From Hydrogenophaga sp. (lineage in GTDB: Bacteria; Pseudomonadota; Gammaproteobacteria; Burkholderiales; Burkholderiaceae_C), in assembly GCA_018333605.1 (NCBI GenBank), contig JAGXSV010000082.1, positions 1-64,000 on the forward strand: a DNA stretch of 64,000 nucleotides. Direction: 5' to 3'. This document shows positions 1 to 64,000 of this stretch, in pieces. Position 1 is the first letter of the stretch. Every line of letters begins with the position of its first letter. The notes under the pieces are model-generated. The model was given only the letters and a program-made list of their open reading frames with translations, had not been told where the DNA came from and searched no databases. The translations under genes were made by a program, and so were the position numbers.

Positions 1-87
1 CCGGCCAAAACCGGCAACCGCAGGCCTGCCGCACCCGCCCGCACAGCCCACGCCGCCGAGCCGCCCGCCACGGACGATGCGGCCTGA
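1..87 (+). CDS. C-terminal fragment of an unidentified Ala/Pro-rich protein
   Basis: Frame 1 is open from the first base and ends at a TGA at 85-87, giving 28 residues rich in Ala, Pro, Arg and Thr that finish in an acidic DDAA tail. The next gene starts 27 bases later on the same strand. The composition looks like the disordered tail of a larger protein, but nothing in it identifies a family. It could also be a chance open frame in GC-rich DNA. Confidence 0.35.
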   Translation, partial: PAKTGNRRPAAPARTAHAAEPPATDDAA

Positions 88-114
88 TTCACGCATGATC
101 CCCACCGCACCGAG

Positions 115-1335
115 ATGAGGATTTCCCAGCGGGCGCAGCGCGTCGAACCCTTCTACGTCATGGAGCTGGCCAAGGCGGCTTCCACCCTGGCCGCAGCCGC
201 ACAGCCGGGTGACCGGCCCATGCTGTATCTGAACATCGGGGAACCCGACTTCACCGCCCCCGCACCGGTGCAGCGGGCCGCCGAACGTGCCATTCGCGAT
301 GGCCGCACCCAATACACCCCGGCCACGGGCCTGCCCGCCTTGCGCGAAGCCATCAGCGGCTGGTACGCCACGCGCTTCGGGCTGCACGTGGATCCGGCCC
401 GCATCGTGATCACCGCCGGCGCCTCGGCCGCCTTGCAGCTGGCCTGCCTGGCTCTCATAGAAGCCGGCGACGAGGTGCTGATGCCCGACCCCAGCTACCC
501 TTGCAACCGCCAGTTTGTGCAGGCAGCCGAGGGCACCGCGGTGCTGCTGCCGTCGGGCCCGGCCGAGCGCTTCCAGCTCAGTGCCGCACAGGTGCAGACG
601 GCTTGGGGCCCGGCCACCCGCGGCGTGTTGCTGGCGTCACCGTCCAACCCCACCGGCACGTCCATGGCCCGCGACGAGCTGGAGCGCATGGCCCGGTTCG
701 TGCGCGAGCAGGGCGGCGTGACGCTGGTGGATGAAATCTACCTGGGCCTGAGCTTTGACGACGCCTACGGCCACAGCGCCCTGGGCCTGCCCGATGGCTT
801 GGGCGACGAGGTCATCAGCATCAACAGCTTTTCCAAATACTTCAACATGACCGGTTGGCGCCTGGGCTGGCTGGTGCTGCCCCCGGCGCTGGTGCCGGCG
901 GTGGAGCGGCTGGCGCAAAACCTGTTCATCTGCGCCAGCACCATTGCGCAGCACGCAGCGCTGGCTTGCTTCGAGCCCGATACCCTGGCCGAATACGAGC
1001 GCCGCCGCGCTGAGTTCAAGGCCCGGCGCGACTACTTCATTCCCGAACTCAACCGACTGGGCATCACCGTGCCCGTGATGCCCGACGGCGCCTTTTACGC
1101 CTGGGCCGACGTCAGCGGGCTGTGTGAGCGCTGGGGCATTCCCCCGCAGGGCGGCCGCCCCGAGGCGGGTGGCAGCTGGACGCTGGCGTTTGAGCTGATG
1201 CAGCGCTGCCAGCTGGCGACCACCCCCGGACGTGATTTTGGCGTTGCCGACCCCGGGCGCTATCTGCGCTTTTCCACCGCCAATGCCATGGCGCACTTGC
1301 GTGAAGCCGTGGCGCGGCTGGAGCAGGCACTGTGA
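115..1335 (+). CDS. PLP-dependent class I/II aminotransferase (AspC-like)
   Basis: A 406-residue fold-type I aminotransferase, the usual length for the family. The PLP lysine is K241 in the SFSKYFNMTGWRLGW stretch. Other family marks are the N-terminal NIGEPDF, a SNPTGT loop, and DEIYLGL, which carries the Asp/Tyr pair contacting PLP. The arginine expected to bind the substrate carboxylate lies near RYLRFS close to the C-terminus. The family transfers an amino group between an amino acid and a 2-oxo acid in the cytoplasm; the substrate cannot be told from sequence. The stop overlaps the GTG start of ybgC, so the two genes are probably co-transcribed and translationally coupled. Confidence 0.93.
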   Translation: MRISQRAQRVEPFYVMELAKAASTLAAAAQPGDRPMLYLNIGEPDFTAPAPVQRAAERAIRDGRTQYTPATGLPALREAISGWYATRFGLHVDPARIVITAGASAALQLACLALIEAGDEVLMPDPSYPCNRQFVQAAEGTAVLLPSGPAERFQLSAAQVQTAWGPATRGVLLASPSNPTGTSMARDELERMARFVREQGGVTLVDEIYLGLSFDDAYGHSALGLPDGLGDEVISINSFSKYFNMTGWRLGWLVLPPALVPAVERLAQNLFICASTIAQHAALACFEPDTLAEYERRRAEFKARRDYFIPELNRLGITVPVMPDGAFYAWADVSGLCERWGIPPQGGRPEAGGSWTLAFELMQRCQLATTPGRDFGVADPGRYLRFSTANAMAHLREAVARLEQAL

Positions 1336-1772
1336 ACACCATCGCCACACCAGGCCAGTTCACCTGGCCCGTGCGGGTGTACTGGGAAGACACCGATGCC
1401 GGTGGGATCGTGTTTTATGCCAACTACCTCAAGTTTTTCGAGCGGGCCCGCACCGAATGGCTGCGTGCTCTGGGCGTAGAGCAGCAGCGCCTGCGCGATG
1501 AGGTGGGCGGCATGTTTGTGGTGACCGCCACGCAGGTGAAATACCACCGCCCGGCCCGGCTGGACGATTTGCTTTTGGTTACGGCCCGCGTACAAGAAGC
1601 CGGCCGTGCCTCACTCACAATCGAGCAAACCGCACGGCTTCAGGCACCTGATGCTGGAGGCGACAGCCCGCTGCTCTGCGAAGGCAGCATCCGCATTGGC
1701 TGGGTTGACGTCGCCACGATGCGGCCGCAACGCATTCCGGCCGCCATTCTCGACGCGCTCATGGCTTCATGA
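1332..1772 (+). CDS. ybgC: Tol-Pal-associated acyl-CoA thioesterase YbgC
   Basis: A 146-residue hot-dog-fold thioesterase of the 4-hydroxybenzoyl-CoA thioesterase type. The signature YWEDTDAGGIVFYANYLKFF lies near the N-terminus; the aspartate at about D22 is the expected catalytic residue. Members hydrolyse short-chain acyl-CoAs or bind acyl carrier protein and are encoded at the head of tol-pal operons, as here. The start is GTG at 1332, overlapping the aminotransferase stop. The stop is 57 bases before the chosen tolQ start. Confidence 0.93.
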   Translation: MNTIATPGQFTWPVRVYWEDTDAGGIVFYANYLKFFERARTEWLRALGVEQQRLRDEVGGMFVVTATQVKYHRPARLDDLLLVTARVQEAGRASLTIEQTARLQAPDAGGDSPLLCEGSIRIGWVDVATMRPQRIPAAILDALMAS

Positions 1773-1829
1773 TTGAGTCTTTTGCGCACACAGTGCGCAA
1801 CTTTTTCCGTCTTTGCACCTCCGATTTCC

Positions 1830-2522
1830 ATGAATCAAGATCTCTCTATTGTTCAATTGATGCTCGACGCGACCTGGGTGGTGCAGGCGGTGGTCGCCTT
1901 GCTGGTGACGGTGTCCGTCATCAGCTGGGCGGCCATTTTCCGCAAGGTGTTCGCGATCAAGCGCGTGCGGGCCCACAACGACAACTTTGAACGCGAGTTC
2001 TGGTCGGGCAGCAATCTCAATGAACTCTATGCGGCAGCAGCGCAAAGTGCCCGGCACGGCGGGCCCATGGAGCGCATTTTTGCCAGCGGGATGCGCGAAT
2101 ACCAGAAACTGCGCGAACGCCGCATCACCGACAACAGCGCCTTGCTCGACGGTGCACGCCGCGCCATGCGCGCCAGTTTCCAGCGCGAAGTGGATGCACT
2201 GGAAGTCAACCTCTCGTTCCTGGGTACGGTGGGATCAGTGGCACCCTATGTGGGCCTGTTTGGCACGGTGTGGGGCATCATGCACGCCTTCACCGGTCTG
2301 GCCTCACTGGCGCAGGTGACGCTGGCTTCGGTAGCGCCCGGCATTGCCGAAGCGCTGGTGGCCACCGCCATCAGCCTATTTGCAGCCATTCCGGCCGTGG
2401 TGGCGTACAACCGGTTTGCCCACGACATTGACCGCCTGGCCAACACCATGGAAACCTTCATGGAGGAGTTTTCCAACATCTTGCAGCGCAACCTGGGGGC
2501 ACAGACCCCTGCCGGGCATTGA
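1830..2522 (+). CDS. tolQ: Tol-Pal system proton-channel subunit TolQ
   Basis: A 230-residue inner-membrane protein of the TolQ/ExbB/MotA family. There is one membrane segment near residues 12-36, then a cytoplasmic stretch, then two more segments, with GTVGSVAPYVGLFGTVWGIM leading into the second. With TolR it converts proton-motive force into movement of TolA, which maintains the outer membrane during division. I chose the ATG at 1830 because the protein then starts MNQDLSIVQLML, like known TolQ. The frame stays open back to a TTG at 1773, directly after the ybgC stop. No clear ribosome-binding site is visible. The tolR start follows almost at once. Confidence 0.95.
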   Translation: MNQDLSIVQLMLDATWVVQAVVALLVTVSVISWAAIFRKVFAIKRVRAHNDNFEREFWSGSNLNELYAAAAQSARHGGPMERIFASGMREYQKLRERRITDNSALLDGARRAMRASFQREVDALEVNLSFLGTVGSVAPYVGLFGTVWGIMHAFTGLASLAQVTLASVAPGIAEALVATAISLFAAIPAVVAYNRFAHDIDRLANTMETFMEEFSNILQRNLGAQTPAGH

Positions 2523-2524
2523 GC

Positions 2525-2941
2525 ATGGCCGCCGCGTCCACCCGCCGTGCCCGGCGCACCAAACATGAAATCAACATGGTGCCCTTCATCGACGTGATGC
2601 TGGTGCTGCTGATCATTTTCATGGTGACCGCGCCGCTGATCACGCCGAGCCAGATCGACCTGCCCAGCGCCGGCCAGGCGGACCGACCGCCCGACATCTA
2701 TGTGGAAGTGATCATCGACAAAACCGAGCGGCTGCAGGTGCGCATGGGCAAAGACAGCCAGCCCCCCACCGAGGTGGCACTGGGCGGGTTGGTGAGCCGG
2801 GTGCAGACGCTCAGCAGCGGCACCGACAACATGCCGGTGCTGGTGAGCGCTGACAAAAACGTGAAATACGACGCCGTGATGGAGGTGGTGCGCCGCCTGC
2901 GCGCTGCTGGCGTGCAGCGGGTGGCGCTGTCCACCCTCTGA
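2525..2941 (+). CDS. tolR: Tol-Pal system subunit TolR
   Basis: A 138-residue ExbD/TolR-family protein: a short basic cytoplasmic N-terminus, one membrane helix and a periplasmic domain. The helix contains the conserved NMVPFIDVMLVLLIIFMV stretch; its aspartate is the proton-carrying residue. The ATG at 2525 is preferred over an in-frame TTG at 2519 that overlaps the tolQ stop. The gene begins 2 bases after tolQ and ends 22 bases before tolA, so all three should share one mRNA. Confidence 0.95.
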   Translation: MAAASTRRARRTKHEINMVPFIDVMLVLLIIFMVTAPLITPSQIDLPSAGQADRPPDIYVEVIIDKTERLQVRMGKDSQPPTEVALGGLVSRVQTLSSGTDNMPVLVSADKNVKYDAVMEVVRRLRAAGVQRVALSTL

Positions 2942-2963
2942 CGCGCTGCCCACACCCAACGCC

Positions 2964-3956
2964 ATGCACAGCACCACCGACACCCTGAACCTGACCCCGC
3001 CGGCGCCCGGCCGCTGGCTCGGGCCGCTGGGGCTGGCGCTGGTGGTGCATGGGCTGCTGGTGGTCGCGCTGACCTGGGGCGTGGGCTGGCAGCGCGATGC
3101 ACCGCCGGTCATGTTCGAGGCCGAAATCTGGTCACCCGCGCCGCAAGCGGCTGCGCCCCGGGCCGTCGAGCCACCGCCGCCCCCGCCTTCGCCGCCAGCC
3201 GCGGCTCCCCGGGCACAACCTCAGCCGGCTCCCAAGCCAACACCTACCGCACCCGCTCCCCAGCCAGCACCAGCACCCGGCCCCACACAGGCCGATATCG
3301 CCACAGCACAGGCCAAGCTGAAAGCGCAAGCCGACCTGAGAAGGACGCAGGCCGAGGCCGCCCGCAAAGCCGCTGCAGACAAGCTGGCCCAGGACACACT
3401 GGCCGCCGCCCAAAAGGCCGAAGCCGAGAAAGCGGCTGCGGACAGAAAAGCCGCTGCAGACCTCAGAAGGACACAGGCCGAGGCCGCCCGCAAAGCCGCC
3501 GCCGAGAAGGAGCGCCAACAGCAGCTTACCCAGGAAAAGCGCGAAAAAGAACGCCAGCTGGCCGAAGAAAAACGGCTGGACGAGCTGGCCGCCAAAGAGC
3601 GCGATGCACAGATGCGTCGCATCATGGGCCAGGCCGGTGCCAGCGGGGGCCCGCAGGCTGCCGGAACGGCACAGCAGTCCAGCGGCCCTTCTGCAGCCTA
3701 TGGCGGGCGCGTGGCCGCGCGCATCAAACCCAATGTGGTGTTCACCGAAGTGGTGAGCGGCAACCCCCGCGCCGAGGTGGAGGTGCGCACCCTGCCCGAC
3801 GGCACCATCACCTCGCGGCGCATTGTCAAGCCCAGCGGCAGCCCGGCCTGGGACGAAGCGGTGCTGCGCGCCATTGACCGCACGGGCACGCTGCCCCGGG
3901 ACACCGATGGCCGCGTGCCTTCATCGCTCATCATCGGTCTGCGCCCACTGGACTGA
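2964..3956 (+). CDS. tolA: Tol-Pal system periplasm-spanning protein TolA
   Basis: A 330-residue protein with classic TolA architecture. There is one membrane helix at about residues 18-41, then a Pro/Ala-rich stretch, then a long Ala/Lys/Glu coiled coil (about 110-225), then a C-terminal TonB-like domain (about 250-330). The C-terminal part carries VEVRTLPDGTITSRR and SGSPAWDEAVLRAI, typical of this domain. TolA links TolQR in the inner membrane to TolB and Pal at the outer membrane. The coiled coil contains an internal duplication (DNA 3330-3383 and 3456-3509). tolB and pal do not follow. Confidence 0.95.
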   Translation: MHSTTDTLNLTPPAPGRWLGPLGLALVVHGLLVVALTWGVGWQRDAPPVMFEAEIWSPAPQAAAPRAVEPPPPPPSPPAAAPRAQPQPAPKPTPTAPAPQPAPAPGPTQADIATAQAKLKAQADLRRTQAEAARKAAADKLAQDTLAAAQKAEAEKAAADRKAAADLRRTQAEAARKAAAEKERQQQLTQEKREKERQLAEEKRLDELAAKERDAQMRRIMGQAGASGGPQAAGTAQQSSGPSAAYGGRVAARIKPNVVFTEVVSGNPRAEVEVRTLPDGTITSRRIVKPSGSPAWDEAVLRAIDRTGTLPRDTDGRVPSSLIIGLRPLD

Positions 3957-3969
3957 GGCAGCCCTGGTT

Positions 3970-4302
3970 TCAGCCAGCCTCGCACGCCGCCAGGCATTCA
4001 GCACAAAAACCGCCGCCGGATCGACAGCCAAACTTTCGACATTCATGAGGGCTTCGCAGGTGCAGCACAAGCCATAGGTCCCGGCGCTCATGCGATCCAG
4101 CGCAGCGCGAAGTTGCGCCCGCGTACCGCATGCCGCTGGCGCATCCCGATGGCCATGGCTTGTTGCTGCAGCGCATCCATGCGCGACATCCGGACAATAC
4201 TCGTTTGATCAAGCACCACCGTGCCGAACAGCGAACGGTCCTGCCGGCCTCGGCCAACAAGCGCTGCAATTCGGTTTCGATGTGCTCGCGCAAAGCGTCA
4301 AC
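3970..4302 (-). pseudogene. Degraded DksA/TraR-type zinc-finger protein
   Basis: Read on the minus strand, this stretch encodes a DksA/TraR-like protein only when pieces from different frames are joined. The order is an N-terminal helix (REHIETELQRLLAEAG), then DQTSIVRMSRMDALQQQAMA, then AQLRAALDRMSAGTYGLCCTC, then FCAECLAACEAG. The DQTS..RMSRMDALQ..A block and a four-cysteine zinc finger (CxxC ... CxxC) are typical of this family. All four cysteines survive but lie in different frames, so at least three frameshifts are needed. The opening frame also has a TAG 5 codons before its first possible start. It sits between tolA and a minus-strand universal stress gene. Sequencing error is an unlikely cause of so many shifts. 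Confidence 0.7.
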
Positions 4303-4567
4303 CTAGAAACGGCAGTGGGACAGGCCCGAGTGGGCTGTCAGGGGGTGCGCTGGCGAGGCGCAACGACGCCATCGCGCCTCCTGGCGGCACCATCGGGCTT
4401 GTGGCGCTTTCACCCACGCGGTGAGCCTCGCCGTGGTCCACATCGCCAAGGATCATGGGCCCCTCCAGCGGCAGGAGCGCGGTCAACTGCCGTTTCCAGG
4501 GTCACCCTGCGCTGGGCCCAACGTGGAGGCCCTGACCGAGCCTGCACGGTGTTTGCGCTGACCGGGC
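4303..4567. other. Intergenic stretch, no recognised gene
   Basis: These 265 bases separate the DksA-like pseudogene from the end of the universal stress gene; with the pseudogene they form a 611-base gap without an intact gene. A minus-strand open frame at 4298-4486 (62 codons) shows no recognisable family, and no clear terminator hairpin with a T-tract is visible. It may be further decayed coding DNA. Confidence 0.4.
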
Positions 4568-5431
4568 TCAGCGCAGCAGCAGCGTCGGAATACGCGCCGA
4601 GCGCAGCAGGTCGGCGGTCTTGCTGCCCATGAACAGGCTGCGCACCGGCGAGTGGGTGTAGGCACCCATCACCAGCAGGTCGATGCGCTTGGACTGAATG
4701 GCCTGGGCGATCACGCTCTCGCGGTCACCGGGCACGATCTCACCCACCACGCCCAGCCCGGCCGCCTCCAGCTTGGCGGTGGCCCAGGCCATGTGCTTCG
4801 GCCCGTCCTGGCTGGCTTTGCCGGCCATCAGCAGGTGCACGGGCAAGCCGCGAAAGAGCGGGCTGCCTGCCACCATTTCTACGCCCTTGCGGGTGATGCT
4901 GCTGCCATCGAACGCAATCAGTATGCGCTCGGGTGCTTTGAAACCGTCTGTCACGGTCAAGATCGGACGATCCAGCGCCCGCACCACCCGCTCGACGTTG
5001 CGGCCCAGGTCGCGTTGGGTGGATTGCGCCGACTCACCGCGGCGGCCCAGCACAAAAAGACGCACGCCGTCTTGCTGCTCGTGCAAGGTTTCGTCCAGAT
5101 GGCCCAGGCGCTGGCGCACGTCCACCGTCTGCACACCGGCGGCCAGGGCGCGTTCGCGCAAGCGGTTCAAAAACAGCCGCCCCTGCTCGCGGGCGGCCTT
5201 GCTGCGCAGGGCATCGGCCTCGGTCAGTTCGCCCAGCAGGCTCTCTTGTGCATTGGGCGTGAGCGAGCCGCTGTGGTCCTGGCTGGCACTGGTTTCGGGC
5301 TGGCGGTCGATCACATGCAGAAGTTCCAGCGGCGCAGCCATGCGCTGTGCAGCCCAGGCGGCGTAGTCGGTCACGTGGTCGGCAAAAGCAGACTGGTCCA
5401 CACAAGCGAGGACTTTGTTGTCGGTGTTCAT
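4568..5431 (-). CDS. Tandem-domain universal stress protein (UspA family)
   Basis: A 287-residue cytoplasmic protein with two Usp domains in tandem (about 1-150 and 160-287). The first opens with KVLACVDQS and the second with [10 protein letters not shown], both typical first beta-strands. The second ends with a nucleotide-loop-like [17 protein letters not shown], resembling the ATP-binding GxxG-x9-GS pattern. Usp proteins respond to stress and energy limitation; the ligand here is unknown. It begins 14 bases after the SulP transporter gene on the same strand, so the two are probably one transcript. Confidence 0.9.
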
Positions 5432-5445
5432 ATCGGTACTCGCTT

Positions 5446-6933
5446 TCAGTGGCCGGCCAGAAGATCTTCCGCACCGTCTTTGTCGTGCACGCCAAACTTG
5501 TCCACCATGGTGGCACTGGCCTCGTTCAAACCGATGATTTCAACATCGGTGCCGTCGCGGCGGAATTTCAGCACCACCTTGTCCAGCGCACTCACGGCCG
5601 TGATGTCCCAGAAATGCGCTCGGCTCACGTCGATGCGCACGCGCTCGATGACTTCCTTAAAGTCAAAAGCATCGTTGAAGCGGTCGGCGGTGGCGAAAAA
5701 CACCTGACCCGTGACGGTGTAGGTGCGCTGGCGGCCCTCGTCTTCGGCCAACGAGCGGATGCGCAGAATCTGGCCCACCTTGTGTGCAAAGAAAAACCCC
5801 GAAAGCAGCACACCGGTGAGCACGCCCTTGGCCAGGTCGTGCGTGGCCACCGTCACCACCACGGTGGCCACCATCACGATGCTGGAGCTGGGTGGATGCT
5901 CACGCAGGCTTTTCACCGATGCCCAACTGAACGTGCCGATGGCCACCATGATCATCACCGCCACCAGCGCGGCCATGGGAATCTGCTTCACCCAGTCGCC
6001 CAGAAACACCACCAGAATCAGCAGTACCACACCGGCGGTGAGCGTCGACAAGCGCCCGCGCCCGCCCGATTTCACGTTGATGACCGACTGGCCGATCATG
6101 GCGCAGCCCGCCATGCCACCGATGAATCCGCTGGCGATGTTGGCCACCCCTTGGCCCACGCATTCGCGGTTTTTGTCGCTCTTGGTGTCGGTCAGGTCGT
6201 CTACGATGGTGGCGGTCATCAACGATTCCAGCAAACCCACCACCATCAGCGTGAGCGAATAAGGGAAGATGATCTTCAGCGTTTCCAGGTTGAGCGGAAT
6301 GTCCGGGATCAGGAACATGGGCAGACTGTCGGGCAGCTCGCCCATGTCGCCCACGGTGCGAATCTCCAGGCCCAGTACCAGGGACACCGCCGTGAGCACA
6401 ACGATGGTGACCAGCGGCGACGGCACCGCCTTGGTGATGTAAGGGAAACCGTAAATGATGGCCAGACCGGCGACGGTCATCGCATACACATGCCAGGTGA
6501 CGTTGGTCAACTCGGGCAGCTGCGCCATGAAGATCAGAATGGCCAGCGCGTTCACAAAACCGGTGACCACCGAGCGCGACACAAAGCGCATGAGTGCGCC
6601 CAGGTTGATCCAGCCGGCAATGATCTGCAGCACCCCAGTGAGCACCGTGGCGGCCAGCAGGTATTGCAAGCCGTGGTCTTTGACCAGCGTCACCATCAGC
6701 AGCGCCATGGCGCCCGTGGCCGCCGAAATCATGCCGGGACGGCCACCGACAAACGCAATCACCACCGCGATACAGAACGAGGCGTAAAGCCCGACCTTGG
6801 GGTCCACGCCCGCGATGATGGAGAACGCAATGGCCTCGGGAATCAGCGCCAGCGCCACCACCAAACCGGCGAGCACGTCGTTGCGGATGTTGGACGTCCA
6901 GTCCTGTTGGAAATTTTTAAACAAATCAAACAC
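5446..6933 (-). CDS. SulP-family inorganic anion transporter
   Basis: A membrane transporter with about 10-12 helices followed by a C-terminal STAS domain (from about [18 protein letters not shown]). Early markers are [21 protein letters not shown] and GLYASF, characteristic of SulP proteins. Members carry sulfate, bicarbonate or dicarboxylates; the substrate cannot be read off. The frame is open upstream to 7095, but those 54 residues look nothing like a SulP N-terminus. I therefore place the start at the GTG at 6933 (V-F-D-L-F-K-N-F), giving 495 residues. The start is uncertain because the nearest GGAG is almost touching the GTG. Co-transcribed with the downstream Usp gene. Confidence 0.9.
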
Positions 6934-7278
6934 TCCAACGCGCCGGCAGAGTACATCCGCTCTGGCACGCCAATCAGGAAGACAAGAAAATTGAAAGGAA
7001 AGCACGCCTAAGGAAGCACGTCCATGGCCGCATGACCGCGACAAAGCCAACACCACGACGCGCCTGCGGCGCATCCAGCGACGCAACGCAGGCATGCGGC
7101 GCTGCCCCTAACCTGCAAATGGTGTGCAGGGAAAGTGGCTGGGCAATGGTGCTTGACTTACAACGGAGGCTCCGGGTGGGATGGGCTGCGAAAAAAATTT
7201 CAGGCGCCAGGCGGCGCTCGCAGCAGAGAAACTGAGCTGCCGATTGTAATGGCCGCTGACCGGCTTGCTATCCAAGCT
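6934..7278. other. Intergenic region between dnaE end and sulP start
   Basis: This 345-base gap holds a likely dnaE terminator near its right end (7191-7217). The rest should contain the sulP promoter, but no convincing -35/-10 pair was found on the minus strand. Small open frames here, such as plus-strand 7032-7235, have no family features. Confidence 0.5.
7191..7217 (-). terminator. Probable intrinsic terminator of dnaE
   Basis: On the minus strand a GCGCC/GGCGC stem with a 4-nt loop (7204-7217) is followed, after a few bases, by a run of seven T (7191-7197 are A on the plus strand). It lies about 60 bases past the dnaE stop. The gap between stem and T-run makes it less than ideal. Confidence 0.5.
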
Positions 7279-10200
7279 TCAGTCAAACACGATCTCGGCC
7301 CGCTGCTCGTGCGCCTGCGCCATCCAGCTGGCCAGCGCGGCGTCGGTGGGGAAAAACAGCGCGCGGTCGTCCAGCTGCAGTTCGCACTGTGCGCCGCTGC
7401 GCTGCAGCGCCAGCCGCACCGGCAGGCCACGCACCAGTTCGCCCTGCTCGGTCACTTCGCGCTTGGGCGGAAACTCGCGCACCAGCGTGTGCACCGCCGG
7501 GGCGGTGCCGTTCACGGCCACGCGCAGGTATTTTCCAAAGCGGCAGCGGGCCGAAGCCAGGTCCCAGATCTGCTGGATCTTCAGCCGCAGGCCGCCTGAG
7601 AAGCGGTCGGGCTGGGCCACCGCCTGCACGATGATGAGCTCGTCGTCTTTGAGCAAATGGCGGTGCAGGTTGATGAGGTTTTCGTCGGCGCTGATTTCCA
7701 GCACCGCGGTTTTGTCGTCCAGCTTGAACAGCGCCAGCTTGCCGCGCTGCCCGTTGATGACGCGGAAGTCGGTCACGATGCCGGCCAGGATCACCGGGTC
7801 GCGGCTTTCAGTCACGTCTTCCAGTGCGGTGCGGGCAAAACGGCGCACCTCGCGCTGCACCTCGTCAAACAGGTGGCCCGAAAAGTAGAAGCCCATCGCC
7901 GTTTTTTCCAGCGTGAGGCGCTCTTTCACGCCCCATGGCGTGGTGGCCACCAGCTCGGGCTCTTGCGTGCTGGAGCCGTGGTCGTCGCCGGCACCCATCA
8001 TGTCAAACAGGCCGCCCTGGTTGGCGTTGGCCACGCTGGCCGCAGCGAAGTCAAAGGCGCGCTCCACCGAGGCCAACACCTCGGCCCGGTTCAGGTGCAG
8101 CGAGTCAAACGCGCCGGCCTTGATGAGCGCTTCCACCGTGCGCTTGTTCAGGCGCGAGCGGTCAACCCGGCGGCAGAAGTCAAACAGGCTTTTGAACGGC
8201 CCCGCTTCGGCGCCGTTGGGGCCTTCGCCGCGGCCTTCGCGCGCCGCCACAATGGCTTCAATGGCCAGCTGCCCGGTGCCTTTGATGGCGCCCAGGCCGT
8301 AGCGGATCGACTTGTCGGTGATGGGCTCGAAACGGTAAAAGCCGCGGTTGACATCGGGCGCCTCAAAGGTGATGCCCATCTTGTGCGCGTCTTCCACCAG
8401 CACCTTGAGCTTGTCGGTGTCGTCCATCTCCACCGTCATGTTGGCGCAGAAGAACTCGGCGGTGTAGTGCACCTTGAGCCAGCCCGTGTGGTAGGCCAAC
8501 AGGGAATACGCAGCGGCGTGCGACTTGTTGAAACCGTAGCCCGCGAACTTCTCCATCAAGTCAAAAATCTCGTCGGCCTTTTCCTGGCTGATGCCGTTTT
8601 TGGCTGCGCCGGCGCGGAAGATGGCGCGGTGCTCGGCCATTTCTTCGGCCTTTTTCTTGCCCATGGCGCGGCGCAGCATGTCGGCGCCGCCCAGCGAGTA
8701 GCCGCCCAAAATCTGCGCGGTCTGCATCACCTGTTCCTGGTAGACCATGATCCCGTAGGTTTCGGAGAGCATGTCGGCCACCAGCGGGTGCGGGTACTCG
8801 ATGACCTCGCGCCCGTGCTTGCGCGCCACGAAGCTGGGGATCAGGTCCATAGGCCCAGGACGGTAGAGCGCATTCAGCGCAATCAGGTCTTCCAGGCGGC
8901 TGGGCTTGGCGTCTTTCAGCATGCCCTGCATGCCGCGGCTTTCAAACTGGAACACGGCTTCAGTCTGGCCGCGCGAGAACAGTGCGTACACGCGCGCGTC
9001 GTCCAGCGGCACGTTCTCAAAGCAAAAATCTTCCTGGCCCTTGTGGCGCTTCACAATGAACTCGCGCGCAATCTCCAGAATGGTCAGCGTGGCCAGGCCC
9101 AAAAAGTCGAACTTCACCAGGCCCACGGCCTCCACGTCGTCCTTGTCGTACTGGCTCACGGCCGAGTCGCTGCCGGGCTGGGCATACAGCGGGGTGAAGT
9201 CGGTGAGCTTGCCCGGCGCGATCAGCACACCGCCGGCGTGCATGCCGATGTTGCGCGTCATGCCTTCGAGCTTTTGCGCCAGCTCGATCAGCGTTTTCAC
9301 GTCGTCTTCTTTGCTGATGCGCTCAGCCAGCACCGGCTCCATTTCAATGGCGTAGTTGTTTTTGTCGCCCTCTTTCTTCGGGTTGGGCGGGTACTGCAGC
9401 GTGACCGACATGCCCGGCTTGTTCGGGATCAGTTTGGAAATGCCGTCGCAAAAACCGTAGGAAAAGTCCAACACCCGGCCCACGTCGCGAATGGCGGCGC
9501 GCGCGGCCATGGTGCCAAAGGTGGCGATCTGGCTCACCGCGTCCTTGCCGTATTTGTCCTTCACATAGTCGATCACCCGGTCGCGGTTGGTCTGGCAAAA
9601 GTCGATGTCGAAGTCGGGCATGGACACCCGCTCGGGGTTCAAAAACCGCTCGAACAGCAGGTTGTATTGCAGCGGGTCCAGGTCGGTGATTTTCAGCGCA
9701 TAGGCCACCAGCGAGCCGGCTCCCGAACCCCGGCCCGGGCCCACCGGGCAGCCGTTTTTCTTGGCCCAGTTGATGAAGTCGCCCACGATCAGGAAGTAAC
9801 CGGGGAAGCCCATGTTCAAGATCGTGTTGATCTCGAATTCGAGCCGCGCCACGTAGCGGGGGCGCTCGGCGTCGCGTTTGGCCACGTCGGGGTACAGGTG
9901 CGCCAGGCGCTCTTCCAGCCCTTCAAACGACGACAACCGGAAGAAATCTTCCATCGGCATGGGAACGCCATCGATCAGCGGCGTGGGGAAGTTGGGCAGC
10001 TGCGGCTTGCCCAGCACCAGCGTGAGGTTGCAGCGCTTGGCAATTTCCAGCGTGTTGGCCACGGCCGAGGGAATGTCGGCAAACAGCGTCACCATTTGCG
10101 CGGCGCTTTTGAAATACTGTTCGCGGGTGAAGCGGCGCACACGCCGGTTGTTGCCCAAAATCTCGCCATCGGAAATGCACACCCGCGCTTCGTGCGACTC

Positions 10201-10848
10201 GTAGTCGTCGGGCTCGGTGAACTGCACCGGGTGCGTGGCCACCACCGGCAGGTGCAGGCGTGCGGCCAGTTGCACGGCGGCGGTCACATGGCGCTCGTCG
10301 TCCACCCGGCCGGCGCGCTGCACTTCAATGTAGAAGCGGTGGGTGAACAACCCGGCCAGCTTCAGCGCCACGTCGGCCGCGCGGTTGGCGTCGCCCTGAA
10401 TCAGCGCCTGCCCCACCGGGCCGGCCTGCGCGCCCGAGAGCATGAGCAGCCCACCATTGAGTTCTTCGAGCCATTCACGCTGCACCAGCGCACCGCCACG
10501 GCCGTCGTTGCGCGTCCAGGCACGGGCCAGCAGTTCGCACAGGTTCAGATAGCCCTGCTTGTCCTGCACCAGCAGCACCACGCGCGGCGCAGCCGGCTGG
10601 TGGCTGCCGGGCATGGCGTTGGGGGTTTCTTCGGTGAAGCCTTGCAGCATCACCTCGGCGCCCAGCAAGGGCTTCACCCCGGCGCCGCGCGCAGCCTTGT
10701 AAAACTTGACGGCGCCAAACAGGTTGTTCAGGTCGGTGATGGCCAGCGCGGGCTGGCGGTCGGCGGCGGCAGCGGCCACCACAACGTCGATGCGGTTGGT
10801 GCCGTCAACGACGGAAAATTCGGTGTGCAGGCGCAGGTGTATGAACAT
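7279..10848 (-). CDS. dnaE: DNA polymerase III subunit alpha (DnaE)
   Basis: The 1189-residue replicative DNA polymerase, close to the usual length of about 1160. It has an N-terminal PHP domain (FIHLRLHTEFSVVDG at the start), then the palm with PDFDIDF at about 411-417 (two catalytic aspartates) and the third expected aspartate in KFDFLGL. The helix-hairpin-helix and OB regions (VILAGIVTDFRVING) follow. It polymerises DNA in the PolIII holoenzyme. The chosen ATG gives a normal N-terminus but has no visible Shine-Dalgarno sequence; TAAAAT lies 6 bases before the ATG, so a leaderless mRNA is conceivable. The neighbours are unrelated. Confidence 0.97.
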   Translation of the reverse strand: MFIHLRLHTEFSVVDGTNRIDVVVAAAAADRQPALAITDLNNLFGAVKFYKAARGAGVKPLLGAEVMLQGFTEETPNAMPGSHQPAAPRVVLLVQDKQGYLNLCELLARAWTRNDGRGGALVQREWLEELNGGLLMLSGAQAGPVGQALIQGDANRAADVALKLAGLFTHRFYIEVQRAGRVDDERHVTAAVQLAARLHLPVVATHPVQFTEPDDYESHEARVCISDGEILGNNRRVRRFTREQYFKSAAQMVTLFADIPSAVANTLEIAKRCNLTLVLGKPQLPNFPTPLIDGVPMPMEDFFRLSSFEGLEERLAHLYPDVAKRDAERPRYVARLEFEINTILNMGFPGYFLIVGDFINWAKKNGCPVGPGRGSGAGSLVAYALKITDLDPLQYNLLFERFLNPERVSMPDFDIDFCQTNRDRVIDYVKDKYGKDAVSQIATFGTMAARAAIRDVGRVLDFSYGFCDGISKLIPNKPGMSVTLQYPPNPKKEGDKNNYAIEMEPVLAERISKEDDVKTLIELAQKLEGMTRNIGMHAGGVLIAPGKLTDFTPLYAQPGSDSAVSQYDKDDVEAVGLVKFDFLGLATLTILEIAREFIVKRHKGQEDFCFENVPLDDARVYALFSRGQTEAVFQFESRGMQGMLKDAKPSRLEDLIALNALYRPGPMDLIPSFVARKHGREVIEYPHPLVADMLSETYGIMVYQEQVMQTAQILGGYSLGGADMLRRAMGKKKAEEMAEHRAIFRAGAAKNGISQEKADEIFDLMEKFAGYGFNKSHAAAYSLLAYHTGWLKVHYTAEFFCANMTVEMDDTDKLKVLVEDAHKMGITFEAPDVNRGFYRFEPITDKSIRYGLGAIKGTGQLAIEAIVAAREGRGEGPNGAEAGPFKSLFDFCRRVDRSRLNKRTVEALIKAGAFDSLHLNRAEVLASVERAFDFAAASVANANQGGLFDMMGAGDDHGSSTQEPELVATTPWGVKERLTLEKTAMGFYFSGHLFDEVQREVRRFARTALEDVTESRDPVILAGIVTDFRVINGQRGKLALFKLDDKTAVLEISADENLINLHRHLLKDDELIIVQAVAQPDRFSGGLRLKIQQIWDLASARCRFGKYLRVAVNGTAPAVHTLVREFPPKREVTEQGELVRGLPVRLALQRSGAQCELQLDDRALFFPTDAALASWMAQAHEQRAEIVFD

Positions 10849-10971
10849 GCGGCCATTTTAGAAGGCCGAACCCGGTGCGCTGGCCCTGCCCGGATCCCGC
10901 TTTTTTTTGGGGCCAGGTCACCCCGAGTCACCACGCGGCCGTCCAAAGGCGGGGCGACGCAACCGCCGGAA

Positions 10972-11673
10972 TCAACCCTCGTCTTTCAAGATTTGCAACA
11001 CCTCGGATCGAAACTCGCGGCTGTACAGAATGGCCACCACGATGAGCGTGGCCAGCACCATGGACAAGGGGGAAATAAACCAGGCCAGTGCAGCGAACGA
11101 AAAATAGTAGGCGCGCAAGCCGTCGTTAAAGGTCTCGGCGGCTGCGCCCACCATGGCCGCAGCCCGGTTGATGTATTGCTTGCGGTCAAACTTTCCCGAA
11201 TCGAATTCTTCGGGCGACGGCATGGCGCCAATGACCAGCGCCACGAAGGTGTAAAGACGCAGGCACCAGGAAAAGCGGAAGAAGGCGTAGACAAAAATGG
11301 CCACCAGCACGAGTATCTTGAATTCGAAAACGATCAGCGTGGTGGTTTGCGCGAACGGAATTTCGCTCATCAGCTCGGTGGCCTTCTCGGTGGTGCCCAG
11401 CAGGGCAAACAAGCCACCGATGACCAGAATGGAGGTGGACGAGAAAAACGAGGGCGTGTGCGAGAGCGTCTGCGTGATGAGGCCGTCGAGCATGCGCGGG
11501 TCACGTGACGTGGCCTGCGCCATCCAGTAGCCTCGGTAGCGGTTGGTGGCCTGGATCAGCGAGCCCTTTTTACGACCCCACACCCGGGCAAACAAGGCGT
11601 ACCCGGTCCACAAAGCAAAAAAGCAGACCAGCGCCAGCCAGTCTGCCCAGGGAATGAGGCTGAAAATGTTCAT
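10972..11673 (-). CDS. DUF599-family integral membrane protein
   Basis: A 233-residue protein with about four to five membrane helices: an N-terminal one (WLALVCFFALWTGYALF), one after STSILVIGGLFALLG, one in LILVAIFVYAFFRFSW-like sequence, and a last one in FISPLSMVLATLIVVAILY. The block FRFSWCLRLYTFVALVIGAMP and the following RAAAMVGAAAETFNDGLRAYYF match the DUF599 family as I know it. The function of the family is unknown. It is transcribed towards dnaE and separated from wrbA by a dispersed repeat. Confidence 0.75.
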   Translation of the reverse strand: MNIFSLIPWADWLALVCFFALWTGYALFARVWGRKKGSLIQATNRYRGYWMAQATSRDPRMLDGLITQTLSHTPSFFSSTSILVIGGLFALLGTTEKATELMSEIPFAQTTTLIVFEFKILVLVAIFVYAFFRFSWCLRLYTFVALVIGAMPSPEEFDSGKFDRKQYINRAAAMVGAAAETFNDGLRAYYFSFAALAWFISPLSMVLATLIVVAILYSREFRSEVLQILKDEG

Positions 11674-11716
11674 GACGGCATGTTACCGGTCAAGCCGCCC
11701 ACCCGACACCCCCGAT

Positions 11717-11797
11717 CACACCCCGTGGAACCGGCTTTGCCGAGCCACGGGTGTGGGCCCCGCTGTCAGGGGAGAACGCGAAGCGGCGCAGGGGTTA
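11717..11797 (-). repeat. Dispersed structured repeat, copy B
   Basis: On the minus strand this element begins in the wrbA stop codon (TAACCCCTGCG) and continues through a CCCC..GGGG arm pair to CGGCAAAGCCGG and a GGTGTG end. It matches copy A (15912-15990) over most of its length, and copy C (56451-56541) in layout. It can fold into two hairpins and may act as a terminator or 3' end stabiliser. Confidence 0.7.
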
Positions 11798-12349
11798 CTG
11801 ACCGAGCTTTGCAGCGGTGGCGGCCACGCGCGCGCCAAACAGGCGGGCAGTTTCCAGGTCGCCGGGCAGCATTTCGTTGGCTCCGGCGTCTGAAGGACTC
11901 TGGGCCATGGCGCCAGCAAAGGAGCCGACGTAGTTCACATCGTTGCGCTGGGCGGCTTTGCTGTTGCTGGGCATCAGGCCGGTGCCCACCCAGATGCCGC
12001 TGTGCTGCATGGCCAGGGTAAACAGGTAGTGCAGCGTGGAGTGTTTGTCACCGTTCATGGTGGCGCTGTTGGTGAAGCCGGCGAACACCTTGTCTTTCCA
12101 TTGCTGGCTGAACCACGGCTTGCTGGAGGCGTCGGCAAACTTTTTGAACTGCCAGCTCACCGTGCCCATGTAGGTGGGCGAACCCATGATGATCGCGTCG
12201 GCCGCGTTCAGCACGTCCCAGCCGCCTTCAGGCAGGTTGCCGTCCGCGTCAATCGCCAGCAACTCGGCGTTGGCGCCATCAGCCACCGACTGTGCCATGC
12301 GCTGGGTGTGGCCATAGCCGGAATGAAAAACCACAACAACTTTGGTCAT
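11795..12349 (-). CDS. wrbA: Flavodoxin/WrbA-type NAD(P)H:quinone oxidoreductase
   Basis: A 184-residue flavodoxin-fold protein. The FMN phosphate loop is SGYGHTQRMAQ at the N-terminus and the second FMN loop is MGSPTYMGTVSWQFKKF. WrbA proteins reduce quinones by two electrons in the cytoplasm and so prevent semiquinone formation. It is slightly shorter than E. coli WrbA (198), so the exact subfamily is uncertain. I chose the ATG at 12349, which has GGAG seven bases upstream; an open frame continues to 12460 without family features. It follows doxX and pirin on the same strand. Confidence 0.85.
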   Translation of the reverse strand: MTKVVVVFHSGYGHTQRMAQSVADGANAELLAIDADGNLPEGGWDVLNAADAIIMGSPTYMGTVSWQFKKFADASSKPWFSQQWKDKVFAGFTNSATMNGDKHSTLHYLFTLAMQHSGIWVGTGLMPSNSKAAQRNDVNYVGSFAGAMAQSPSDAGANEMLPGDLETARLFGARVAATAAKLGQ

Positions 12350-12407
12350 TTGAAAACTCCAGAAAGAGCGCCGGGGCGCGGGTTGGGAACAGCGGGAAAA
12401 AAGCGGC

Positions 12408-12815
12408 TCAGGCCGAGCGGCGAGCGTCAAGGCTGAAAGCACCGGCGCCGAAGGCGGCAAGGGCGAGCAGGCCGCCGGTCACGCCGATATTTTTCATGAA
12501 CAACAACTGCTGCATGAACTGCTGTTCAGCAGGTACGCCCCAGTAGTTGTGGAAAAAGAACGAGGCGACCAGCGTAAACAAAGCCAGGACCAGTGCCGCC
12601 CACCGTGTGCCCAGGCCGACCAGCAGCGCCAGGCCACCGATCACCTCCACGACGATGGCGGCGACGGCAGCGAGTGTCGCCAGGGGCAGGCCCACCGAAG
12701 CGATGTAGCCCACGGTGCCTTCGAAACCGGTGATCTTTCCGATGCCGGCCGGCAAGAACAGGGCTGCGAGCAGCAGGCGGGCAATCAGGGCGAGGGGGTT
12801 TTGCAGGGCTGTCAT
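12408..12815 (-). CDS. DoxX-family membrane protein
   Basis: A 135-residue protein with four predicted membrane helices. Typical DoxX marks are ARLLLAALFLPAGIGKITGF at the start, the central VEVIGGLALLVGLGTRWAALVLALFT, and NYWG before the last helix. DoxX proteins are often found with redox and thiol-stress genes. The ATG at 12815 has AAGGA upstream at good spacing. It lies 58 bases after pirin and 58 before wrbA, consistent with one operon serving quinone or electrophile stress. Confidence 0.88.
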   Translation of the reverse strand: MTALQNPLALIARLLLAALFLPAGIGKITGFEGTVGYIASVGLPLATLAAVAAIVVEVIGGLALLVGLGTRWAALVLALFTLVASFFFHNYWGVPAEQQFMQQLLFMKNIGVTGGLLALAAFGAGAFSLDARRSA

Positions 12816-12873
12816 GGAAATATCCTTCGGGGCTAAAAATTTTGACTGAAAAGGCTGCGAATTCATATGGGAG

Positions 12874-13575
12874 TCAGGCCGCCAGGTCAAACACCAGCAC
12901 CTCGGCATCGTCGCCCTGTGTCAGTGTCAGCGGGCTCTCGCCGGCCAGCGCCACAGCGTCACCACCCTGCAGGCGCTCGCCATTGACCAGCAGTGAGCCG
13001 CGCACCAGGTGCACATAGGCCTTGCGCGTCGGGTTCAGCTGGAGCTGGGCGGTTTCTGCACCGTTGAACAGGCCGGCGTACATTGAAGCATCGGCATTGA
13101 TGTGTACGGAACCCTGCCCCCCGCCGTTGGACGCCACCAGCCGCAACTGACCCCGTTTTTCATCGTCGGCAAAGCGCTTCTGCTCGTAGCCGGGGTCGAT
13201 ACCGGTCACATTGGGCTCGATCCAGATCTGCAAAAAGTGCGTGGTCTGGTCGGGTGCGTGATTGAACTCGCTGTGGCGCACGCCGCTGCCTGCGCTCATG
13301 CGCTGCACATCGCCCGGCGGGATGCCTTTGACATTGCCCATGCTGTCTTTGTGCGCCAGGTTGCCCTGCAGCACGTAGCTGATGATTTCCATGTCGCGGT
13401 GGCCGTGGGTGCCAAAGCCGGTACCCGGGGCAATGCGGTCTTCGTTGATCACACGCAGGTTGCCCCAGCCCATCCAGGACGGGTCAAAGTACTCGGCGAA
13501 GGAGAAAGAGTGAAAGCTTTTGAGCCAGCCGTGGTCGGCAAAGCCACGGGCTTCGGAGCGTCGAATCTGCATCAT
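12874..13575 (-). CDS. Pirin-family protein (YhaK-like)
   Basis: A 233-residue bicupin. The metal-binding pattern is visible as GTHGHRDMEIISYVL (two His) and GSGVRHSEFNH further on. Bacterial pirins bind a metal, and several act as quercetin 2,3-dioxygenases or redox sensors; the substrate here is unknown. The first of two tandem ATGs is preferred because AGGA lies 7 bases before it. This is the first gene of the pirin-doxX-wrbA operon and is divergent from a LysR regulator, its probable controller. Confidence 0.92.
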   Translation of the reverse strand: MMQIRRSEARGFADHGWLKSFHSFSFAEYFDPSWMGWGNLRVINEDRIAPGTGFGTHGHRDMEIISYVLQGNLAHKDSMGNVKGIPPGDVQRMSAGSGVRHSEFNHAPDQTTHFLQIWIEPNVTGIDPGYEQKRFADDEKRGQLRLVASNGGGQGSVHINADASMYAGLFNGAETAQLQLNPTRKAYVHLVRGSLLVNGERLQGGDAVALAGESPLTLTQGDDAEVLVFDLAA

Positions 13576-13689
13576 CGTGTGGTCCTTTTCATCAATCGTT
13601 GGGCATCAACCGTGGAGAGCTGTGTGCGGGAATGGCTTCATTGTGGGCGCTGCACGCAGCATCACGTTTGCACGGTTTTGATGGCATCA

Positions 13690-13704
13690 TTCAATTAAAT
13701 TGAA
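13690..13704. promoter_or_regulatory. Perfect 15-nt palindrome, likely LysR-type binding site
   Basis: TTCAATTAAATTGAA is a perfect dyad (7-base arms, 1-base centre) and contains the T-N11-A pattern of LysR-type operators. It lies in the 148-base divergent region, 20 bases before the LysR gene and about 115 bases before pirin. It is unusually AT-rich for this genome. Confidence 0.65.
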
Positions 13705-13723
13705 CTAATAGGCGTTTTTGACC

Positions 13724-14671
13724 ATGGCCTCTCACACCCCCCGAGCCGCGCTGTCGCCCGAGAACCTGGGCTTGCTCGAAGCCGTGGCGCGACTGGGCAG
13801 CATGGCCGCTGCCGCCCGCGAACTGGGCATGGTGCCCAGCGCCCTGACTTACCGCATACGCCAGATTGAGGACGCGCTGGATGTGCTGCTGTTTGACCGC
13901 AGCGCGCGCCGCGCCCAACTCACGCCCGCCGGAGCCGAGTTGCTGCGCTCAGGCCAATACCTGCTGAACGAACTGGACGCCGTGGCCCAACGCGTCAAGC
14001 GCGTGGCCACCGGCTGGGAACCGCAGATCACCATCGCGGCCGACGCCATCATTGCCCGCGCCACGCTGTTTGAACTGTGCGAAGCGTTTTACGCCGAGGC
14101 CACGCCCACGCGCCTGAAGTTGCGCGCCGAAACGCTCTCGGGCACGCTGGAAGCCCTGCAAAGCGGACAAGCGGACTTGGCGCTGGGCGTGCCCGGTGAG
14201 CTGGCCCAGACCGACATTCAAACCGCCCCTCTGGGCCCGCTGGAATTCGTGTACGCGGTAGCGCCCCACCACCCGCTGGCCAAGGCCACCCACTCCTTGT
14301 GCGACGAAGAGTTGCGTGCCCACCGTGCCGTGGCCGTGGCGGACAGCACACAGCGGGGCAGCGGCGTCACGCACAACCTGCAGCCCGGCCAGGACGTGCT
14401 CACCGTGCCCACCATGCAGCACAAACTGGAGGCACAACTGCGCGGCCTGGGCGCTGGTTTTTTACCACTGCCGCTGGCTCTGCCCTTCATCAACGCCGGC
14501 CGGCTGGTGGTGAAACCGGTGCAGCGGCCCAACCGCGTCCTTCACCTGGCCTACGCCTGGCGCCAGCCACGCACCGCGGGCGACACAGGGCGTGCGCTGC
14601 GCTGGTGGCTGGAGCAACTGCAGCACCCCACCACCCGGGCCGCGCTGCTCAACAACCACCACCAGATTTGA
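13724..14671 (+). CDS. LysR-family transcriptional regulator
   Basis: A 315-residue LysR-type regulator. The N-terminal winged helix-turn-helix spans about residues 8-70 (LLEAVARLGSMAAAARELGMVPSALTYRIRQIEDAL ... LFDRSARRAQLTPAGAELL). The C-terminal effector domain starts near PQITIAADAIIARATLFEL. The ATG at 13724 is preferred over an in-frame TTG at 13718. It is divergent from the pirin-doxX-wrbA operon, so it probably senses a quinone- or electrophile-related signal and controls that operon and itself through the palindrome at 13690-13704. The effector is unknown. Confidence 0.92.
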   Translation: MASHTPRAALSPENLGLLEAVARLGSMAAAARELGMVPSALTYRIRQIEDALDVLLFDRSARRAQLTPAGAELLRSGQYLLNELDAVAQRVKRVATGWEPQITIAADAIIARATLFELCEAFYAEATPTRLKLRAETLSGTLEALQSGQADLALGVPGELAQTDIQTAPLGPLEFVYAVAPHHPLAKATHSLCDEELRAHRAVAVADSTQRGSGVTHNLQPGQDVLTVPTMQHKLEAQLRGLGAGFLPLPLALPFINAGRLVVKPVQRPNRVLHLAYAWRQPRTAGDTGRALRWWLEQLQHPTTRAALLNNHHQI

Positions 14672-14750
14672 CCCAACACGGCCTCAAGGCGTCAAACAGG
14701 CTGCTACAGTCAACTTCGAGCCCACCCAAAAACCCAACGCGCCAAGAGAC

Positions 14751-15914
14751 ATGACCACAACCAAAAAAACCCGCGCCCCAGCCTTGTCCAAAAGCAAACC
14801 CGCCAGCAAAACAGCGCCCAAAACAGCGTCCAAAAAGGCAGCCCAAGCCACGCCAGAGCCGCTGCACTTTGCGGTCGTGGGTGCCGGCATGGCGGGCGTG
14901 GCCTGCGCCCGAACGCTGGTGCAGGCGGGGCACCGCGTCACCCTGTTTGAGAAGAGCCGTGGCCTGGGCGGGCGCATGTCCACGCGCCAAACCGAGTTTG
15001 GCGGGTTCGACCATGGCACCCAGTACTTCACCGTGCGCGACAAGCGCTTTGCCAAAGCCCTGCTGACCGCCCAGACGGTGGTGCGCCCCTGGAGCGCCAA
15101 CACCGTGCGCGTGCTCGACGACAAGGGCCGGGTGCTGGCCAGCGCGCCCCCACCCACCGAACCCCACTTTGTGGCCAAGCCTGGGATGAACGCGCTGGTG
15201 AAATACTGGGCCGAGCCGCTGGTGCAGCCCGAATTGCACGGCCACCTGGCGGCCAGCACGCTCACGGGCACGCGCGTGACCCACATCGAACGCGATGCCC
15301 TGCACCCTGAACAATGGCAACTGCGTGTTGAAGACACCGAAGGCGGCCTGCATGTGCACGGTGGTTTTGACCGCATCGTGCTGGCCATGCCGCACCTGCA
15401 AACGCACGACCTGCTGCTGGCTTCGGGCCACTCGCCCGAACTGCGCCACGAGCTCGACGCCGTGCAGGTAGCCCCCTGCTGGACGCTGATGGTGGCCTAC
15501 CCCAACGCCATGCAGCCGGGCCTGCCGCACCTGGGCCCCCAGTGGAATGCGGCGCGCAGCGTGCACCACCGCATCAGCTGGCTGGCGCGCGAGAGCAGCA
15601 AACCGGGCCGCGATTCGATTGAACGCTGGACGGTGCAGGCCAGCACGGCGTGGTCCATCAAACACCTGGAAGACGACACTGAGCGCGTCAAGGCCAAGCT
15701 GCTCAAGGGCTTCGCTGAAATCACCGGCATTCGCGCCACGCCCACCCACGCCGAGGTGCATCGCTGGCGCTTTGCCCAGACCACCCAGCCGCTGGGCCGC
15801 CCCTTCATCTACGACAAAGATCTGGGGATTGGCCTGTGCGGTGACTGGTGCCTGGGCCACCGGGTGGAAGACGCGTTTGTGTCTGGCCTGGAACTGGCCC
15901 TGGCGATGGTGTAA
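14751..15914 (+). CDS. FAD-dependent oxidoreductase, amine-oxidase-like (renalase type)
   Basis: A 387-residue protein with an N-terminal Lys/Ala/Ser/Thr-rich extension of about 37 residues, then a Rossmann FAD motif (VVGAGMAGVACARTL) and EKSRGLGGRMSTRQ, the second FAD motif of this group. DHGTQYFTVRD follows, and a C-terminal GIGLCGDWCLGHRVEDAFVSG contacts the flavin. Related proteins are annotated as NAD(P)/FAD-dependent amine oxidases; the substrate is unknown. The ATG at 14751 has AAGAG upstream. The histone-like basic tail is probably disordered. The stop codon runs directly into repeat copy A. Confidence 0.85.
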   Translation: MTTTKKTRAPALSKSKPASKTAPKTASKKAAQATPEPLHFAVVGAGMAGVACARTLVQAGHRVTLFEKSRGLGGRMSTRQTEFGGFDHGTQYFTVRDKRFAKALLTAQTVVRPWSANTVRVLDDKGRVLASAPPPTEPHFVAKPGMNALVKYWAEPLVQPELHGHLAASTLTGTRVTHIERDALHPEQWQLRVEDTEGGLHVHGGFDRIVLAMPHLQTHDLLLASGHSPELRHELDAVQVAPCWTLMVAYPNAMQPGLPHLGPQWNAARSVHHRISWLARESSKPGRDSIERWTVQASTAWSIKHLEDDTERVKAKLLKGFAEITGIRATPTHAEVHRWRFAQTTQPLGRPFIYDKDLGIGLCGDWCLGHRVEDAFVSGLELALAMV

Positions 15915-15990
15915 CCCCCCTGCGTCGCTGCGCGGCCTCCCCCCAGGGGACCACACCAGCGGCCCGGCAAAGCCGGTTCCGCGGTGTGTG
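15912..15990 (+). repeat. Dispersed structured repeat, copy A
   Basis: The element starts in the TAA of the preceding gene (TAACCCCCCTGCG) and runs through GCTGCGCGGCC, CCCC..GGGG and CACACCAG to CCGGCAAAGCCGG and GGTGTGTG. It closely matches copy B on the other strand at 11717-11797. Two or more short hairpins can form. It separates this gene from gluQ. Confidence 0.7.
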
Positions 15991-16016
15991 CAGGCTCAGA
16001 CACGCGCTTCGGAAAC

Positions 16017-16922
16017 ATGGCGTCGTCCTCTCTCTACCGCGGCCGGTTCGCGCCCTCCCCCACCGGCCCCCTGCACGCGGGCTCGCTGGTTGCGGCGCTG
16101 GCCAGCTGGCTGGATGCGCGCGCCCATGGCGGCATCTGGCTGGTACGCCTGGAAGACGTGGACACGCCGCGCTGCGTGCCCGGCGCCAGCGAGCACATCC
16201 TGCAGCAGCTCGCCAGTTGCGGCCTGGTCAGCGACGGGCCCGTGCTCTGGCAGTCGCAACGCGGCGCGCACTACCAGCAGGCATTGGACCAACTCATCGC
16301 CAACGGCCATGCCTACCCCTGCGGCTGTTCGCGCAAAGACATTGAAACGGTCCTGCAAAGCCAGGGTCTGAGCCGCGAACGCCACCAGACTGCCGTGTAC
16401 CCCGGCACTTGCCGGCCCGAGCGCGGAGGCTTGCAGGGCAAACCGGCCCATGCCTGGCGTTTTGCCCTGGACCCAGCCAGCACCGACGTGCGTTGGATCG
16501 ACCGCAGGCTGGGCCCGCAGACGCAAAACGTGGCCACCGCCGTGGGCGACTTTGTGCTGAAACGCGCCGATGGCCTGTGGGCCTATCAGCTCGCCGTGGT
16601 GGTGGACGACGCCGCGCAGGGCATCACCCATGTGGTGCGCGGCGAGGACCTGGCCGACAACACGCCGCGGCAGATCGTGCTGCAGCGGGCGCTGGCCGTG
16701 CCCACGCCCGCCTACCTGCACACACCCCTGGTGCTGGGTGCCAACGGCGAAAAACTCAGCAAACAAAACGGCGCACAGGCGCTGGACCTGAGCGACCCAG
16801 GGGCCGCGCTGGCCCAGGCTGCGGCGAGCCTGGGCTTGCCTGTGTCAGCCCGGAGCCTGCCCGAAGCACTGGCACTTTGGGCACAGGCCTGGCCCTACCA
16901 CCACGTGGCCACGCGGCCATAA
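16017..16922 (+). CDS. gluQ: Glutamyl-Q tRNA(Asp) synthetase
   Basis: A 301-residue class I synthetase-like protein equal to the catalytic core of GluRS without an anticodon-binding domain. The HIGH-like motif is [12 protein letters not shown] and the KMSKS-like motif is GEKLSKQ. A zinc site is suggested by [10 protein letters not shown] and YPGTC. It attaches glutamate to queuosine in the anticodon of tRNA(Asp). The ATG at 16017 (preceded by GGAA) starts just before [14 protein letters not shown]; an upstream GTG at 15984 lies within repeat copy A and is less likely. Confidence 0.95.
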
Positions 16923-17022
16923 CGCACCAACATCCCGGCGGTTGAACGCGGCAGGGGCCACTCAGGCCACAGTGTTACTGGCCCCGGCGCCTACAATCTC
17001 CCACCCCTTTTCCCGCACCGCC

Positions 17023-17814
17023 ATGACCTCAGAACACCAGCCCAGCCCACCCGACGCGGACACCGAAACCACAGCACCCGACGCCGCGACAGCCGAGGCA
17101 AAGGCCAAGAAGCCGCTGCCCGAAGGCGTGCCGTTCATGCGCGTCATCAAAAGCTATGTGTTGCGCGCCGGGCGCACCGGCCCGGGGCAGCAACGCGCCT
17201 ACGAGCAATTCGGACCGCGCTTCTTGCTGAACTACGCGCCAGCCCCGCTGGACGTGGCGGCAGCCTTTGGCCGCACCGCGCCCGTGGTGATGGAAATTGG
17301 CTTTGGCATGGGTGGCGCCACCGCGCAGATTGCCCAGGCACGCCCGCAAGACAACTTCATTTGCTGCGAAGTGCACGAACCCGGCGTGGGCGCCCTGCTC
17401 AAGCTCTGTGGCGAAGGCGGTATTGAAAACATCCGCGTCTTCCGGCACGACGCGGTGGAAGTTCTGGACCACATGCTGCCCGACGGCAGCCTGGACGGCG
17501 TGCATGTGTTCTTCCCCGACCCATGGCACAAGACCAAACACAACAAGCGCCGGCTGATCCAGTCGCCGTTTGTGAACCGCCTGGCGCGCCACCTCAAACC
17601 GGGCGGGTATATCCACCTGGCGACCGACTGGGAACCCTATGCCCAACAAATGCTGGAGGTGCTGAGCGCCGAGCCGCTGCTGCAAAACACCGCCACCGAC
17701 CCGGCACTGGGCGGCTACGTGCCCAAGCCCGACTACCGTCCGCTCACGAAGTTTGAAAACCGGGGCCTGAAACTCGGCCACGGGGTGTGGGATCTGGTGT
17801 TCAAGCGGGTCTGA
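17023..17814 (+). CDS. trmB: tRNA (guanine-N7-)-methyltransferase TrmB
   Basis: A 263-residue SAM-dependent methyltransferase that forms m7G46 in tRNA. The SAM motif is [17 protein letters not shown]. The signature [19 protein letters not shown] with [22 protein letters not shown] identifies TrmB. About 40 N-terminal residues rich in Asp, Glu, Pro and Thr precede the domain and are probably disordered. The ATG at 17023 is used; the frame stays open to 16942, but that part is unlike the family. It ends in a hairpin shared with the convergent lipoprotein gene. Confidence 0.95.
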
Positions 17815-17842
17815 ACAGCCTGCGCCCCGGGGGGCTGGCTGT
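17815..17842. terminator. Hairpin between convergent trmB and lipoprotein gene
   Basis: ACAGCC (17815-17820) pairs with GGCTGT (17837-17842), with an inner CCCC/GGGG stem. It starts at the trmB stop and reaches the end of the opposite gene. There is no T-run, so it is only a possible bidirectional terminator. Confidence 0.4.
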
Positions 17843-18108
17843 CATTCGGTGGGTGCGTCGCTGGAGCCGAGCACCACATCGGCGGTCTTGCCAATGACCT
17901 TGCCACCAATCTTGGCGGTGCCTACCGCAGCGTCCACCGCCAGCCCGGCCACCCCCACCACGGCCGAAGCGGCCACGTCGGCCACCGCGATCACGGCACA
18001 CCCGCTCACGGTCAGGCTGCTCAACACGAGTGCAGCGAGCGCCATGGCCCGCCCCGGCGGCGCAGACAATCGGGCCGTGGTGGAGGTTGGTTTAAAAACA
18101 GCTTTCAA
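17842..18108 (-). CDS. Small putative lipoprotein
   Basis: A small protein of about 88 residues with a hydrophobic leader ending in a lipobox (SSLTVSGCAV), followed by an Ala/Val/Gly-rich segment (VADVAASAVVGVAGLAVDAAVGTAKIGGKVIGKTADVVLG). The repeated AVxxAxVG pattern resembles small lipoproteins of unknown function in Burkholderiales. The start is uncertain: the frame is open from 18147, a TTG at 18108 gives a Lys/Arg-containing n-region before the hydrophobic core, and an ATG immediately before the core (MALAALVL) is also possible. It is convergent with trmB. Confidence 0.55.
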   Translation of the reverse strand: MKAVFKPTSTTARLSAPPGRAMALAALVLSSLTVSGCAVIAVADVAASAVVGVAGLAVDAAVGTAKIGGKVIGKTADVVLGSSDAPTE

Positions 18109-18241
18109 GATGGGTCCAGTCGGCAGGTCAACGCAGCGCGGGGACAATTGCCAGCGCGAAGCGGCCGAGAATACCCGTTTTGGACCGCCACGGCGTCACC
18201 ACACGTTTCATACGCTTTCAACGGTTACTGGCTTCGTTCCT

Positions 18242-19186
18242 ATGACACGCTCCACCCGCCACCCGCAGATTCCCGCACGACACGGCGTGTCCGCCAGTTG
18301 CGTGGCGTTGCCCGCCATGCCCCCAGGCGCAACGCCCTGGGCCAGCACGCTGGACTTTCTGGACCAACGGCTGCCCAAGGTGGGCCGCGCGATGTGGGCC
18401 GCGCGGCTGGCCAACGGCGATGTGCTGGACGAAGATGCCCGAGCGATCGAACCCGATGCACCCTACCGAGGCGGCACGCGGCTGTTTTACTACCGCGACG
18501 TGCCCGACGAGGTGGTGGTGCCGTTCGGAGAATCGGTGGTTTTTCAGGACGCGCACCTGGTGGTGGCCGACAAGCCGCATTTCTTGCCGGTCACGCCGGG
18601 CGGGCGCTTTGTGCAGCAGACCTTGCTGGTGCGTCTGCAACGCAAGCTGGGGCTGCCGCAGTTGGCACCGCTGCACCGCATTGACCGCGAAACCGCTGGA
18701 CTGGTGCTGTTTGCGGTGAACCCGGACGAACGCGGTGTGTACCACGCGCTCTTCAGCGGGCGAACCATGCACAAGACCTATGAAGCCATCGCGTCGTCCA
18801 CCGACGCCCTGACATGGCCGCACACGCGCTGCAGCCGCATCGTGGAGCATCCGACCGATTTTTTCCGCATGAACGAAGTGGCTGGCGAACCCAACAGCGA
18901 GACGGGCATCGATGTGCTGGAGCGGTGCGGTGACTGGGCGCGCTATGCACTGGAGCCCGTGACCGGCAAGCGCCACCAACTGCGGGTGCACATGAACGCG
19001 CTCGGTCTGCCCATCGTGGGCGACCAGCTGTACCCGGAGGTGCTGCACGGCCCAGACGATGTGGAAGATTTTTCAGCGCCACTGCGCCTGCTGGCCAAGG
19101 CCGTCGCCTTCTCCGACCCCGTCACGGGCCAGGCGCGGCGGTTTGAAAGCGGGCTGAGCCTGGACTGGCCCAGCCCCTCCGCCTGA
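18242..19186 (+). CDS. RluA-family pseudouridine synthase
   Basis: A 314-residue pseudouridine synthase. The catalytic motif is LHRIDRETAGLVLFA, with the active-site aspartate in HRID. Further marks are MHKTYEAI, PVTGKRHQLRVHMNALGLPIVGDQLYP and an N-terminal part resembling an S4-like segment. Such enzymes isomerise uridine in rRNA or tRNA; the target position cannot be assigned. The ATG at 18242 is the first reasonable start. It converges with alaS, and a long inverted repeat lies between them. Confidence 0.92.
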   Translation: MTRSTRHPQIPARHGVSASCVALPAMPPGATPWASTLDFLDQRLPKVGRAMWAARLANGDVLDEDARAIEPDAPYRGGTRLFYYRDVPDEVVVPFGESVVFQDAHLVVADKPHFLPVTPGGRFVQQTLLVRLQRKLGLPQLAPLHRIDRETAGLVLFAVNPDERGVYHALFSGRTMHKTYEAIASSTDALTWPHTRCSRIVEHPTDFFRMNEVAGEPNSETGIDVLERCGDWARYALEPVTGKRHQLRVHMNALGLPIVGDQLYPEVLHGPDDVEDFSAPLRLLAKAVAFSDPVTGQARRFESGLSLDWPSPSA

Positions 19187-19207
19187 ATCGCGGGAGCGAT
19201 TTCAATT

Positions 19208-19257
19208 CCGTTCGCCCTGAGCTTGTCGAAGGGCTTCGATAAGCTCAGGGCGAACGG
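19208..19257. repeat. Long inverted repeat between convergent genes
   Basis: The arms CCGTTCGCCCTGAGCTT and AAGCTCAGGGCGAACGG are perfect 17-base complements. The interior adds a TCGAAG/CTTCGA pair, so almost the whole 50 bases forms one stem. The core CCCTGAGCTTGTCGAAGGG is a well-known intergenic repeat in many betaproteobacteria and pseudomonads. Here it probably terminates both the pseudouridine synthase and alaS transcripts. Confidence 0.85.
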
Positions 19258-19263
19258 TTTACA

Positions 19264-21885
19264 TCACAGGCGCTCGGCGACCCAGCCCTGCACCGAAGCC
19301 AGCGCCTTCGGCAGGCCGCCGGCATCGGTGCCGCCGGCCATGGCCATGTCAGGCTTGCCGCCGCCTTTGCCGCCCACCTGGCTGGCCACAAAGTTCACCA
19401 GATCGCCCGCTTTCACCTTGCCCATGATGTCGACAGTCACGCCCGCGGCGATCTGCACCCTTCCCCCGTCCACCGCAGCCAGCACGATGGCGGCGGACTT
19501 GAGCTTGTCCTTGAGCTTGTCCATGGTTTCGCGCAAGCCCTTGGCATCGGCACCGGCCAGCACCGCGGCCAGCACCTTGATGCCTTTGACGTCGATCGCC
19601 TGGTTCACCAGTTCGTCGCCCTGGGCCGAGGCCAGGCGGCTCTTGAGCGCATTCATTTCTTTCTCCAGGTCGCGCATCTGGTCCAGCAGCGCACCCACGC
19701 GCGCGGGCACTTCGCCCGGCGTGACCTTGAGCGTGCCGGCCACGCCGCCCAGCGTCGCTTCCATACCCTGCACATAGTCCAGCGCGTTGAGTGCCGTCAC
19801 CGCTTCCACACGCCGCACACCAGCGGCCACGCCGCCTTCGGCGGTGATGGTGAAGAAGCCAATGTCGCCGGTGGCACTCACGTGCGTTCCACCACACAGT
19901 TCGCGGCTGGAGCCGATGTCGAGCACGCGCACCGACTCGCCGTACTTCTCGCCAAACAGCATCATGGCGCCGGTTTTTTGCGCCGACTCAATATCCATCA
20001 CACGCGCTTGCGTGGCAGCGTTGGCCAAGATTTCAACGTTCACTTTTCGCTCAATCTCGCGAATCTGGGCGTCCGTCAACGGCGCGTTGTGTGTGAAGTC
20101 AAAACGCGTCTTCTCGGCATCGACCAGGCTGCCCTTTTGCTGTACATGGGTACCCAGCACCTCGCGCAGCGCCTTGTGCATCAGGTGCGTGACCGAATGG
20201 TTGCGCATGGTGGCGGCGCGCTGCGCCAGGTTGACACTGGCTTTCACCGTGTCGCCCACGGCCAGCGTGCCCTGCGCCATCTCGCCGTGGTGACCAAACA
20301 CGTCCGACTTGATCTTCTGCGTGTCGCCCACGGCAAACGTCGCGGAGCCGCTGGTGATGACACCCTCGTCGCCCACCTGGCCACCGCTTTCGGCATAAAA
20401 CGGCGTGGTGTCCAGCACCACGACACCTTGCTGGCCAGCCTTGAGATCGGCCACGGCCGTACCGTCCAGGTACACCGCCACCACCTTGGCCGAGGCTTCG
20501 AGCTGTTCGTAGCCCACAAACGTATTGCCCGCGCCGGTGTACTCCAGCACCTTGTCCATCTTGAACCTGCCGGCCGCGCGGCCCTTGGCTTTTTGCGCTT
20601 CCATGGCGGCGTGGAAACCGACTTCGTCCACCGTCAGGCCACGTTCGCGGCACACATCGCCCGACAGGTCGAGCGGGAAGCCGTAGGTGTCGTGCAGCTT
20701 GAAGGCCACATCGCCGGGCAGCACTTTCGCGTCGCCCGCCAGGGCGGCATCCAGAATTTCCATGCCGTTGGCCAGCGTTTCGTAGAAACGCTCCTCCTCG
20801 GTCTTCAGCACTTCGGTGATGCGCTGCGCCTGGTTCGCCAGGTTCGGGTAGGCCTCGCCCATCACCGCCACCAGATCGGGTACCAGTTTGTGGAAAAACG
20901 GCGTCTTCTGACCCAGCTTGTAGCCGTGGCGAATGGCGCGGCGCACGATCCGGCGCTGCACGTAGCCGCGCCCTTCGTTCGACGGAATCACGCCGTCGCT
21001 GATGAGGAACGCGGTGGCGCGGATGTGGTCGGCGATCACCTTGAGCGACGGGTTGCTGAGGTCGGCCGTGCCGGTCTCACGGCCGGCGGCCTTGATCAGC
21101 GCGGCGAAGATGTCGATCTCGTAGTTGCTGTGCACGTGCTGCAGGATCGCGGCGAGGCGCTCCAGGCCCATGCCGGTGTCCACGCAGGGCGCGGGCAGCG
21201 GCGTCACCGAGCCGGTTTCGTCCATGTTGAACTGCATGAACACGTTGTTCCAGATCTCGATGAAGCGGTCGCCATCTTCGTCGGGGCTACCGGGAGGGCC
21301 GCCGGGAATGTGGTCACCGTGGTCGTAGAAAATTTCCGAGCAGGGGCCGCAAGGGCCGGTGTCGGCCATCATCCAGAAGTTGTCGCTCTTGTAGCGCCCG
21401 CCCTTGTTGTCGCCAATGCGGATCACGCGCTCGGGCGGGAGGCCAATTTCTTTGGTCCAGATGTCGTAGGCCTCGTCGTCCTCTTCGTACACCGTGGCCA
21501 GCAGTTTTTCCTTGGGCAGCTTGTACACCTCGGTCAGCAGTTCCCAGGCCCACTTCAGCGATTCGCGCTTGAAATAGTCGCCAAACGACCAGTTGCCCAG
21601 CATTTCAAAGAAGGTGTGGTGGCGCGCGGTGTAGCCCACGTTTTCCAGGTCGTTGTGCTTGCCGCCAGCGCGCAGGCAGGCCTGGACGGACGCGGCGCGC
21701 ACGTAATTGCGCTTGTCGGTGCCCAGGAACACGTCCTTGAACTGGACCATGCCCGAGTTGGTGAACATGAGCGTGGGGTCGTTGCCCGGCACCAGCGGGC
21801 TGGACGCCACCACGGTGTGGCCCTTGGAGGCGAAGAAGTCCAGAAAGGTCTTGCGAATGTCGGCGACGGAGGCTGGGCTGGTCAT
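19264..21885 (-). CDS. alaS: Alanyl-tRNA synthetase
   Basis: An 873-residue class II synthetase, the normal length (876 in E. coli). Order: catalytic domain from the N-terminus ([29 protein letters not shown] and [17 protein letters not shown]), tRNA recognition, editing domain with [13 protein letters not shown] and [13 protein letters not shown] (zinc/editing motif), and the C-terminal oligomerisation domain. It charges tRNA(Ala) and edits Ser/Gly. The start at 21885 ([14 protein letters not shown]) is clear. The frame stays open 600 codons further upstream, antisense to gabD, which is only a GC-bias artefact. It is divergent from gabD. Confidence 0.98.
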
Positions 21886-22128
21886 GGTGGGCTTCTGGGG
21901 TTTCGGTTGCGACGGCTGGCGTGGCGCATGATGCGCCGAACCCTGTATTTTCCAACACTTCTGAACCCATGCTTTTGCGGGTATCGTTTGGCCCGGAACA
22001 CCGCCGCTGGCACCAACGTGAAAGTCTCCGCCGGCACTGCCAGCTGATCGCCAAAGGACTATGCTTGCGGCCTGTCGAGGGGCCAACGGCCCGCCTCGCC
22101 ATTCACGTTGAACGAACGGAGACACCCC

Positions 22129-23607
22129 ATGGACATGAAAACCTCCCCCCTGGCCCTGCTGAAGGACCCCACCCTGCTGAAAACCGACGCGCTGATCAAC
22201 GGCGAGTGGGTGAAAGGCAGCAGCCGCTTTGACGTGATCGACCCCGCCACCGGCCTGAAGCTGGCCGACGTGGCCAACCTCGGCCCGGCCGATGCCGAGA
22301 AGGCGATTGCCGCGGCCAACGCCGCCTGGGCCGGCTGGAAGGGCAAGACCGCCAAGGAGCGCAGCATCATCCTGCGCAAGTGGTACGACCTGCTGATGGC
22401 CCACCAGGACGACCTGGGCCGCATCATGACCGCCGAACAGGGCAAGCCGCTGCCCGAAGCCAAAGGCGAAGTGGCCTACGGCGCCAGCTTTGTGGAGTGG
22501 TTTGCCGAAGAAGCCAAGCGCGTCAACGGCGAGACGCTGCCGCAGTTCGACAACAACCGCCGCCTGATGGTGCTCAAGCAGCCCATCGGCGTGTGCGCGG
22601 CCATCACGCCCTGGAACTTCCCGCTGGCCATGATCACGCGCAAGGTCGCACCCGCGCTCGCCGCGGGCTGCCCGGTCATCATCAAACCCGCCGAACTCAC
22701 CCCGCTCACCGCCCTGGCCGCCGCCGAGCTGGCCATCCGCGCCGGCATCCCGGCCGGTGTGCTCAACATGATCACGGCCGACGCCGACAACTCCATTGCC
22801 GTGGGCAAAGTCATTTGCGCCAGCGACGTGGTGCGCCACATCAGCTTCACCGGCTCCACCGAAGTCGGCCGCATCCTGATGGCGCAAAGCGCGCCCACGG
22901 TGAAAAAGATGTCGCTGGAACTCGGCGGCAACGCGCCCTTTATTGTGTTCAACGACGCCGACATCGACTCCGCCGTGGAGGGCGCCTTTGCGAGCAAGTA
23001 CCGCAACGCTGGTCAAACCTGCGTGTGCTCCAACCGCTTCTACGTGCAGGAAGGGGTGTACGACGAGTTCGTCACCAAGTTCGCCGCCAAAGTGAAAACC
23101 GCAAAAGTGGGCAACGGCTTTGAAGACGGTGTGAACCAGGGCCCGCTGATTGAAGAAGCCGCGCTGGTGAAGGTGCAGCGCCATGTGGACGACGCCGTGG
23201 CCAAGGGTGCGCGCGTGGTGGCCGGCGGCAAGCGCCTGGCGGGCCAGTTTTTTGAACCCACCGTGGTGGCCGACGCCACCGCCGACATGCTGTGCGCCAA
23301 AGAAGAAACCTTTGGTCCGTTCGCCCCCATCTTCAAGTTCGAAACCGAGCAGGAAGCCGTGGACGCCGCCAACAACACCGAGTTTGGCCTGGCCAGCTAC
23401 TTCTACAGCCGCGACATCGGCCGCATCTACCGCGTGGCCGAAGCGCTGGAATACGGCATGGTCGGCATCAACGTGGGTATTTTGGCCACCGAGCACGTGC
23501 CCTTTGGCGGCGTGAAGCAGTCGGGTCTGGGCCGCGAGGGCTCGCACCACGGCATGGACGACTATGTGGAGATCAAGTACCTGTGCCTGGGTGATATTTT
23601 GAAATGA
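22129..23607 (+). CDS. gabD: NAD(P)-dependent succinate-semialdehyde dehydrogenase
   Basis: A 492-residue aldehyde dehydrogenase. Family marks are [14 protein letters not shown], the glutamate in [12 protein letters not shown] and the catalytic cysteine at about C298 in [14 protein letters not shown]. The C-x-C arrangement is typical of succinate-semialdehyde dehydrogenases and can form a redox-regulated disulfide. The enzyme converts succinate semialdehyde to succinate at the end of the GABA route; a related semialdehyde is possible. The ATG at 22129 follows GGAGA at 8 bases. The stop overlaps the next gene by ATGA. Confidence 0.9.
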
Positions 23608-24098
23608 ACACCTTGCATAGCGTGTCAAGCACCCGTCGATCCTTGCTGGTGCTCGCACTGGCCAGCAGCCTGAGCGCCTGCGCCAGCCTGGCGCCCGGCG
23701 ACCCACCGCGGGTGGACGTGGTGGGTGTCGAGCCCCTGGCGGGACAAGGCATGGAAGTGCGCCTGCTGGTGAAGCTGCGGGTGATCAACCCCAACGACAG
23801 CGCCATCGAATACGACGGCGTGTTTGTGGAAATGGACGTGCGCGGCAAATCGTTTGCCAGCGGTGTGAGCAACGCACGCGGCACCGTTCCCCGGTTTGGT
23901 GAAACCGTGTTGACCGTGCCCGTCACCGTGCCCGCCCTGGCCATGCTGCGCCAGGCGCTGGGCATGGCACAAGGGGACCGTTCCCCCGTGAGCTACGTGG
24001 TCAGCGGCAAGCTTTCTGGGCCCCAGTGGCGCAGCTTGCGCTTCAGATCAAGCGGTGAATTCAGGCTGCCAGAACCCCTGCTCACACCTGCGCGCTGA
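23604..24098 (+). CDS. LEA type 2 (WHy domain) lipoprotein
   Basis: A 164-residue protein with a lipoprotein signal ([16 protein letters not shown]) and a following WHy/LEA-14-type beta-sandwich: [37 protein letters not shown]. In this family the NPN motif and the pattern of hydrophobic strands are typical. The role is unknown; LEA-14 proteins are linked to desiccation and stress, and bacterial versions are periplasmic lipoproteins. The ATGA overlap with gabD indicates translational coupling. Confidence 0.82.
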
Positions 24099-24359
24099 TT
24101 CAGGGCATGCCTCGGGTTACTTTCCTGCGGCGCCCTGCACGGGACGAGTTGACAGCCTTGAGCGTGGCGCCAGGTAACTCGTTGCCGTCGGCTGACGAAC
24201 CGGATGATCAGGTTCTTCCGACAACGCCCAAGCGCAAATCCGGCAAAAACCGACGTCCGGTGCACCGCGTGACCAGAACAACACGCTGACTTCGCCGCAC
24301 GGCCTCCCGCCAAGCCGTCGAGGCCCGAAAGGGGCCCGCGATCCCTGAAAGGTTCAAAC

Positions 24360-26210
24360 ATGACCCATTGCATGAGCTTGTTGCGCACCATGGCCCTGGT
24401 CATGCTGATCTGCTGGTTCGTGGTGGCGTGTGCCGGCACAGGTGGCTTTGACCGCTCAGCGGTCGCGGCCGTCCCGCTGGCGCAACCCGAAGCGGCCTCA
24501 GGGCTCACCACGAAACCCGGCTGGGTGGCGCGCCGTTTTGCCGTGGCTGCCGCCAACCCGCTGGCGAGCCAAGCCGGTGCCCAAGTGCTGCGCCAGGGCG
24601 GCAGTGCGGTGGACGCGGCGATTGCGGTGCAAATGGTGCTGACTTTGGTGGAGCCACAGTCGAGCGGTATCGGGGGCGGGGCTTTCTTGCTGCACCACGA
24701 CGGGCGACGGGTGCAGGCCTTTGACGGCCGTGAAACCGCGCCTGCGGCAGCCGAACCCACCCTGTTTCTCGACCAGAAAGGCACGCCCCTGCCGTTCATG
24801 GAGGCCTTGGTGGGCGGCCGTTCGGTGGGAACACCAGGAGCCGTTGCCATGCTGGCCCAGGCGCACCGCCAACACGGCAAGCTGCCCTGGGCCAGTCTGT
24901 TTGAGCCTGCGATCGGACTGGCCGAAGACGGTTTTGCCGTCAGCCCACGCCTGCACACCCTGCTGAAAACAGAAACCGCGTTGCAAAAAGATCCGGTAGC
25001 CGCAGCCTACTTTTACAACGACGACGGCCAGCCGCACCCGGTCGGCCATGTACTGAAAAATCCGGACCTGGCTGCCGTCTTGCGCGCTATCGCCTCAAGG
25101 GGGCCGCAAGCTTTTTACGACGGCCCAGTGGCTCTCGCTATGGTGAACAAGGTGCAACAGCACCCCGCCAACCCAGGTCGACTGAACGCGGAAGACCTGA
25201 AGCACTACCAACCGAAAGACCGCGAAGCCCTGTGTTTCCAGCACCTGGTGCAGCAGCGGGCTCTGCGCATCTGCGGTTTCCCGCCACCCGGCTCGGGGGC
25301 ACTGGCCATTGGCCAGATCATGGGCTTGCTGGCTCGCACCCCCCACGCCACAGCGGCACCTGCGCCCGGCGCCCCACCCAGCCCCGACTGGCTGCACACC
25401 TACACCGAAGCCTCGCGGCTGGCCTTTGCCGACCGGGCGCAGTATCTCGCCGACCCCGACTTTGTGGAGGCACCGGCAGGCCGCTGGCACAGCCTGCTGG
25501 ATGCGCATTACCTGGACGACCGGGCGCGCCTGATCGGGAACGCACGCATGACCACCGTACCCGCCGGTCAGCCCGGTGGTGTGAACAGCAGTTGGGCGTC
25601 CATGCCCGAGCAACCCGAGTACGGCACCAGCCATATCAGCATCGTCGACGCTTGGGGCAACGCACTGGCCATGACGACCACCATTGAAGCCGGTTTCGGC
25701 TCTCGACTGATGGTCAACACCAGCCAGGGCCGCACTGGAGGCTTCCTGCTCAACAACCAACTCACCGACTTCAGTTTCACGCCCACCGACGCGCAAGGCA
25801 GACTGGTGGCCAACCGGCTGGAGCCGGGCAAGCGGCCACGTTCTTCCATGTCGCCCACACTCGTTTTCGACGCACAGACGGGCCAGTTGCTCATGAGCGT
25901 CGGCAGCCCGGGCGGGGCGCTCATCATCCACTTCACCGCCAAAACGCTGTTGGGCACCCTGCATTGGGGGCTGAACCCGCAGGCCGCCATTGACCTGCCC
26001 AATTTCGGCACACTGGGTGGCCCGCTGTTGCTGGAAGCCGGCCGCTTCCCTGCCGCCACCGTGCAGGCGCTGCAACAGCGCGGCCACACGGTGACGGAAA
26101 CCGCTTTGCCCAGCGGGCTGCAAGCCCTTCAACGCGGTATGCAAAACGGCCAAGCGGTGTGGCTGGGTGGCGCCGATCCCCGACGCGAGGGCATCGTGGC
26201 TGGAGACTGA
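24360..26210 (+). CDS. ggt: Gamma-glutamyltransferase (lipoprotein form)
   Basis: A 616-residue gamma-glutamyltranspeptidase precursor. The catalytic nucleophile is expected at T423 in YGTSHISIVDAWGNALAMTTT, where autocleavage separates large and small subunits. Family marks include GGSAVDAAIAVQMVLTLVEPQSSGIGGG (split here only as description) near residues 80-105 and EASRLAFADRAQYLADPDFV. The N-terminus carries a hydrophobic signal ending in FVVACAG, a lipobox, so it should be membrane-anchored in the periplasm. It releases glutamate from glutathione and other gamma-glutamyl compounds. The start has AAAGG 8 bases upstream. It is convergent with the acyl-CoA synthetase gene. Confidence 0.94.
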   Translation: MTHCMSLLRTMALVMLICWFVVACAGTGGFDRSAVAAVPLAQPEAASGLTTKPGWVARRFAVAAANPLASQAGAQVLRQGGSAVDAAIAVQMVLTLVEPQSSGIGGGAFLLHHDGRRVQAFDGRETAPAAAEPTLFLDQKGTPLPFMEALVGGRSVGTPGAVAMLAQAHRQHGKLPWASLFEPAIGLAEDGFAVSPRLHTLLKTETALQKDPVAAAYFYNDDGQPHPVGHVLKNPDLAAVLRAIASRGPQAFYDGPVALAMVNKVQQHPANPGRLNAEDLKHYQPKDREALCFQHLVQQRALRICGFPPPGSGALAIGQIMGLLARTPHATAAPAPGAPPSPDWLHTYTEASRLAFADRAQYLADPDFVEAPAGRWHSLLDAHYLDDRARLIGNARMTTVPAGQPGGVNSSWASMPEQPEYGTSHISIVDAWGNALAMTTTIEAGFGSRLMVNTSQGRTGGFLLNNQLTDFSFTPTDAQGRLVANRLEPGKRPRSSMSPTLVFDAQTGQLLMSVGSPGGALIIHFTAKTLLGTLHWGLNPQAAIDLPNFGTLGGPLLLEAGRFPAATVQALQQRGHTVTETALPSGLQALQRGMQNGQAVWLGGADPRREGIVAGD

Positions 26211-26246
26211 AAGGCTGAGCGTCTTTCTCCCCTGCCTCGCTCGTCC

Positions 26247-27893
26247 TCAAACGTCGATGGCCTGTGCAGATCCCGCCCGTTTGCGCAGTTCAAACTTTTG
26301 AATCTTGCCGGTGCTGGTTTTCGGCAACTCACCAAACACCACACAACGCGGAACCTTGAAACCGGCCAGGTGTTTTTTGCAGTGCGCCACGATGTCCTCG
26401 GGCGAGGTGTGGGCACCGAACTTCAGTTCGACGAACGCACAGGGCGTTTCGCCCCACCTGGCGTCGGGTCGGGCCACCACGGCGGCGGCCAGCACGTCCG
26501 GGTGGCGGTACAACACATCTTCCACCTCGATGGACGAGATGTTTTCTCCGCCCGAAATGATGATGTCCTTGCTGCGGTCCTTGATCTTGAAGTAGCCGTC
26601 GGGGTATTGCACCGCCAGGTCGCCGCTGTGAAACCAGCCACCGGCAAACGCCTCCGCCGTGGCCTCGGGGTTTTTCAGGTAACCCTTCATGGCAATGTTG
26701 CCCTTGAACATGATCTCGCCCATGGTCTCGCCGTCCTGGGGCACGGGTTCCATCGTCTCGGGGTTCAACACGCGCACGTCGCGCTGCAGGTGGTAACGCA
26801 CACCCTGGCGTGCGTTGAGCCGGGCGCGCTCGCCCACGTCCAGCGCGTCCCAGGCTTCGTGTTTGGCACACACCGTGGCCGGGCCATACACCTCGGTCAG
26901 GCCGTACACATGGGTCAGGTCAAAACCCATCTGCTCCATGCCTTCAATCATGGAAGCAGGCGGCGCCGCACCCGCCACCATGGCCTTGATGCCAGCCGGT
27001 ACACCCGCCTTCATGGCTGCGGGCGCGTTCACCAGCAGACCGTGCACGATGGGCGCGCCACAGTAATGCGTCACACCGTGCTCGCGCATGGCGTCGAAAA
27101 TGGCTTGCGGATCCACGCGGCGCAGGCACACGTTCACGCCTGCACGCGCCGCCACGGTCCAGGGGAAACACCAGCCGTTGCAGTGAAACATGGGCAAGGT
27201 CCACAGGTAGACCGCGTGTTTGGGCATGTCCCATTCCAGAATGTTGGAAATGGCGTTGGTGGCCGCACCCCGGTGGTGGTAGACCACGCCCTTGGGGTTG
27301 CCGGTGGTGCCGCTGGTGTAGTTCAGCGCAATGGCGTCCCACTCGTCCTCAGGCAACTGCCAGGCAAAGGCAGGGTCGCCGCCCGCCAGAAACGATTCAT
27401 AGGTGGTGCTGCCCACCGGCTGGTGTTCGCCAGCAAACAGCGCGTCCTCCACGTCAATCAGCAACAGTGGCGTGGTTGCCTGGCGCAGTTTGAGCGCCCG
27501 GGCCATGGTGCCGGCAAATTCCGGGTCCACGATCACGGCTTTTGCCTCGCCATGGTCCAGCATGAACGCAATCGCTTCCGGGTCGAGCCGGGTGTTGAGC
27601 GCATTGAGCACGGCGCCCGCCATGGGCACGCCAAAGTGCGCCTCCACCATGGGCGGCGTGTTGGGCAACATCACGGCCACCGTGTCGTTTTTGCCCAGGC
27701 CAGCGCGCTGCAAGGCGCTGGCCAAACGGCGCGCGCGGGCATAGGTCTGGCTCCAGGTCTGGCGCAGCCCGCCGTGCACGATGGCCAGCCGGTCCGGGTA
27801 CACCTCGGCGGTGCGCTCGATGAACGACAGCGGAGAAATCGGCGTGAAGTTCGCTTCGTTGCGGGGCAGGTCCTGGTCGTAGATGCTGGTCAT
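26247..27893 (-). CDS. AMP-binding acyl-CoA synthetase
   Basis: A 548-residue adenylate-forming ligase. The P-loop-like motif is YTSGTTGNPKGVVYHHRGA; later motifs are GLTEVYGPATVC, GWFHSGDLAVQYPDGYFKIKDRSKD and the adenylation lysine in KTSTGKIQKF. Members convert a carboxylic acid, ATP and CoA into acyl-CoA. The substrate is probably a medium-chain or short aromatic acid but is not determined. I chose the ATG at 27893 with GGAG six bases upstream rather than the ATG at 27920, which lacks one. It is divergent from dnaG. Confidence 0.93.
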   Translation of the reverse strand: MTSIYDQDLPRNEANFTPISPLSFIERTAEVYPDRLAIVHGGLRQTWSQTYARARRLASALQRAGLGKNDTVAVMLPNTPPMVEAHFGVPMAGAVLNALNTRLDPEAIAFMLDHGEAKAVIVDPEFAGTMARALKLRQATTPLLLIDVEDALFAGEHQPVGSTTYESFLAGGDPAFAWQLPEDEWDAIALNYTSGTTGNPKGVVYHHRGAATNAISNILEWDMPKHAVYLWTLPMFHCNGWCFPWTVAARAGVNVCLRRVDPQAIFDAMREHGVTHYCGAPIVHGLLVNAPAAMKAGVPAGIKAMVAGAAPPASMIEGMEQMGFDLTHVYGLTEVYGPATVCAKHEAWDALDVGERARLNARQGVRYHLQRDVRVLNPETMEPVPQDGETMGEIMFKGNIAMKGYLKNPEATAEAFAGGWFHSGDLAVQYPDGYFKIKDRSKDIIISGGENISSIEVEDVLYRHPDVLAAAVVARPDARWGETPCAFVELKFGAHTSPEDIVAHCKKHLAGFKVPRCVVFGELPKTSTGKIQKFELRKRAGSAQAIDV

Positions 27894-27937
27894 GCGGGTC
27901 TCCGGGGTCTTTGGGGTCATTGATAGAGAATAGGTAG

Positions 27938-29947
27938 GTGGCCATACCGCAAACCTTCATCCAGGAACTGCTCAACCGCGTCGACGTGGTCGACGTGGTG
28001 GGCCGCTACGTCCAGCTCAAAAAAGGTGGCGCCAACCTGATGGGGCTGTGTCCGTTCCACGGCGAAAAGTCGCCATCTTTCAGTGTCAGCCCAACCAAGC
28101 AGTTCTACCACTGCTTTGGCTGTGGCGCCAACGGCAATGCCATTGGTTTCCTCATGGAACACGCCGGCATGAGCTTCATTGAAGCGGTGAAAGACCTGGC
28201 GCAACAGACCGGATTGCAAATCCCGGAAGACGACGCGTCCCCACAAGACCGCGAGCGTGCTGCGCAGCAGCGACAAAAACAGGCCACGCTGAACGATGTG
28301 CTGGAAAAAGCCGCTCAGGCATACATGAAGCAGCTCAAGGCATCCCCGCGTGCGGTGGCTTACCTGAAAGGCCGTGGCTTGTCGGGCGAAATCGCAAAAA
28401 CCTTTGGGCTCGGCTATGCCCCGGAAGGCTGGCGCGGCCTGGCCAGCGTGTTTCCCAACTACGCTGACCCGCTGCTGGTTGAATCCGGGCTGGTCATTGA
28501 ACACGCCGATGAATTGGGGGCTGACGGGCAAGCCAAGCGCTACGACCGTTTCCGCGACCGCATCATGTTCCCGATCCGAAACGTCAAAGGCGAATACATC
28601 GGTTTCGGTGGCCGCGTGCTCGACAAAGGCGAGCCCAAGTACCTGAATTCACCCGAAACGCCGGTGTTCAGCAAGGGCCGTGAGCTCTACGGCTTGTTTG
28701 AAGGCCGCACCGCCATCCGCGTGGCCGGCTACGCCCTGGTGACCGAAGGCTACATGGACGTGGTGGCCCTGGCCCAGCTCGGTTTTGCCAACGCGGTGGC
28801 CACGCTGGGCACGGCCTGCACCGCCGACCACGTGCAAAAGCTGTTCCGGTTCACCGACAGCGTGGTCTTCAGCTTCGACGGCGACAACGCCGGGCGCCGC
28901 GCCGCACGCAAGGCGCTGGACGCTGCCCTGCCCCTGGCCACCGACACGCGCAGCGTGAAATTCCTTTTTCTGCCGGCCGAGCACGATCCAGACAGCTTCG
29001 TGCGCGCCAACGGTGAAGCGGCTTTTGCGCAGTGCGTGAAAGAAGCCATGCCGCTCTCGCGCTTCCTCATTGAAGCGGCGAGCGCAGAGTGCGACCTCAC
29101 CTCAGCGGAAGGCCGCGCCCGCATGGCTGCGCAGGCCCGCCCACTGTGGAGCGCCCTACCCGATGGCGCACTCAAACGCCAGCTGATCGGCGAACTGGCC
29201 GAAGGCGCCGGGCTGAACAGCCAGGATCTTTTGCAACTTTGGCAACAAGCTGGCAGCGGCCCACGCGCGCGCCGCAGCGCAAGCGGTGAGCCACCCAGCC
29301 GCACCCACGAATTCACCCTGGAAGGCAGCGGCGGCCATTACCCCGACGACGAAGCGCGCTACCCCGACAACCGCAAGTCCTGGGAGGCAACTGGTGGTGG
29401 ATACGGCAGCGGCGCTGGCGGTGGCTACAGCAAAGGTGGCGATTTCGGCGGCAAGCGTTTCGGAAAATACCGCCGGGCTGAGCCACCACCGCCACGCATG
29501 CTGGGGCAACGCCGCGCTGCCACCAGCCGCGCTGACCGGGCGGTGGGTTTGCTGCTGTCCAACGCACAAGCCTGGGACCAGCTGTCCCCCGACGACCACG
29601 CCATGCTCGCCCATTTGCCGCCCCCACAAGGCCCTGCCCTGGCTTGGCTGGAGGTGCAGATGCATGAGCACGGCCCGCAGCCCTGGGTGGCCTTGCGCGA
29701 AGCCCTGCGCGGTCATGCATCGGAGGCTTATGTCTGCGCGCAGGTCGAACAAGTCACACTGGTCAACGACCCGGCATCGGAGCTCTCCGAGCTCAACGGC
29801 ATCATGAACCTGCTGCGCGCCGATGCACTGAAGGCACTGGCCGACACCCTGGCGGCCAGAGTGCAGCAAGGCGATGCGTCTGCCTACGAGGAATTCAAAC
29901 ACGTGACAGACCGTATCAAGGCCTTGAAAAACAGCCACCCGGTATAA
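27938..29947 (+). CDS. dnaG: DNA primase DnaG
   Basis: A 669-residue primase. The N-terminal zinc-binding domain shows CPFHGEKSPSF and FYHCFGCGANGN (C-x2-H, C-x2-C). The Toprim catalytic core follows with EGYMDVVALAQ and DGDNAGRRAA. A Gly/Tyr-rich linker at about residues 450-515 (SGAGGGYSKGGDFGGKRFGK) connects to a C-terminal helicase-binding domain. It synthesises RNA primers at the replication fork. The start is GTG at 27938. It precedes rpoD, as in the macromolecular-synthesis operon, but rpsU is missing just upstream. Confidence 0.96.
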   Translation: MAIPQTFIQELLNRVDVVDVVGRYVQLKKGGANLMGLCPFHGEKSPSFSVSPTKQFYHCFGCGANGNAIGFLMEHAGMSFIEAVKDLAQQTGLQIPEDDASPQDRERAAQQRQKQATLNDVLEKAAQAYMKQLKASPRAVAYLKGRGLSGEIAKTFGLGYAPEGWRGLASVFPNYADPLLVESGLVIEHADELGADGQAKRYDRFRDRIMFPIRNVKGEYIGFGGRVLDKGEPKYLNSPETPVFSKGRELYGLFEGRTAIRVAGYALVTEGYMDVVALAQLGFANAVATLGTACTADHVQKLFRFTDSVVFSFDGDNAGRRAARKALDAALPLATDTRSVKFLFLPAEHDPDSFVRANGEAAFAQCVKEAMPLSRFLIEAASAECDLTSAEGRARMAAQARPLWSALPDGALKRQLIGELAEGAGLNSQDLLQLWQQAGSGPRARRSASGEPPSRTHEFTLEGSGGHYPDDEARYPDNRKSWEATGGGYGSGAGGGYSKGGDFGGKRFGKYRRAEPPPPRMLGQRRAATSRADRAVGLLLSNAQAWDQLSPDDHAMLAHLPPPQGPALAWLEVQMHEHGPQPWVALREALRGHASEAYVCAQVEQVTLVNDPASELSELNGIMNLLRADALKALADTLAARVQQGDASAYEEFKHVTDRIKALKNSHPV

Positions 29948-30240
29948 TGTATGGTTTCGCACCGCAAGCGCGACAGCAGCACCTCCGGCTCGGCCCGGCC
30001 CCCAGTAACGGGGCTACATGGATCTCGTTCCTGGCCACCTCAGCGACCACGTTGGTCCTGACGGAACCCCGCAAGGGCTGCATACCAAATGATCGCCCCA
30101 ACAGCTTGCAGGCCCACCCTTTCCGGCGAAAGGTGGGTGTTGTGCACCACAAAAATCACCGGGGTTGCCCATCTGCTGGGGCGGCCTGGCGGCTTTTGTC
30201 TGTTCTGCCGGTTCCTGTTTGACGTTTTTTTGAGGTCCTC
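29943..30240 (+). promoter_or_regulatory. rpoD leader with a candidate -10 box and hairpins
   Basis: A consensus TATAAT at 29943-29948 overlaps the dnaG stop, but the only TTGAAA upstream (29924) is just 13 bases away, so the -35 is unclear. The following 292 bases have no coding capacity I can support. They contain a strong hairpin at 30113-30137 (CCCACCCTTTC / GAAAGGTGGG, one bulge) and a small TTGTG/CACAA hairpin right after it. This looks like a long structured 5' leader of the housekeeping sigma factor. Confidence 0.45.
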
Positions 30241-32568
30241 ATGCCCACGAAGAAGTCCAGTGCGTCCGTCGTGTCCAGTAGCAAAACCGCCAAAGCCAGC
30301 CCGAGCAAGGCGACACCGGTAGCCCCCCCGAAGAAAGCCCCTGCTGTGACCGACAAGTCCCCCACCAAAGCCGTTGCCAAAAAGGCCGCTGGCAAGACCG
30401 CACCCGAAGCTCTCGACACCGATCTGGCGATCGAGGCGGGCACCGTCAAAAAGAAAGCTGGCCGACCGGCCAAAGCCGTCTCCGCAGACAAACCGGCAGC
30501 CAAGCGCGGTCGAAAGCCCAAGGCTGGCGCTTCGTCTGACGTCGACATGGACGACGCGGACCTGAGCGACATTGAAGACGATCTGAGCGGCGAACCCGAG
30601 GTGGAAACCGAAACGGTAGACCCTTCCGCACAGCCGGTTGAAAAGGTCAAGCCGCTGCGCATGAAGATCAGCAAGGCCAAAGAACGCGCGCTGATGAAGG
30701 AATTCGGCCTGGACGAAACTGTCCTTTCGGAAGAAGAAGCCAAGAACCGCCGCGAGCGCCTGAAGACCCTGATCAAGATGGGCAAGACGCGTGGTTACCT
30801 GACCCACGGCGAAATCAACGACCACCTACCCGACAAGCTGGTCGAAGCCGAGACGCTGGAAGTGGTGGTTTCGCTGCTCAACGACATGGGAGTGGCCGTC
30901 TACGAGCAGACCCCTGACGCCGAAACCCTGCTGCTGAACAACACCGGCCCTACCGCCGCGACCGAAGAAGAAGCCGAAGAGGAAGCCGAAGCCGCCCTGT
31001 CCACCGTGGACAGCGAGTTCGGCCGCACCACCGACCCGGTTCGCATGTACATGCGCGAAATGGGTACCGTGGAGTTGCTGACACGCGAAGGCGAGATCGA
31101 GATCGCCAAGCGTATCGAAGGTGGTCTGAACGACATGATCGCCGCCATTTCCGAGAGTCCGGCCACCATCGCCGAAATTTTGGCCATGGCCGAAGACATT
31201 CGCGAAGGCAAGGTGGTGATTTCAAGCGTGGTTGACGGGTTTGCTGACGCCAATGCGGCCGACGATTACGTGGCCGAAGAAGACTTTGACGACTACGACG
31301 AAGCCGATGACGACGATGGCAAAGGTGGCTCCAAGGCACTGACCCGCAAACTCGAAGAACTCAAGCGCGAGGCGCTGGAGCGCTTTGACACCATGCGCGC
31401 CCTGTTCGAGAAGTTGCACAAGACCTACGACAAGGAAGGTTATGGCACGCCGACCTATTTGAAGACCCAGGCGGCCATCACCGAAACGCTGATGTCGATC
31501 CGATTCACCGCCAAGGCGATTGAAAAACTGTGCAGCACGATGCGCAACCAAGTGGATGAAGTGCGCAAGAAAGAACGCGAACTGCGCCGCATCATTGTTG
31601 ACAAGTGCGGCATGCCACAAGAAAAATTCATTGCCGAATTCCCTGCCAACCTGCTCAACCTGAAATGGGTGGAAAAGCAGGCGGCTGCTGGCAAGCCCTG
31701 GAGCGTGATCATGCAGCGCAACATCCCGCCCGTGCAGGAGTTGCAAACGGGCCTGATGACCATTCAGACCAGCGTGGTCGTGCCGTTGGCGCACCTGAAA
31801 GACATCCACAAGCGAATGAATCAGGGCGAGTCCACCTCGCGCGACGCCAAGAAAGAGATGATCGAGGCCAACCTGCGCCTGGTGATCTCGATCGCGAAAA
31901 AGTACACCAACCGTGGCCTCCAGTTCCTGGATCTGATCCAGGAGGGCAACATTGGTTTGATGAAGGCGGTGGATAAATTCGAATACCGTCGTGGTTACAA
32001 ATTCTCCACCTATGCCACCTGGTGGATTCGCCAGGCCATCACCCGCTCCATCGCGGACCAGGCGCGCACGATTCGCATCCCGGTCCACATGATCGAGACC
32101 ATCAACAAGATGAACCGCATCAGCCGCCAGCATCTGCAGGAGCACGGTTTTGAGCCCGATGCGTCCATTCTGGCCGAAAAGATGGAAATGCCCGAGGACA
32201 AGATCCGCAAAATCATGAAGATCGCGAAAGAGCCGATCTCAATGGAAACACCCATTGGTGACGATGACGATTCGCATTTGGGCGATTTCATCGAGGACAG
32301 CGCCAACACAGCACCCATGGACGCAGCCATGCAAGCCGGTCTGCGTGAAGTGGTCAAGGACATTCTCGACAGCCTCACGCCGCGCGAAGCCAAGGTGCTG
32401 CGCATGCGCTTCGGCATCGAGATGTCCACCGATCACACATTGGAGGAGGTCGGCAAACAATTCGACGTCACCCGCGAGCGCATCCGGCAGATTGAAAGCA
32501 AGGCAGTGCGCAAACTCAAGCACCCCAGTCGTTCCGACAAGCTGCGCAGCTTTATCGATACGATGTAA
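30241..32568 (+). CDS. rpoD: RNA polymerase sigma factor RpoD (sigma-70)
   Basis: A 775-residue primary sigma factor. An unusually long Lys/Ala/Pro-rich N-terminal tail (about the first 100 residues) precedes region 1.1. Region 1.2 contains [23 protein letters not shown] long non-conserved region with acidic stretches ([18 protein letters not shown]) follows. Regions 2.1-2.4 include [19 protein letters not shown] and [15 protein letters not shown]. Region 4.2 ends with [20 protein letters not shown] and the usual [12 protein letters not shown]. It directs RNA polymerase to housekeeping promoters. A strong terminator follows. Confidence 0.98.
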
Positions 32569-32583
32569 ACGGGTAATGAATGG

Positions 32584-32614
32584 CAAAAGGGCCCCGCTGC
32601 GGGAGGCCCTTTTG
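32584..32614 (+). terminator. Intrinsic terminator of rpoD
   Basis: CAAAAGGGCC (32584-32593) pairs perfectly with GGCCCTTTTG (32605-32614) across an 11-base loop, 15 bases after the rpoD stop. The A/T ends of the stem provide the U-tract, so it could work in both directions. Confidence 0.85.
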
Positions 32615-33102
32615 TCAATACATCCCTTATTCGGTTCCGCGAAGGGTGATTCGAAAGCTCGGAGGGCCGAACGATCCAGGCACTTCCAGCCCGTTAGGAA
32701 TTGGCGACTCAGTCCGATTTGAGCAATCAACCGCTGTTACGCCAACAGCGTGGCAGTTGTCGCAAACAATCCGTCCACACCGACCTGACGCTCAGCAGCT
32801 TGGCGCCTTGTCGAAGCCTCGTCAGACTCTTCCGGTGCTGGAACGGGATAACCTCGAACGGCTTGATACAGCCACACCCCTCCTGTCCTCTCGAGGGTCG
32901 TTGTGTGAACGTCCTCGTGGGCACCCAGCACCTGCCAAACGTCATTTGTTCACGCGCTCGTTTGTTTGGGCAGGCTGCACGCGTTCTTTCTGCGCCTGGA
33001 TCTCGACGTCACGCGATTGCAAGTGACGTTGTCACAGTGTCCGGTTCCGAGCGTGGGATCTAGCAGCAGTTGTGAACCCATTGTGGGTGGGCGAAGACCA
33101 TA
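32615..33102. other. Gene-free region between rpoD and ompA-like gene
   Basis: About 490 bases lie between the rpoD and ompA terminators. The region seems less GC-rich than its surroundings. Open frames on both strands (for example minus 32727-32945) have no recognisable family, no tRNA-like cloverleaf was found, and no clear promoter stands out. It could be a decayed gene or hold a small RNA. Confidence 0.4.
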
Positions 33103-33130
33103 AAAAAACCGCGCCGTAGCGCGGTTTTTT
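33103..33130. terminator. Bidirectional intrinsic terminator, ompA-like gene
   Basis: AAAAAACCGCGC (33103-33114) and GCGCGGTTTTTT (33119-33130) are perfect complements around a 4-base loop. On the minus strand it begins 19 bases past the stop of the OmpA-family gene and ends with six T, a textbook terminator; the plus-strand version is equally good. Confidence 0.92.
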
Positions 33131-33148
33131 CGCATCAGCGAAATTCAG

Positions 33149-33793
33149 TTAGTTGGCGCGCGTGCCGACAACTTCCACTTCAACGCGGCGGTTCTTGGCG
33201 CGGCCTTCGCGGGTGCTGTTGTCAGCAACCGGCTGGGTCAGGCCCTTGCCTTCGGTGTAAATGCGGTTGCTTTCAATGCCCTTGCTGACCAAGTAGGCCT
33301 TGACGGCTTCAGCGCGACGGATCGACAGTGCCTGGTTGTAGTTAGCCGAGCCGGTGGAGTCGGTGTGACCAACAGCAATCACGACTTCCAAGTTGATACC
33401 AGCGACTTTGCCAGCCAGGTCGTCCAACTTCGCTTTGCCTTCTGGCTTCAGAACGGCCTTGTCGAAATCGAAGAAGGCGTCGGCAGCGTAGGTTACCTTT
33501 GCAGCTGCAGGGGCTGGTGCGGGCGCAGGAGCGGGCGCAGGAGCGGGTGCGGGCGCAGGAGCGGGTGCAGGAGCGGGTGCGGGTGCGGGCGCAGGAGCGG
33601 GCACAATCGCGCCGTCGCAAGTTGCAGCTGCCGTTGCAGGCGTCCAGTTGGCGTTGCGCCAGCACAGCTCGTTGGTGCCGTTTTTCCAGACGGTACCGTC
33701 AGCAGCGCGCCAGTTGTCAATCGTCTGGGCGCCAGCGGCCGTTGCCATGGCGGCGGTTGCAATCAGCATTGCCACTTTGTTCAATTTTTGCAT
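33149..33793 (-). CDS. ompA: OmpA-family outer-membrane/peptidoglycan-binding protein
   Basis: A 214-residue exported protein. A signal peptide (QKLNKVAMLIATAAMATAAGA) is followed by a short Trp/Cys-containing segment (NELCWRNANWTPATAAATC), a long Pro-Ala repeat, and a C-terminal OmpA domain. The OmpA domain starts at FFDFDKAVLKPEGKAKLDDL and carries the peptidoglycan-binding pattern GHTDSTGSANYNQALSIRRA and NRRVEVEVVG. It lacks an OmpA beta-barrel, so it is a small OmpA-domain protein rather than OmpA itself, and it has no Pal-type lipobox. The ATG at 33793 has GAGGA 7 bases upstream. Probably abundant. Confidence 0.9.
   Translation of the reverse strand: MQKLNKVAMLIATAAMATAAGAQTIDNWRAADGTVWKNGTNELCWRNANWTPATAAATCDGAIVPAPAPAPAPAPAPAPAPAPAPAPAPAPAPAPAAAKVTYAADAFFDFDKAVLKPEGKAKLDDLAGKVAGINLEVVIAVGHTDSTGSANYNQALSIRRAEAVKAYLVSKGIESNRIYTEGKGLTQPVADNSTREGRAKNRRVEVEVVGTRAN
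33504..33603 (-). repeat. Pro-Ala coding microsatellite-like repeat in the OmpA-family gene
   Basis: About 100 bases made of short near-identical units related to GCAGGAGCGGGC and GCGGGT encode an alternating Pro-Ala stretch of about 34 residues. Such short tandem units are prone to length change. The stretch links the N-terminal segment to the peptidoglycan-binding domain. Confidence 0.8.
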
Positions 33794-33979
33794 GGTATTC
33801 CTCGAGGTAAACCGCAGACAAACTGCGTAAATCATTGACGTTTGGGGTGACCATCACCCAAAACGTTGGAATTTATTGTGCCACAAGCCGACGATAGGCA
33901 GACTGATCGCGCCAACCCGGTTGGCATGCACATTCAACCCACCCCCCAATTCGTTGTTGAGGCACCACAAATGATCAGA

Positions 33980-34009
33980 TTTCAGCCTGCTTGTGGACAC
34001 CCCTAAAAT
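33980..34009 (+). promoter_or_regulatory. Candidate gyrA promoter
   Basis: TAAAAT at 34004-34009 is a good -10 box, 44 bases before the gyrA start; the -35 at the right distance (around TTCAGC, 33981) is weak. ACCCC/GGGGT arms flank the -10 box, so it lies in a small dyad. Confidence 0.35.
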
Positions 34010-34053
34010 GTGGGGTTGCCTTTTCGCCCTTACTTGGACCCCTTCACCCGCTC

Positions 34054-36744
34054 ATGACACAGTTCGCCAAAGAGACACTGCCCATCAGTCTTGAAGAAGA
34101 GATGCGCCGCAGCTACCTCGATTACGCCATGAGCGTGATCGTAGGCCGTGCCCTGCCCGATGCACGGGACGGCTTGAAGCCCGTGCATCGGCGGGTACTG
34201 TTCGCCATGCACGAGTTGAACAATGACTGGAATCGTCCGTACAAGAAGTCGGCCCGCATCGTCGGTGACGTGATTGGTAAATACCACCCGCACGGTGACA
34301 GCGCGGTGTACGACACCATCGTTCGCATGGCACAAGACTTTTCGCTGCGCCACATGCTGGTGGATGGCCAGGGCAACTTCGGTTCGGTGGACGGCGACAA
34401 CGCCGCGGCCATGCGGTACACGGAAATCCGCCTGTCGAAGATCGCGCATGAAATGCTGGCCGACATTGACAAGGAAACCGTCAACTTCGGCCCCAACTAC
34501 GACGGCTCGGAGAAAGAGCCCTTGGTCTTGCCGTCACGACTGCCCAATTTGCTGGTCAACGGATCGTCGGGTATTGCCGTGGGCATGGCGACCAACATTC
34601 CGCCACACAACCTCAATGAGGTGGTTGACGCATGCTTGCACATGCTGAAGGACCCCGAGGCGACGATCGACGATCTGATGGAGATCATTCCGGCGCCCGA
34701 CTTTCCCACGGCCGGCATCATTTACGGCATCAACGGGGTCAAGGACGGATACCGCACGGGACGCGGCCGTGTGGTGATGCGCGCCAAGTGCCATTTCGAG
34801 GACATTGACAAGGGCCAGCGCCAGTCGATCATCGTTGACGAGCTTCCCTATCAGGTCAACAAGAAGACGCTGCAGGAGCGCATTGCCGAACTGGTGCACG
34901 AGAAGAAGATCGAGGGCATCAGCCACATTCAGGACGAGTCGGACAAATCGGGCATGCGTCTGGTGATCGAACTCAAGCGTGGCGAAGTCCCCGAGGTGGT
35001 GCTGAACAACCTGTACAAGCAAACCCAGTTGCAGGACACCTTCGGTATCAACATGGTGGCGCTGATCGACGGCCAGCCACGTCTGTGCAATCTGCGCGAG
35101 CTGATCCAGGTGTTTCTGGAACACCGCCGCGAGGTGGTGACGCGGCGCACGGTGTTCAACCTGCGCAAGGCGCGCGAGCGCGGCCACGTGCTTGAAGGCC
35201 TGGCCGTGGCGCTGGCCAACATCGACGAATTCATAAAAATCATTCGCGAGAGCCCTACCCCTCCGGTGGCCAAGGCCGAACTGATGGCCCGCCCCTGGGA
35301 CAGCCAGCTGGTGCGCGAAATGCTGACGCGCTCGCGTCAGGACGGCGGCGTGATCAATGCCGACGACTACCGACCCGACGGCCTGGAAAAGGAATTCGGC
35401 ATGGGCGGCGATGGCCTGTACCGGCTGTCCGAAACCCAGGCGCAAGAGATCCTGCAAATGCGTCTGCAGCGTCTGACCGGGCTCGAGCAAGACAAGATTG
35501 TGGCCGAGTACAAGGAGGTCATGGGCGTGATCGACGACCTGTTGGACATCTTGGCCAAGCCTGAGCGGGTATCCGCCATCATTGGCGAAGAGCTGAGCGA
35601 AGTGAAGATGGAGTTTGGTCAGACCAAACTGGGCGCACGCCGCAGCGAGATTGAGCACAGCGCGCAAGACCTCAGCACCGAAGACCTGATCACGCCCACC
35701 GACATGGTGGTCACGCTGAGCCACAGTGGCTACATCAAGAGCCAGCCGTTGTCTGAATACCGCTCGCAAAAACGGGGCGGTCGCGGCAAGCAAGCCACAG
35801 CCACCAAAGAAGATGACTGGATCGACCAGCTGTTCATCGCCAACACGCACGACTACATCCTGTGCTTCTCCAACCGGGGCCGGCTGTACTGGCTCAAGGT
35901 GTGGGAAGTTCCTGCCGGGTCGCGCGGTTCCCGCGGTCGCCCCATCGTCAATATGTTCCCGCTGCAGGAAGGCGAAAAGATCAACGTGGTGCTGCCGCTG
36001 ACCGGCGCGGCACGCAGCTTTCCCGAAGACCGCTATGTGTTCATGGCAACGTCCATGGGCACGGTCAAGAAAACGGCGCTCAACGAATTCAGCAATCCGC
36101 GCAAAGCCGGCATCATTGCGGTGGATCTGGACGAAGGCGACTACCTGATTGGTGCCGCGCTGACCGATGGCCAGCACGACGTGATGCTGTTCAGCGACGG
36201 CGGCAAGGCCGTGCGCTTTGATGAAAACGATGTGCGCCCCATGGGCCGCAATGCCCGCGGCGTGCGCGGCATGCTCATCGAAGAAAGTCAGAACGTGATC
36301 GCCATGCTGGTGGCCGAGCGCGATGACACAACCGTTGGCCTGGCGCCTGAATCGGCTCGCTTGAGCGTGCTGACGGCCACCATCAACGGCTACGGGAAGC
36401 GCACCCCGATTGCGGAATACACGCGTCATGGCCGCGGCACCAAAGGCATGATTGCCATTCAGCAGAGCGAACGCAACGGCAAGGTGGTAGCCGCCACACT
36501 GGTGCACACCGACGACGAGATCATGCTGATCACGGACAAGGGCGTGCTGGTGCGCACCCGGGTCAGCGAGATCCGCGAAATGGGCCGAGCCACGCAGGGC
36601 GTGACCCTGATCGCGCTGGATGAGGGCGCCGAGCTCTCGGGCCTGCAGCGCATCGTGGAAAACGATGCCAACGCCCCGATCGACGACGTTGACCCGGGTG
36701 ATGACAACAACGGCAACGAGCCCGAAGGAATGCCTGCACCTTGA
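34054..36744 (+). CDS. gyrA: DNA gyrase subunit A
   Basis: An 896-residue type II topoisomerase subunit. The catalytic tyrosine is Y122 in [15 protein letters not shown]. The quinolone-resistance region reads [10 protein letters not shown] with S83 and D87, numbered as in E. coli, so the wild-type (sensitive) residues are present. The C-terminal beta-pinwheel with the GyrA-box ([12 protein letters not shown]) follows, ending in an acidic tail. With GyrB it introduces negative supercoils. I chose ATG 34054 ([17 protein letters not shown]). It is followed by a hairpin and serC, starting the conserved gyrA-to-lapB run. Confidence 0.98.
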
Positions 36745-36750
36745 TGAACC

Positions 36751-36786
36751 CACCGTGCGGCCGCTTCATACCCGTCCCGCACGGTG
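36751..36786 (+). terminator. Hairpin between gyrA and serC
   Basis: CACCGTGCGG (36751-36760) pairs perfectly with CCGCACGGTG (36777-36786), with a 16-base loop, followed by TTT. It begins 6 bases after the gyrA stop. It may terminate or attenuate transcription into serC. Confidence 0.55.
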
Positions 36787-36843
36787 TTTCCTGCAGCCCT
36801 TGGCCACCGTGCAGCGTGGCTTGACCACCTGATTTTTGTCACC

Positions 36844-37950
36844 ATGAACCGCCCTTACAACTTTTCCGCCGGCCCTGCCGCCATGCCCGCCGAGGTGCTG
36901 CAACAGGCGGCCACCGACATGCTGGACTGGCAGGGCAGCGGCATGGGCGTGATGGAGATGAGCCACCGCGGCACAGAATTCATGTCCATCATCGCAGCGG
37001 CTGAAGCCGACCTGCGTGAGCTGCTGTCGGTACCCTCGCATTTCCGGATCCTGTTCATGCAGGGCGGCGGCCTGGCTGAAAACGCCATCGTGCCGCTGAA
37101 CCTGTCGCGAGGTGGCGTGATGGACTTCGTGGTGACCGGCAGCTGGAGCCAGAAGTCATTTAAAGAAGCGCACAAATATGGCCAACCCCGTCTGGTCGCG
37201 AGCAACGAAACCAGCGCACACACCACGCTGCCCACACCCAGCAGCTGGCAACTGAGCGGGGGAGCGCGCTATGTGCACCTGTGCAGCAACGAAACCATCC
37301 ATGGCGTTGAAGTGCACGAGCTTCCAGACCTGAAGGCCCTGGGCAGCGACGCACCGCTGGTGATCGATTTCTCTTCGCATGTGGCCTCGCGCAGTGTTGA
37401 CTGGTCGCGCGTGGGGCTGGCGTTTGGCGGCGCGCAAAAAAACCTGGGGCCGGCCGGCCTCACGCTGGTGGTGGTACGCGAAGACTTGCTGGGCCATGCA
37501 CTGTCTGTGTGCCCCAGCGCCTTCGACTACAAGACCGTGGCCGACAACGGCTCCATGTACAACACGCCACCCACCTACGCCATCTACATGGCCGGACTCA
37601 CCTTTCAATGGCTCAAGCGCCAGCGCGAGGGCAGCCTGAGCGGTGTGGCGGCCATGGAACAACGCAACATGGCCAAAGCCGAACTGCTGTACGGCTTCAT
37701 TGACAACTCGCAGCTGTACCTGAACAAGGTGGACAAAGACTGCCGCTCACGCATGAACATTCCGTTCTTTCTGCGCGATGAAACCCGAAACGATGCCTTT
37801 CTGGTCGGCGCCAAGGCGCGTGGTTTGCTGCAACTTAAGGGCCACAAATCGGTGGGTGGCATGCGTGCCAGCCTCTACAACGCCATGCCGCTCGCGGGTG
37901 TACAGGCATTGGTGGCGTACATGCGCGAATTTGAACAAAAACAGGCCTAA
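36844..37950 (+). CDS. serC: Phosphoserine aminotransferase
   Basis: A 368-residue PLP enzyme of the SerC family. The PLP lysine is K199 in [13 protein letters not shown]. Other marks are [18 protein letters not shown] at the N-terminus and [13 protein letters not shown]. It makes phosphoserine from 3-phosphohydroxypyruvate and also acts in pyridoxal-phosphate synthesis. The ATG at 36844 starts the normal SerC N-terminus; the frame runs upstream into the gyrA-serC gap. pheA starts 15 bases after its stop. Confidence 0.97.
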
Positions 37951-37965
37951 GCCGCACCCAGGACC

Positions 37966-39066
37966 ATGAGCCAACACCCCATTCAGTCTGAAGCCCTCGC
38001 GGGCCTTCGCGTGCAGATCGACTCGATCGACAAACAACTGCTCAGTCTGCTCAACCAGCGCGCCCATGTGGCCGAACAGGTGGGCGAAATCAAACGGGCC
38101 GAGGGCTCGCCGTTCTTCCGCCCGGATCGCGTGGCCCAGGTCATCGACAAGATCACCCAAGCCAACACGGGGCCACTGAAGAACGAGCACGTGGCGTCTA
38201 TCTGGCGCGAAATCATGTCGGCTTGCCTGGCCTTGGAAGCGCCCCAGCGCGTCGCGGTTTTGGGACCACAGGGTACCTTTTGCGAGCAAGCGGCCATTGA
38301 GTTTTTTGGCAGCGCAGCCAACCTGATTTACTGCGCCAACTTTGACGAAGTCTTCCATGCCACGGCCGCCGGCACGGCGCAGTACGGCGTGGTGGGCATG
38401 GAAAACTCCACCGAAGGCGTGGTGGCGCGGTCGCTCGACCTTTTCTTGCGCTCGCCGGTGCATGTGGTGGGCGAGGTGAGCCTGCTGATCCGCCACAACC
38501 TGCTGCGCCAAACCAATTCCGACGCCGGCATCGAAGTCGTCATGGCGCACCCCCAGGCCTTGGCCCAATGCCAGGGCTGGTTGAGCCAACACCTGCCGCT
38601 GGCCGAACGCCGAGCGGTGTCCAGCAATGCCGAAGGCGCACGCCTGGCCGCCACCAACCCGACCTGGGCCGCGCTGGCCAGCGAGCGCGCGGCCAGCCAG
38701 TTTGGTCTGCACATCGTGCACCACGCCATCCAGGACGAGGCCTACAACCGTACACGCTTTGCGGTGATTTGCCTGCCGCAAACCCTGGCCACGCCGCCCG
38801 CGTCGGGCAAAGACTGCACCAGCCTGGTGGTGTCGGTGCCGAACCGGCCAGGGGCCGTGCATGACTTGCTGGTGCCACTGAAAAACAATGGCGTGTCGAT
38901 GACCCGGTTCGAGTCGCGCCCCGCCAAGTCGGGACAGTGGGAATATTATTTCTACATCGACCTGGCGGGTCACCCCTCGCAGCCCCATGTGGCAGCAGCC
39001 CTTGAGGAACTCAAAGGGCTTTGTGCCTTTTACAAGGTGCTGGGCGCTTACCCGGTGAACGAATGA
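37966..39066 (+). CDS. pheA: Bifunctional chorismate mutase/prephenate dehydratase
   Basis: A 366-residue P-protein. The chorismate mutase (AroQ) domain is at about 1-85 (LRVQIDSIDKQLLSLLNQRAHVAEQVGEIK). The prephenate dehydratase domain is at about 95-275 (VAVLGPQGTFCEQAA, VVGMENSTEGVV and NRTRFAVI). A C-terminal ACT domain at about 285-360 contains the ESRP motif (RFESRPAK) used for phenylalanine feedback. It converts chorismate to phenylpyruvate. Next to tyrA and aroA, so the branch of aromatic synthesis is clustered. Confidence 0.97.
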   Translation: MSQHPIQSEALAGLRVQIDSIDKQLLSLLNQRAHVAEQVGEIKRAEGSPFFRPDRVAQVIDKITQANTGPLKNEHVASIWREIMSACLALEAPQRVAVLGPQGTFCEQAAIEFFGSAANLIYCANFDEVFHATAAGTAQYGVVGMENSTEGVVARSLDLFLRSPVHVVGEVSLLIRHNLLRQTNSDAGIEVVMAHPQALAQCQGWLSQHLPLAERRAVSSNAEGARLAATNPTWAALASERAASQFGLHIVHHAIQDEAYNRTRFAVICLPQTLATPPASGKDCTSLVVSVPNRPGAVHDLLVPLKNNGVSMTRFESRPAKSGQWEYYFYIDLAGHPSQPHVAAALEELKGLCAFYKVLGAYPVNE

Positions 39067-39161
39067 GCCGAGCTCCCGCCATCAACCCCACCGCACCGCC
39101 CCAGGCACACACCGCAGCCTGGCCTGCCGAGATGGCACTCCGGATGGAATCTTATGTTTGA
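39063..39161 (+). CDS. Possible 32-codon coupling ORF between pheA and tyrA
   Basis: An ATG overlaps the pheA stop (ATGA) and the frame ends at a TGA 8 bases inside tyrA, giving 32 residues with no recognisable family. Its position would couple translation from pheA into tyrA. It may be chance; tyrA also has its own GGA-containing ribosome-binding site. Confidence 0.25.
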   Translation: MSRAPAINPTAPPQAHTAAWPAEMALRMESYV

Positions 39162-40032
39162 ACAACTCGGCCTGATCGGTTGCGGCCTGATGGGAGGCTC
39201 GTTTGCGCTCGCGCTCAAACGCGCTGGCCTCGTAAAGCGGGTGGTGGGTTACAGCAAGTCGCCCTCCACCACCGAGCGCGCGCGCCAGATGGGCGTGATC
39301 GACGTGGAGGCGCCCTCAGCCTTGCTCGCGGTTTCCGGGGCCGATCTCGTGCTGCTGGCCGTGCCTGTCGCCGCCACTGAAGCCACGTTCAAGGCCATTC
39401 GCCACCTGGTGCGTGGCGACACGCTGGTGATGGACGTGGGATCGACCAAACGGGAGGTGATTGATGCGGCTCGTCGGGTGCTGCGCGATCAGGTGGGTGT
39501 ATTTGTGCCGGCCCACCCCATTACCGGCAAGGAACTGTCGGGCGTGGAGCACGCCGACGTCGACCTGTACACCGGTCGCCAGGTCATTCTGACGCCTATT
39601 GAGCGCACCCTAACCGCTCAACTCAACAAAGCGAAGGCCGTGTGGACCGCACTCGGTTGCCATGTCAAGGAAATGTCGCCCGAGGCGCACGACGCGGCCT
39701 ACGCAGCGGTCAGCCACCTGCCGCACATGATTGCTTTTGCCCTCATGAACGCCATTCAGGGGCAAACCCAGGGCGAGGAATTTTTGTCGCTTGCTGGCCC
39801 TGGTTTTCGGGATTTCACCCGCATCGCTGCCAGCGATCCCAGCGTCTGGCGCGACATCCTGATCTCCAACCGGGAAGAATTGCTCGCGCAGTCCAAACAT
39901 TTCCAGCGCGCCCTGGAGGCTTTCGAAGTGGCCATCGCCTCTGGCAACCCCGACGCGCTGGAAACCTTGATTGAACAAGCCAGCAGCACGCGCGCCCGTT
40001 GGCGCATGGCCGACATCAAGCCCCGAAGCTGA
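39154..40032 (+). CDS. tyrA: Prephenate dehydrogenase (TyrA)
   Basis: A 292-residue NAD-dependent dehydrogenase. The N-terminal Rossmann motif is LIGCGLMGGSFALALKRAG. Later marks are HPITGKELSGVEHADVDLYTGRQVILTP and SHLPHMIAFAL. It oxidatively decarboxylates prephenate (or arogenate) on the tyrosine route. It has no mutase or ACT domain. aroA/cmk follows after 34 bases. Confidence 0.95.
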   Translation: MFEQLGLIGCGLMGGSFALALKRAGLVKRVVGYSKSPSTTERARQMGVIDVEAPSALLAVSGADLVLLAVPVAATEATFKAIRHLVRGDTLVMDVGSTKREVIDAARRVLRDQVGVFVPAHPITGKELSGVEHADVDLYTGRQVILTPIERTLTAQLNKAKAVWTALGCHVKEMSPEAHDAAYAAVSHLPHMIAFALMNAIQGQTQGEEFLSLAGPGFRDFTRIAASDPSVWRDILISNREELLAQSKHFQRALEAFEVAIASGNPDALETLIEQASSTRARWRMADIKPRS

Positions 40033-40066
40033 GCGCGCCGGCGGCGTTGCTCCCATCTACTGAAGC

Positions 40067-42109
40067 ATGTTCTCCATCGATCACCTCGACATTCCACCGC
40101 TCGCCAGTGCGGGCGGCACGGTCCGGCTTCCGGGCTCTAAAAGCATCTCCAACCGGGTGTTGCTGCTGGCTGCGCTCAGCATGGGCCAGACCGACATTGT
40201 TGACCTGCTCGACTCCGACGACACGCAGGTGATGCTGGCCGCGCTAACCCAACTGGGATGCCGCATCGAACCCCAACCCGACGGTGCGCTGCGTGTACAC
40301 GGCCTGGGCGGTCAGTTGGCCGCGCGGGAAGCCCAACTGTTCCTGGGCAACGCCGGCACCGCCATGCGCCCCCTCACCGCCGCGCTCGCGCTGCTGGCTT
40401 CGCAGCATGGCGGCGCCTTTGAACTCAGCGGCATCGCCCGCATGCACGAGCGCCCGATTGGCGACCTGGTGGACGCACTGCGCCAACTCGGCTGCCCGGT
40501 GGAATGCCTGGGCAGCGAAGGCTACCCCCCGCTCAAGCTGGGCAACGGTGTGCCGCAAACACTGTCCCTCGACCAGCCCATCCGTGTTCGCGGTGACGTG
40601 TCCAGCCAGTTCCTGACCGCCCTGCTGCTGGCGCTCCCCCTGGTCGCTCAGCATCGCTCCATCGTCATCAACGTGGTGGGGGAACTGATCTCCCGTCCCT
40701 ACATTGAAATCACGCTGAACCTGCTGGAAAAATTCGGGGTCCACATTCAGCGGGACGGCTGGCAACGCTTCACCATCCCTGCGGGCAGCCGATATGCCTC
40801 GCCCGGCCGCATCCCGGTGGAGGGCGACGCATCGTCGGCCAGCTACTTCATTGCGCTGGGCGCCATTGCCCCGGCCGCACCGGGCACCGACGGCATCACC
40901 ATTGAAGGCGTGGGCCTGGCCTCGATCCAAGGAGACATCCGCTTCGTCGAAGCCGCCCGGCTCATGGGCGCTGACATCACCGGTGACGCCAACGCCCTGC
41001 GCGTGAGGCGCGGCGCCTGGCCCCTGAAAGCCATTGACCTCGACTGCAACCACATCCCCGACGCAGCCATGACGCTGGCTGTGATGGCGCTTTACGCCGA
41101 CGGCACCACCACACTGCGCAACATTGCCAGCTGGCGCGTGAAGGAAACCGACCGCATTGCCGCCATGGCCACCGAATGCCGAAAACTGGGCGCAACGGTT
41201 GAAGAAGGCGCCGACTTCATCCGCATCACGCCGCCCACCGCCTGGACCACCGGCAGCATCCACACCTACGACGACCACCGCGTGGCCATGTGCTTTTCGC
41301 TCGCGGCCTTCAACCCGGCCGGGCTGCCGGTGCGCATTGAAGACCCCAAGTGCGTGGGCAAAACATTTCCGGACTATTTCGAAACGCTGTTCAGCGTCTG
41401 CAAAACCGACGCAGTGCGCATTCCCGTGATTTGCGTCGACGGCCCCACCGCCTCGGGCAAAGGCACGCTGTCCGCCGAAGTGGCGGCGAAGCTGGGTTAC
41501 CACCTGCTGGACTCGGGCGCGCTGTACCGGTTGGTCGGGCTGGCGGCTGAACGCGCAGGCCTGTCCACCACCGAAGCCGCTCTGCGCGAACCCGCCCAGG
41601 CGCAGCGCCTCGGCGCACTGGCCGCCGGCATGCAAGTCCGGTTCACCGGCCAACGCACGCTGCTCAATGGCGAGGACGTGACCCCGGCGGTGCGCACCGA
41701 AGCCGCCGGCATGGCCGCGTCACGCGTCTCGGCCGTGCCCGAAGTGCGTGCGGCGCTGCTGGCCCTGCAGCACGCCTTTCGCCAGTTGCCAGGCCTGGTG
41801 GCCGACGGGCGCGACATGGGCACCGTGATTTTTCCCGATGCGCGACTGAAGGTGTACCTCACCGCCACCGCAGCACAGCGCGCCGAACGGCGGCATAAGC
41901 AATTGATTTCAAAAGGGATTGCTGCTAACATCGAAGATCTTTTAGTGGACTTGGAAGCGCGTGACTTGCGGGACTCAACCCGTGCCCACGCACCGCTCAA
42001 GCCCGCCGCAGATGCCTTGTTACTGGACAACTCTCAACTCAACGTCGAGCAATCGGTGCAACAGGTTTTGAACTGGTGGCAAGGCAAAACGGTGTTTTCA
42101 GGCAGCTGA
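40067..42109 (+). CDS. aroA-cmk: Fused EPSP synthase / cytidylate kinase
   Basis: A single 680-residue frame encodes two enzymes. Residues about 1-435 are 3-phosphoshikimate 1-carboxyvinyltransferase ([32 protein letters not shown], RIKxTDR-like [20 protein letters not shown]). Residues about 448-675 are cytidylate kinase, with P-loop GPTASGKGT at 459-467, then LDSGALYR, then [16 protein letters not shown] synthase makes the shikimate-pathway intermediate; the kinase phosphorylates CMP and dCMP. No stop or restart lies between the halves. This fusion is known in several Burkholderiales. rpsA follows, as in many bacteria where cmk precedes rpsA. Confidence 0.96.
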
Positions 42110-42187
42110 AAGCACCACCTTGATGGCCCAGACGGCACAGCCGGGCGTTCACAGCCCGCAGGCCTTATGGTTCTTTCACTTAACCCC

Positions 42188-42204
42188 GCGGTGCTGCGCA
42201 CCGC
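42188..42204 (+). promoter_or_regulatory. Hairpin in the rpsA leader
   Basis: GCGGTGC-TGC-GCACCGC is a perfect 7-bp stem with a 3-base loop, 90 bases before rpsA in a 184-base gap. S1 is autoregulated through its leader in gammaproteobacteria, so a structured leader is plausible here; the link is inferred. Confidence 0.4.
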
Positions 42205-42293
42205 AATGTCAACGCCGCCCATCCGTCGATCTCCATGCAAACCGCCGCAAGGCTGGCTGCATCCCGACTGCTTGAGTGGTTTTAGGAAATTCA

Positions 42294-43976
42294 ATGTCTG
42301 AATCTTTTGCCGCCCTATTCGAAGAGTCCTTGAAACGCGCTGAAATGCGCTCGGGCGAAGTCATCACCGCTGAAGTCGTTCGCATCGAACACAGCCACGT
42401 GGTGGTCAACGCTGGCCTGAAGTCGGAAGCGTATGTGCCTCTGGCCGAATTCAAGAACGATCTGGGCGAACTCGAAGTCCAGGTGGGCGACTTTGTGTCG
42501 GTCGCCATCGACTCCGTGGAAAACGGCTTCGGCGACACGCTGCTGTCGCGCGACAAGGCCAAGCGCCTGGCCTCGTGGATGTCGCTGGAAAAAGCGCTCG
42601 AGTCGGGCGACTTCGTCACCGGCACGACTTCCAGTAAAGTCAAAGGTGGCCTCAAGGTCATGGTCAACGGCATCAGCGCCTTCCTGCCGGGCTCGCTGGT
42701 GGACAGCCGTCCAACCAAGGACCTGACCCCGTACGAAAACAAGACCCTGGAATTCAAGGTCATCAAGCTCGACCGCAAGCGCAACAACGTGGTGCTGAGC
42801 CGTCGCGCCGTGGTGGAAGCCTCCATGGGCGAAGAGCGCGCCAAGCTGATGGACACGCTGAAAGAAGGCGCCATCGTTCACGGCGTGGTCAAGAACATCA
42901 CCGAATACGGTGCGTTCGTGGACCTGGGCGGTATCGACGGCCTGCTGCACATCACCGACATGGCTTGGCGCCGCGTCCGTCACCCAAGCGAAGTGGTGAC
43001 GGCTGGCCAGGAAATCACCGCCAAGATCCTGAAGTTCGACACCGAGAAGCACCGCGTCTCGCTGGGTCTGAAGCAGATGGGCGACGATCCATGGATGGGC
43101 GTTGCTCGCCGCTACCCGCAAAGCACCCGCATGTTCGGCAAAATCACCAACATCGCCGACTACGGCGCATTTGTTGAGCTGGAGCCAGGCATCGAAGGTC
43201 TGGTCCACGTGTCCGAAATGGACTGGACCAACAAGAACGTGGCCCCTTCCAAGCTGGTGTCGCTGGGCGACGAAGTTGAAGTCATGGTGCTCGACATCGA
43301 CGAAGACAAGCGCCGCATTTCCCTGGGCATGAAGCAATGCCGCGCCAATCCATGGCACGAGTTTGCCGAACAGACCAAGCGTGGCGACCGGGTCAAGGGC
43401 CCGATCAAGTCGATCACCGACTTCGGCGTGTTCGTGGGTCTGGCTGCCGGTATCGACGGTTTGGTGCACCTGTCCGACCTGTCCTGGAACGAAACCGGCG
43501 AAGCCGCCGTGCGCAATTTCAAGAAGGGCCAGGAAGTGGAAGCCATCGTGCTGGCCATCGATGTGGAGCGCGAGCGTATTTCCCTGGGTATCAAGCAGCT
43601 CGACGGCGACCCATTCACCACCTTTGCTTCGGTGAATGACAAAGGTTCCGTCGTGACCGGCAAGGTCAAGACCGTGGACGCCAAGGGTGCCGAGATCGAC
43701 TTGGGTGAAGACGTGCTGGGCTATCTGCGCGCCTCTGAAATCAGCCGTGACCGCGTGGAAGACGCACGCAACGTGCTGAAAGAGGGCGACGAAGTCAGCG
43801 CCGTGGTGGTGAACATCGACCGCAAGACCCGCAACATCCAGCTGTCCATCAAAGCCAAAGACATGGCGGATCAGAACGAAGCCATGGCCTCGCTGAGCCA
43901 GCAGTCGTCCCGTGAAAACGCTGGCACCACCAGCTTGGGTGCTCTGCTGCGCGCCAAGCTCGACAGCAACAACTGA
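42294..43976 (+). CDS. rpsA: 30S ribosomal protein S1
   Basis: A 560-residue protein with six S1 RNA-binding repeats, recognisable by repeats of the kind [41 protein letters not shown] and [21 protein letters not shown]. It helps mRNAs bind the ribosome. The ATG at 42294 has AGGA upstream and starts [12 protein letters not shown], as expected. ihfB follows after an intrinsic terminator. Confidence 0.98.
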
Positions 43977-43989
43977 ACCGACTGAATCC

Positions 43990-44016
43990 GGGTGGATGCG
44001 TCGCATCCACCCTTTT
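43990..44016 (+). terminator. Intrinsic terminator after rpsA
   Basis: GGGTGGATGC and GCATCCACCC (43990-43999 and 44003-44012) form a 10-bp stem with a 3-base loop, followed by TTTT, 13 bases after the rpsA stop. It should cut off much of the rpsA message from ihfB. Confidence 0.85.
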
Positions 44017-44050
44017 CAGTCCAACAGCCTGATCGAGCCCCCTCCCCGAC

Positions 44051-44371
44051 ATGACCCGCAGCGACCTTGTTGAAGCCTTGGCCGGCCGTTTTGGCCAACT
44101 CGCCCACCGTGATGCAGAATTCGCCGTCAAGACGATTCTCGACGCCATGGGCGACGCCCTCGTCAAGGGTCACCGGATCGAAATTCGGGGCTTTGGCAGT
44201 TTTTCTGTCAACCGCCGCGCACCGCGCATCGGCCGCAACCCACGCTCGGGAGAGAGCGTGATGATCCCGGAGAAGCGCGTGCCGCATTTCAAGCCGGGCA
44301 AAGCCCTGCGCGAACAGGTGGACGCCAAGACCGCGGAGATACTGAGACGCGAACCCCAAAAACCGGCGTGA
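44051..44371 (+). CDS. ihfB: Integration host factor subunit beta
   Basis: A 106-residue HU/IHF-family DNA-bending protein. The pattern [27 protein letters not shown] with [13 protein letters not shown] matches IHF-beta. With IHF-alpha it bends DNA at specific sites. It follows rpsA, as is conserved in proteobacteria, but behind a terminator. Ten extra C-terminal residues exceed E. coli IhfB. Confidence 0.96.
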
Positions 44372-44431
44372 AGGCGACTGCACCGCGCAGCGACCTGATC
44401 GCTACAATCATGCCTCCACAAAGGGGATGAT

Positions 44432-44728
44432 TTGAAATACCTGATGTGGCTGCTCAATGCAGCCATTTTTTTTGTACTGTTCGCCTTCGCGCTGAACAAC
44501 CAGGAACCCGTCACACTGCGCCTGTTTTTCGGCGCCAGTTGGCAGGCACCGCTGGTGCTCGTCCTGCTGATGGTGCTGGTGCTCGGCGTGTTTCTGGGTG
44601 TGGCCGTCATGCTGCCCTTGTGGCTGCGGGCCAAAAAGGCACGCCGCCAGATCGCCACCGCCAGCACGGAATTTGGCGCAGAGTCGATGCTCATGTCCGG
44701 CCCGAACGACCCGCGACATGGACTATGA
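44432..44728 (+). CDS. lapA: LapA-family (DUF1049) membrane protein
   Basis: A 98-residue protein with two membrane helices (WLLNAAIFFVLFAFALNNQE and PLVLVLLMVLVLGVFLGVAVM) and a basic C-terminal segment. It pairs with LapB, which controls LPS assembly and LpxC degradation. The start is a TTG at 44432, supported by AAGGGGA at proper spacing. Its end overlaps lapB by 11 bases. Confidence 0.88.
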   Translation: MKYLMWLLNAAIFFVLFAFALNNQEPVTLRLFFGASWQAPLVLVLLMVLVLGVFLGVAVMLPLWLRAKKARRQIATASTEFGAESMLMSGPNDPRHGL

Positions 44729-45863
44729 CCTGACCTGGGCGCTGTGGGGCCTGCCTCTGGCCTTTGCCTTGGGCTGGGGCGCTTCCCGGCTGGACCTGCG
44801 CCAGTGGCGCCTGGAGAGCCGGCAAGCGCCCAAAGCCTACTTTCGGGGCCTGAACTACCTGCTGAACGAGCAACAAGACCAGGCGATCGATGCGTTCATT
44901 GAAGCGGTTCAAGGCGACCCCGACACCGCCGAACTGCATTTTGCCTTGGGCAACCTGTTTCGCCGCCGGGGCGACTACGACCGCGCCGTGCGGGTACACG
45001 AACACCTGCTGGCCCGTGCCGACCTGAGCCGCAAAGACCGCGACCGGGCCCAACACGCCCTAGCGCTGGACTTTTTGAAAGCCGGCTTGCTGGACCGCGC
45101 CGAAACCGCTCTGCACAAGCTGGAAGGCTCGGCCTTTGAAGGCGAAGCCTTGCTGGCCCTGCTGGCTATTTACGAGCGCTCACGCGACTGGACCCAAGCC
45201 AAACGCATTGCGCAGCGGCTCGAAACCGCCGAGCAAGGCAGCTTCACCACACGGCTGGCGCACTACCTGTGCGAAGAAGCTGAACAAGCGCAGCGCAGCG
45301 GCGACACCGCCTCAGCCGCACGACTGCTGGCTGAAGCCGTAGAAAAAGCACCGCAGCTGGCACGGGGATGGATGGCGCTGTCCAGCCTCAGAATCCACAC
45401 CGGCGACCCCACGGGCGCATTTGACGCGCTGGTTCAACTCAGCCAACAAGCCCCTCAAGGCATGCCGCTGGCCGCACGCGCCCTGGCCGACCTCGGTCAG
45501 CAAACCGATCGCCAAGCGCAAGCCTTGGCGCTGCTGCAGGCCTGCCATGACCGGGCACCGTCGCTGGATGTGACCGAAGCCCTGGCCAGCCTGGGCGCAG
45601 ACCCGCAAACGGCCCGCTCGCGCTACCTCAGCCACCTGGAGCGCGAACCCTCGCTGGTGATCGCCACCCAATGGCTGGCGGGCGAACCCCTCTCGGAACC
45701 CGACGCCAAAACGCGGGTACAAGCCGCACTGGAACAAGCCAGCGCCCCTCTCAAACGCTACCGCTGCGCGGCCTGCGGTTTCGAAGCCAGGCAACACTTT
45801 TGGCAGTGCCCCGGCTGCCAGGCCTGGGACAGTTACCCGGCCCGTCGCGTCGAAGAGCTTTGA
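44718..45863 (+). CDS. lapB: LPS assembly protein LapB (TPR plus rubredoxin-like domain)
   Basis: A 381-residue protein. An N-terminal membrane helix (LTWALWGLPLAFALGWGASR) is followed by about nine tetratricopeptide repeats (for example AELHFALGNLFRRRGDYDRAVRVHEHLL). The C-terminal rubredoxin-like zinc ribbon is YRCAACGFEARQHFWQCPGCQAW with four cysteines. LapB recruits FtsH to degrade LpxC and joins LPS transport. The ATG at 44718 lies inside the end of lapA. The last gene of the gyrA-lapB run. Confidence 0.94.
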   Translation: MDYDLTWALWGLPLAFALGWGASRLDLRQWRLESRQAPKAYFRGLNYLLNEQQDQAIDAFIEAVQGDPDTAELHFALGNLFRRRGDYDRAVRVHEHLLARADLSRKDRDRAQHALALDFLKAGLLDRAETALHKLEGSAFEGEALLALLAIYERSRDWTQAKRIAQRLETAEQGSFTTRLAHYLCEEAEQAQRSGDTASAARLLAEAVEKAPQLARGWMALSSLRIHTGDPTGAFDALVQLSQQAPQGMPLAARALADLGQQTDRQAQALALLQACHDRAPSLDVTEALASLGADPQTARSRYLSHLEREPSLVIATQWLAGEPLSEPDAKTRVQAALEQASAPLKRYRCAACGFEARQHFWQCPGCQAWDSYPARRVEEL

Positions 45864-46128
45864 GGTCCAGCCCCTGACGCTGGCGCACTCAGAACGGCAT
45901 GCGCCGCGACCGGAGGGGGTGGACAGCTTCCAGCTCGCCACCCAGCCGACCACGGCTCAACGACGGCTGGGGTCACGTTCACCACGGGCTGGCTGGGCCA
46001 CCAGCGCATGCGCTATCGGCTCACATTCGCCGGAGTGAGCGCATGGAGCAACCCGTGCCCGGAAAGCCGATGGCCGCAACCACCGCCATACTGGCCAAAG
46101 GCCTTGTCTGCCTGCCCCAGGAAAGTCT

Positions 46129-47424
46129 TCACATCTTCCCCGGAAGCCACATCACCAACTGTGGGAACCACCACAGCAAACACACGGCCAGCACCATGCA
46201 AAAGAAGTAGGGCAGGCATGCCCAGGCGATCCAGTTGATCTCGCGTTTGGTCATGCCTTGCAGCACAAAGAGGTTGAAGCCCACAGGCGGTGTGATCTGC
46301 GCCATTTCCACCACGATGACAACGAAGATGCCGAACCAGATCAGGTCGATGCCTGCAGCCTGCACCGTCGGGATCAACACGCCCATGGTCAGCACGATCA
46401 TGGAGATGCCGTCGAGGAAACATCCCAGCAGAATAAAGAACAGTGCCAACGCCACCAGCAAGAGCCCCGGGGACAGACCGAGCGAGCCCACCCACTCGGC
46501 CAGGTGGCGTGGCAGGCCGAGATAACCCATGGACAAGGTGAGGAACGCGGCCCCGGCCAAGATCAAGGCCATCATGCAGTACAGCCTGGTGGCGCCCAGC
46601 AGCGCATCTTTGAAGTTGTTCCAGGTCAGCGATTTCTGATAGGCCGACAACAACAACGCGCCGACCACGCCGAGCGCAGCCGCTTCGGTGGCGGTGGCAA
46701 AGCCGGTGTAGATCGAGCCGATCACGCCACCGATGAGGAACACCACCGGCATCAGTTCGCTTGAGGCGCGCAGCTTGTCCACAAAACGCATGGTGGCGTC
46801 GGCCTTCGGAACCTTGTCCGGATTCATCAGGGCCCAAATGATCAGATAGCCGCTGAAAATCCCGCCCAGCAACAGCCCCGGGATTACCCCGGCCACGAAC
46901 ATCTTGGCGATCGACACCTCGGCAGCCACGCCGTAAACGATCATGATGATGGACGGCGGGATCAAGAGACCCAGCGTGCTCGCACCACCCAGTGAACCGA
47001 TCACCCGCTCGGGCGGATAGCCACGCGCGGTCAGCTCGGGGATCGTCATCTTGCCGATGGTGGCGCAGGTGGCGGCCGAGGAACCGGACACGGCCGCAAA
47101 AATGGTGCTGCCCAGGATGTTGGTGTGCAACAGCCCGCCGGGCAAGGAATTCACCCAGGGCGCCAAGCCCTTGAACATGCTCTGAGACAGCTTGGTGCGA
47201 AACAGGATTTCGCCCATCCAGATGAAGAGCGGCAAAGCGGTCAGTGTCCAGCTGCTGCCCGATCCCCAGATGGTGACCGCCATGGCGTCGCCCGCACTGC
47301 GCGCGGAGAACAACTCCATGCCGATCCAGGCCACACCGGCCAGTGTGAGACCAATCCAGACGCCGCTGCCCAGCAAGGCAAACAGGGTCACGGCTAAAAC
47401 GACTGCGACGAACATCTCATTCAT
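46129..47424 (-). CDS. dctM: TRAP transporter large permease (DctM family)
   Basis: A 431-residue integral membrane protein with about 11-12 helices. The family block appears in GSGSSWTLTALPLFIWMGEILFRT and IFAAVSGSSAATCATIGKMTIPEL. It pumps the ligand delivered by DctP with sodium. The ATG at 47424 overlaps the end of dctQ by 8 bases. In this operon it should carry 5-oxoproline or a related pyrrolidone, by neighbourhood. Confidence 0.93.
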   Translation of the reverse strand: MNEMFVAVVLAVTLFALLGSGVWIGLTLAGVAWIGMELFSARSAGDAMAVTIWGSGSSWTLTALPLFIWMGEILFRTKLSQSMFKGLAPWVNSLPGGLLHTNILGSTIFAAVSGSSAATCATIGKMTIPELTARGYPPERVIGSLGGASTLGLLIPPSIIMIVYGVAAEVSIAKMFVAGVIPGLLLGGIFSGYLIIWALMNPDKVPKADATMRFVDKLRASSELMPVVFLIGGVIGSIYTGFATATEAAALGVVGALLLSAYQKSLTWNNFKDALLGATRLYCMMALILAGAAFLTLSMGYLGLPRHLAEWVGSLGLSPGLLLVALALFFILLGCFLDGISMIVLTMGVLIPTVQAAGIDLIWFGIFVVIVVEMAQITPPVGFNLFVLQGMTKREINWIAWACLPYFFCMVLAVCLLWWFPQLVMWLPGKM

Positions 47425-47923
47425 GACGGGTCTCCGTGCCCTCTGTGCGTTGCCGACGACCCGTAGCCTCCAGCACCCACTCGTCCACAAAGGCGATGAG
47501 CAGCACCACGGCGCCCAGGGCCATCGCCAACTGGGGAATCCAGAGGGGCGTGGCGTCATTCCCGGTGGATACGTCACCGAATTCATGCGACTGCCACACC
47601 AAGCGCAAGGCGTACCAGGCCAACAACCCCGCCAACGCCACCGCCGCCGTCAGCGACCACAGTTCCAGACCCCGACGTGCGGGCCCACTGAGCTTGCCCA
47701 GCAGCAGCGTGACGCGGATATGTTCGTTGCGCTTGAGGGTGTGCGCCATGGCCAGGAACCCCGCTGCGGCCATGGCGTAACCCGCGTAGGCGTCCGTTCC
47801 CGGGACGTGGAAGTGAAACTGTCGACCGAGCACCGACAGCAGAACCATGACCAGCACGCCGATCATGAAAACCGCTGCGCACCAGGCGCAGCCGTCATAC
47901 AAAGCATTGAGCGTGCGTCGCAT
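47417..47923 (-). CDS. dctQ: TRAP transporter small permease (DctQ family)
   Basis: A 168-residue protein with four predicted helices. DctQ features are the N-terminal helix ending in LSVLGRQF and the conserved EHIRVTLLLGKL stretch. It supports DctM in the inner membrane. It begins 15 bases after dctP and overlaps dctM. Confidence 0.9.
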   Translation of the reverse strand: MRRTLNALYDGCAWCAAVFMIGVLVMVLLSVLGRQFHFHVPGTDAYAGYAMAAAGFLAMAHTLKRNEHIRVTLLLGKLSGPARRGLELWSLTAAVALAGLLAWYALRLVWQSHEFGDVSTGNDATPLWIPQLAMALGAVVLLIAFVDEWVLEATGRRQRTEGTETRHE

Positions 47924-47938
47924 GGTGTTGTCCGTGCT

Positions 47939-48913
47939 TCATTTGCGGAACGCGTCGACCATCGCCTGGCCTTCGGGACCGGCCTTGGCCAGCCATTCCT
48001 TGAGCATGGTGTCACCGACCTTCTTCATGTCGGCGCTGAGCGCCGCAGGTGAGGGCAAGATCTGCATGCCCCCCGCCTTGAGCTTGTCCAGGCTTTCGGT
48101 GTTGGCCTTACGGCTCTCGACCCAGCCGCGCGTTTCGGCATCGACAGCGGCCTTGAGCACGGCGGCCTGGGTCGGCTTGTCCAGCGCATCAAAGGCCCGC
48201 TTGTTCACCAACAGGGCATTCTTGGGCAGCCAGGCCTGGGTGTCGTACCAGTACTTCACATGTTCGTGAAGCTTGGCGTCGGCACCGGTGGGACCACTCG
48301 ACATCATGGTTTCGGTCACGCCGGTGGCGAAGGCCTGACTCACTTCTGCCGCTTGCACCGTGACGGGCTGAGCGCCCACCAGCTCTGCAATGCGCGCGGT
48401 GGCCGGGCTGTAAGCACGCCACTTGATGCCTTTGAGGTCGGCCGCACTGTTCAGCGGCTTCTTGCTGTACAGGCCCTGTGGCGGCCATGGCACGGCGAAC
48501 AACACCATCATGCCCTGCTCGGCAAGCTTTTTCTCCAGCACGGGCCGCTGCGCCCTCCAGAGCTTGGCGGCCTCGTCGTAGCTGTCGGCCAGGAACGGCA
48601 GACCATCGGCACCGAAGATCGGCCACTCGTTCTGGTAATTCACCAAAATGATCTCACCGGCCTGTGCCTGACCGCCCTGCACCGCGCGCTTGATTTCGGG
48701 TGCCTTAAACAGGGCGGCGTTGGCATGCACCGTGATCTTGAGCTTGCCGCCACTGGCCTTGTCCACGTCGACCGCGAACTGACTGATGTTGACCGTGTGG
48801 AAGTTGCTGGCCGGGTAGGCGGTGGCCAGATCCCACTGGACTTGGGCAAAGGAGGGTTGCGACAGCGCAAACGCAGCAGCGACGACCGAGAGTTGGAAAG
48901 CGCGACGTTTCAT
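47939..48913 (-). CDS. dctP: TRAP transporter substrate-binding protein (DctP family)
   Basis: A 324-residue periplasmic protein with a signal peptide (KRRAFQLSVVAAAFALSQPSFA). The mature part shows typical DctP sequence: VDKASGGKLKITVHANAALFK, then KGIKWRAYSPATARIAELVGAQPV and HVKYWYDTQAWLPKN. It captures the substrate for DctQM. It is the first gene of the operon and is divergent from the regulator and the pxp genes, which suggests 5-oxoproline as ligand. The ATG has TTAGGAG upstream. Confidence 0.93.
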   Translation of the reverse strand: MKRRAFQLSVVAAAFALSQPSFAQVQWDLATAYPASNFHTVNISQFAVDVDKASGGKLKITVHANAALFKAPEIKRAVQGGQAQAGEIILVNYQNEWPIFGADGLPFLADSYDEAAKLWRAQRPVLEKKLAEQGMMVLFAVPWPPQGLYSKKPLNSAADLKGIKWRAYSPATARIAELVGAQPVTVQAAEVSQAFATGVTETMMSSGPTGADAKLHEHVKYWYDTQAWLPKNALLVNKRAFDALDKPTQAAVLKAAVDAETRGWVESRKANTESLDKLKAGGMQILPSPAALSADMKKVGDTMLKEWLAKAGPEGQAMVDAFRK

Positions 48914-48992
48914 GGAAGCTCCTAAGGGTGAGGTGGAACCGGTTGCAGGTCAATCCTGCGCTAAGCTGATCGGACTGTAGATATCAAGCCAC

Positions 48993-49063
48993 TAAATTGT
49001 GATCGGTATTTTCCCTAATCACCAATATTTTGTTGACAATTTATCGGCAAAAAATTTTAGAAT
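48993..49063. promoter_or_regulatory. Divergent control region with promoter and inverted repeats
   Basis: An AT-rich stretch between dctP and the regulator carries TTGACA at 49033-49038 and TAGAAT at 49058-49063 (spacing 19; TTTAGA at spacing 17 is an alternative), reading towards the regulator. TAAATTGT (48993-49000) and ACAATTTA (49036-49043) form an inverted repeat spanning the promoter. TGATCGG occurs twice (48968 and 49001). These are candidate operator sites. Confidence 0.55.
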
Positions 49064-49085
49064 AAGCCACCCTGAAGGACAACAC

Positions 49086-49634
49086 ATGGCCAAGACGCCC
49101 AAAGCAACTGTCGGTCCCATCCCCAAGGCCACCGGTACACACATCGTGTCCTCGGCGCACCTGGTCTCGCCACAAAGCGCGGAAATGAGCGAGTTCGAGT
49201 TCGGCCTGATCGTGGCCAGCAACGCCTTTCACCGCTGGGTGGTGCACTGCATGGCGGCCGCGGAGTTGAAAGACCTGATGCCGCTGGACGTGCTGGTGCT
49301 GCACCACGTCTCGCACAGGACACGCAACAAGCGGCTGTCCGACATCTGTTTCATCATGAACATCGAGGACACCCACCTCGTGAACTACTCGCTCAAGAAG
49401 CTGGTGAGCCTGGGTGTGGTCGCCTCCAGCAAGTCGGGCAAGGAGGTCACCTACGCCGCCACCGAAGCGGGCAGCGCCACCGTGCAGCGCTACCGCGAAA
49501 TCCGTGAGCAATGCCTGATCCAAGCGCTGCATGCCGACGATGCGCTCAACAAAGACATTGGCGAACTCGCGCGCTTGCTGCGTGTGTTGTCCGGCATGTA
49601 CGACCAGGCGGCTCGCTCCGCCGCATCGTTGTGA
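49086..49634 (+). CDS. MarR-like winged-helix transcriptional regulator
   Basis: A 182-residue winged-helix protein. A variable N-terminus (about 30 residues rich in Lys, Pro and Thr) precedes the DNA-binding core: LDVLVLHHVSHRTRNKRLSDICFIMNIEDTHLVNYSLKKLVSLGVV, then a wing with SGKEVTYAATEAGS. Similar regulators accompany pxp genes. It probably controls the divergent TRAP operon and the pxp genes. The ATG at 49086 follows GAAGGA. Its stop overlaps the GTG of pxpB (GTGA). Confidence 0.85.
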   Translation: MAKTPKATVGPIPKATGTHIVSSAHLVSPQSAEMSEFEFGLIVASNAFHRWVVHCMAAAELKDLMPLDVLVLHHVSHRTRNKRLSDICFIMNIEDTHLVNYSLKKLVSLGVVASSKSGKEVTYAATEAGSATVQRYREIREQCLIQALHADDALNKDIGELARLLRVLSGMYDQAARSAASL

Positions 49635-50380
49635 AGACCGCCCCACGCCTGCTCGCCCTCGGTGACAGCGCCTGGACGCTGGAGTTCGGCAACGCCATCG
49701 ACCCCGCCATCAACGCCCGGGTCATGGGCCTGGCCGACCAGCTCGCGCTGGCCCGTGGCACAGAGGCGCTACTGTCCAGCGTGACCGATGTGGTGCCCAC
49801 CTTCCGCTCGCTCACGGTGCATTACAACCCCGTGGAAGCCAACGCTGCTGTCTTGGGAGAGCGCTTGCTGGTGCTCGCCCGGCAAGCATGCCCCGCCACG
49901 CAGCCAGGCCGCTTGTGGCATCTGCCGGTGTGTTTCGACGCCGACTTCGCGCCCGACCTGCCGGGCCTGGCCGAGGCCAAGGGGTTGAGTCCTGGCGACG
50001 CCATTGAGCGCCTGCTGGACGCCCGCTTTCGCGTCTACATGCTGGGCTTCCAGCCCGGCTTTCCCTACATGGGCGGCGTGCCATCCGAGCTGCAGATGCC
50101 CCGCCTGCCCGTCCCGCGCCAGAAGGTTCCTGCGCAATCCGTGGCAGTGGCGGGCGCCATGTGCTCGGTCTACCCTTGGGAAAGTCCGGGCGGCTGGCAT
50201 TTGGTGGGTCGCACCCCGGTGGTGCTGTTCGACCTGCGCTATGCCGACCACCCCGCCATGCTCGGCGCTGGTGACGAGGTGCGCTGGTACGCGGTGGACC
50301 GTCAGACCCACGATGCGCTCGCTGCCGAAATTGCACAAGGCCTGCCGCGCGAGACGTTTCTGAAAGCGCTGCACGGATGA
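49631..50380 (+). CDS. pxpB: 5-oxoprolinase subunit PxpB
   Basis: A 249-residue protein of the KipI/AHS1 family: LTVHYNP near the middle, then the typical GFQPGFPYMGGVPSELQMPRLP, GAMCSVYPWESPGGWHLVGRTP and FDLRYAD. With PxpA and PxpC it hydrolyses 5-oxoproline (pyroglutamate) to glutamate using ATP. The start is GTG at 49631, overlapping the regulator stop; pxpC overlaps its stop by ATGA. Confidence 0.94.
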   Translation: MKTAPRLLALGDSAWTLEFGNAIDPAINARVMGLADQLALARGTEALLSSVTDVVPTFRSLTVHYNPVEANAAVLGERLLVLARQACPATQPGRLWHLPVCFDADFAPDLPGLAEAKGLSPGDAIERLLDARFRVYMLGFQPGFPYMGGVPSELQMPRLPVPRQKVPAQSVAVAGAMCSVYPWESPGGWHLVGRTPVVLFDLRYADHPAMLGAGDEVRWYAVDRQTHDALAAEIAQGLPRETFLKALHG

Positions 50381-51414
50381 GCGGACTCCTCGACATCGTT
50401 CAGCCCGGCATCGCCACCACCGTGCAAGACAGCGGCCGGGTGGGACACCGGCACCACGGCATGCCGCTCTCCGGCTGGCTGGATGGGCCATTGGCCCAAG
50501 CCGCGAATGCGCTGTTGGGCAACCCGCTCGACCACGCCGTGCTGGAGCTGCGCGGCATGGGCACGGTGTTGCGTGTGAAGGCCGGGCCGGTGAGGGTCGC
50601 GCTCACAGGTCGCATCAGCGCCACCTGCTTGCGGACCGATGGCGGCCGCAGCACCCTGCCCGCCTGGCACAGCGCCACGCTGCAAGAAGGTGATCGCCTG
50701 CATCTGGGCTCAGCAGACAGCGGCAGCGCTTACCTGGCGGTGGCGGGCGGGCTGCTGGTGCCGCCGCAGCTCGGTAGCCGATCCAGCTACTGGCGCGCCG
50801 GGCTCCCCGGCGTGCTCGGCCGGGCTTTGCGCCCGGGCGACGAACTGCCTTGCGGCGCCTGGACGCTAACCGACCCCAGGGAGTGGCGGTGCCGCACGCC
50901 GTGGACGGCCGGCGATGGCCCGGTGCGCGTGCTGCTCGGGCCCCAGCACGACCACTTCAGCGTCGAGACCATCGCGCAGCTTCTGAGCCAGGACTGGGAA
51001 GCCACCGCCGCACAGGACCGCATGGGCCTGCGTTTGCTGGGTGAGCCGCTGCGGCACATCCATGCCGCCGCTGCCGACATCGTGTCCGACGGCGTGGCGC
51101 CCGGCGCCATCCAGGTGCCGGCCAGTGGCCAGCCCATGGTGCTGCTGGCCGACGGCCAGACCGTGGGCGGTTACCCGAAAATTGCGACTGTGATCAGTGC
51201 CGACCTGCCCCGGCTGGCGCACCTGCGGCCCGGCACACGGGTGCGCTTTGAAAGCGTCAACCTGGAAACGGCGCACCGCGCGCTGCTGAGCGAGCGCGAC
51301 CGCTGGCAACGCTGGCTCACCACCCTTGAGACCTACCTGCCGCCCGGCACCGTGGACGAAACCGCCCTGTATGGCGCCAACCTGATCAGTGGCGTGTTGC
51401 ACGCCACGCCCTGA
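50377..51414 (+). CDS. pxpC: 5-oxoprolinase subunit PxpC
   Basis: A 345-residue protein of the KipA/AHS2 family: GIATTVQDSGRVGHRHHGMP at the N-terminus, then YLAVAGGL, GPQHDHF and QDRMGLRLLGEPL, the usual blocks of biotin-dependent carboxylase-like subunits. It forms the PxpABC complex. ATGA overlap with pxpB; pxpA follows after 12 bases. Confidence 0.94.
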   Translation: MSGLLDIVQPGIATTVQDSGRVGHRHHGMPLSGWLDGPLAQAANALLGNPLDHAVLELRGMGTVLRVKAGPVRVALTGRISATCLRTDGGRSTLPAWHSATLQEGDRLHLGSADSGSAYLAVAGGLLVPPQLGSRSSYWRAGLPGVLGRALRPGDELPCGAWTLTDPREWRCRTPWTAGDGPVRVLLGPQHDHFSVETIAQLLSQDWEATAAQDRMGLRLLGEPLRHIHAAAADIVSDGVAPGAIQVPASGQPMVLLADGQTVGGYPKIATVISADLPRLAHLRPGTRVRFESVNLETAHRALLSERDRWQRWLTTLETYLPPGTVDETALYGANLISGVLHATP

Positions 51415-51426
51415 CAAGGAGCACCC

Positions 51427-52200
51427 ATGAAGCAACCCACCATCAACCTCAATGCCGATCTGGGCGAAAGCTTCGGCGCCTGGCGCATGGGCGACGACGC
51501 GGCGCTGCTGCAGGTGATTGGCAGCGCCAACATTGCCTGCGGCTTCCACGCGGGCGACCCGGTGGTGATGCGCGACACGGTGCGCCTGGCACTGACCCAA
51601 GGCGTGAGCCTGGGCGCGCACCCGGCGTTTCCCGACCTGCAAGGCTTTGGCCGGCGCGCGATGCAGCTGTCGGCCAAAGAGCTGGAAGCCGCCATCCTGT
51701 ACCAGGTCGGTGCGTTGCAGGCCATGGCGGCAGCCGAAGGCGGCCGGGTCACCCACGTCAAGCCGCACGGCGCGCTCAACAACATGGCCTGCGCCGACGC
51801 CGCCGTGGCCGCCACCGTGGCCCGGGCGGTGCGGGCGCTGGACCGCGAACTCATCTTGCTCGCGCCCGCCCTCTCGGCACTGGAAGCAGCGGGCATGGCG
51901 GCCGGCCTGCGTGTGGGCCGCGAGGTGTTTGCCGACCGCACCTACCAGGCCGACGGCCAGCTTACCCCGCGCTCGCAGCCCGGCGCCGTGCTGCACGGCG
52001 CCCAGGCCTGCGTGCAACACGTGCTGCGCATGCTCGACGCGCAAGGCATCGTCACCACCGATGACCAGCGCCTGCCCACCCGCATCGACAGCATCTGCGT
52101 GCATGGTGACGGACCCGACGCCGTGGCTTCGGCACAGCAACTCCGCGCAGCGCTGGAAGCCGCTGGCTACCGGCTGGCACCGCTGAACGCGCTGGCCTGA
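51427..52200 (+). CDS. pxpA: 5-oxoprolinase subunit PxpA (LamB/YcsF family)
   Basis: A 257-residue protein of the LamB/YcsF family: INLNADLGESFGAWRMGDD, ANIACGFHAGDP, VKPHGALNN, EVFADRTYQADGQLTPRS and ICVHGDGP. It is the catalytic partner for opening the 5-oxoproline ring. The ATG at 51427 follows AAGGAG. It completes a regulator-pxpB-pxpC-pxpA transcript, and the divergent TRAP operon likely brings in the substrate. Confidence 0.96.
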   Translation: MKQPTINLNADLGESFGAWRMGDDAALLQVIGSANIACGFHAGDPVVMRDTVRLALTQGVSLGAHPAFPDLQGFGRRAMQLSAKELEAAILYQVGALQAMAAAEGGRVTHVKPHGALNNMACADAAVAATVARAVRALDRELILLAPALSALEAAGMAAGLRVGREVFADRTYQADGQLTPRSQPGAVLHGAQACVQHVLRMLDAQGIVTTDDQRLPTRIDSICVHGDGPDAVASAQQLRAALEAAGYRLAPLNALA

Positions 52201-52247
52201 ACCCCGGATTTGGGCTGGGTATCATCAAAGCCCCTCACTTCACCCCC

Positions 52248-52263
52248 CTCCCGCTGGCGGGAG
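52248..52263. repeat. Small GC-rich palindrome after pxpA
   Basis: CTCCCGC-TG-GCGGGAG is a perfect 7-base inverted repeat in the pxpA-rdgC gap. It resembles short GC-rich intergenic hairpins common in these genomes; it has no T-run. Confidence 0.45.
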
Positions 52264-52306
52264 CGGGAGCCGGTCCCAGACGCACCGGCGCAACCCAAGG
52301 AAATCC

Positions 52307-53302
52307 GTGTTCAAGAATGTAACGATCTACCGCATCGCGCCCGGCTGGGACGTGACGCTGGAAGCGATGGAAGCCGCGCTGGACGCGGCGCGCTTTGTGC
52401 CCTGCGGGGCCTCGCAAGACAAGTCGGTGGGCTGGGTAGAGCCGCGCGGCGAACCGCACGGCCCGCTGGTGGAGTCGGTGGCGGGGCAGCGCATTTTGAA
52501 GCTGATGATCGAGACGAAAAGCGTGCCGGGTTCGGTGGTGCGCGAAAAGGCGCAAGAAGAAGCCGACCACATTGAAGCCGCCACCGGCCGCAAACCGGGC
52601 AAAAAAGAAACCAAGGCCCTGCGTGAAGACGCGCTGCTGGCCTTGCTGCCTCAGGCCTTTCCGCGCCGCGGCGCTACCTGGGTCTGGATCGATCTGGCCA
52701 ACGGCTGGCTGGTGACCGACGCCAGCAGCCAGGGCAAGCTCGACGAGTTGGTGACTGCGCTGGTGAACGCCTTCAACGACCTGAGCCTGACGCTGCTGCA
52801 AACCCAGGTGACGCCACAGACCGCCATGACACAGTGGTTGTCGGCCACCTCACCCGACGAATGGCCCGGCCGTTTCAGCGTGGAGCGCGAGTGCGAGTTG
52901 AAGTCGGGCGACGAAGAAAAGAGCGTGGTGAAATTCACCCGCCACAACCTGGCCACCGACGAGGTGCGCCAGCACATCACCGAGGGCAAGCTGCCCACGC
53001 GCCTGGCCATGAGCTGGGAAGGCCGCATTGGCTTTGTGCTGACCGAATCGCTGCAACTGAAAAAACTGACGTTCCTGGAGGGTGTGTTCGACGATCGCGC
53101 CAGCGACGATGAAAGCGGTTTTGACACCGATGTGGCGCTGACCACCGGGGAACTCACCCAGCTGATCCCCGAGCTGATCGAAGCGCTGGGTGGTGAAATG
53201 GCCTTTGGCGCTGCGCCAGCCGATGCACCCGCCGCCAGTAGCGCCAGCAGGGGTCAAGCAGCCGTCACGGCTGTGGGCGACGACGGCGACCCGCCGTTCT
53301 GA
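52307..53302 (+). CDS. rdgC: Recombination-associated protein RdgC
   Basis: A 331-residue protein with the RdgC N-terminus (MFKNVTIYRI) and later blocks LPQAFPRRGATWVWIDLANGWLVTDASS, LPTRLAMSWEGRIGFVLTE and LEGVFDDR. RdgC is a ring-shaped DNA-binding protein that limits RecA action. The start is GTG at 52307 with AAGGA upstream. About 30 extra residues at the C-terminus exceed the E. coli protein and look disordered. Confidence 0.95.
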   Translation: MFKNVTIYRIAPGWDVTLEAMEAALDAARFVPCGASQDKSVGWVEPRGEPHGPLVESVAGQRILKLMIETKSVPGSVVREKAQEEADHIEAATGRKPGKKETKALREDALLALLPQAFPRRGATWVWIDLANGWLVTDASSQGKLDELVTALVNAFNDLSLTLLQTQVTPQTAMTQWLSATSPDEWPGRFSVERECELKSGDEEKSVVKFTRHNLATDEVRQHITEGKLPTRLAMSWEGRIGFVLTESLQLKKLTFLEGVFDDRASDDESGFDTDVALTTGELTQLIPELIEALGGEMAFGAAPADAPAASSASRGQAAVTAVGDDGDPPF

Positions 53303-53332
53303 CATCCTCCCACCTGACACCGCACGCCCACC

Positions 53333-53716
53333 TTGCCCAGCGTCATCGCCATTTGCCTCGGTGCCTGCCTAGGTGCGCTTGCCCGCTGGCGGCTGAGCCT
53401 GTGGCTCAACCAAGGCACGGCCCTGCTGCCCTGGGGCACGCTCACGGCGAACTGGGTGGGCGCTTACCTGGTGGGTTTTTCCGTGGTGGTGTTTCAGAGT
53501 CAGACCCAGCTGGACCCGGCTTGGCGCCTCGCCATCGTCACGGGGCTGCTGGGCGCACTCACCACGTTTTCCACGTTTTCGGTGGAGGTGGTGAGCATGT
53601 TGCAGCACGGCCGCTGGTTGCTCGCTGCCGGCACCACCAGCCTGCACCTGCTGGGCTCGCTGCTGCTCACCTGGGCCGGCATGCGCACCGCCAGTGTGTG
53701 GTTCACCGCCGGCTGA
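53333..53716 (+). CDS. crcB: Fluoride channel FluC (CrcB)
   Basis: A 127-residue membrane protein with four helices. Fluc marks are GACLGALARWRLSLWLN, TLTANWVGAYLVGF and GLLGALTTFSTFSVE. It exports fluoride as a dimer. The start appears to be a TTG at 53333. Only 30 bases separate it from rdgC, leaving no room for a fluoride riboswitch. Confidence 0.93.
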   Translation: MPSVIAICLGACLGALARWRLSLWLNQGTALLPWGTLTANWVGAYLVGFSVVVFQSQTQLDPAWRLAIVTGLLGALTTFSTFSVEVVSMLQHGRWLLAAGTTSLHLLGSLLLTWAGMRTASVWFTAG

Positions 53717-53731
53717 TGCTGAGCGTCTGAA

Positions 53732-54175
53732 CTACTTCAGCACGGCGCCGGAGGCGTCTTGCACCTGCACGTTGATCGCGATGCCCTGGCGCACACTCAT
53801 CGACACGGTGCAGAAATCTTCGAACTGAGCCAACACGCGGTCCAGATGCTCCAGCTCGGCGGCGGGCCGACCCAGTTCCAGCTTCACGTTGATCCCCACG
53901 ATGCGCAGGCGCTTGTCGGCGTTGCGCCCCATTTCGGGCGTGGCCGTGGCCTTGAGCTCGCCAGGGTCTTGCTTGAACTTCTGCAGCGCAAACACCAGGC
54001 TCGCGCTCAGGCAGTTGGCCACCGCTGCCAGCAGCATGTGGTTGGGCGCTGGCCCGCTGCCCTGCCCCAGCGGCTCGGGCTCGTCGGCCAGCATCGTGGC
54101 GATATTGGGGCCGAAATCCACCAGAAACTGGTAACCGGATTGCCGGGTGATCGTGACGATCGCGTTGTCGCTCAT
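53732..54175 (-). CDS. OsmC/Ohr-family protein
   Basis: A 147-residue OsmC-like protein with the two conserved cysteines in NHMLLAAVANCLSAS and EDFCTVS. Members reduce organic hydroperoxides through a thiol pair or have related redox roles. The ATG at 54175 has AGGAG five bases upstream; the frame is open to 54259. It is divergent from the sulfide:quinone-oxidoreductase-like gene and shares a regulatory region with it. Confidence 0.88.
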   Translation of the reverse strand: MSDNAIVTITRQSGYQFLVDFGPNIATMLADEPEPLGQGSGPAPNHMLLAAVANCLSASLVFALQKFKQDPGELKATATPEMGRNADKRLRIVGINVKLELGRPAAELEHLDRVLAQFEDFCTVSMSVRQGIAINVQVQDASGAVLK

Positions 54176-54250
54176 GGGGACTCCTGTGGGTGAAAAGGCA
54201 AGCCATTGACCCGCCTCAATAGGGCAAAAGATACCGGGAACACCATGGAG

Positions 54251-54268
54251 CCTTGACAAATATCAAGG
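54251..54268. promoter_or_regulatory. Palindrome in the osmC / SQR divergent region
   Basis: CCTTGACAAATATCAAGG has perfect 6-base arms. It contains TTGACA, so it may overlap a -35 element. It lies 75 bases from the OsmC-family start and 107 bases from the flavoprotein start. Confidence 0.5.
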
Positions 54269-54300
54269 TTTTTCCAAGGCATCTGGACCTATAGTAACAA

Positions 54301-54312
54301 ACCCCCAGGGGT
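54301..54312. promoter_or_regulatory. CsoR/CstR-like operator upstream of the SQR gene
   Basis: ACCCCCAGGGGT followed by ATAAAG resembles ACCCC-NN-GGGGTAT operators bound by CsoR-family repressors, including persulfide sensors of the CstR type. TATAGT (54290-54295) and TATAAA (54312-54317) flank it. No repressor gene is nearby in the window, so the link is inferred from sequence likeness and the gene controlled. Confidence 0.5.
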
Positions 54313-54375
54313 ATAAAGCCAAAAACCAAACCACTGGGCAGCTGGCACACAGGTACCACATCACAGGAGACAAAC

Positions 54376-55725
54376 ATGCCCCAAGAATTCCCCAAGGCAA
54401 GAATGCCGATGTTGCCCGAGCCGGCCAGGCGGCGCTTTCTCTCGGGTCTTGCTGCACTGCCCCTGGCCGCCGCAGTGGCGCAGACCAGCACGGCAGCCCG
54501 AGCCACCACGGTGAAAACCAGCGTCCGTATTGTCATTGCCGGTGGCGGCGCGGCGGGCCTCACAGCGGCGTCTCGCCTGGCGGCTGCGCTGCAGGGCGCC
54601 AGCATCACGGTGGTGGATTCGCGCAAGGAACACTATTACCAACCAGGTTTCACCCTGGTGGCCGCCGGCATCAAGCCGCAAGACTATGTGACCTCGCCAA
54701 CCAGCAGCTACATCCCCAAAGGCGTGGAATGGGTGAACGAGCGCGTGGCCGAGATCGACCCCGAAGGCAACAAGGTGGTCACCGAGAGCGGCAAGGCGGT
54801 CCCCTACGACTATCTGATTGTGGCCACTGGGCTGGAGCTGCACTACGCAGGCATTGAAGGCATGGACACGGCGCGCATTGGGCAAAACGGCCTGGGCAGC
54901 ATCTACCACAGCCCGCAAGCCGCCTCGGCCACCTGGGGCGCCCTGAGCCAGTTTGCCGACTCCGGTGGCGTGGGCCTGTTTGGCCGCCCGGCGGGTGAAA
55001 TGAAGTGCGCAGGCGCGCCACTGAAATACGCCTTCATTTCTGACGACCACTTGCGCCGCCGGGGCAACCGCGGCAAGGCGGAATTGATCTACATGGCACA
55101 AAGCAAGTCCCTGTTTGGCGTGCCCATCGTGGCCGAAAAGGTTCGCATGCTTTTCCAGGACCGTGGGGTCAAGGTCAACCACGAACACGTGCTCCAGTCG
55201 ATCGACCTGGACAAGCGCCTGGCCACGTACAAAACCCCCACCGGCACGGCCGAACAGGCTTACGATTTCATCAACGTGGTGCCGCCCATGCGCGCACCCG
55301 AAGCCGTGCGCAACAGCCCGCTGCCCTGGACCGAAGGCCCGTTTGCCGCCGACGGCTGGATGGAGGTGGACCGCGACACGCTGCGCCACAAGCGCTACCG
55401 CAATGTGTTCGGTGTGGGCGACATTGCCGGCGTGCCCAAGGGCAAAACAGCGGCCAGTGTGAAATGGCAGGTGCCCGTGGCCATTGACCACCTGATCGGC
55501 GACATCACCGGCAAAGCCTCCGCCGAGGTCTACAACGGCTACACCTCGTGCCCGCTGATCACGCGCCTGGGCCAGGCCATGCTGATCGAATTTGACTACA
55601 AGGACAACCTCATCATGTCCTTCCCCGGTGTCATTGCGCCGCTGGAAGAGCTGTGGATCAGCTGGGTCATGAAGACCATGGCGCTCAAGCCCACCTACAT
55701 CAGCATGCTGCGCGGTCGCGCCTGA
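54376..55725 (+). CDS. Sulfide:quinone oxidoreductase-like flavoprotein
   Basis: A 449-residue FAD protein. An N-terminal export signal of twin-arginine character (RRRFLSGLAALPLAAAVAQ) precedes the Rossmann motif IVIAGGGAAGLTAASRL. The SQR-like cysteines lie in MKCAGAPLKYAF and YTSCPLITRLG. The C-terminus has an amphipathic region typical of membrane-attached SQRs. SQR oxidises sulfide and passes electrons to quinone; a relative with another substrate is possible. The ATG has AGGAGA upstream, and a DUF5368-like gene follows after 17 bases. Confidence 0.85.
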   Translation: MPQEFPKARMPMLPEPARRRFLSGLAALPLAAAVAQTSTAARATTVKTSVRIVIAGGGAAGLTAASRLAAALQGASITVVDSRKEHYYQPGFTLVAAGIKPQDYVTSPTSSYIPKGVEWVNERVAEIDPEGNKVVTESGKAVPYDYLIVATGLELHYAGIEGMDTARIGQNGLGSIYHSPQAASATWGALSQFADSGGVGLFGRPAGEMKCAGAPLKYAFISDDHLRRRGNRGKAELIYMAQSKSLFGVPIVAEKVRMLFQDRGVKVNHEHVLQSIDLDKRLATYKTPTGTAEQAYDFINVVPPMRAPEAVRNSPLPWTEGPFAADGWMEVDRDTLRHKRYRNVFGVGDIAGVPKGKTAASVKWQVPVAIDHLIGDITGKASAEVYNGYTSCPLITRLGQAMLIEFDYKDNLIMSFPGVIAPLEELWISWVMKTMALKPTYISMLRGRA

Positions 55726-55742
55726 CCGCCAAGGAGAACCCC

Positions 55743-56096
55743 ATGAAAGAACTCGACCCGCTGGTCTTCCTGTCCGTGTTTCAGGAAATGCTCGGCTTCT
55801 GGCTCTGGATCATGCTGGCGGCTGCGGTGGTGGGCGTGGTGGCGTTTGTCGCCTTGCTGGTGCGCGAACGCGGCCTGGTGTCGCGCCGGCTGGTGCAGTC
55901 CGAGTTGCTGGGCATTTTCGGTGGCGCCGTGGCGCTGGTCATCATGGCCCGGGTGTCTTCGTCGGGCTTTACCGATGCGGGCGGCCCGGCCGACTGGTTC
56001 CTGATTGCCTTGGTGTACGGCGTGGGCCTGGTGGCCACGGTGGTGCTGGCCTACACGGTCATGGGCTGGATATCGCCGCGGCGCAGCGCGCGCTGA
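55743..56096 (+). CDS. Small membrane protein (DUF5368-like)
   Basis: A 117-residue protein with three predicted membrane helices: FWLWIMLAAAVVGVVAFVALLVRERG, ELLGIFGGAVALVIMARVSSSGFTD and WFLIALVYGVGLVATVVLAYTVMGW. It resembles DUF5368 proteins, which are found beside SQR genes; the assignment is from memory of the family. ATG at 55743 follows AAGGAG. It probably acts with the flavoprotein, perhaps as a membrane anchor. Confidence 0.65.
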   Translation: MKELDPLVFLSVFQEMLGFWLWIMLAAAVVGVVAFVALLVRERGLVSRRLVQSELLGIFGGAVALVIMARVSSSGFTDAGGPADWFLIALVYGVGLVATVVLAYTVMGWISPRRSAR

Positions 56097-56104
56097 ACGC
56101 TGCT

Positions 56105-56404
56105 TCAGCCGCCCCCGCGCTGCATGTACAGGTCAAACCGTTTCATGAACGCATAGCGCTGCTCGCTGTCCAACCCGTCGAACGCAAAGCCCACGCGCAG
56201 CACCGGCATGCGCATGAGCGCTATCACGCGAGGCGGCATGGTCTGCCAGCGCAACTGCAAGACGCCGGGCGGAACGCTCACCTGGGCCGACTGGCCTTGC
56301 ATCTGCCAGGCGCAGCTTCCGATAGCGGCAGGCAGCCAGCCCAGCCACTCGGCTTCGGTGCAGCCCATGTCGCGTTCAAAGGTTTCGGCGTAGCTCGATT
56401 GCAT
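56105..56404 (-). CDS. Small protein of unknown function in the aor operon
   Basis: A 99-residue protein without recognised domains, signal or membrane helices. It is rich in Met, Gln and Trp and starts MQSSYAETFERDMGCTEAEW; a later stretch MRMPVLRVGFAFDGLDSEQRYAFMKRFD looks well folded. It lies last on the aor strand, after the MoaD-like gene, and repeat copy C separates the two. Position suggests a role in aldehyde oxidoreductase maturation or tungsten cofactor handling, but there is no direct evidence. It may correspond to a small accessory gene found in other aor clusters. Confidence 0.6.
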   Translation of the reverse strand: MQSSYAETFERDMGCTEAEWLGWLPAAIGSCAWQMQGQSAQVSVPPGVLQLRWQTMPPRVIALMRMPVLRVGFAFDGLDSEQRYAFMKRFDLYMQRGGG

Positions 56405-56450
56405 GTCAGCGTTTCAACCTCGCGAACAATGATCCGCTCCGGCGCGAAAG

Positions 56451-56541
56451 GACCACCCCAGGGACATCGCCGGGCTGGCTTTGCCAGACGGCTGGTGTCG
56501 CCCCCTTTAGGGGGTCGCGCGCAGCGCGGCGGGGGTGGTTC
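56451..56541 (-). repeat. Dispersed structured repeat, copy C
   Basis: On the minus strand it reads ACCCCCGCC, GCGCTGCGCG, CCCCCTAAAGGGGG (a perfect hairpin) and GACACCAG, then TGGCAAAGCCA. The layout of arms and the GGCAAAGCC hairpin match copies A and B, though the sequence is more diverged. It lies just after the MoaD-like gene. Confidence 0.6.
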
Positions 56542-56546
56542 ATCCA

Positions 56547-56801
56547 CTAGCCACCGGCGATGGGCGGCCAGATGGCCAGCACATCGCCCTCCATCAGCGT
56601 GGCCGTCATGCGCTTTTCGGGCTCGATGTACTTGCCGTTCACCAGGACCAGATGCACCAGCTTGGGCGGCAAGCCAAAGGGTTCAATGATTTTGCTGATG
56701 GGCAAGGCCGGATCGATTTCGAGCGCGATCTGGTTGCTGCGCCGGGCGTCGGCGGGCAAATAGTCGGTGAGCGTGGCAAACAGTTTGAGCGTGATGTTCA
56801 T
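56547..56801 (-). CDS. MoaD/ThiS-like sulfur carrier of the aor operon
   Basis: An 84-residue ubiquitin-like protein that ends in the Gly-Gly tail (WPPIAGG) needed for thiocarboxylate formation. Its sequence NITLKLFATLTDYLP, then LVNGKYIEPEKRMTATLMEGDVLAIWP, is typical of MoaD. MoaD makes molybdopterin; a copy inside an AOR operon likely serves the tungstopterin of AorB. The ATG at 56801 is used; a start at 56810 is also possible. Confidence 0.85.
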   Translation of the reverse strand: MNITLKLFATLTDYLPADARRSNQIALEIDPALPISKIIEPFGLPPKLVHLVLVNGKYIEPEKRMTATLMEGDVLAIWPPIAGG

Positions 56802-56904
56802 GGGTGCCATTTTCGGTGGCCAACACAATGCGGGAGAACCACCGGCCGCATGACCGCACACGGTGCCCAGGCACAGCGGAGCCATGGGGCGGGTGGCGAT
56901 GCGG

Positions 56905-58254
56905 TCAACGGCGGCGCTCGTCGGCAGCGCCGCTCCAATGGCCCTGGCCCTGCGCGCTGGCCAGGTAGGCGTCCATCAGCCGGGTTGGGTCGTGCATGAG
57001 CTTGTCTTTCCACTCGCCCAGGCGCACCTGGCCTTCCACCAGGCCGCGCATCACGCCCACATGGTCCGTCCAGCCCACCGAGTTGCAGCCCACCATCACA
57101 TCGTCTTTGAACTGCAGGCTCAGGTGGCGGCCCGAGGCCTTGTCGGTCAGCTCGGCGTGTTCACCACCAGGCACGCCCTCCCAGTTGCCAAAGCTGGTGG
57201 AAATCATGCCGAGCGTGTCCAGCACGTTGATCTGCGTCACGCCCTTCAGGTCGGCCCGCTGGCCCGCCATGTTGAGCGCTGCCACGCGGGCTTGCTCGGC
57301 GGCGTTGGGCTGGATGGCGCTGACGATGGTTTTTCCGCTCACCTTGTCAAAGGCCTCGGCGCAATCGCCCGCTGCATAAATGCCCGGCACATTGGTTTGC
57401 AGGGTTTCGTCGGTCAACACACCCACCAGGCAGCGCACGCCACTGTGTTCCAGGAATCCGATGTTGGGTCTGACACCGGTGGCGCTGATAACCAGATCGG
57501 CCTCCAGATGTTCACCCGTTGAGAGCCGCACGCGCATCTTGCCGCTGGCTTTCTCGGTCGAACCGATGCCGACCATTTCAGCAATCTTGCCCAGCAAACC
57601 GGGCTCGGCGCCATCGTCACGCTCAATCGCTTCCACCCGCGCACCGGTGTACACCTTCACACCCTTGGTGGCACACCAGTCTTTGATCATGCCGCCCGCC
57701 GTGGGGCCCATCATGCGCGGCACCATGCGGTCGCCCATTTCCACCACCGACAGGTCCACCCCGCGCTGCTGCAGCGCTTCCATGATGATGCAGCCGATGA
57801 AACCTGCGCCCATTTGCAACACCTTGGCGCCGGGTTGCGCCAGGTTGGCAATGGCGCGTGCGTCGGCCAGTGTCCAGCAGCTGTGCACACCGGGGCCGTT
57901 GATGCCGGGAATGGGCGGCGTGGCGGGCGACGAGCCGGTGGCGATCAGCAGCTTGTCAAAAGCCAGGGTGTTGCCGTCGCTCAGCGCCAGCGTGCGCTTG
58001 GCCGAGTCCAGCACTTTGGCGCGAACACCGCGGAACACCTGGATGTTCAGCGCTTCAAAATGTCCCGCTGAGTGGCGCAGGTGCGTGCCCTCCTCGCCCA
58101 CCTTGCCGATGAGCAGGTAGGGAATGGCCATGCGCGAATACGGTGCTTCGTTTTCGTCGCCCACGATGGTGATTCGGTCGTGGGGCGCGTGCTTGCGAAG
58201 GGTCTCGGCGGCAATGACACCGGCCGGGCCGGCGCCGAGGATGACGTGGTGCAT
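56905..58254 (-). CDS. aorC: AOR FAD/NAD-linked subunit AorC
   Basis: A 449-residue pyridine-nucleotide-disulfide-family flavoprotein. The FAD motif VILGAGPAGVIAAETL is at the N-terminus. The NAD motif MGAGFIGCIIMEALQQ is near residue 150, and IYAAGDCAEAFDKVSGK is a second FAD contact. In the Aromatoleum aromaticum enzyme the AorC subunit passes electrons between FeS centres and NAD. It follows aorB across a terminator hairpin. The ATG has AGGAG upstream. Confidence 0.88.
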   Translation of the reverse strand: MHHVILGAGPAGVIAAETLRKHAPHDRITIVGDENEAPYSRMAIPYLLIGKVGEEGTHLRHSAGHFEALNIQVFRGVRAKVLDSAKRTLALSDGNTLAFDKLLIATGSSPATPPIPGINGPGVHSCWTLADARAIANLAQPGAKVLQMGAGFIGCIIMEALQQRGVDLSVVEMGDRMVPRMMGPTAGGMIKDWCATKGVKVYTGARVEAIERDDGAEPGLLGKIAEMVGIGSTEKASGKMRVRLSTGEHLEADLVISATGVRPNIGFLEHSGVRCLVGVLTDETLQTNVPGIYAAGDCAEAFDKVSGKTIVSAIQPNAAEQARVAALNMAGQRADLKGVTQINVLDTLGMISTSFGNWEGVPGGEHAELTDKASGRHLSLQFKDDVMVGCNSVGWTDHVGVMRGLVEGQVRLGEWKDKLMHDPTRLMDAYLASAQGQGHWSGAADERRR

Positions 58255-58272
58255 CTGGTTCTCCTGCGAAAC

Positions 58273-58300
58273 AAAAAGGGGCAGCTGTTCTGGCTGCCCC
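58273..58300 (-). terminator. Intrinsic terminator between aorB and aorC
   Basis: On the minus strand GGGGCAGC and GCTGCCCC form a perfect 8-bp stem (58278-58285 and 58293-58300) around a 7-base loop, followed by TTTTT (58273-58277). It begins 42 bases after the aorB stop and ends just before the aorC ribosome-binding site. It should lower aorC expression relative to aorA and aorB. Confidence 0.85.
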
Positions 58301-58341
58301 CGCTGAGTTGACGGGTCGCGGAGGCGATCCTGAAACCGATC

Positions 58342-60189
58342 TCAGAGGCTCAGGCGGGCCTTGGTCTCGGCGGTCGGGCGGCCTTCCGCGTCCCAACCGC
58401 GCGCGGCGTAGTACTTGGGCAGCATCTCAGGCAGCTTGCTGACCATGCCTTTGGAGGCACCGGTCTTGGCGGCTTCGGTCAGCAGGCGCTTGGGCAGGCT
58501 GTCGTCCTTGGCGGTGAAGCCGGCGGCGTTGTTGAATTCTCGCTCCATGTTCCAGATGCGCTCACCGATCTTCTCCAGCTCTTCGGTGGTGAATTCCTCG
58601 TTGCAAGCGGCTTGCAGTTGCGGTGCCAGGTCGGCCACACCCCAGGCAAACGTGGTGAACACGCACAGGCCCGACGAGTCGAACGCGGCGGTCGCGTCCT
58701 GGAACGCCTTCACCAGTTCGGGCTTGCCCTCAGACTCGACCGGATCGGTCTTGACTGGAATACCCAGCACTTCAGAAGCAATGGTGTAGCCGCGCAGGTG
58801 GCAGGCGCCCCGGTTGCTGGTGGCGTAAGCCAGGCCAATGCCCTGGATGGCACGGCCGTCGTAGGCCGGGAATTCCTGGCCCTTGACGCTCATGGACAGA
58901 TCAGGGTGGCCGTACTTCTCGGTCAGGCGCTTGGAGCCCATGCCAATTTCTTTGCCAAAGCCTTCACCGCGGGCGGTGATTTCGGCAAAGTGGGCCAGCG
59001 CTTGTGCCGAGCCAAACTTGGCATCAATGCCCAGTTGCTCTGCGGTCAGCACGCCCATTTCGTACAGTTCCATCACCGCGCCCACGGTGGCGCCGAAGCT
59101 GATCGGGTCAAAGCCCTCTTCGTTGCACAGCAGGTTGGCGTATTGCAGCGCTTCCAGGTCGTTCACACCGTTGGCCGCACCCAGCGCCCAGGCGGCTTCG
59201 TATTCCAGACCGCCGTTGGCACCCCAGTACTGCGGCTTGTTGGCCACGGTGAAATGGCCCTCGTCCATCTTGCTGATGCGGCCGCAGGCAATGGTGCAGC
59301 CAAAGCAGGCCTGGTTGGTCACCAGGTGCTTCTTGCCGTCGCTTTCGCGCGGTGTCACCATGGCTTCGGCCGAAATGTCTTTGGCGCCTTCGAACTGCAC
59401 GTCGCGGTGGTTGCGGGTGGGCAGCGCACCGATTTCGTTGATCACGTTCATGAGCACCTGCGTGCCGTAAGCCGGCAGGCCCTGGCCCGTGACCGCGTTT
59501 TCGGCCAGGATCTTCTTTTTCTCGAAGGTGGTCTTCATGAAGGCCTTCGGGTCGCGGATGTTGCCCACGCCCTTGGTGCCGCGCACGGCAATGGCCTTGA
59601 GGTTTTTGCTGCCCATGACGGCACCCACACCCGAGCGGCCAGCCGCGCGGTGCAGGTCGTTCACCACCGCCGCATACAGCACGCCGTTTTCACCGGCCTT
59701 GCCAATGCTGGACACCCGCACCAGCGGATCTTGCAGGCTGGACTTGAGGATTTCTTCGGTCTTCCAGACACTCTGTCCCCAGAGGTGGCTGGCGTCGCGC
59801 AGCTCCACCTCGTCGTCGTTGATGTACAGGTACACCGGCTTTTCCGAGCGACCTTCAAAAATGACCATGTCCCAGCCGGCCATCTTGAACTCGGCACCCC
59901 AGTAGCCGCCCGAGTTGGAACAGGCGATGGCGCCGGTCAGTGGGCCCTTGGTGATCACCGTGTAACGGCCCCCGGTGGAGGCCATGGTGCCGGTCAGCGG
60001 GCCGGTGGCCCAGATGATCTTGTTCTCGGGCGACAGCGGATCCACTTTGGGATCGACTTCGTTGATCAGGTATTTGCTACCCAGGCCGCGCGAACCGATG
60101 TAGGCACGCGCCCACTCCATGTTCAGCGGTTCGGATTTCACGGTGCCCTCGGTCAGATTGACGCGGAGGATTTTTCCAGCCCATGACAT
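58342..60189 (-). CDS. aorB: Tungsten aldehyde:ferredoxin oxidoreductase catalytic subunit AorB
   Basis: A 615-residue protein of the AOR family. The [4Fe-4S] cysteines are C295, C298 and C302 (CFGCTIAC) with C509 in DSSGLCVF. Tungstopterin contacts fit the stretches IGSRGLGSKYL, ATGPLTGTMAST and DLEALQY; H464 in GACHLRGY is a likely active-site histidine. It oxidises aldehydes to acids, or can reduce acids, in the cytoplasm. It is preceded by aorA (37 bases) and has its own AGGAG. Whether the metal is W or Mo is not visible, but the family uses W. Confidence 0.96.
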   Translation of the reverse strand: MSWAGKILRVNLTEGTVKSEPLNMEWARAYIGSRGLGSKYLINEVDPKVDPLSPENKIIWATGPLTGTMASTGGRYTVITKGPLTGAIACSNSGGYWGAEFKMAGWDMVIFEGRSEKPVYLYINDDEVELRDASHLWGQSVWKTEEILKSSLQDPLVRVSSIGKAGENGVLYAAVVNDLHRAAGRSGVGAVMGSKNLKAIAVRGTKGVGNIRDPKAFMKTTFEKKKILAENAVTGQGLPAYGTQVLMNVINEIGALPTRNHRDVQFEGAKDISAEAMVTPRESDGKKHLVTNQACFGCTIACGRISKMDEGHFTVANKPQYWGANGGLEYEAAWALGAANGVNDLEALQYANLLCNEEGFDPISFGATVGAVMELYEMGVLTAEQLGIDAKFGSAQALAHFAEITARGEGFGKEIGMGSKRLTEKYGHPDLSMSVKGQEFPAYDGRAIQGIGLAYATSNRGACHLRGYTIASEVLGIPVKTDPVESEGKPELVKAFQDATAAFDSSGLCVFTTFAWGVADLAPQLQAACNEEFTTEELEKIGERIWNMEREFNNAAGFTAKDDSLPKRLLTEAAKTGASKGMVSKLPEMLPKYYAARGWDAEGRPTAETKARLSL

Positions 60190-60226
60190 ATTGAGTCTCC
60201 TGTGAGTGTGGGTTCAAGCGGCAGGC

Positions 60227-60703
60227 TTAAGCTGCCGAAGGCTGGTTGCCCAGCTTGTCGGCCCACTGTTTCATCTTGTCCATGCCGGTCCAGTTGGCAT
60301 CGATGAAGGTGATGGCGGCAGTGGGGCACGCCTCGACGCAAGCCGGGTCGCCGCCGCACAGGTCGCACTTCTGCACCTTGCCGGTTTCCTGCACGTAGTT
60401 GATGGTGCCAAACGGGCAGGCGATGGTGCAGACCTTGCAGCCCACGCAGGTGGTTTCGTTGACCACCTTGGCGCCGGTGACCTTGTCCACCGTGATGGCC
60501 TCCACCGGGCATGCATGCAGGCACCAGGCTTCGTCACATTGCGTACAGGTGTAGGGCACTTTTTTGCCGGTATGGTGAAAGTCAAACACCTTGATGCGCG
60601 ATTTCGACGTGGCGTAGGTGCCGTAGTTCTCGAAAGAACAGGCCATTTCGCACTGCAAGCATCCGGTGCATTTGTCCGGGTTGATGTGCAGGACTTTCTG
60701 CAT
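60227..60703 (-). CDS. aorA: AOR polyferredoxin subunit AorA
   Basis: A 158-residue ferredoxin-like protein with 16 cysteines in four groups of four: 12-22 (CTGCLQCEMAC), 53-65 (CTQCDEAWCLHAC), 86-96 (CVGCKVCTIAC) and 113-126 (CDLCGGDPACVEAC). This fits four [4Fe-4S] clusters wiring electrons from AorB to AorC. The same subunit set (AorABC) is known in Aromatoleum aromaticum. It is the first gene of the operon, with AGGAGA upstream, and is divergent from the GAF/Fis-type regulator. Confidence 0.94.
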   Translation of the reverse strand: MQKVLHINPDKCTGCLQCEMACSFENYGTYATSKSRIKVFDFHHTGKKVPYTCTQCDEAWCLHACPVEAITVDKVTGAKVVNETTCVGCKVCTIACPFGTINYVQETGKVQKCDLCGGDPACVEACPTAAITFIDANWTGMDKMKQWADKLGNQPSAA

Positions 60704-60725
60704 GTGAGGTCTCCTGGTGGGTAGC

Positions 60726-60745
60726 GGCGCTGCTGGTGCAGCGCC
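60726..60745 (-). promoter_or_regulatory. Hairpin in the aorA leader
   Basis: GGCGCTGC-TGGT-GCAGCGCC is a perfect 8-bp stem with a 4-base loop, 22 bases before the aorA start and just upstream of the ribosome-binding site. It could stabilise or regulate the transcript; it has no T-run. Confidence 0.5.
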
Positions 60746-60763
60746 TTGCCTATGAAAGGAATT

Positions 60764-60789
60764 GCCTAAGCATTGTTGAAGGCTTAGGC
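60764..60789. promoter_or_regulatory. Inverted repeat in the aor / regulator intergenic region
   Basis: GCCTAAGC and GCTTAGGC are perfect 8-base arms separated by 10 bases. The site lies about 60 bases before aorA, suited to a dimeric regulator such as the divergent GAF/Fis-type protein. It could also fold as RNA. Confidence 0.6.
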
Positions 60790-60864
60790 CACTTTGAATT
60801 CAGGGTTATCCCTAGTCAACGAAGGCGGTTCTCATGAAATTCTCAAAATGAAACAAACCCGAGT

Positions 60865-60880
60865 TGGCATACTTGATGCT
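60865..60880 (+). promoter_or_regulatory. Sigma-54-like -24/-12 element before the regulator gene
   Basis: TTGGCATACTTGATGC has GG and GC separated by exactly 10 bases and keeps TGGCA at -24, close to the consensus TGGCACG-N4-TTGC. It reads towards the regulator starting at 60928. A sigma-70 promoter may exist instead; this match could be chance. Confidence 0.4.
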
Positions 60881-60927
60881 GCTTTGAATGGTGTCGCAGA
60901 CGACCGAACAACAAAGAGAGACACGGC

Positions 60928-62064
60928 ATGAACACAAGTCCGCTACAGCCCGGCACAGCAACCGCCACCGACCGCCTGGCGCTGATCGAAAGCGCACGCC
61001 GTGCGGTTTTGAATGAAGGCGGCTTGCACGCGGCGCCCTGGGTGGAACCCTGGATCGACCGCTCCTGGCGGCGCTGCCTGGCACACGGTTTTCGCCCCCA
61101 GCAGGCCCTGGCTTTTCAGGCGGTGTCGGCGCCCGCCACACACCGTGCCATCGAAGCCAGCCGTCCGCTGCTGCAAGCGGCGGCGCCAGTCATCCAGTCG
61201 CTCGCGAGGGCCATGGCAGACACCCGCTATTTCGCCATCTTGACGGACGCACACGGCGTGGTCATTGACGTGAACGGCCCGGTGGACCGCCACAACCCCC
61301 AGGCCAGCCTGATCGCCCGCATCGGTGTCGACCTGTCTGAACAGGCGGTGGGAACCACCGCCATTGGCGCCACCCTGGCCGAACTGCAGCCCGTGTGGTT
61401 GCACCGCGGAGAGCACTTCTTTGACGACACCGGCATCTACAGCTGCGCAGGTGCACCGCTGTTTGGACCCGACGGCCGCTGCGTCGGCATGCTCGATCTC
61501 ACGGGCATCCACGTGACCGAACGACCGGCCCTGAAGCACCTGGTGGCGCAGTCGGCAAGAAACATTGAAAATGCCCTCACGCTGGCGCAGCCCCACCAGC
61601 TGCTGCTGCGCATCCACTGGCCCGGCTGCTCACCCGACGAAGACAGCGCGGGCCTGGTCTGCGTGGACGCCGACGGTTTTGTGAGCGGCACCAACCGCGC
61701 TGCCGCCGACATGCTGACGCTGACACCCGGTGTGCCATGGCCCCATTGCAGCGACGTGTTTGCCGTGCCGTTTGAGACCCTGTTTGATGACGCCCGCAAC
61801 GCACGCGCCGCCCGCGAACTGCCCTTGTGGTCCGGCCTGCGGCTGGCGGTCTCGGCCCGGTTGAACACCGACCGGGGCAGAGCCACGCCCCAGCGCCCCG
61901 CAGCGCGCGCCGCGGTACCGCTCAAAGACGTGGAAACCGCGCTGATACGAAAAGCCGTGGAAGATGCGCGTGGCAACGTGATGGAAGCGGCCCGCGTGCT
62001 GGGCATCAGCCGGGCCACCGTGTACCGCAAGCTGGGTAGCAAGCGCCCCGGCGGACCCGCCTGA
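60928..62064 (+). CDS. GAF-domain Fis-type regulator lacking the AAA+ domain
   Basis: A 378-residue protein related to AcoR/sigma-54 activators: an N-terminal part with WIDRSWRRCLAHGFRP and a GAF-like sensor domain (FAILTDAHGVVIDVNG, then GVDLSEQAVGTTAIGATL, then YSCAGAPLFGPDGRCVGMLDLTGI). The C-terminus has a Fis-type helix-turn-helix, EDARGNVMEAARVLGISRATVYRKL. The AAA+ ATPase domain with GAFTGA, needed for sigma-54 activation, is absent. It therefore cannot open sigma-54 promoters itself and probably acts as a sigma-70 regulator or repressor of the divergent aor operon. The effector may be an aldehyde or aromatic compound. Confidence 0.88.
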   Translation: MNTSPLQPGTATATDRLALIESARRAVLNEGGLHAAPWVEPWIDRSWRRCLAHGFRPQQALAFQAVSAPATHRAIEASRPLLQAAAPVIQSLARAMADTRYFAILTDAHGVVIDVNGPVDRHNPQASLIARIGVDLSEQAVGTTAIGATLAELQPVWLHRGEHFFDDTGIYSCAGAPLFGPDGRCVGMLDLTGIHVTERPALKHLVAQSARNIENALTLAQPHQLLLRIHWPGCSPDEDSAGLVCVDADGFVSGTNRAAADMLTLTPGVPWPHCSDVFAVPFETLFDDARNARAARELPLWSGLRLAVSARLNTDRGRATPQRPAARAAVPLKDVETALIRKAVEDARGNVMEAARVLGISRATVYRKLGSKRPGGPA

Positions 62065-62081
62065 TCTGACAGGGTTGCCCC

Positions 62082-62999
62082 TCAGGCCGTGGTGAGCGTG
62101 AGCTTGTTCTGCCGAAAAATGGCCAGCATTTCACCAGACGCGTGCAGACGGCGGAAAGCCTCTTCCACCAGCAGCCGAAGCTGGCGGTTGCGCGACTTGA
62201 TCGCAACACCCACCGGCCAGCCACGGTCAACCAGATTGCCCAGCTTGATTTCCTCGATACCCAGGTGGGCAGGTGCAGCAGCAAGGCGGGCCAGCACATA
62301 CTCGGCCTGGGCACGGGTCACGTAGGCGGCGGCCACCGTGCCATCCACCACCGCCTGCGCCGCCAGCAAACCGGTGTCGAACAAACGAACCTGATCTTTC
62401 AATATGCCGGCCCCGTAGCCCAACATCGCAGAGGTCAGGCCCATGCCGCTCTCCCCTGCCAGAGGCAGGCCTTTGAGGTCGTCCGGTGTCTCCACGCGTT
62501 GCACGCGCCGACGGTCGACCAGCAAAACGGGCACCTCTTTCTGGTAGGTGCCGAAAATGAAGGCCAGGCGATCGGCCATCATCAGGTGCATGTCCACAGG
62601 AACGCGCATCAGCAGGTCTGCGGGACCGTGGCCCAGGTAATGCCCTCGGGTCACCATGTTGCGCAGGTCGCCATGCATGTCTTCAGCCGCCTGGAAAGGC
62701 AGCAGGGAGAGGCCCAGACCCATCTCACGCGTCAAAGCGCGGGCAATGTCGATGTCGAGCCCTTGCATGTTGGCGGGCGGGCCGTATGAATAGGGTTCGT
62801 TGTCTTTGTAGACGGCCACGATGAGGGAGCCGCGCTGTTTGATGACATCGAACTCAGAAGGCTCACCATCGTCAGGCCGCTGGGCCAATGACAAGGGCGC
62901 CACGGTGGAGCACAGGGCCGCGGCGAGCACCTGACGGCGGCTCGGGTAGGCCGGGGCGCCGCTGGGCCATGGGGTGGCGGGGATGTCATGCTGGTTCAA
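62082..62999 (-). CDS. Periplasmic binding protein associated with quinoprotein dehydrogenases
   Basis: A 305-residue protein of the amino-acid-binding (SBP_bac_3) type. A signal with a double Arg (SRRQVLAAALCSTVAPLSLA) is followed by VIKQRGSLIVAVYKDNEPYSYGPP, ANMQGLDIDIARAL and DLKGLPLAGESGMG. It matches the putative ABC-transporter binding proteins found next to PQQ-dependent dehydrogenases. The start is TTG at 62999 with AGGAG upstream. No permease or ATPase is nearby, so it may be a free-standing accessory protein. It follows the PedF-like cytochrome gene. Confidence 0.78.
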   Translation of the reverse strand: MNQHDIPATPWPSGAPAYPSRRQVLAAALCSTVAPLSLAQRPDDGEPSEFDVIKQRGSLIVAVYKDNEPYSYGPPANMQGLDIDIARALTREMGLGLSLLPFQAAEDMHGDLRNMVTRGHYLGHGPADLLMRVPVDMHLMMADRLAFIFGTYQKEVPVLLVDRRRVQRVETPDDLKGLPLAGESGMGLTSAMLGYGAGILKDQVRLFDTGLLAAQAVVDGTVAAAYVTRAQAEYVLARLAAAPAHLGIEEIKLGNLVDRGWPVGVAIKSRNRQLRLLVEEAFRRLHASGEMLAIFRQNKLTLTTA

Positions 63000-63099
63000 T
63001 CTGGTCTCCTGTGCCGGTTGGGCAAATCGTCGCCGTGTGGGTGGCGCTCTGGTCTGCCCGGGCGGCCTCCGCCGCCCTCAGGCAAAGCCTCAGAGGGCA

Positions 63100-63597
63100 T
63101 CAGGGCTCACGGCGCGTTTCGAGGTAGGCCTTGATGGTCCAGATGGCTTCCTGCGACAAGGTGCTTTCAAAGGGTGGCATGTAGACGCGTCCATCCCGCA
63201 CACGCCCGCGGCGCACAGTGGCCACATAGAACTCGTCCATTTCTTTGAAACACGCCTTCTTCTTGGCTTCATCTGCCATGCCCGTGCACTCTTGGTCAAA
63301 CTTGCGCAAATCGGGAGAAATGCCCCCTGAGATGGCTTCGAGCCCGTGGCAACGCGCGCAATTCTGGTTGTAGGCCGAGGAACCGATGCGCAAGGCTTCC
63401 TTGTACTCCGGTGCGCCCGTGGTGTAAGGGTTGCTGTCCAGCCATTTTTCGCCCAGTTTGGGCAGCGAGCTGGTGTCGACTGCTTGGGGGGTGACATCCC
63501 CATGGGCATGGACCACCGCGGCGAGACCTGCGCACACGGCCAAGCCAACGGCCCAGCGGCCCAGAAGTGGGATACGGAAATGGGTGGGGTATTTCAT
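63100..63597 (-). CDS. pedF: PedF-type cytochrome c
   Basis: A 165-residue exported cytochrome c. A signal peptide (WAVGLAVCAGLAAVVHAHG) is followed by VTPQAVDTSSLPKLGEKWLDS and the heme motif CARCH (C80, C83, H84); the methionine ligand is probably in RVYMPPFESTL. It fits cytochrome c-550 partners of PQQ-dependent alcohol dehydrogenases. The ATG at 63597 has GGAGA upstream; the frame extends to 63669 without a signal. Probably the electron acceptor of a dehydrogenase encoded beyond the window. Confidence 0.85.
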   Translation of the reverse strand: MKYPTHFRIPLLGRWAVGLAVCAGLAAVVHAHGDVTPQAVDTSSLPKLGEKWLDSNPYTTGAPEYKEALRIGSSAYNQNCARCHGLEAISGGISPDLRKFDQECTGMADEAKKKACFKEMDEFYVATVRRGRVRDGRVYMPPFESTLSQEAIWTIKAYLETRREP

Positions 63598-63741
63598 GGG
63601 TTTGTCTCCGAAGTCTGAAAGCTGAAAAACGGGTACGCAACCATCCTCAGCAATATGCAGGCCAGGCACGCTTTGGGCCGAAGCAACGCCCTGTCAGCGC
63701 CCCGAGAAGCCTTCAGTTGCGCGCCGGGCAAGAGCCATCGC

Positions 63742-63757
63742 GCAACACCAGTGTTGC
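63742..63757. promoter_or_regulatory. Likely enhancer-binding palindrome
   Basis: GCAACACCAGTGTTGC has perfect 7-base arms and a 2-base centre, about 75 bases upstream of the sigma-54 -24 element. The location is right for an activator of the AAA+ type. Confidence 0.6.
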
Positions 63758-63831
63758 AATTTGAAGCAGAAAGATCCCCCCTGGTACAGACGCAGCCTGC
63801 CACAGGCCAACCCATGGGGTGAGCGCGCCTG

Positions 63832-63847
63832 TGGCGAGCAATTTGCT
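63832..63847 (+). promoter_or_regulatory. Sigma-54 promoter of the right-edge gene
   Basis: TGGCGAGCAATTTGCT matches TGGCACG-N4-TTGCW: GG and GC are spaced by exactly 10 bases and the TTGCT of the -12 box is perfect. It would start transcription near 63858, about 75 bases before the ATG at 63933. Confidence 0.75.
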
Positions 63848-63932
63848 ATGTCTGGAACACTCCAGCGTCACGGACTGGAGCAACCAAGGGAAAGCCTGTG
63901 TTGATCCCTGACACAGATGCGAGGACAATGAA

Positions 63933-64000
63933 ATGCAAGAAATCAACAAAGTCGATCCGTCTTCGACGGGCCCATCGCATGAGATGGTGCCTTGGGGAAT
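63933..64000 (+). CDS. N-terminal fragment of a gene cut by the right edge
   Basis: An ATG at 63933 with GAGGA seven bases upstream opens a frame that runs off the window after 22 complete codons, MQEINKVDPSSTGPSHEMVP onward. The residues do not show a signal peptide or a recognisable domain, so the product is unknown. The sigma-54 promoter upstream would control it. Neighbouring genes suggest a function in alcohol or aldehyde metabolism. Confidence 0.6.
   Translation, partial: MQEINKVDPSSTGPSHEMVPWG

Follow-up and report, generated by a model that had tools for sequence, protein, structure and literature searches.

How the length of filament-forming enzymes is controlled is, to our knowledge, mostly an open question. 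The aor operon studied here raises it within a single intercistronic gap. In the window, that is, the whole 64,000-nucleotide stretch of Hydrogenophaga DNA that was analysed, a hairpin with a T-run lies between the genes for the filament-building subunits AorA and AorB and the gene for the cap subunit AorC. Does this element fix the amount of AorAB made per AorC, and thereby the filament length? A sequence-only reading of the window had proposed that it does so by partial termination. That reading also mentioned several AorAB units per AorC in the Aromatoleum filament, in agreement with the description of purified A. aromaticum AOR as Aor(AB)nC, where n reaches up to 4 and each filament has one AorC (PMC10413684).

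The aor operon and the hairpin between aorB and aorC

The minus strand of the window carries aorA, aorB, aorC and a MoaD/ThiS-like gene in this order (Table 1), which includes the three-subunit A-B-C order of the 8C0Z homologues. AorA and AorC were identified by PDB matching, whereas AorB was assigned by its two AFOR domains and its ~73% identity to a Rhodocyclaceae AorB. The C-terminal helix of AorA, judged by alignment, is present in the window, as the protein aligns with Aromatoleum AorA without truncation. The closest known enzyme is AorABC of Aromatoleum aromaticum EbN1 (8C0Z; PMC10413684, PMC6365974), which shares the aorABC order with a MoaD-like gene behind it, the best PDB match for window AorA and AorC, and the AorA helix; filament formation by the window enzyme is predicted. 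Both aorD and aorE of A. aromaticum are described as MoaD-like (PMC6365974). All matches of a plasmid search with Aromatoleum AorB were below 60% identity.

A divergent regulator gene (60928-62064, plus strand) has GAF and Fis-type HTH_8 domains, the sigma-54 AAA+ domain being absent from its Pfam matches. Between this gene and aorA, a perfect 7-bp inverted repeat, CCTAAGC-N10-GCTTAGG (60765-60788), has one match in the window and none in 100 shuffles, and is possibly an operator.

Table 1 Features of the aor operon in the window and of the hairpin at its aorB-aorC junction
Feature	Position	Strand	Description
aorA	60227..60703	-	Iron-sulfur subunit with C-terminal filament helix; best PDB match 8C0Z chain C (E 1.4e-77, residues 1-157 of 158)
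aorB	58342..60189	-	Tungsten aldehyde oxidoreductase subunit, 615 aa; PF01314 and PF02730; full-length relatives found; stop codon ends at 58342
Intercistronic hairpin with T-run	58273..58300	-	8-bp perfect stem, 7-nt loop, TTTTT
First stem arm	58293..58300	-	GGGGCAGC
Loop	58286..58292	-	CAGAACA
Second stem arm	58278..58285	-	GCTGCCCC, pairs with the first arm
T-run	58273..58277	-	TTTTT
Candidate aorC Shine-Dalgarno	58261..58265	-	AGGAG, 7 nt past the T-run; role inferred from sequence
aorC	56905..58254	-	FAD/NAD-binding cap subunit, 449 aa; best PDB match 8C0Z chain E (E 7.6e-153); PF07992
aorC ATG	58252..58254	-	
MoaD/ThiS-like gene (aorD-like)	56547..56801	-	PF14451, PF02597; also behind the hairpin; start codon from a home-made predictor

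The gap between aorB and aorC is 87 nt long. Its hairpin has an energy of -15.9 kcal/mol, seven of the eight stem pairs are G-C, and the U-tract follows the GC-rich stem immediately, as is typical of intrinsic (Rho-independent) terminators. The sequence-only reading had described the perfect stem and the five T just ahead of the aorC ribosome-binding site correctly; the spacer between the aorB stop and the stem is 41 nt rather than the 42 bases that it gave.

Only 18 nt separate the T-run from the aorC ATG, and a promoter therefore does not fit between hairpin and aorC. The hairpin thus has the position of an operon-internal partial terminator, between co-directional genes and with a promoter-free gap to aorC, so that aorC mRNA started upstream must read through it. 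Because a complete stop would silence aorC, the hairpin, if active at all, would act partly. A scan of the 52-64 kb region for sigma-70-like promoters, the only type scanned, found none against 1.6 expected by chance, which is a weak point. An Rfam search of 58000-58700 gave no match at E up to 1. An alternative fold would pair the aorC Shine-Dalgarno with an upstream CUCC; by eye, this partner is missing in L004, one of the four junctions with a type I hairpin.

Occurrence of terminator-like hairpins in the window

A strict scan (perfect 8-bp stem with at least six G-C pairs, loop of 3-10 nt, at least five T) found two sites in the 64-kb window, compared with three across 200 dinucleotide shuffles together, a mean of 0.015 per shuffled window. 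A loose consensus scan of the 52-64 kb region gave 14 terminator-like sites against 11.0 +/- 3.6 by chance, not significant alone, and the aorB-aorC hairpin has the most G-C pairs among them. The complete 96-nt junction only slightly beats its shuffles (z -0.89; 32 of 200 equally good), and none of 20 gap shuffles was as stable as its best 44-nt stretch. The strict scan, together with the junction comparison described below, makes a chance origin unlikely.

The second strict site (33107-33126) is terminator-like in both directions: its hairpin, AACCGCGC..GCGCGGTT, has a T-run on each strand. Another terminator-like hairpin (GGGTGGATGCGTCGCATCCACCC followed by TTTT, 43990-44012) is located in a 74-nt gap, just ahead of the next same-strand gene.

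Hairpins at the aorB-aorC junction of relatives

Five samples of relatives were compared. In the genus sample, 46 of 67 genomes matched at 48 places, 45 of which were used after dropping three that end before the aorB stop. The family sample (87 of 299 genomes matched) contributed 66 of its 83 matches outside the genus, the order sample (42 of 399 matched) 26 further loci, the titled-genome sample the best 80 of at least 583 confirmed places, and a sample of the family of G738 (141 of 297 matched) 49 loci. Removal of three loci without aorC and 15 repeated junctions from the 266 loci left 248 distinct aorB-aorC junctions. These rows are related by descent, so every count overstates independence. 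The lenient hairpin+T rule required -9 kcal/mol and four T in eight, the strict rule -12 kcal/mol and five T in eight; junctions of 25 nt or less were called compact and gaps above 250 nt over-long.

A hairpin is found by the lenient rules in 207 of the 248 junctions, 150 with and 57 without a T-run, where the T-run rule admits weak cases such as L266, near A. aromaticum, a long stem without T-run that was scored as 'T-run further off'. Hairpin and T-run stand within 40 nt of aorC in 128 junctions and farther away in 22 (lenient rules); the remaining junctions comprise 28 compact ones without hairpin, nine without an exceptional hairpin and four over-long ones. Comparison with other aor operons, which the sequence-only reading had suggested as a check, shows that the hairpin is more widespread than the T-run.

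The 45 junctions of the genus divide into 37 with a near T-run, three with a far T-run, two without T-run, two compact, one unexceptional and none over-long, which gives a lenient T-run in 40 of 45, or in 40 of the 43 non-compact ones. The strict rule finds a near-start hairpin with T-run in 36/45 genus junctions, 34/66 in the rest of the family and 36/137 elsewhere. Furthermore, in 191 of 216 gaps of 26-250 nt the local fold was equalled by at most one in 20 shuffles.

The neighbouring boundaries of the same operons were used as controls. Such sites occur at 2/210 A-B junctions by the loose rule and 0/241 by the strict rule, and in the 100 nt past aorC at 9/133 loci by the loose rule, compared with 90/133 past aorB, and at 3/190 by the strict rule; neither control is a perfect match, as most A-B gaps fall below 30 nt and the stretch past aorC can run into the coding sequence of a nearby next gene. 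Local stability against shuffles follows the same pattern, with a mean z of -3.18 in 178 B-C gaps versus -0.40 in 61 A-B gaps, and of -3.32 past aorB versus -0.39 past aorC in 133 matched loci. In a 464-kb background (400 kb of a genus member plus the window), 5/105 same-strand gaps of 26-300 nt have a strict site within 40 nt of the start, window site included. At loose thresholds, however, 26/77 same-strand gaps of 45-200 nt contain a terminator-like site, which lies within 30 nt of the next start in 10/77, again including the window site. It is because of the comparison of B-C junctions with A-B junctions and post-aorC stretches that we regard the junction hairpin as very probably under selection.

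The Aromatoleum junction has a stem without T-run

The AorB of L267 is identical to 8C0Z chain A across 204 compared residues, and we treat this locus as that of A. aromaticum EbN1. The junction found there differs from that of the window: it spans 114 nt and contains a longer stem, GGGAGG..GCGAGGCG with CGCCTCGC..CCTCCC, followed by CGCTTACGCGG and no T-run. Taken whole, it stands out only moderately (z -1.43, equalled by 18 of 200 shuffles), and its best 44-nt stretch was matched by none of 20 shuffles. The titled Aromatoleum loci L178, L179, L181 and L190 likewise have a stem without T-run. In general, absence of the T-run goes along with a more stable best fold, also at GC3 of 0.80-0.90 (-29.5 kcal/mol, n=28, versus -24.4 kcal/mol, n=68; kinship ignored), which fits the expectation for exonuclease barriers. 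In E. coli operons, upstream genes are reported to be protected by 3' hairpins without U-tract (PMC5927463). From the Aromatoleum stems, the more stable folds and this precedent we infer two forms of the element, a putative terminator in the window and a putative decay barrier in Aromatoleum.

The puf operon hairpin is known to relate to the ratio of light-harvesting to reaction-centre complexes. In malE-malF (PMC5927463), as in puf, such a hairpin follows the gene of which more product would be required within a multi-subunit complex, which resembles the aor case. The window shares the stable hairpin 3' of the upstream gene, and A. aromaticum also the stem without U-tract; the window hairpin, in contrast, has TTTTT, and any role of it in decay is putative.

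The hairpin might mainly stabilise the aorAB segment of a processed mRNA by arresting decay, as in malE/puf, with the T-run being incidental. The wider conservation of the hairpin than of the T-run, the more stable folds without T-run and the E. coli precedents (PMC5927463) all agree with this possibility, yet the genus maintains its T-run in nearly all non-compact junctions (40/43), needlessly for a pure decay barrier. We consider this explanation possible rather than likely.

The proposal that filament length depends on an AorAB:AorC ratio fixed by nothing but partial intrinsic termination is consistent with the terminator anatomy in the window (canonical stem and five T), with the lack of room for a promoter, with a hairpin being kept at the junction, often with a lenient T-run (150/248; 40/45 in the genus), and with the one AorC per Aor(AB)nC filament (PMC10413684). 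It conflicts with the lack of a T-run behind the strong hairpin of A. aromaticum, and in 57 hairpin junctions of the 248 in all, so that partial intrinsic termination is not the conserved part. The feature common to the lineages is an intercistronic hairpin whose sequence changes. Moreover, A. aromaticum AOR complexes are described as dissociating on dilution, and even there the filament length in vivo was not known to the authors (PMC10413684). Together with the compact junctions, in which the filament helix is kept (see below), these points make termination alone an unlikely explanation.

Turnover of the stem and tests of covariation

The stems fall into sets that are not alignable by eye, namely GGGGCAG/CTGCCCC (window and sisters), AAGCGG/CCGCTT, CGCCAAGG/CCTTGGCG, the GCGGGGT type and the Aromatoleum types. 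The AAGCGG/CCGCTT family (27 distinct sequences) was selected with a search pattern in which five of the 11 pairs are already set, leaving the other six alone informative. In this family, 48 cells changed on both sides, the covariation score was 0.472 versus 0.253, and 97% of cells were paired, each value being reached by 0/500 shuffles. The measures most tolerant of relatedness were not significant in the same family, with six both-side-changed pairs (87/500 shuffles as high) and 14 further pair types (56/500). In the GCGGGGT and CGCCAAGG families, both-side changes were not above shuffles (two cells each; 232/500 and 182/500 as high).

Compact junctions lack the hairpin

In 28 of the 248 junctions the gap is compact and too short for a hairpin. 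AorA with an intact C-terminal filament helix was found in 26/26 compact loci examined, which are all those of L001-L217 (L285 and L286 lie outside). Loss of the AorA helix in hairpin-free lineages, considered as a candidate, was thus not seen in these 26 loci. It follows that the hairpin is not required for the filament-building helix. The strong form of the earlier claim, that the hairpin is needed for the filament or encodes it, thereby fails the test of refutation that the sequence-only reading had set for itself. On the AorB tree the compact state takes 22 changes for 26 compact of 209 rows, compared with a mean of 24.95 (22-26) for shuffled labels. This scatter indicates that the compact state is hardly inherited and that the hairpin is often dispensable. 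The scattered compact junctions and the two non-significant covariation measures weigh against a strict need for the hairpin.

A shift of the hairpin into coding sequence in compact lineages was not seen when the 26 compact loci were compared with 63 gapped ones, sampled as every third such locus in L001-L217. The best folds of the two groups were similar, with z values of -0.98 versus -0.90 (compact versus gapped) in the first 198 nt of aorC and -0.05 versus -0.41 in the last 150 nt of aorB. The aorC Shine-Dalgarno is weaker in compact junctions, with a mean of -3.6 kcal/mol versus -5.7 to -6.5 kcal/mol by class in gapped ones (p 3e-9, kinship ignored). The difference between compact aorC and other compact genes is small (p 0.03), and the Shine-Dalgarno of gapped aorC is stronger than that of other genes behind gaps of 45-200 nt (p 5e-5). 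These values are no more than suggestive of a weaker aorC ribosome-binding site as a second route to low AorC in compact lineages.

A proposed role in the ratio of aorAB to aorC

In the reading that we favour, the hairpin acts as a 3'-end-forming element within the aorABC(D) operon and would give more aorAB than aorC mRNA, which we hold to be likely on the present comparison. The observations behind it are the anatomy of the hairpin, its repeated presence at this junction throughout Burkholderiales with stems that differ in sequence, the compensatory changes in one stem family, and its near absence from the two adjoining boundaries of the operon. Partial intrinsic termination is the probable mechanism in the window genome. 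Transcription entering from upstream of aorA would in some cases halt at the U-tract and yield an aorAB mRNA with the stem as its protected 3' end, and in others continue to produce an aorABCD mRNA. The cell would thus make more AorA and AorB than AorC and product of the downstream maturation gene. Aromatoleum-like lineages, with a longer stem and no U-tract, could reach the same end through endonuclease cutting and exonuclease arrest. The excess of AorAB would then feed the extension of filaments capped by one AorC; this last step is putative, though compatible with the evidence, and the ratio would be explained equally well by economy on a cap and a maturation gene that are in low demand.

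A farther-reaching version would have both the aorAB:aorC ratio and the mean length of the electron-conducting filament in Burkholderiales set by one hairpin, rebuilt repeatedly from unrelated sequences and alternating between terminator and decay-barrier forms, with a weak ribosome-binding site of aorC bringing hairpin-free lineages to much the same ratio. We regard this version as speculative and, as a whole, doubtful.

Operon-internal terminators that give unequal expression also occur in bacteria. Those described in Methanococcus maripaludis (PMC10450193) resemble the window in having a termination signal between co-directional genes, where partial read-through would favour the upstream product as proposed here; they differ in that part of the aor relatives have no U-tract and that aor read-through is a prediction. 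The kind of element is already known. An application to an enzyme nanowire operon did not turn up in the aor literature surveyed: none of the titles and abstract openings surveyed for aor genes and operon-internal signals mentions a terminator or hairpin between aorB and aorC, and the main texts of PMC6365974 and PMC10413684 never use the word 'terminator'. If the favoured reading is true, a hairpin of ~28 nt that divides the filament-building from the cap-coding genes would be a simple tunable handle, and the comparative set suggests that its function is kept despite a change of sequence and possibly of mechanism.

Possible exchange of aorC within the genus

Among genus pairs with at least 95% identical AorB, loci with type II and type III hairpins share 95.8% of AorB and 76.3% of AorC, whereas AorC identity within type II and within type III is 91%. 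Hairpin and aorC may thus move together in the genus, although types I and III overlap in AorC, with identities up to 96.4%, and type I is mixed, with pairs at 79.2%. Across L001-L040, AorB is ~96% identical throughout and AorC forms groups that share as little as 76% identity, as though aorC and its leader had been swapped.

This pattern could also mean that the element serves aorC translation, as an insulated leader with a U-rich stretch ahead of the Shine-Dalgarno that travels with an exchangeable aorC module. Such a leader would account for the closer AorC identity within types II and III than between them, and for the stronger aorC Shine-Dalgarno in gapped than in compact junctions. However, hairpin type does not strictly follow AorC, as the type I pairs and the I/III overlap illustrate, a strong GC stem is unnecessary for a landing site, and the compact aorC Shine-Dalgarno barely differs from that of other compact genes; a translation leader is accordingly improbable.

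Alternatively, the hairpin could have arisen by chance or have once terminated a separate aorAB unit, and would then have no function today. The apparent exchange of aorC within the genus and the frequent, scattered compact junctions are what one would expect from a relic, but different stems occupy the same place in many genera, sites are nearly absent at the neighbouring boundaries, and one stem family contains compensatory changes. We consider a functionless hairpin very improbable.

Some junctions carry additional sequence. The L037 and L043 junctions contain a similar extra stretch of ~85 nt between hairpin and aorC, and L002, L017 and L018 have a different long inverted repeat ahead of the hairpin; both look like dispersed repeats.
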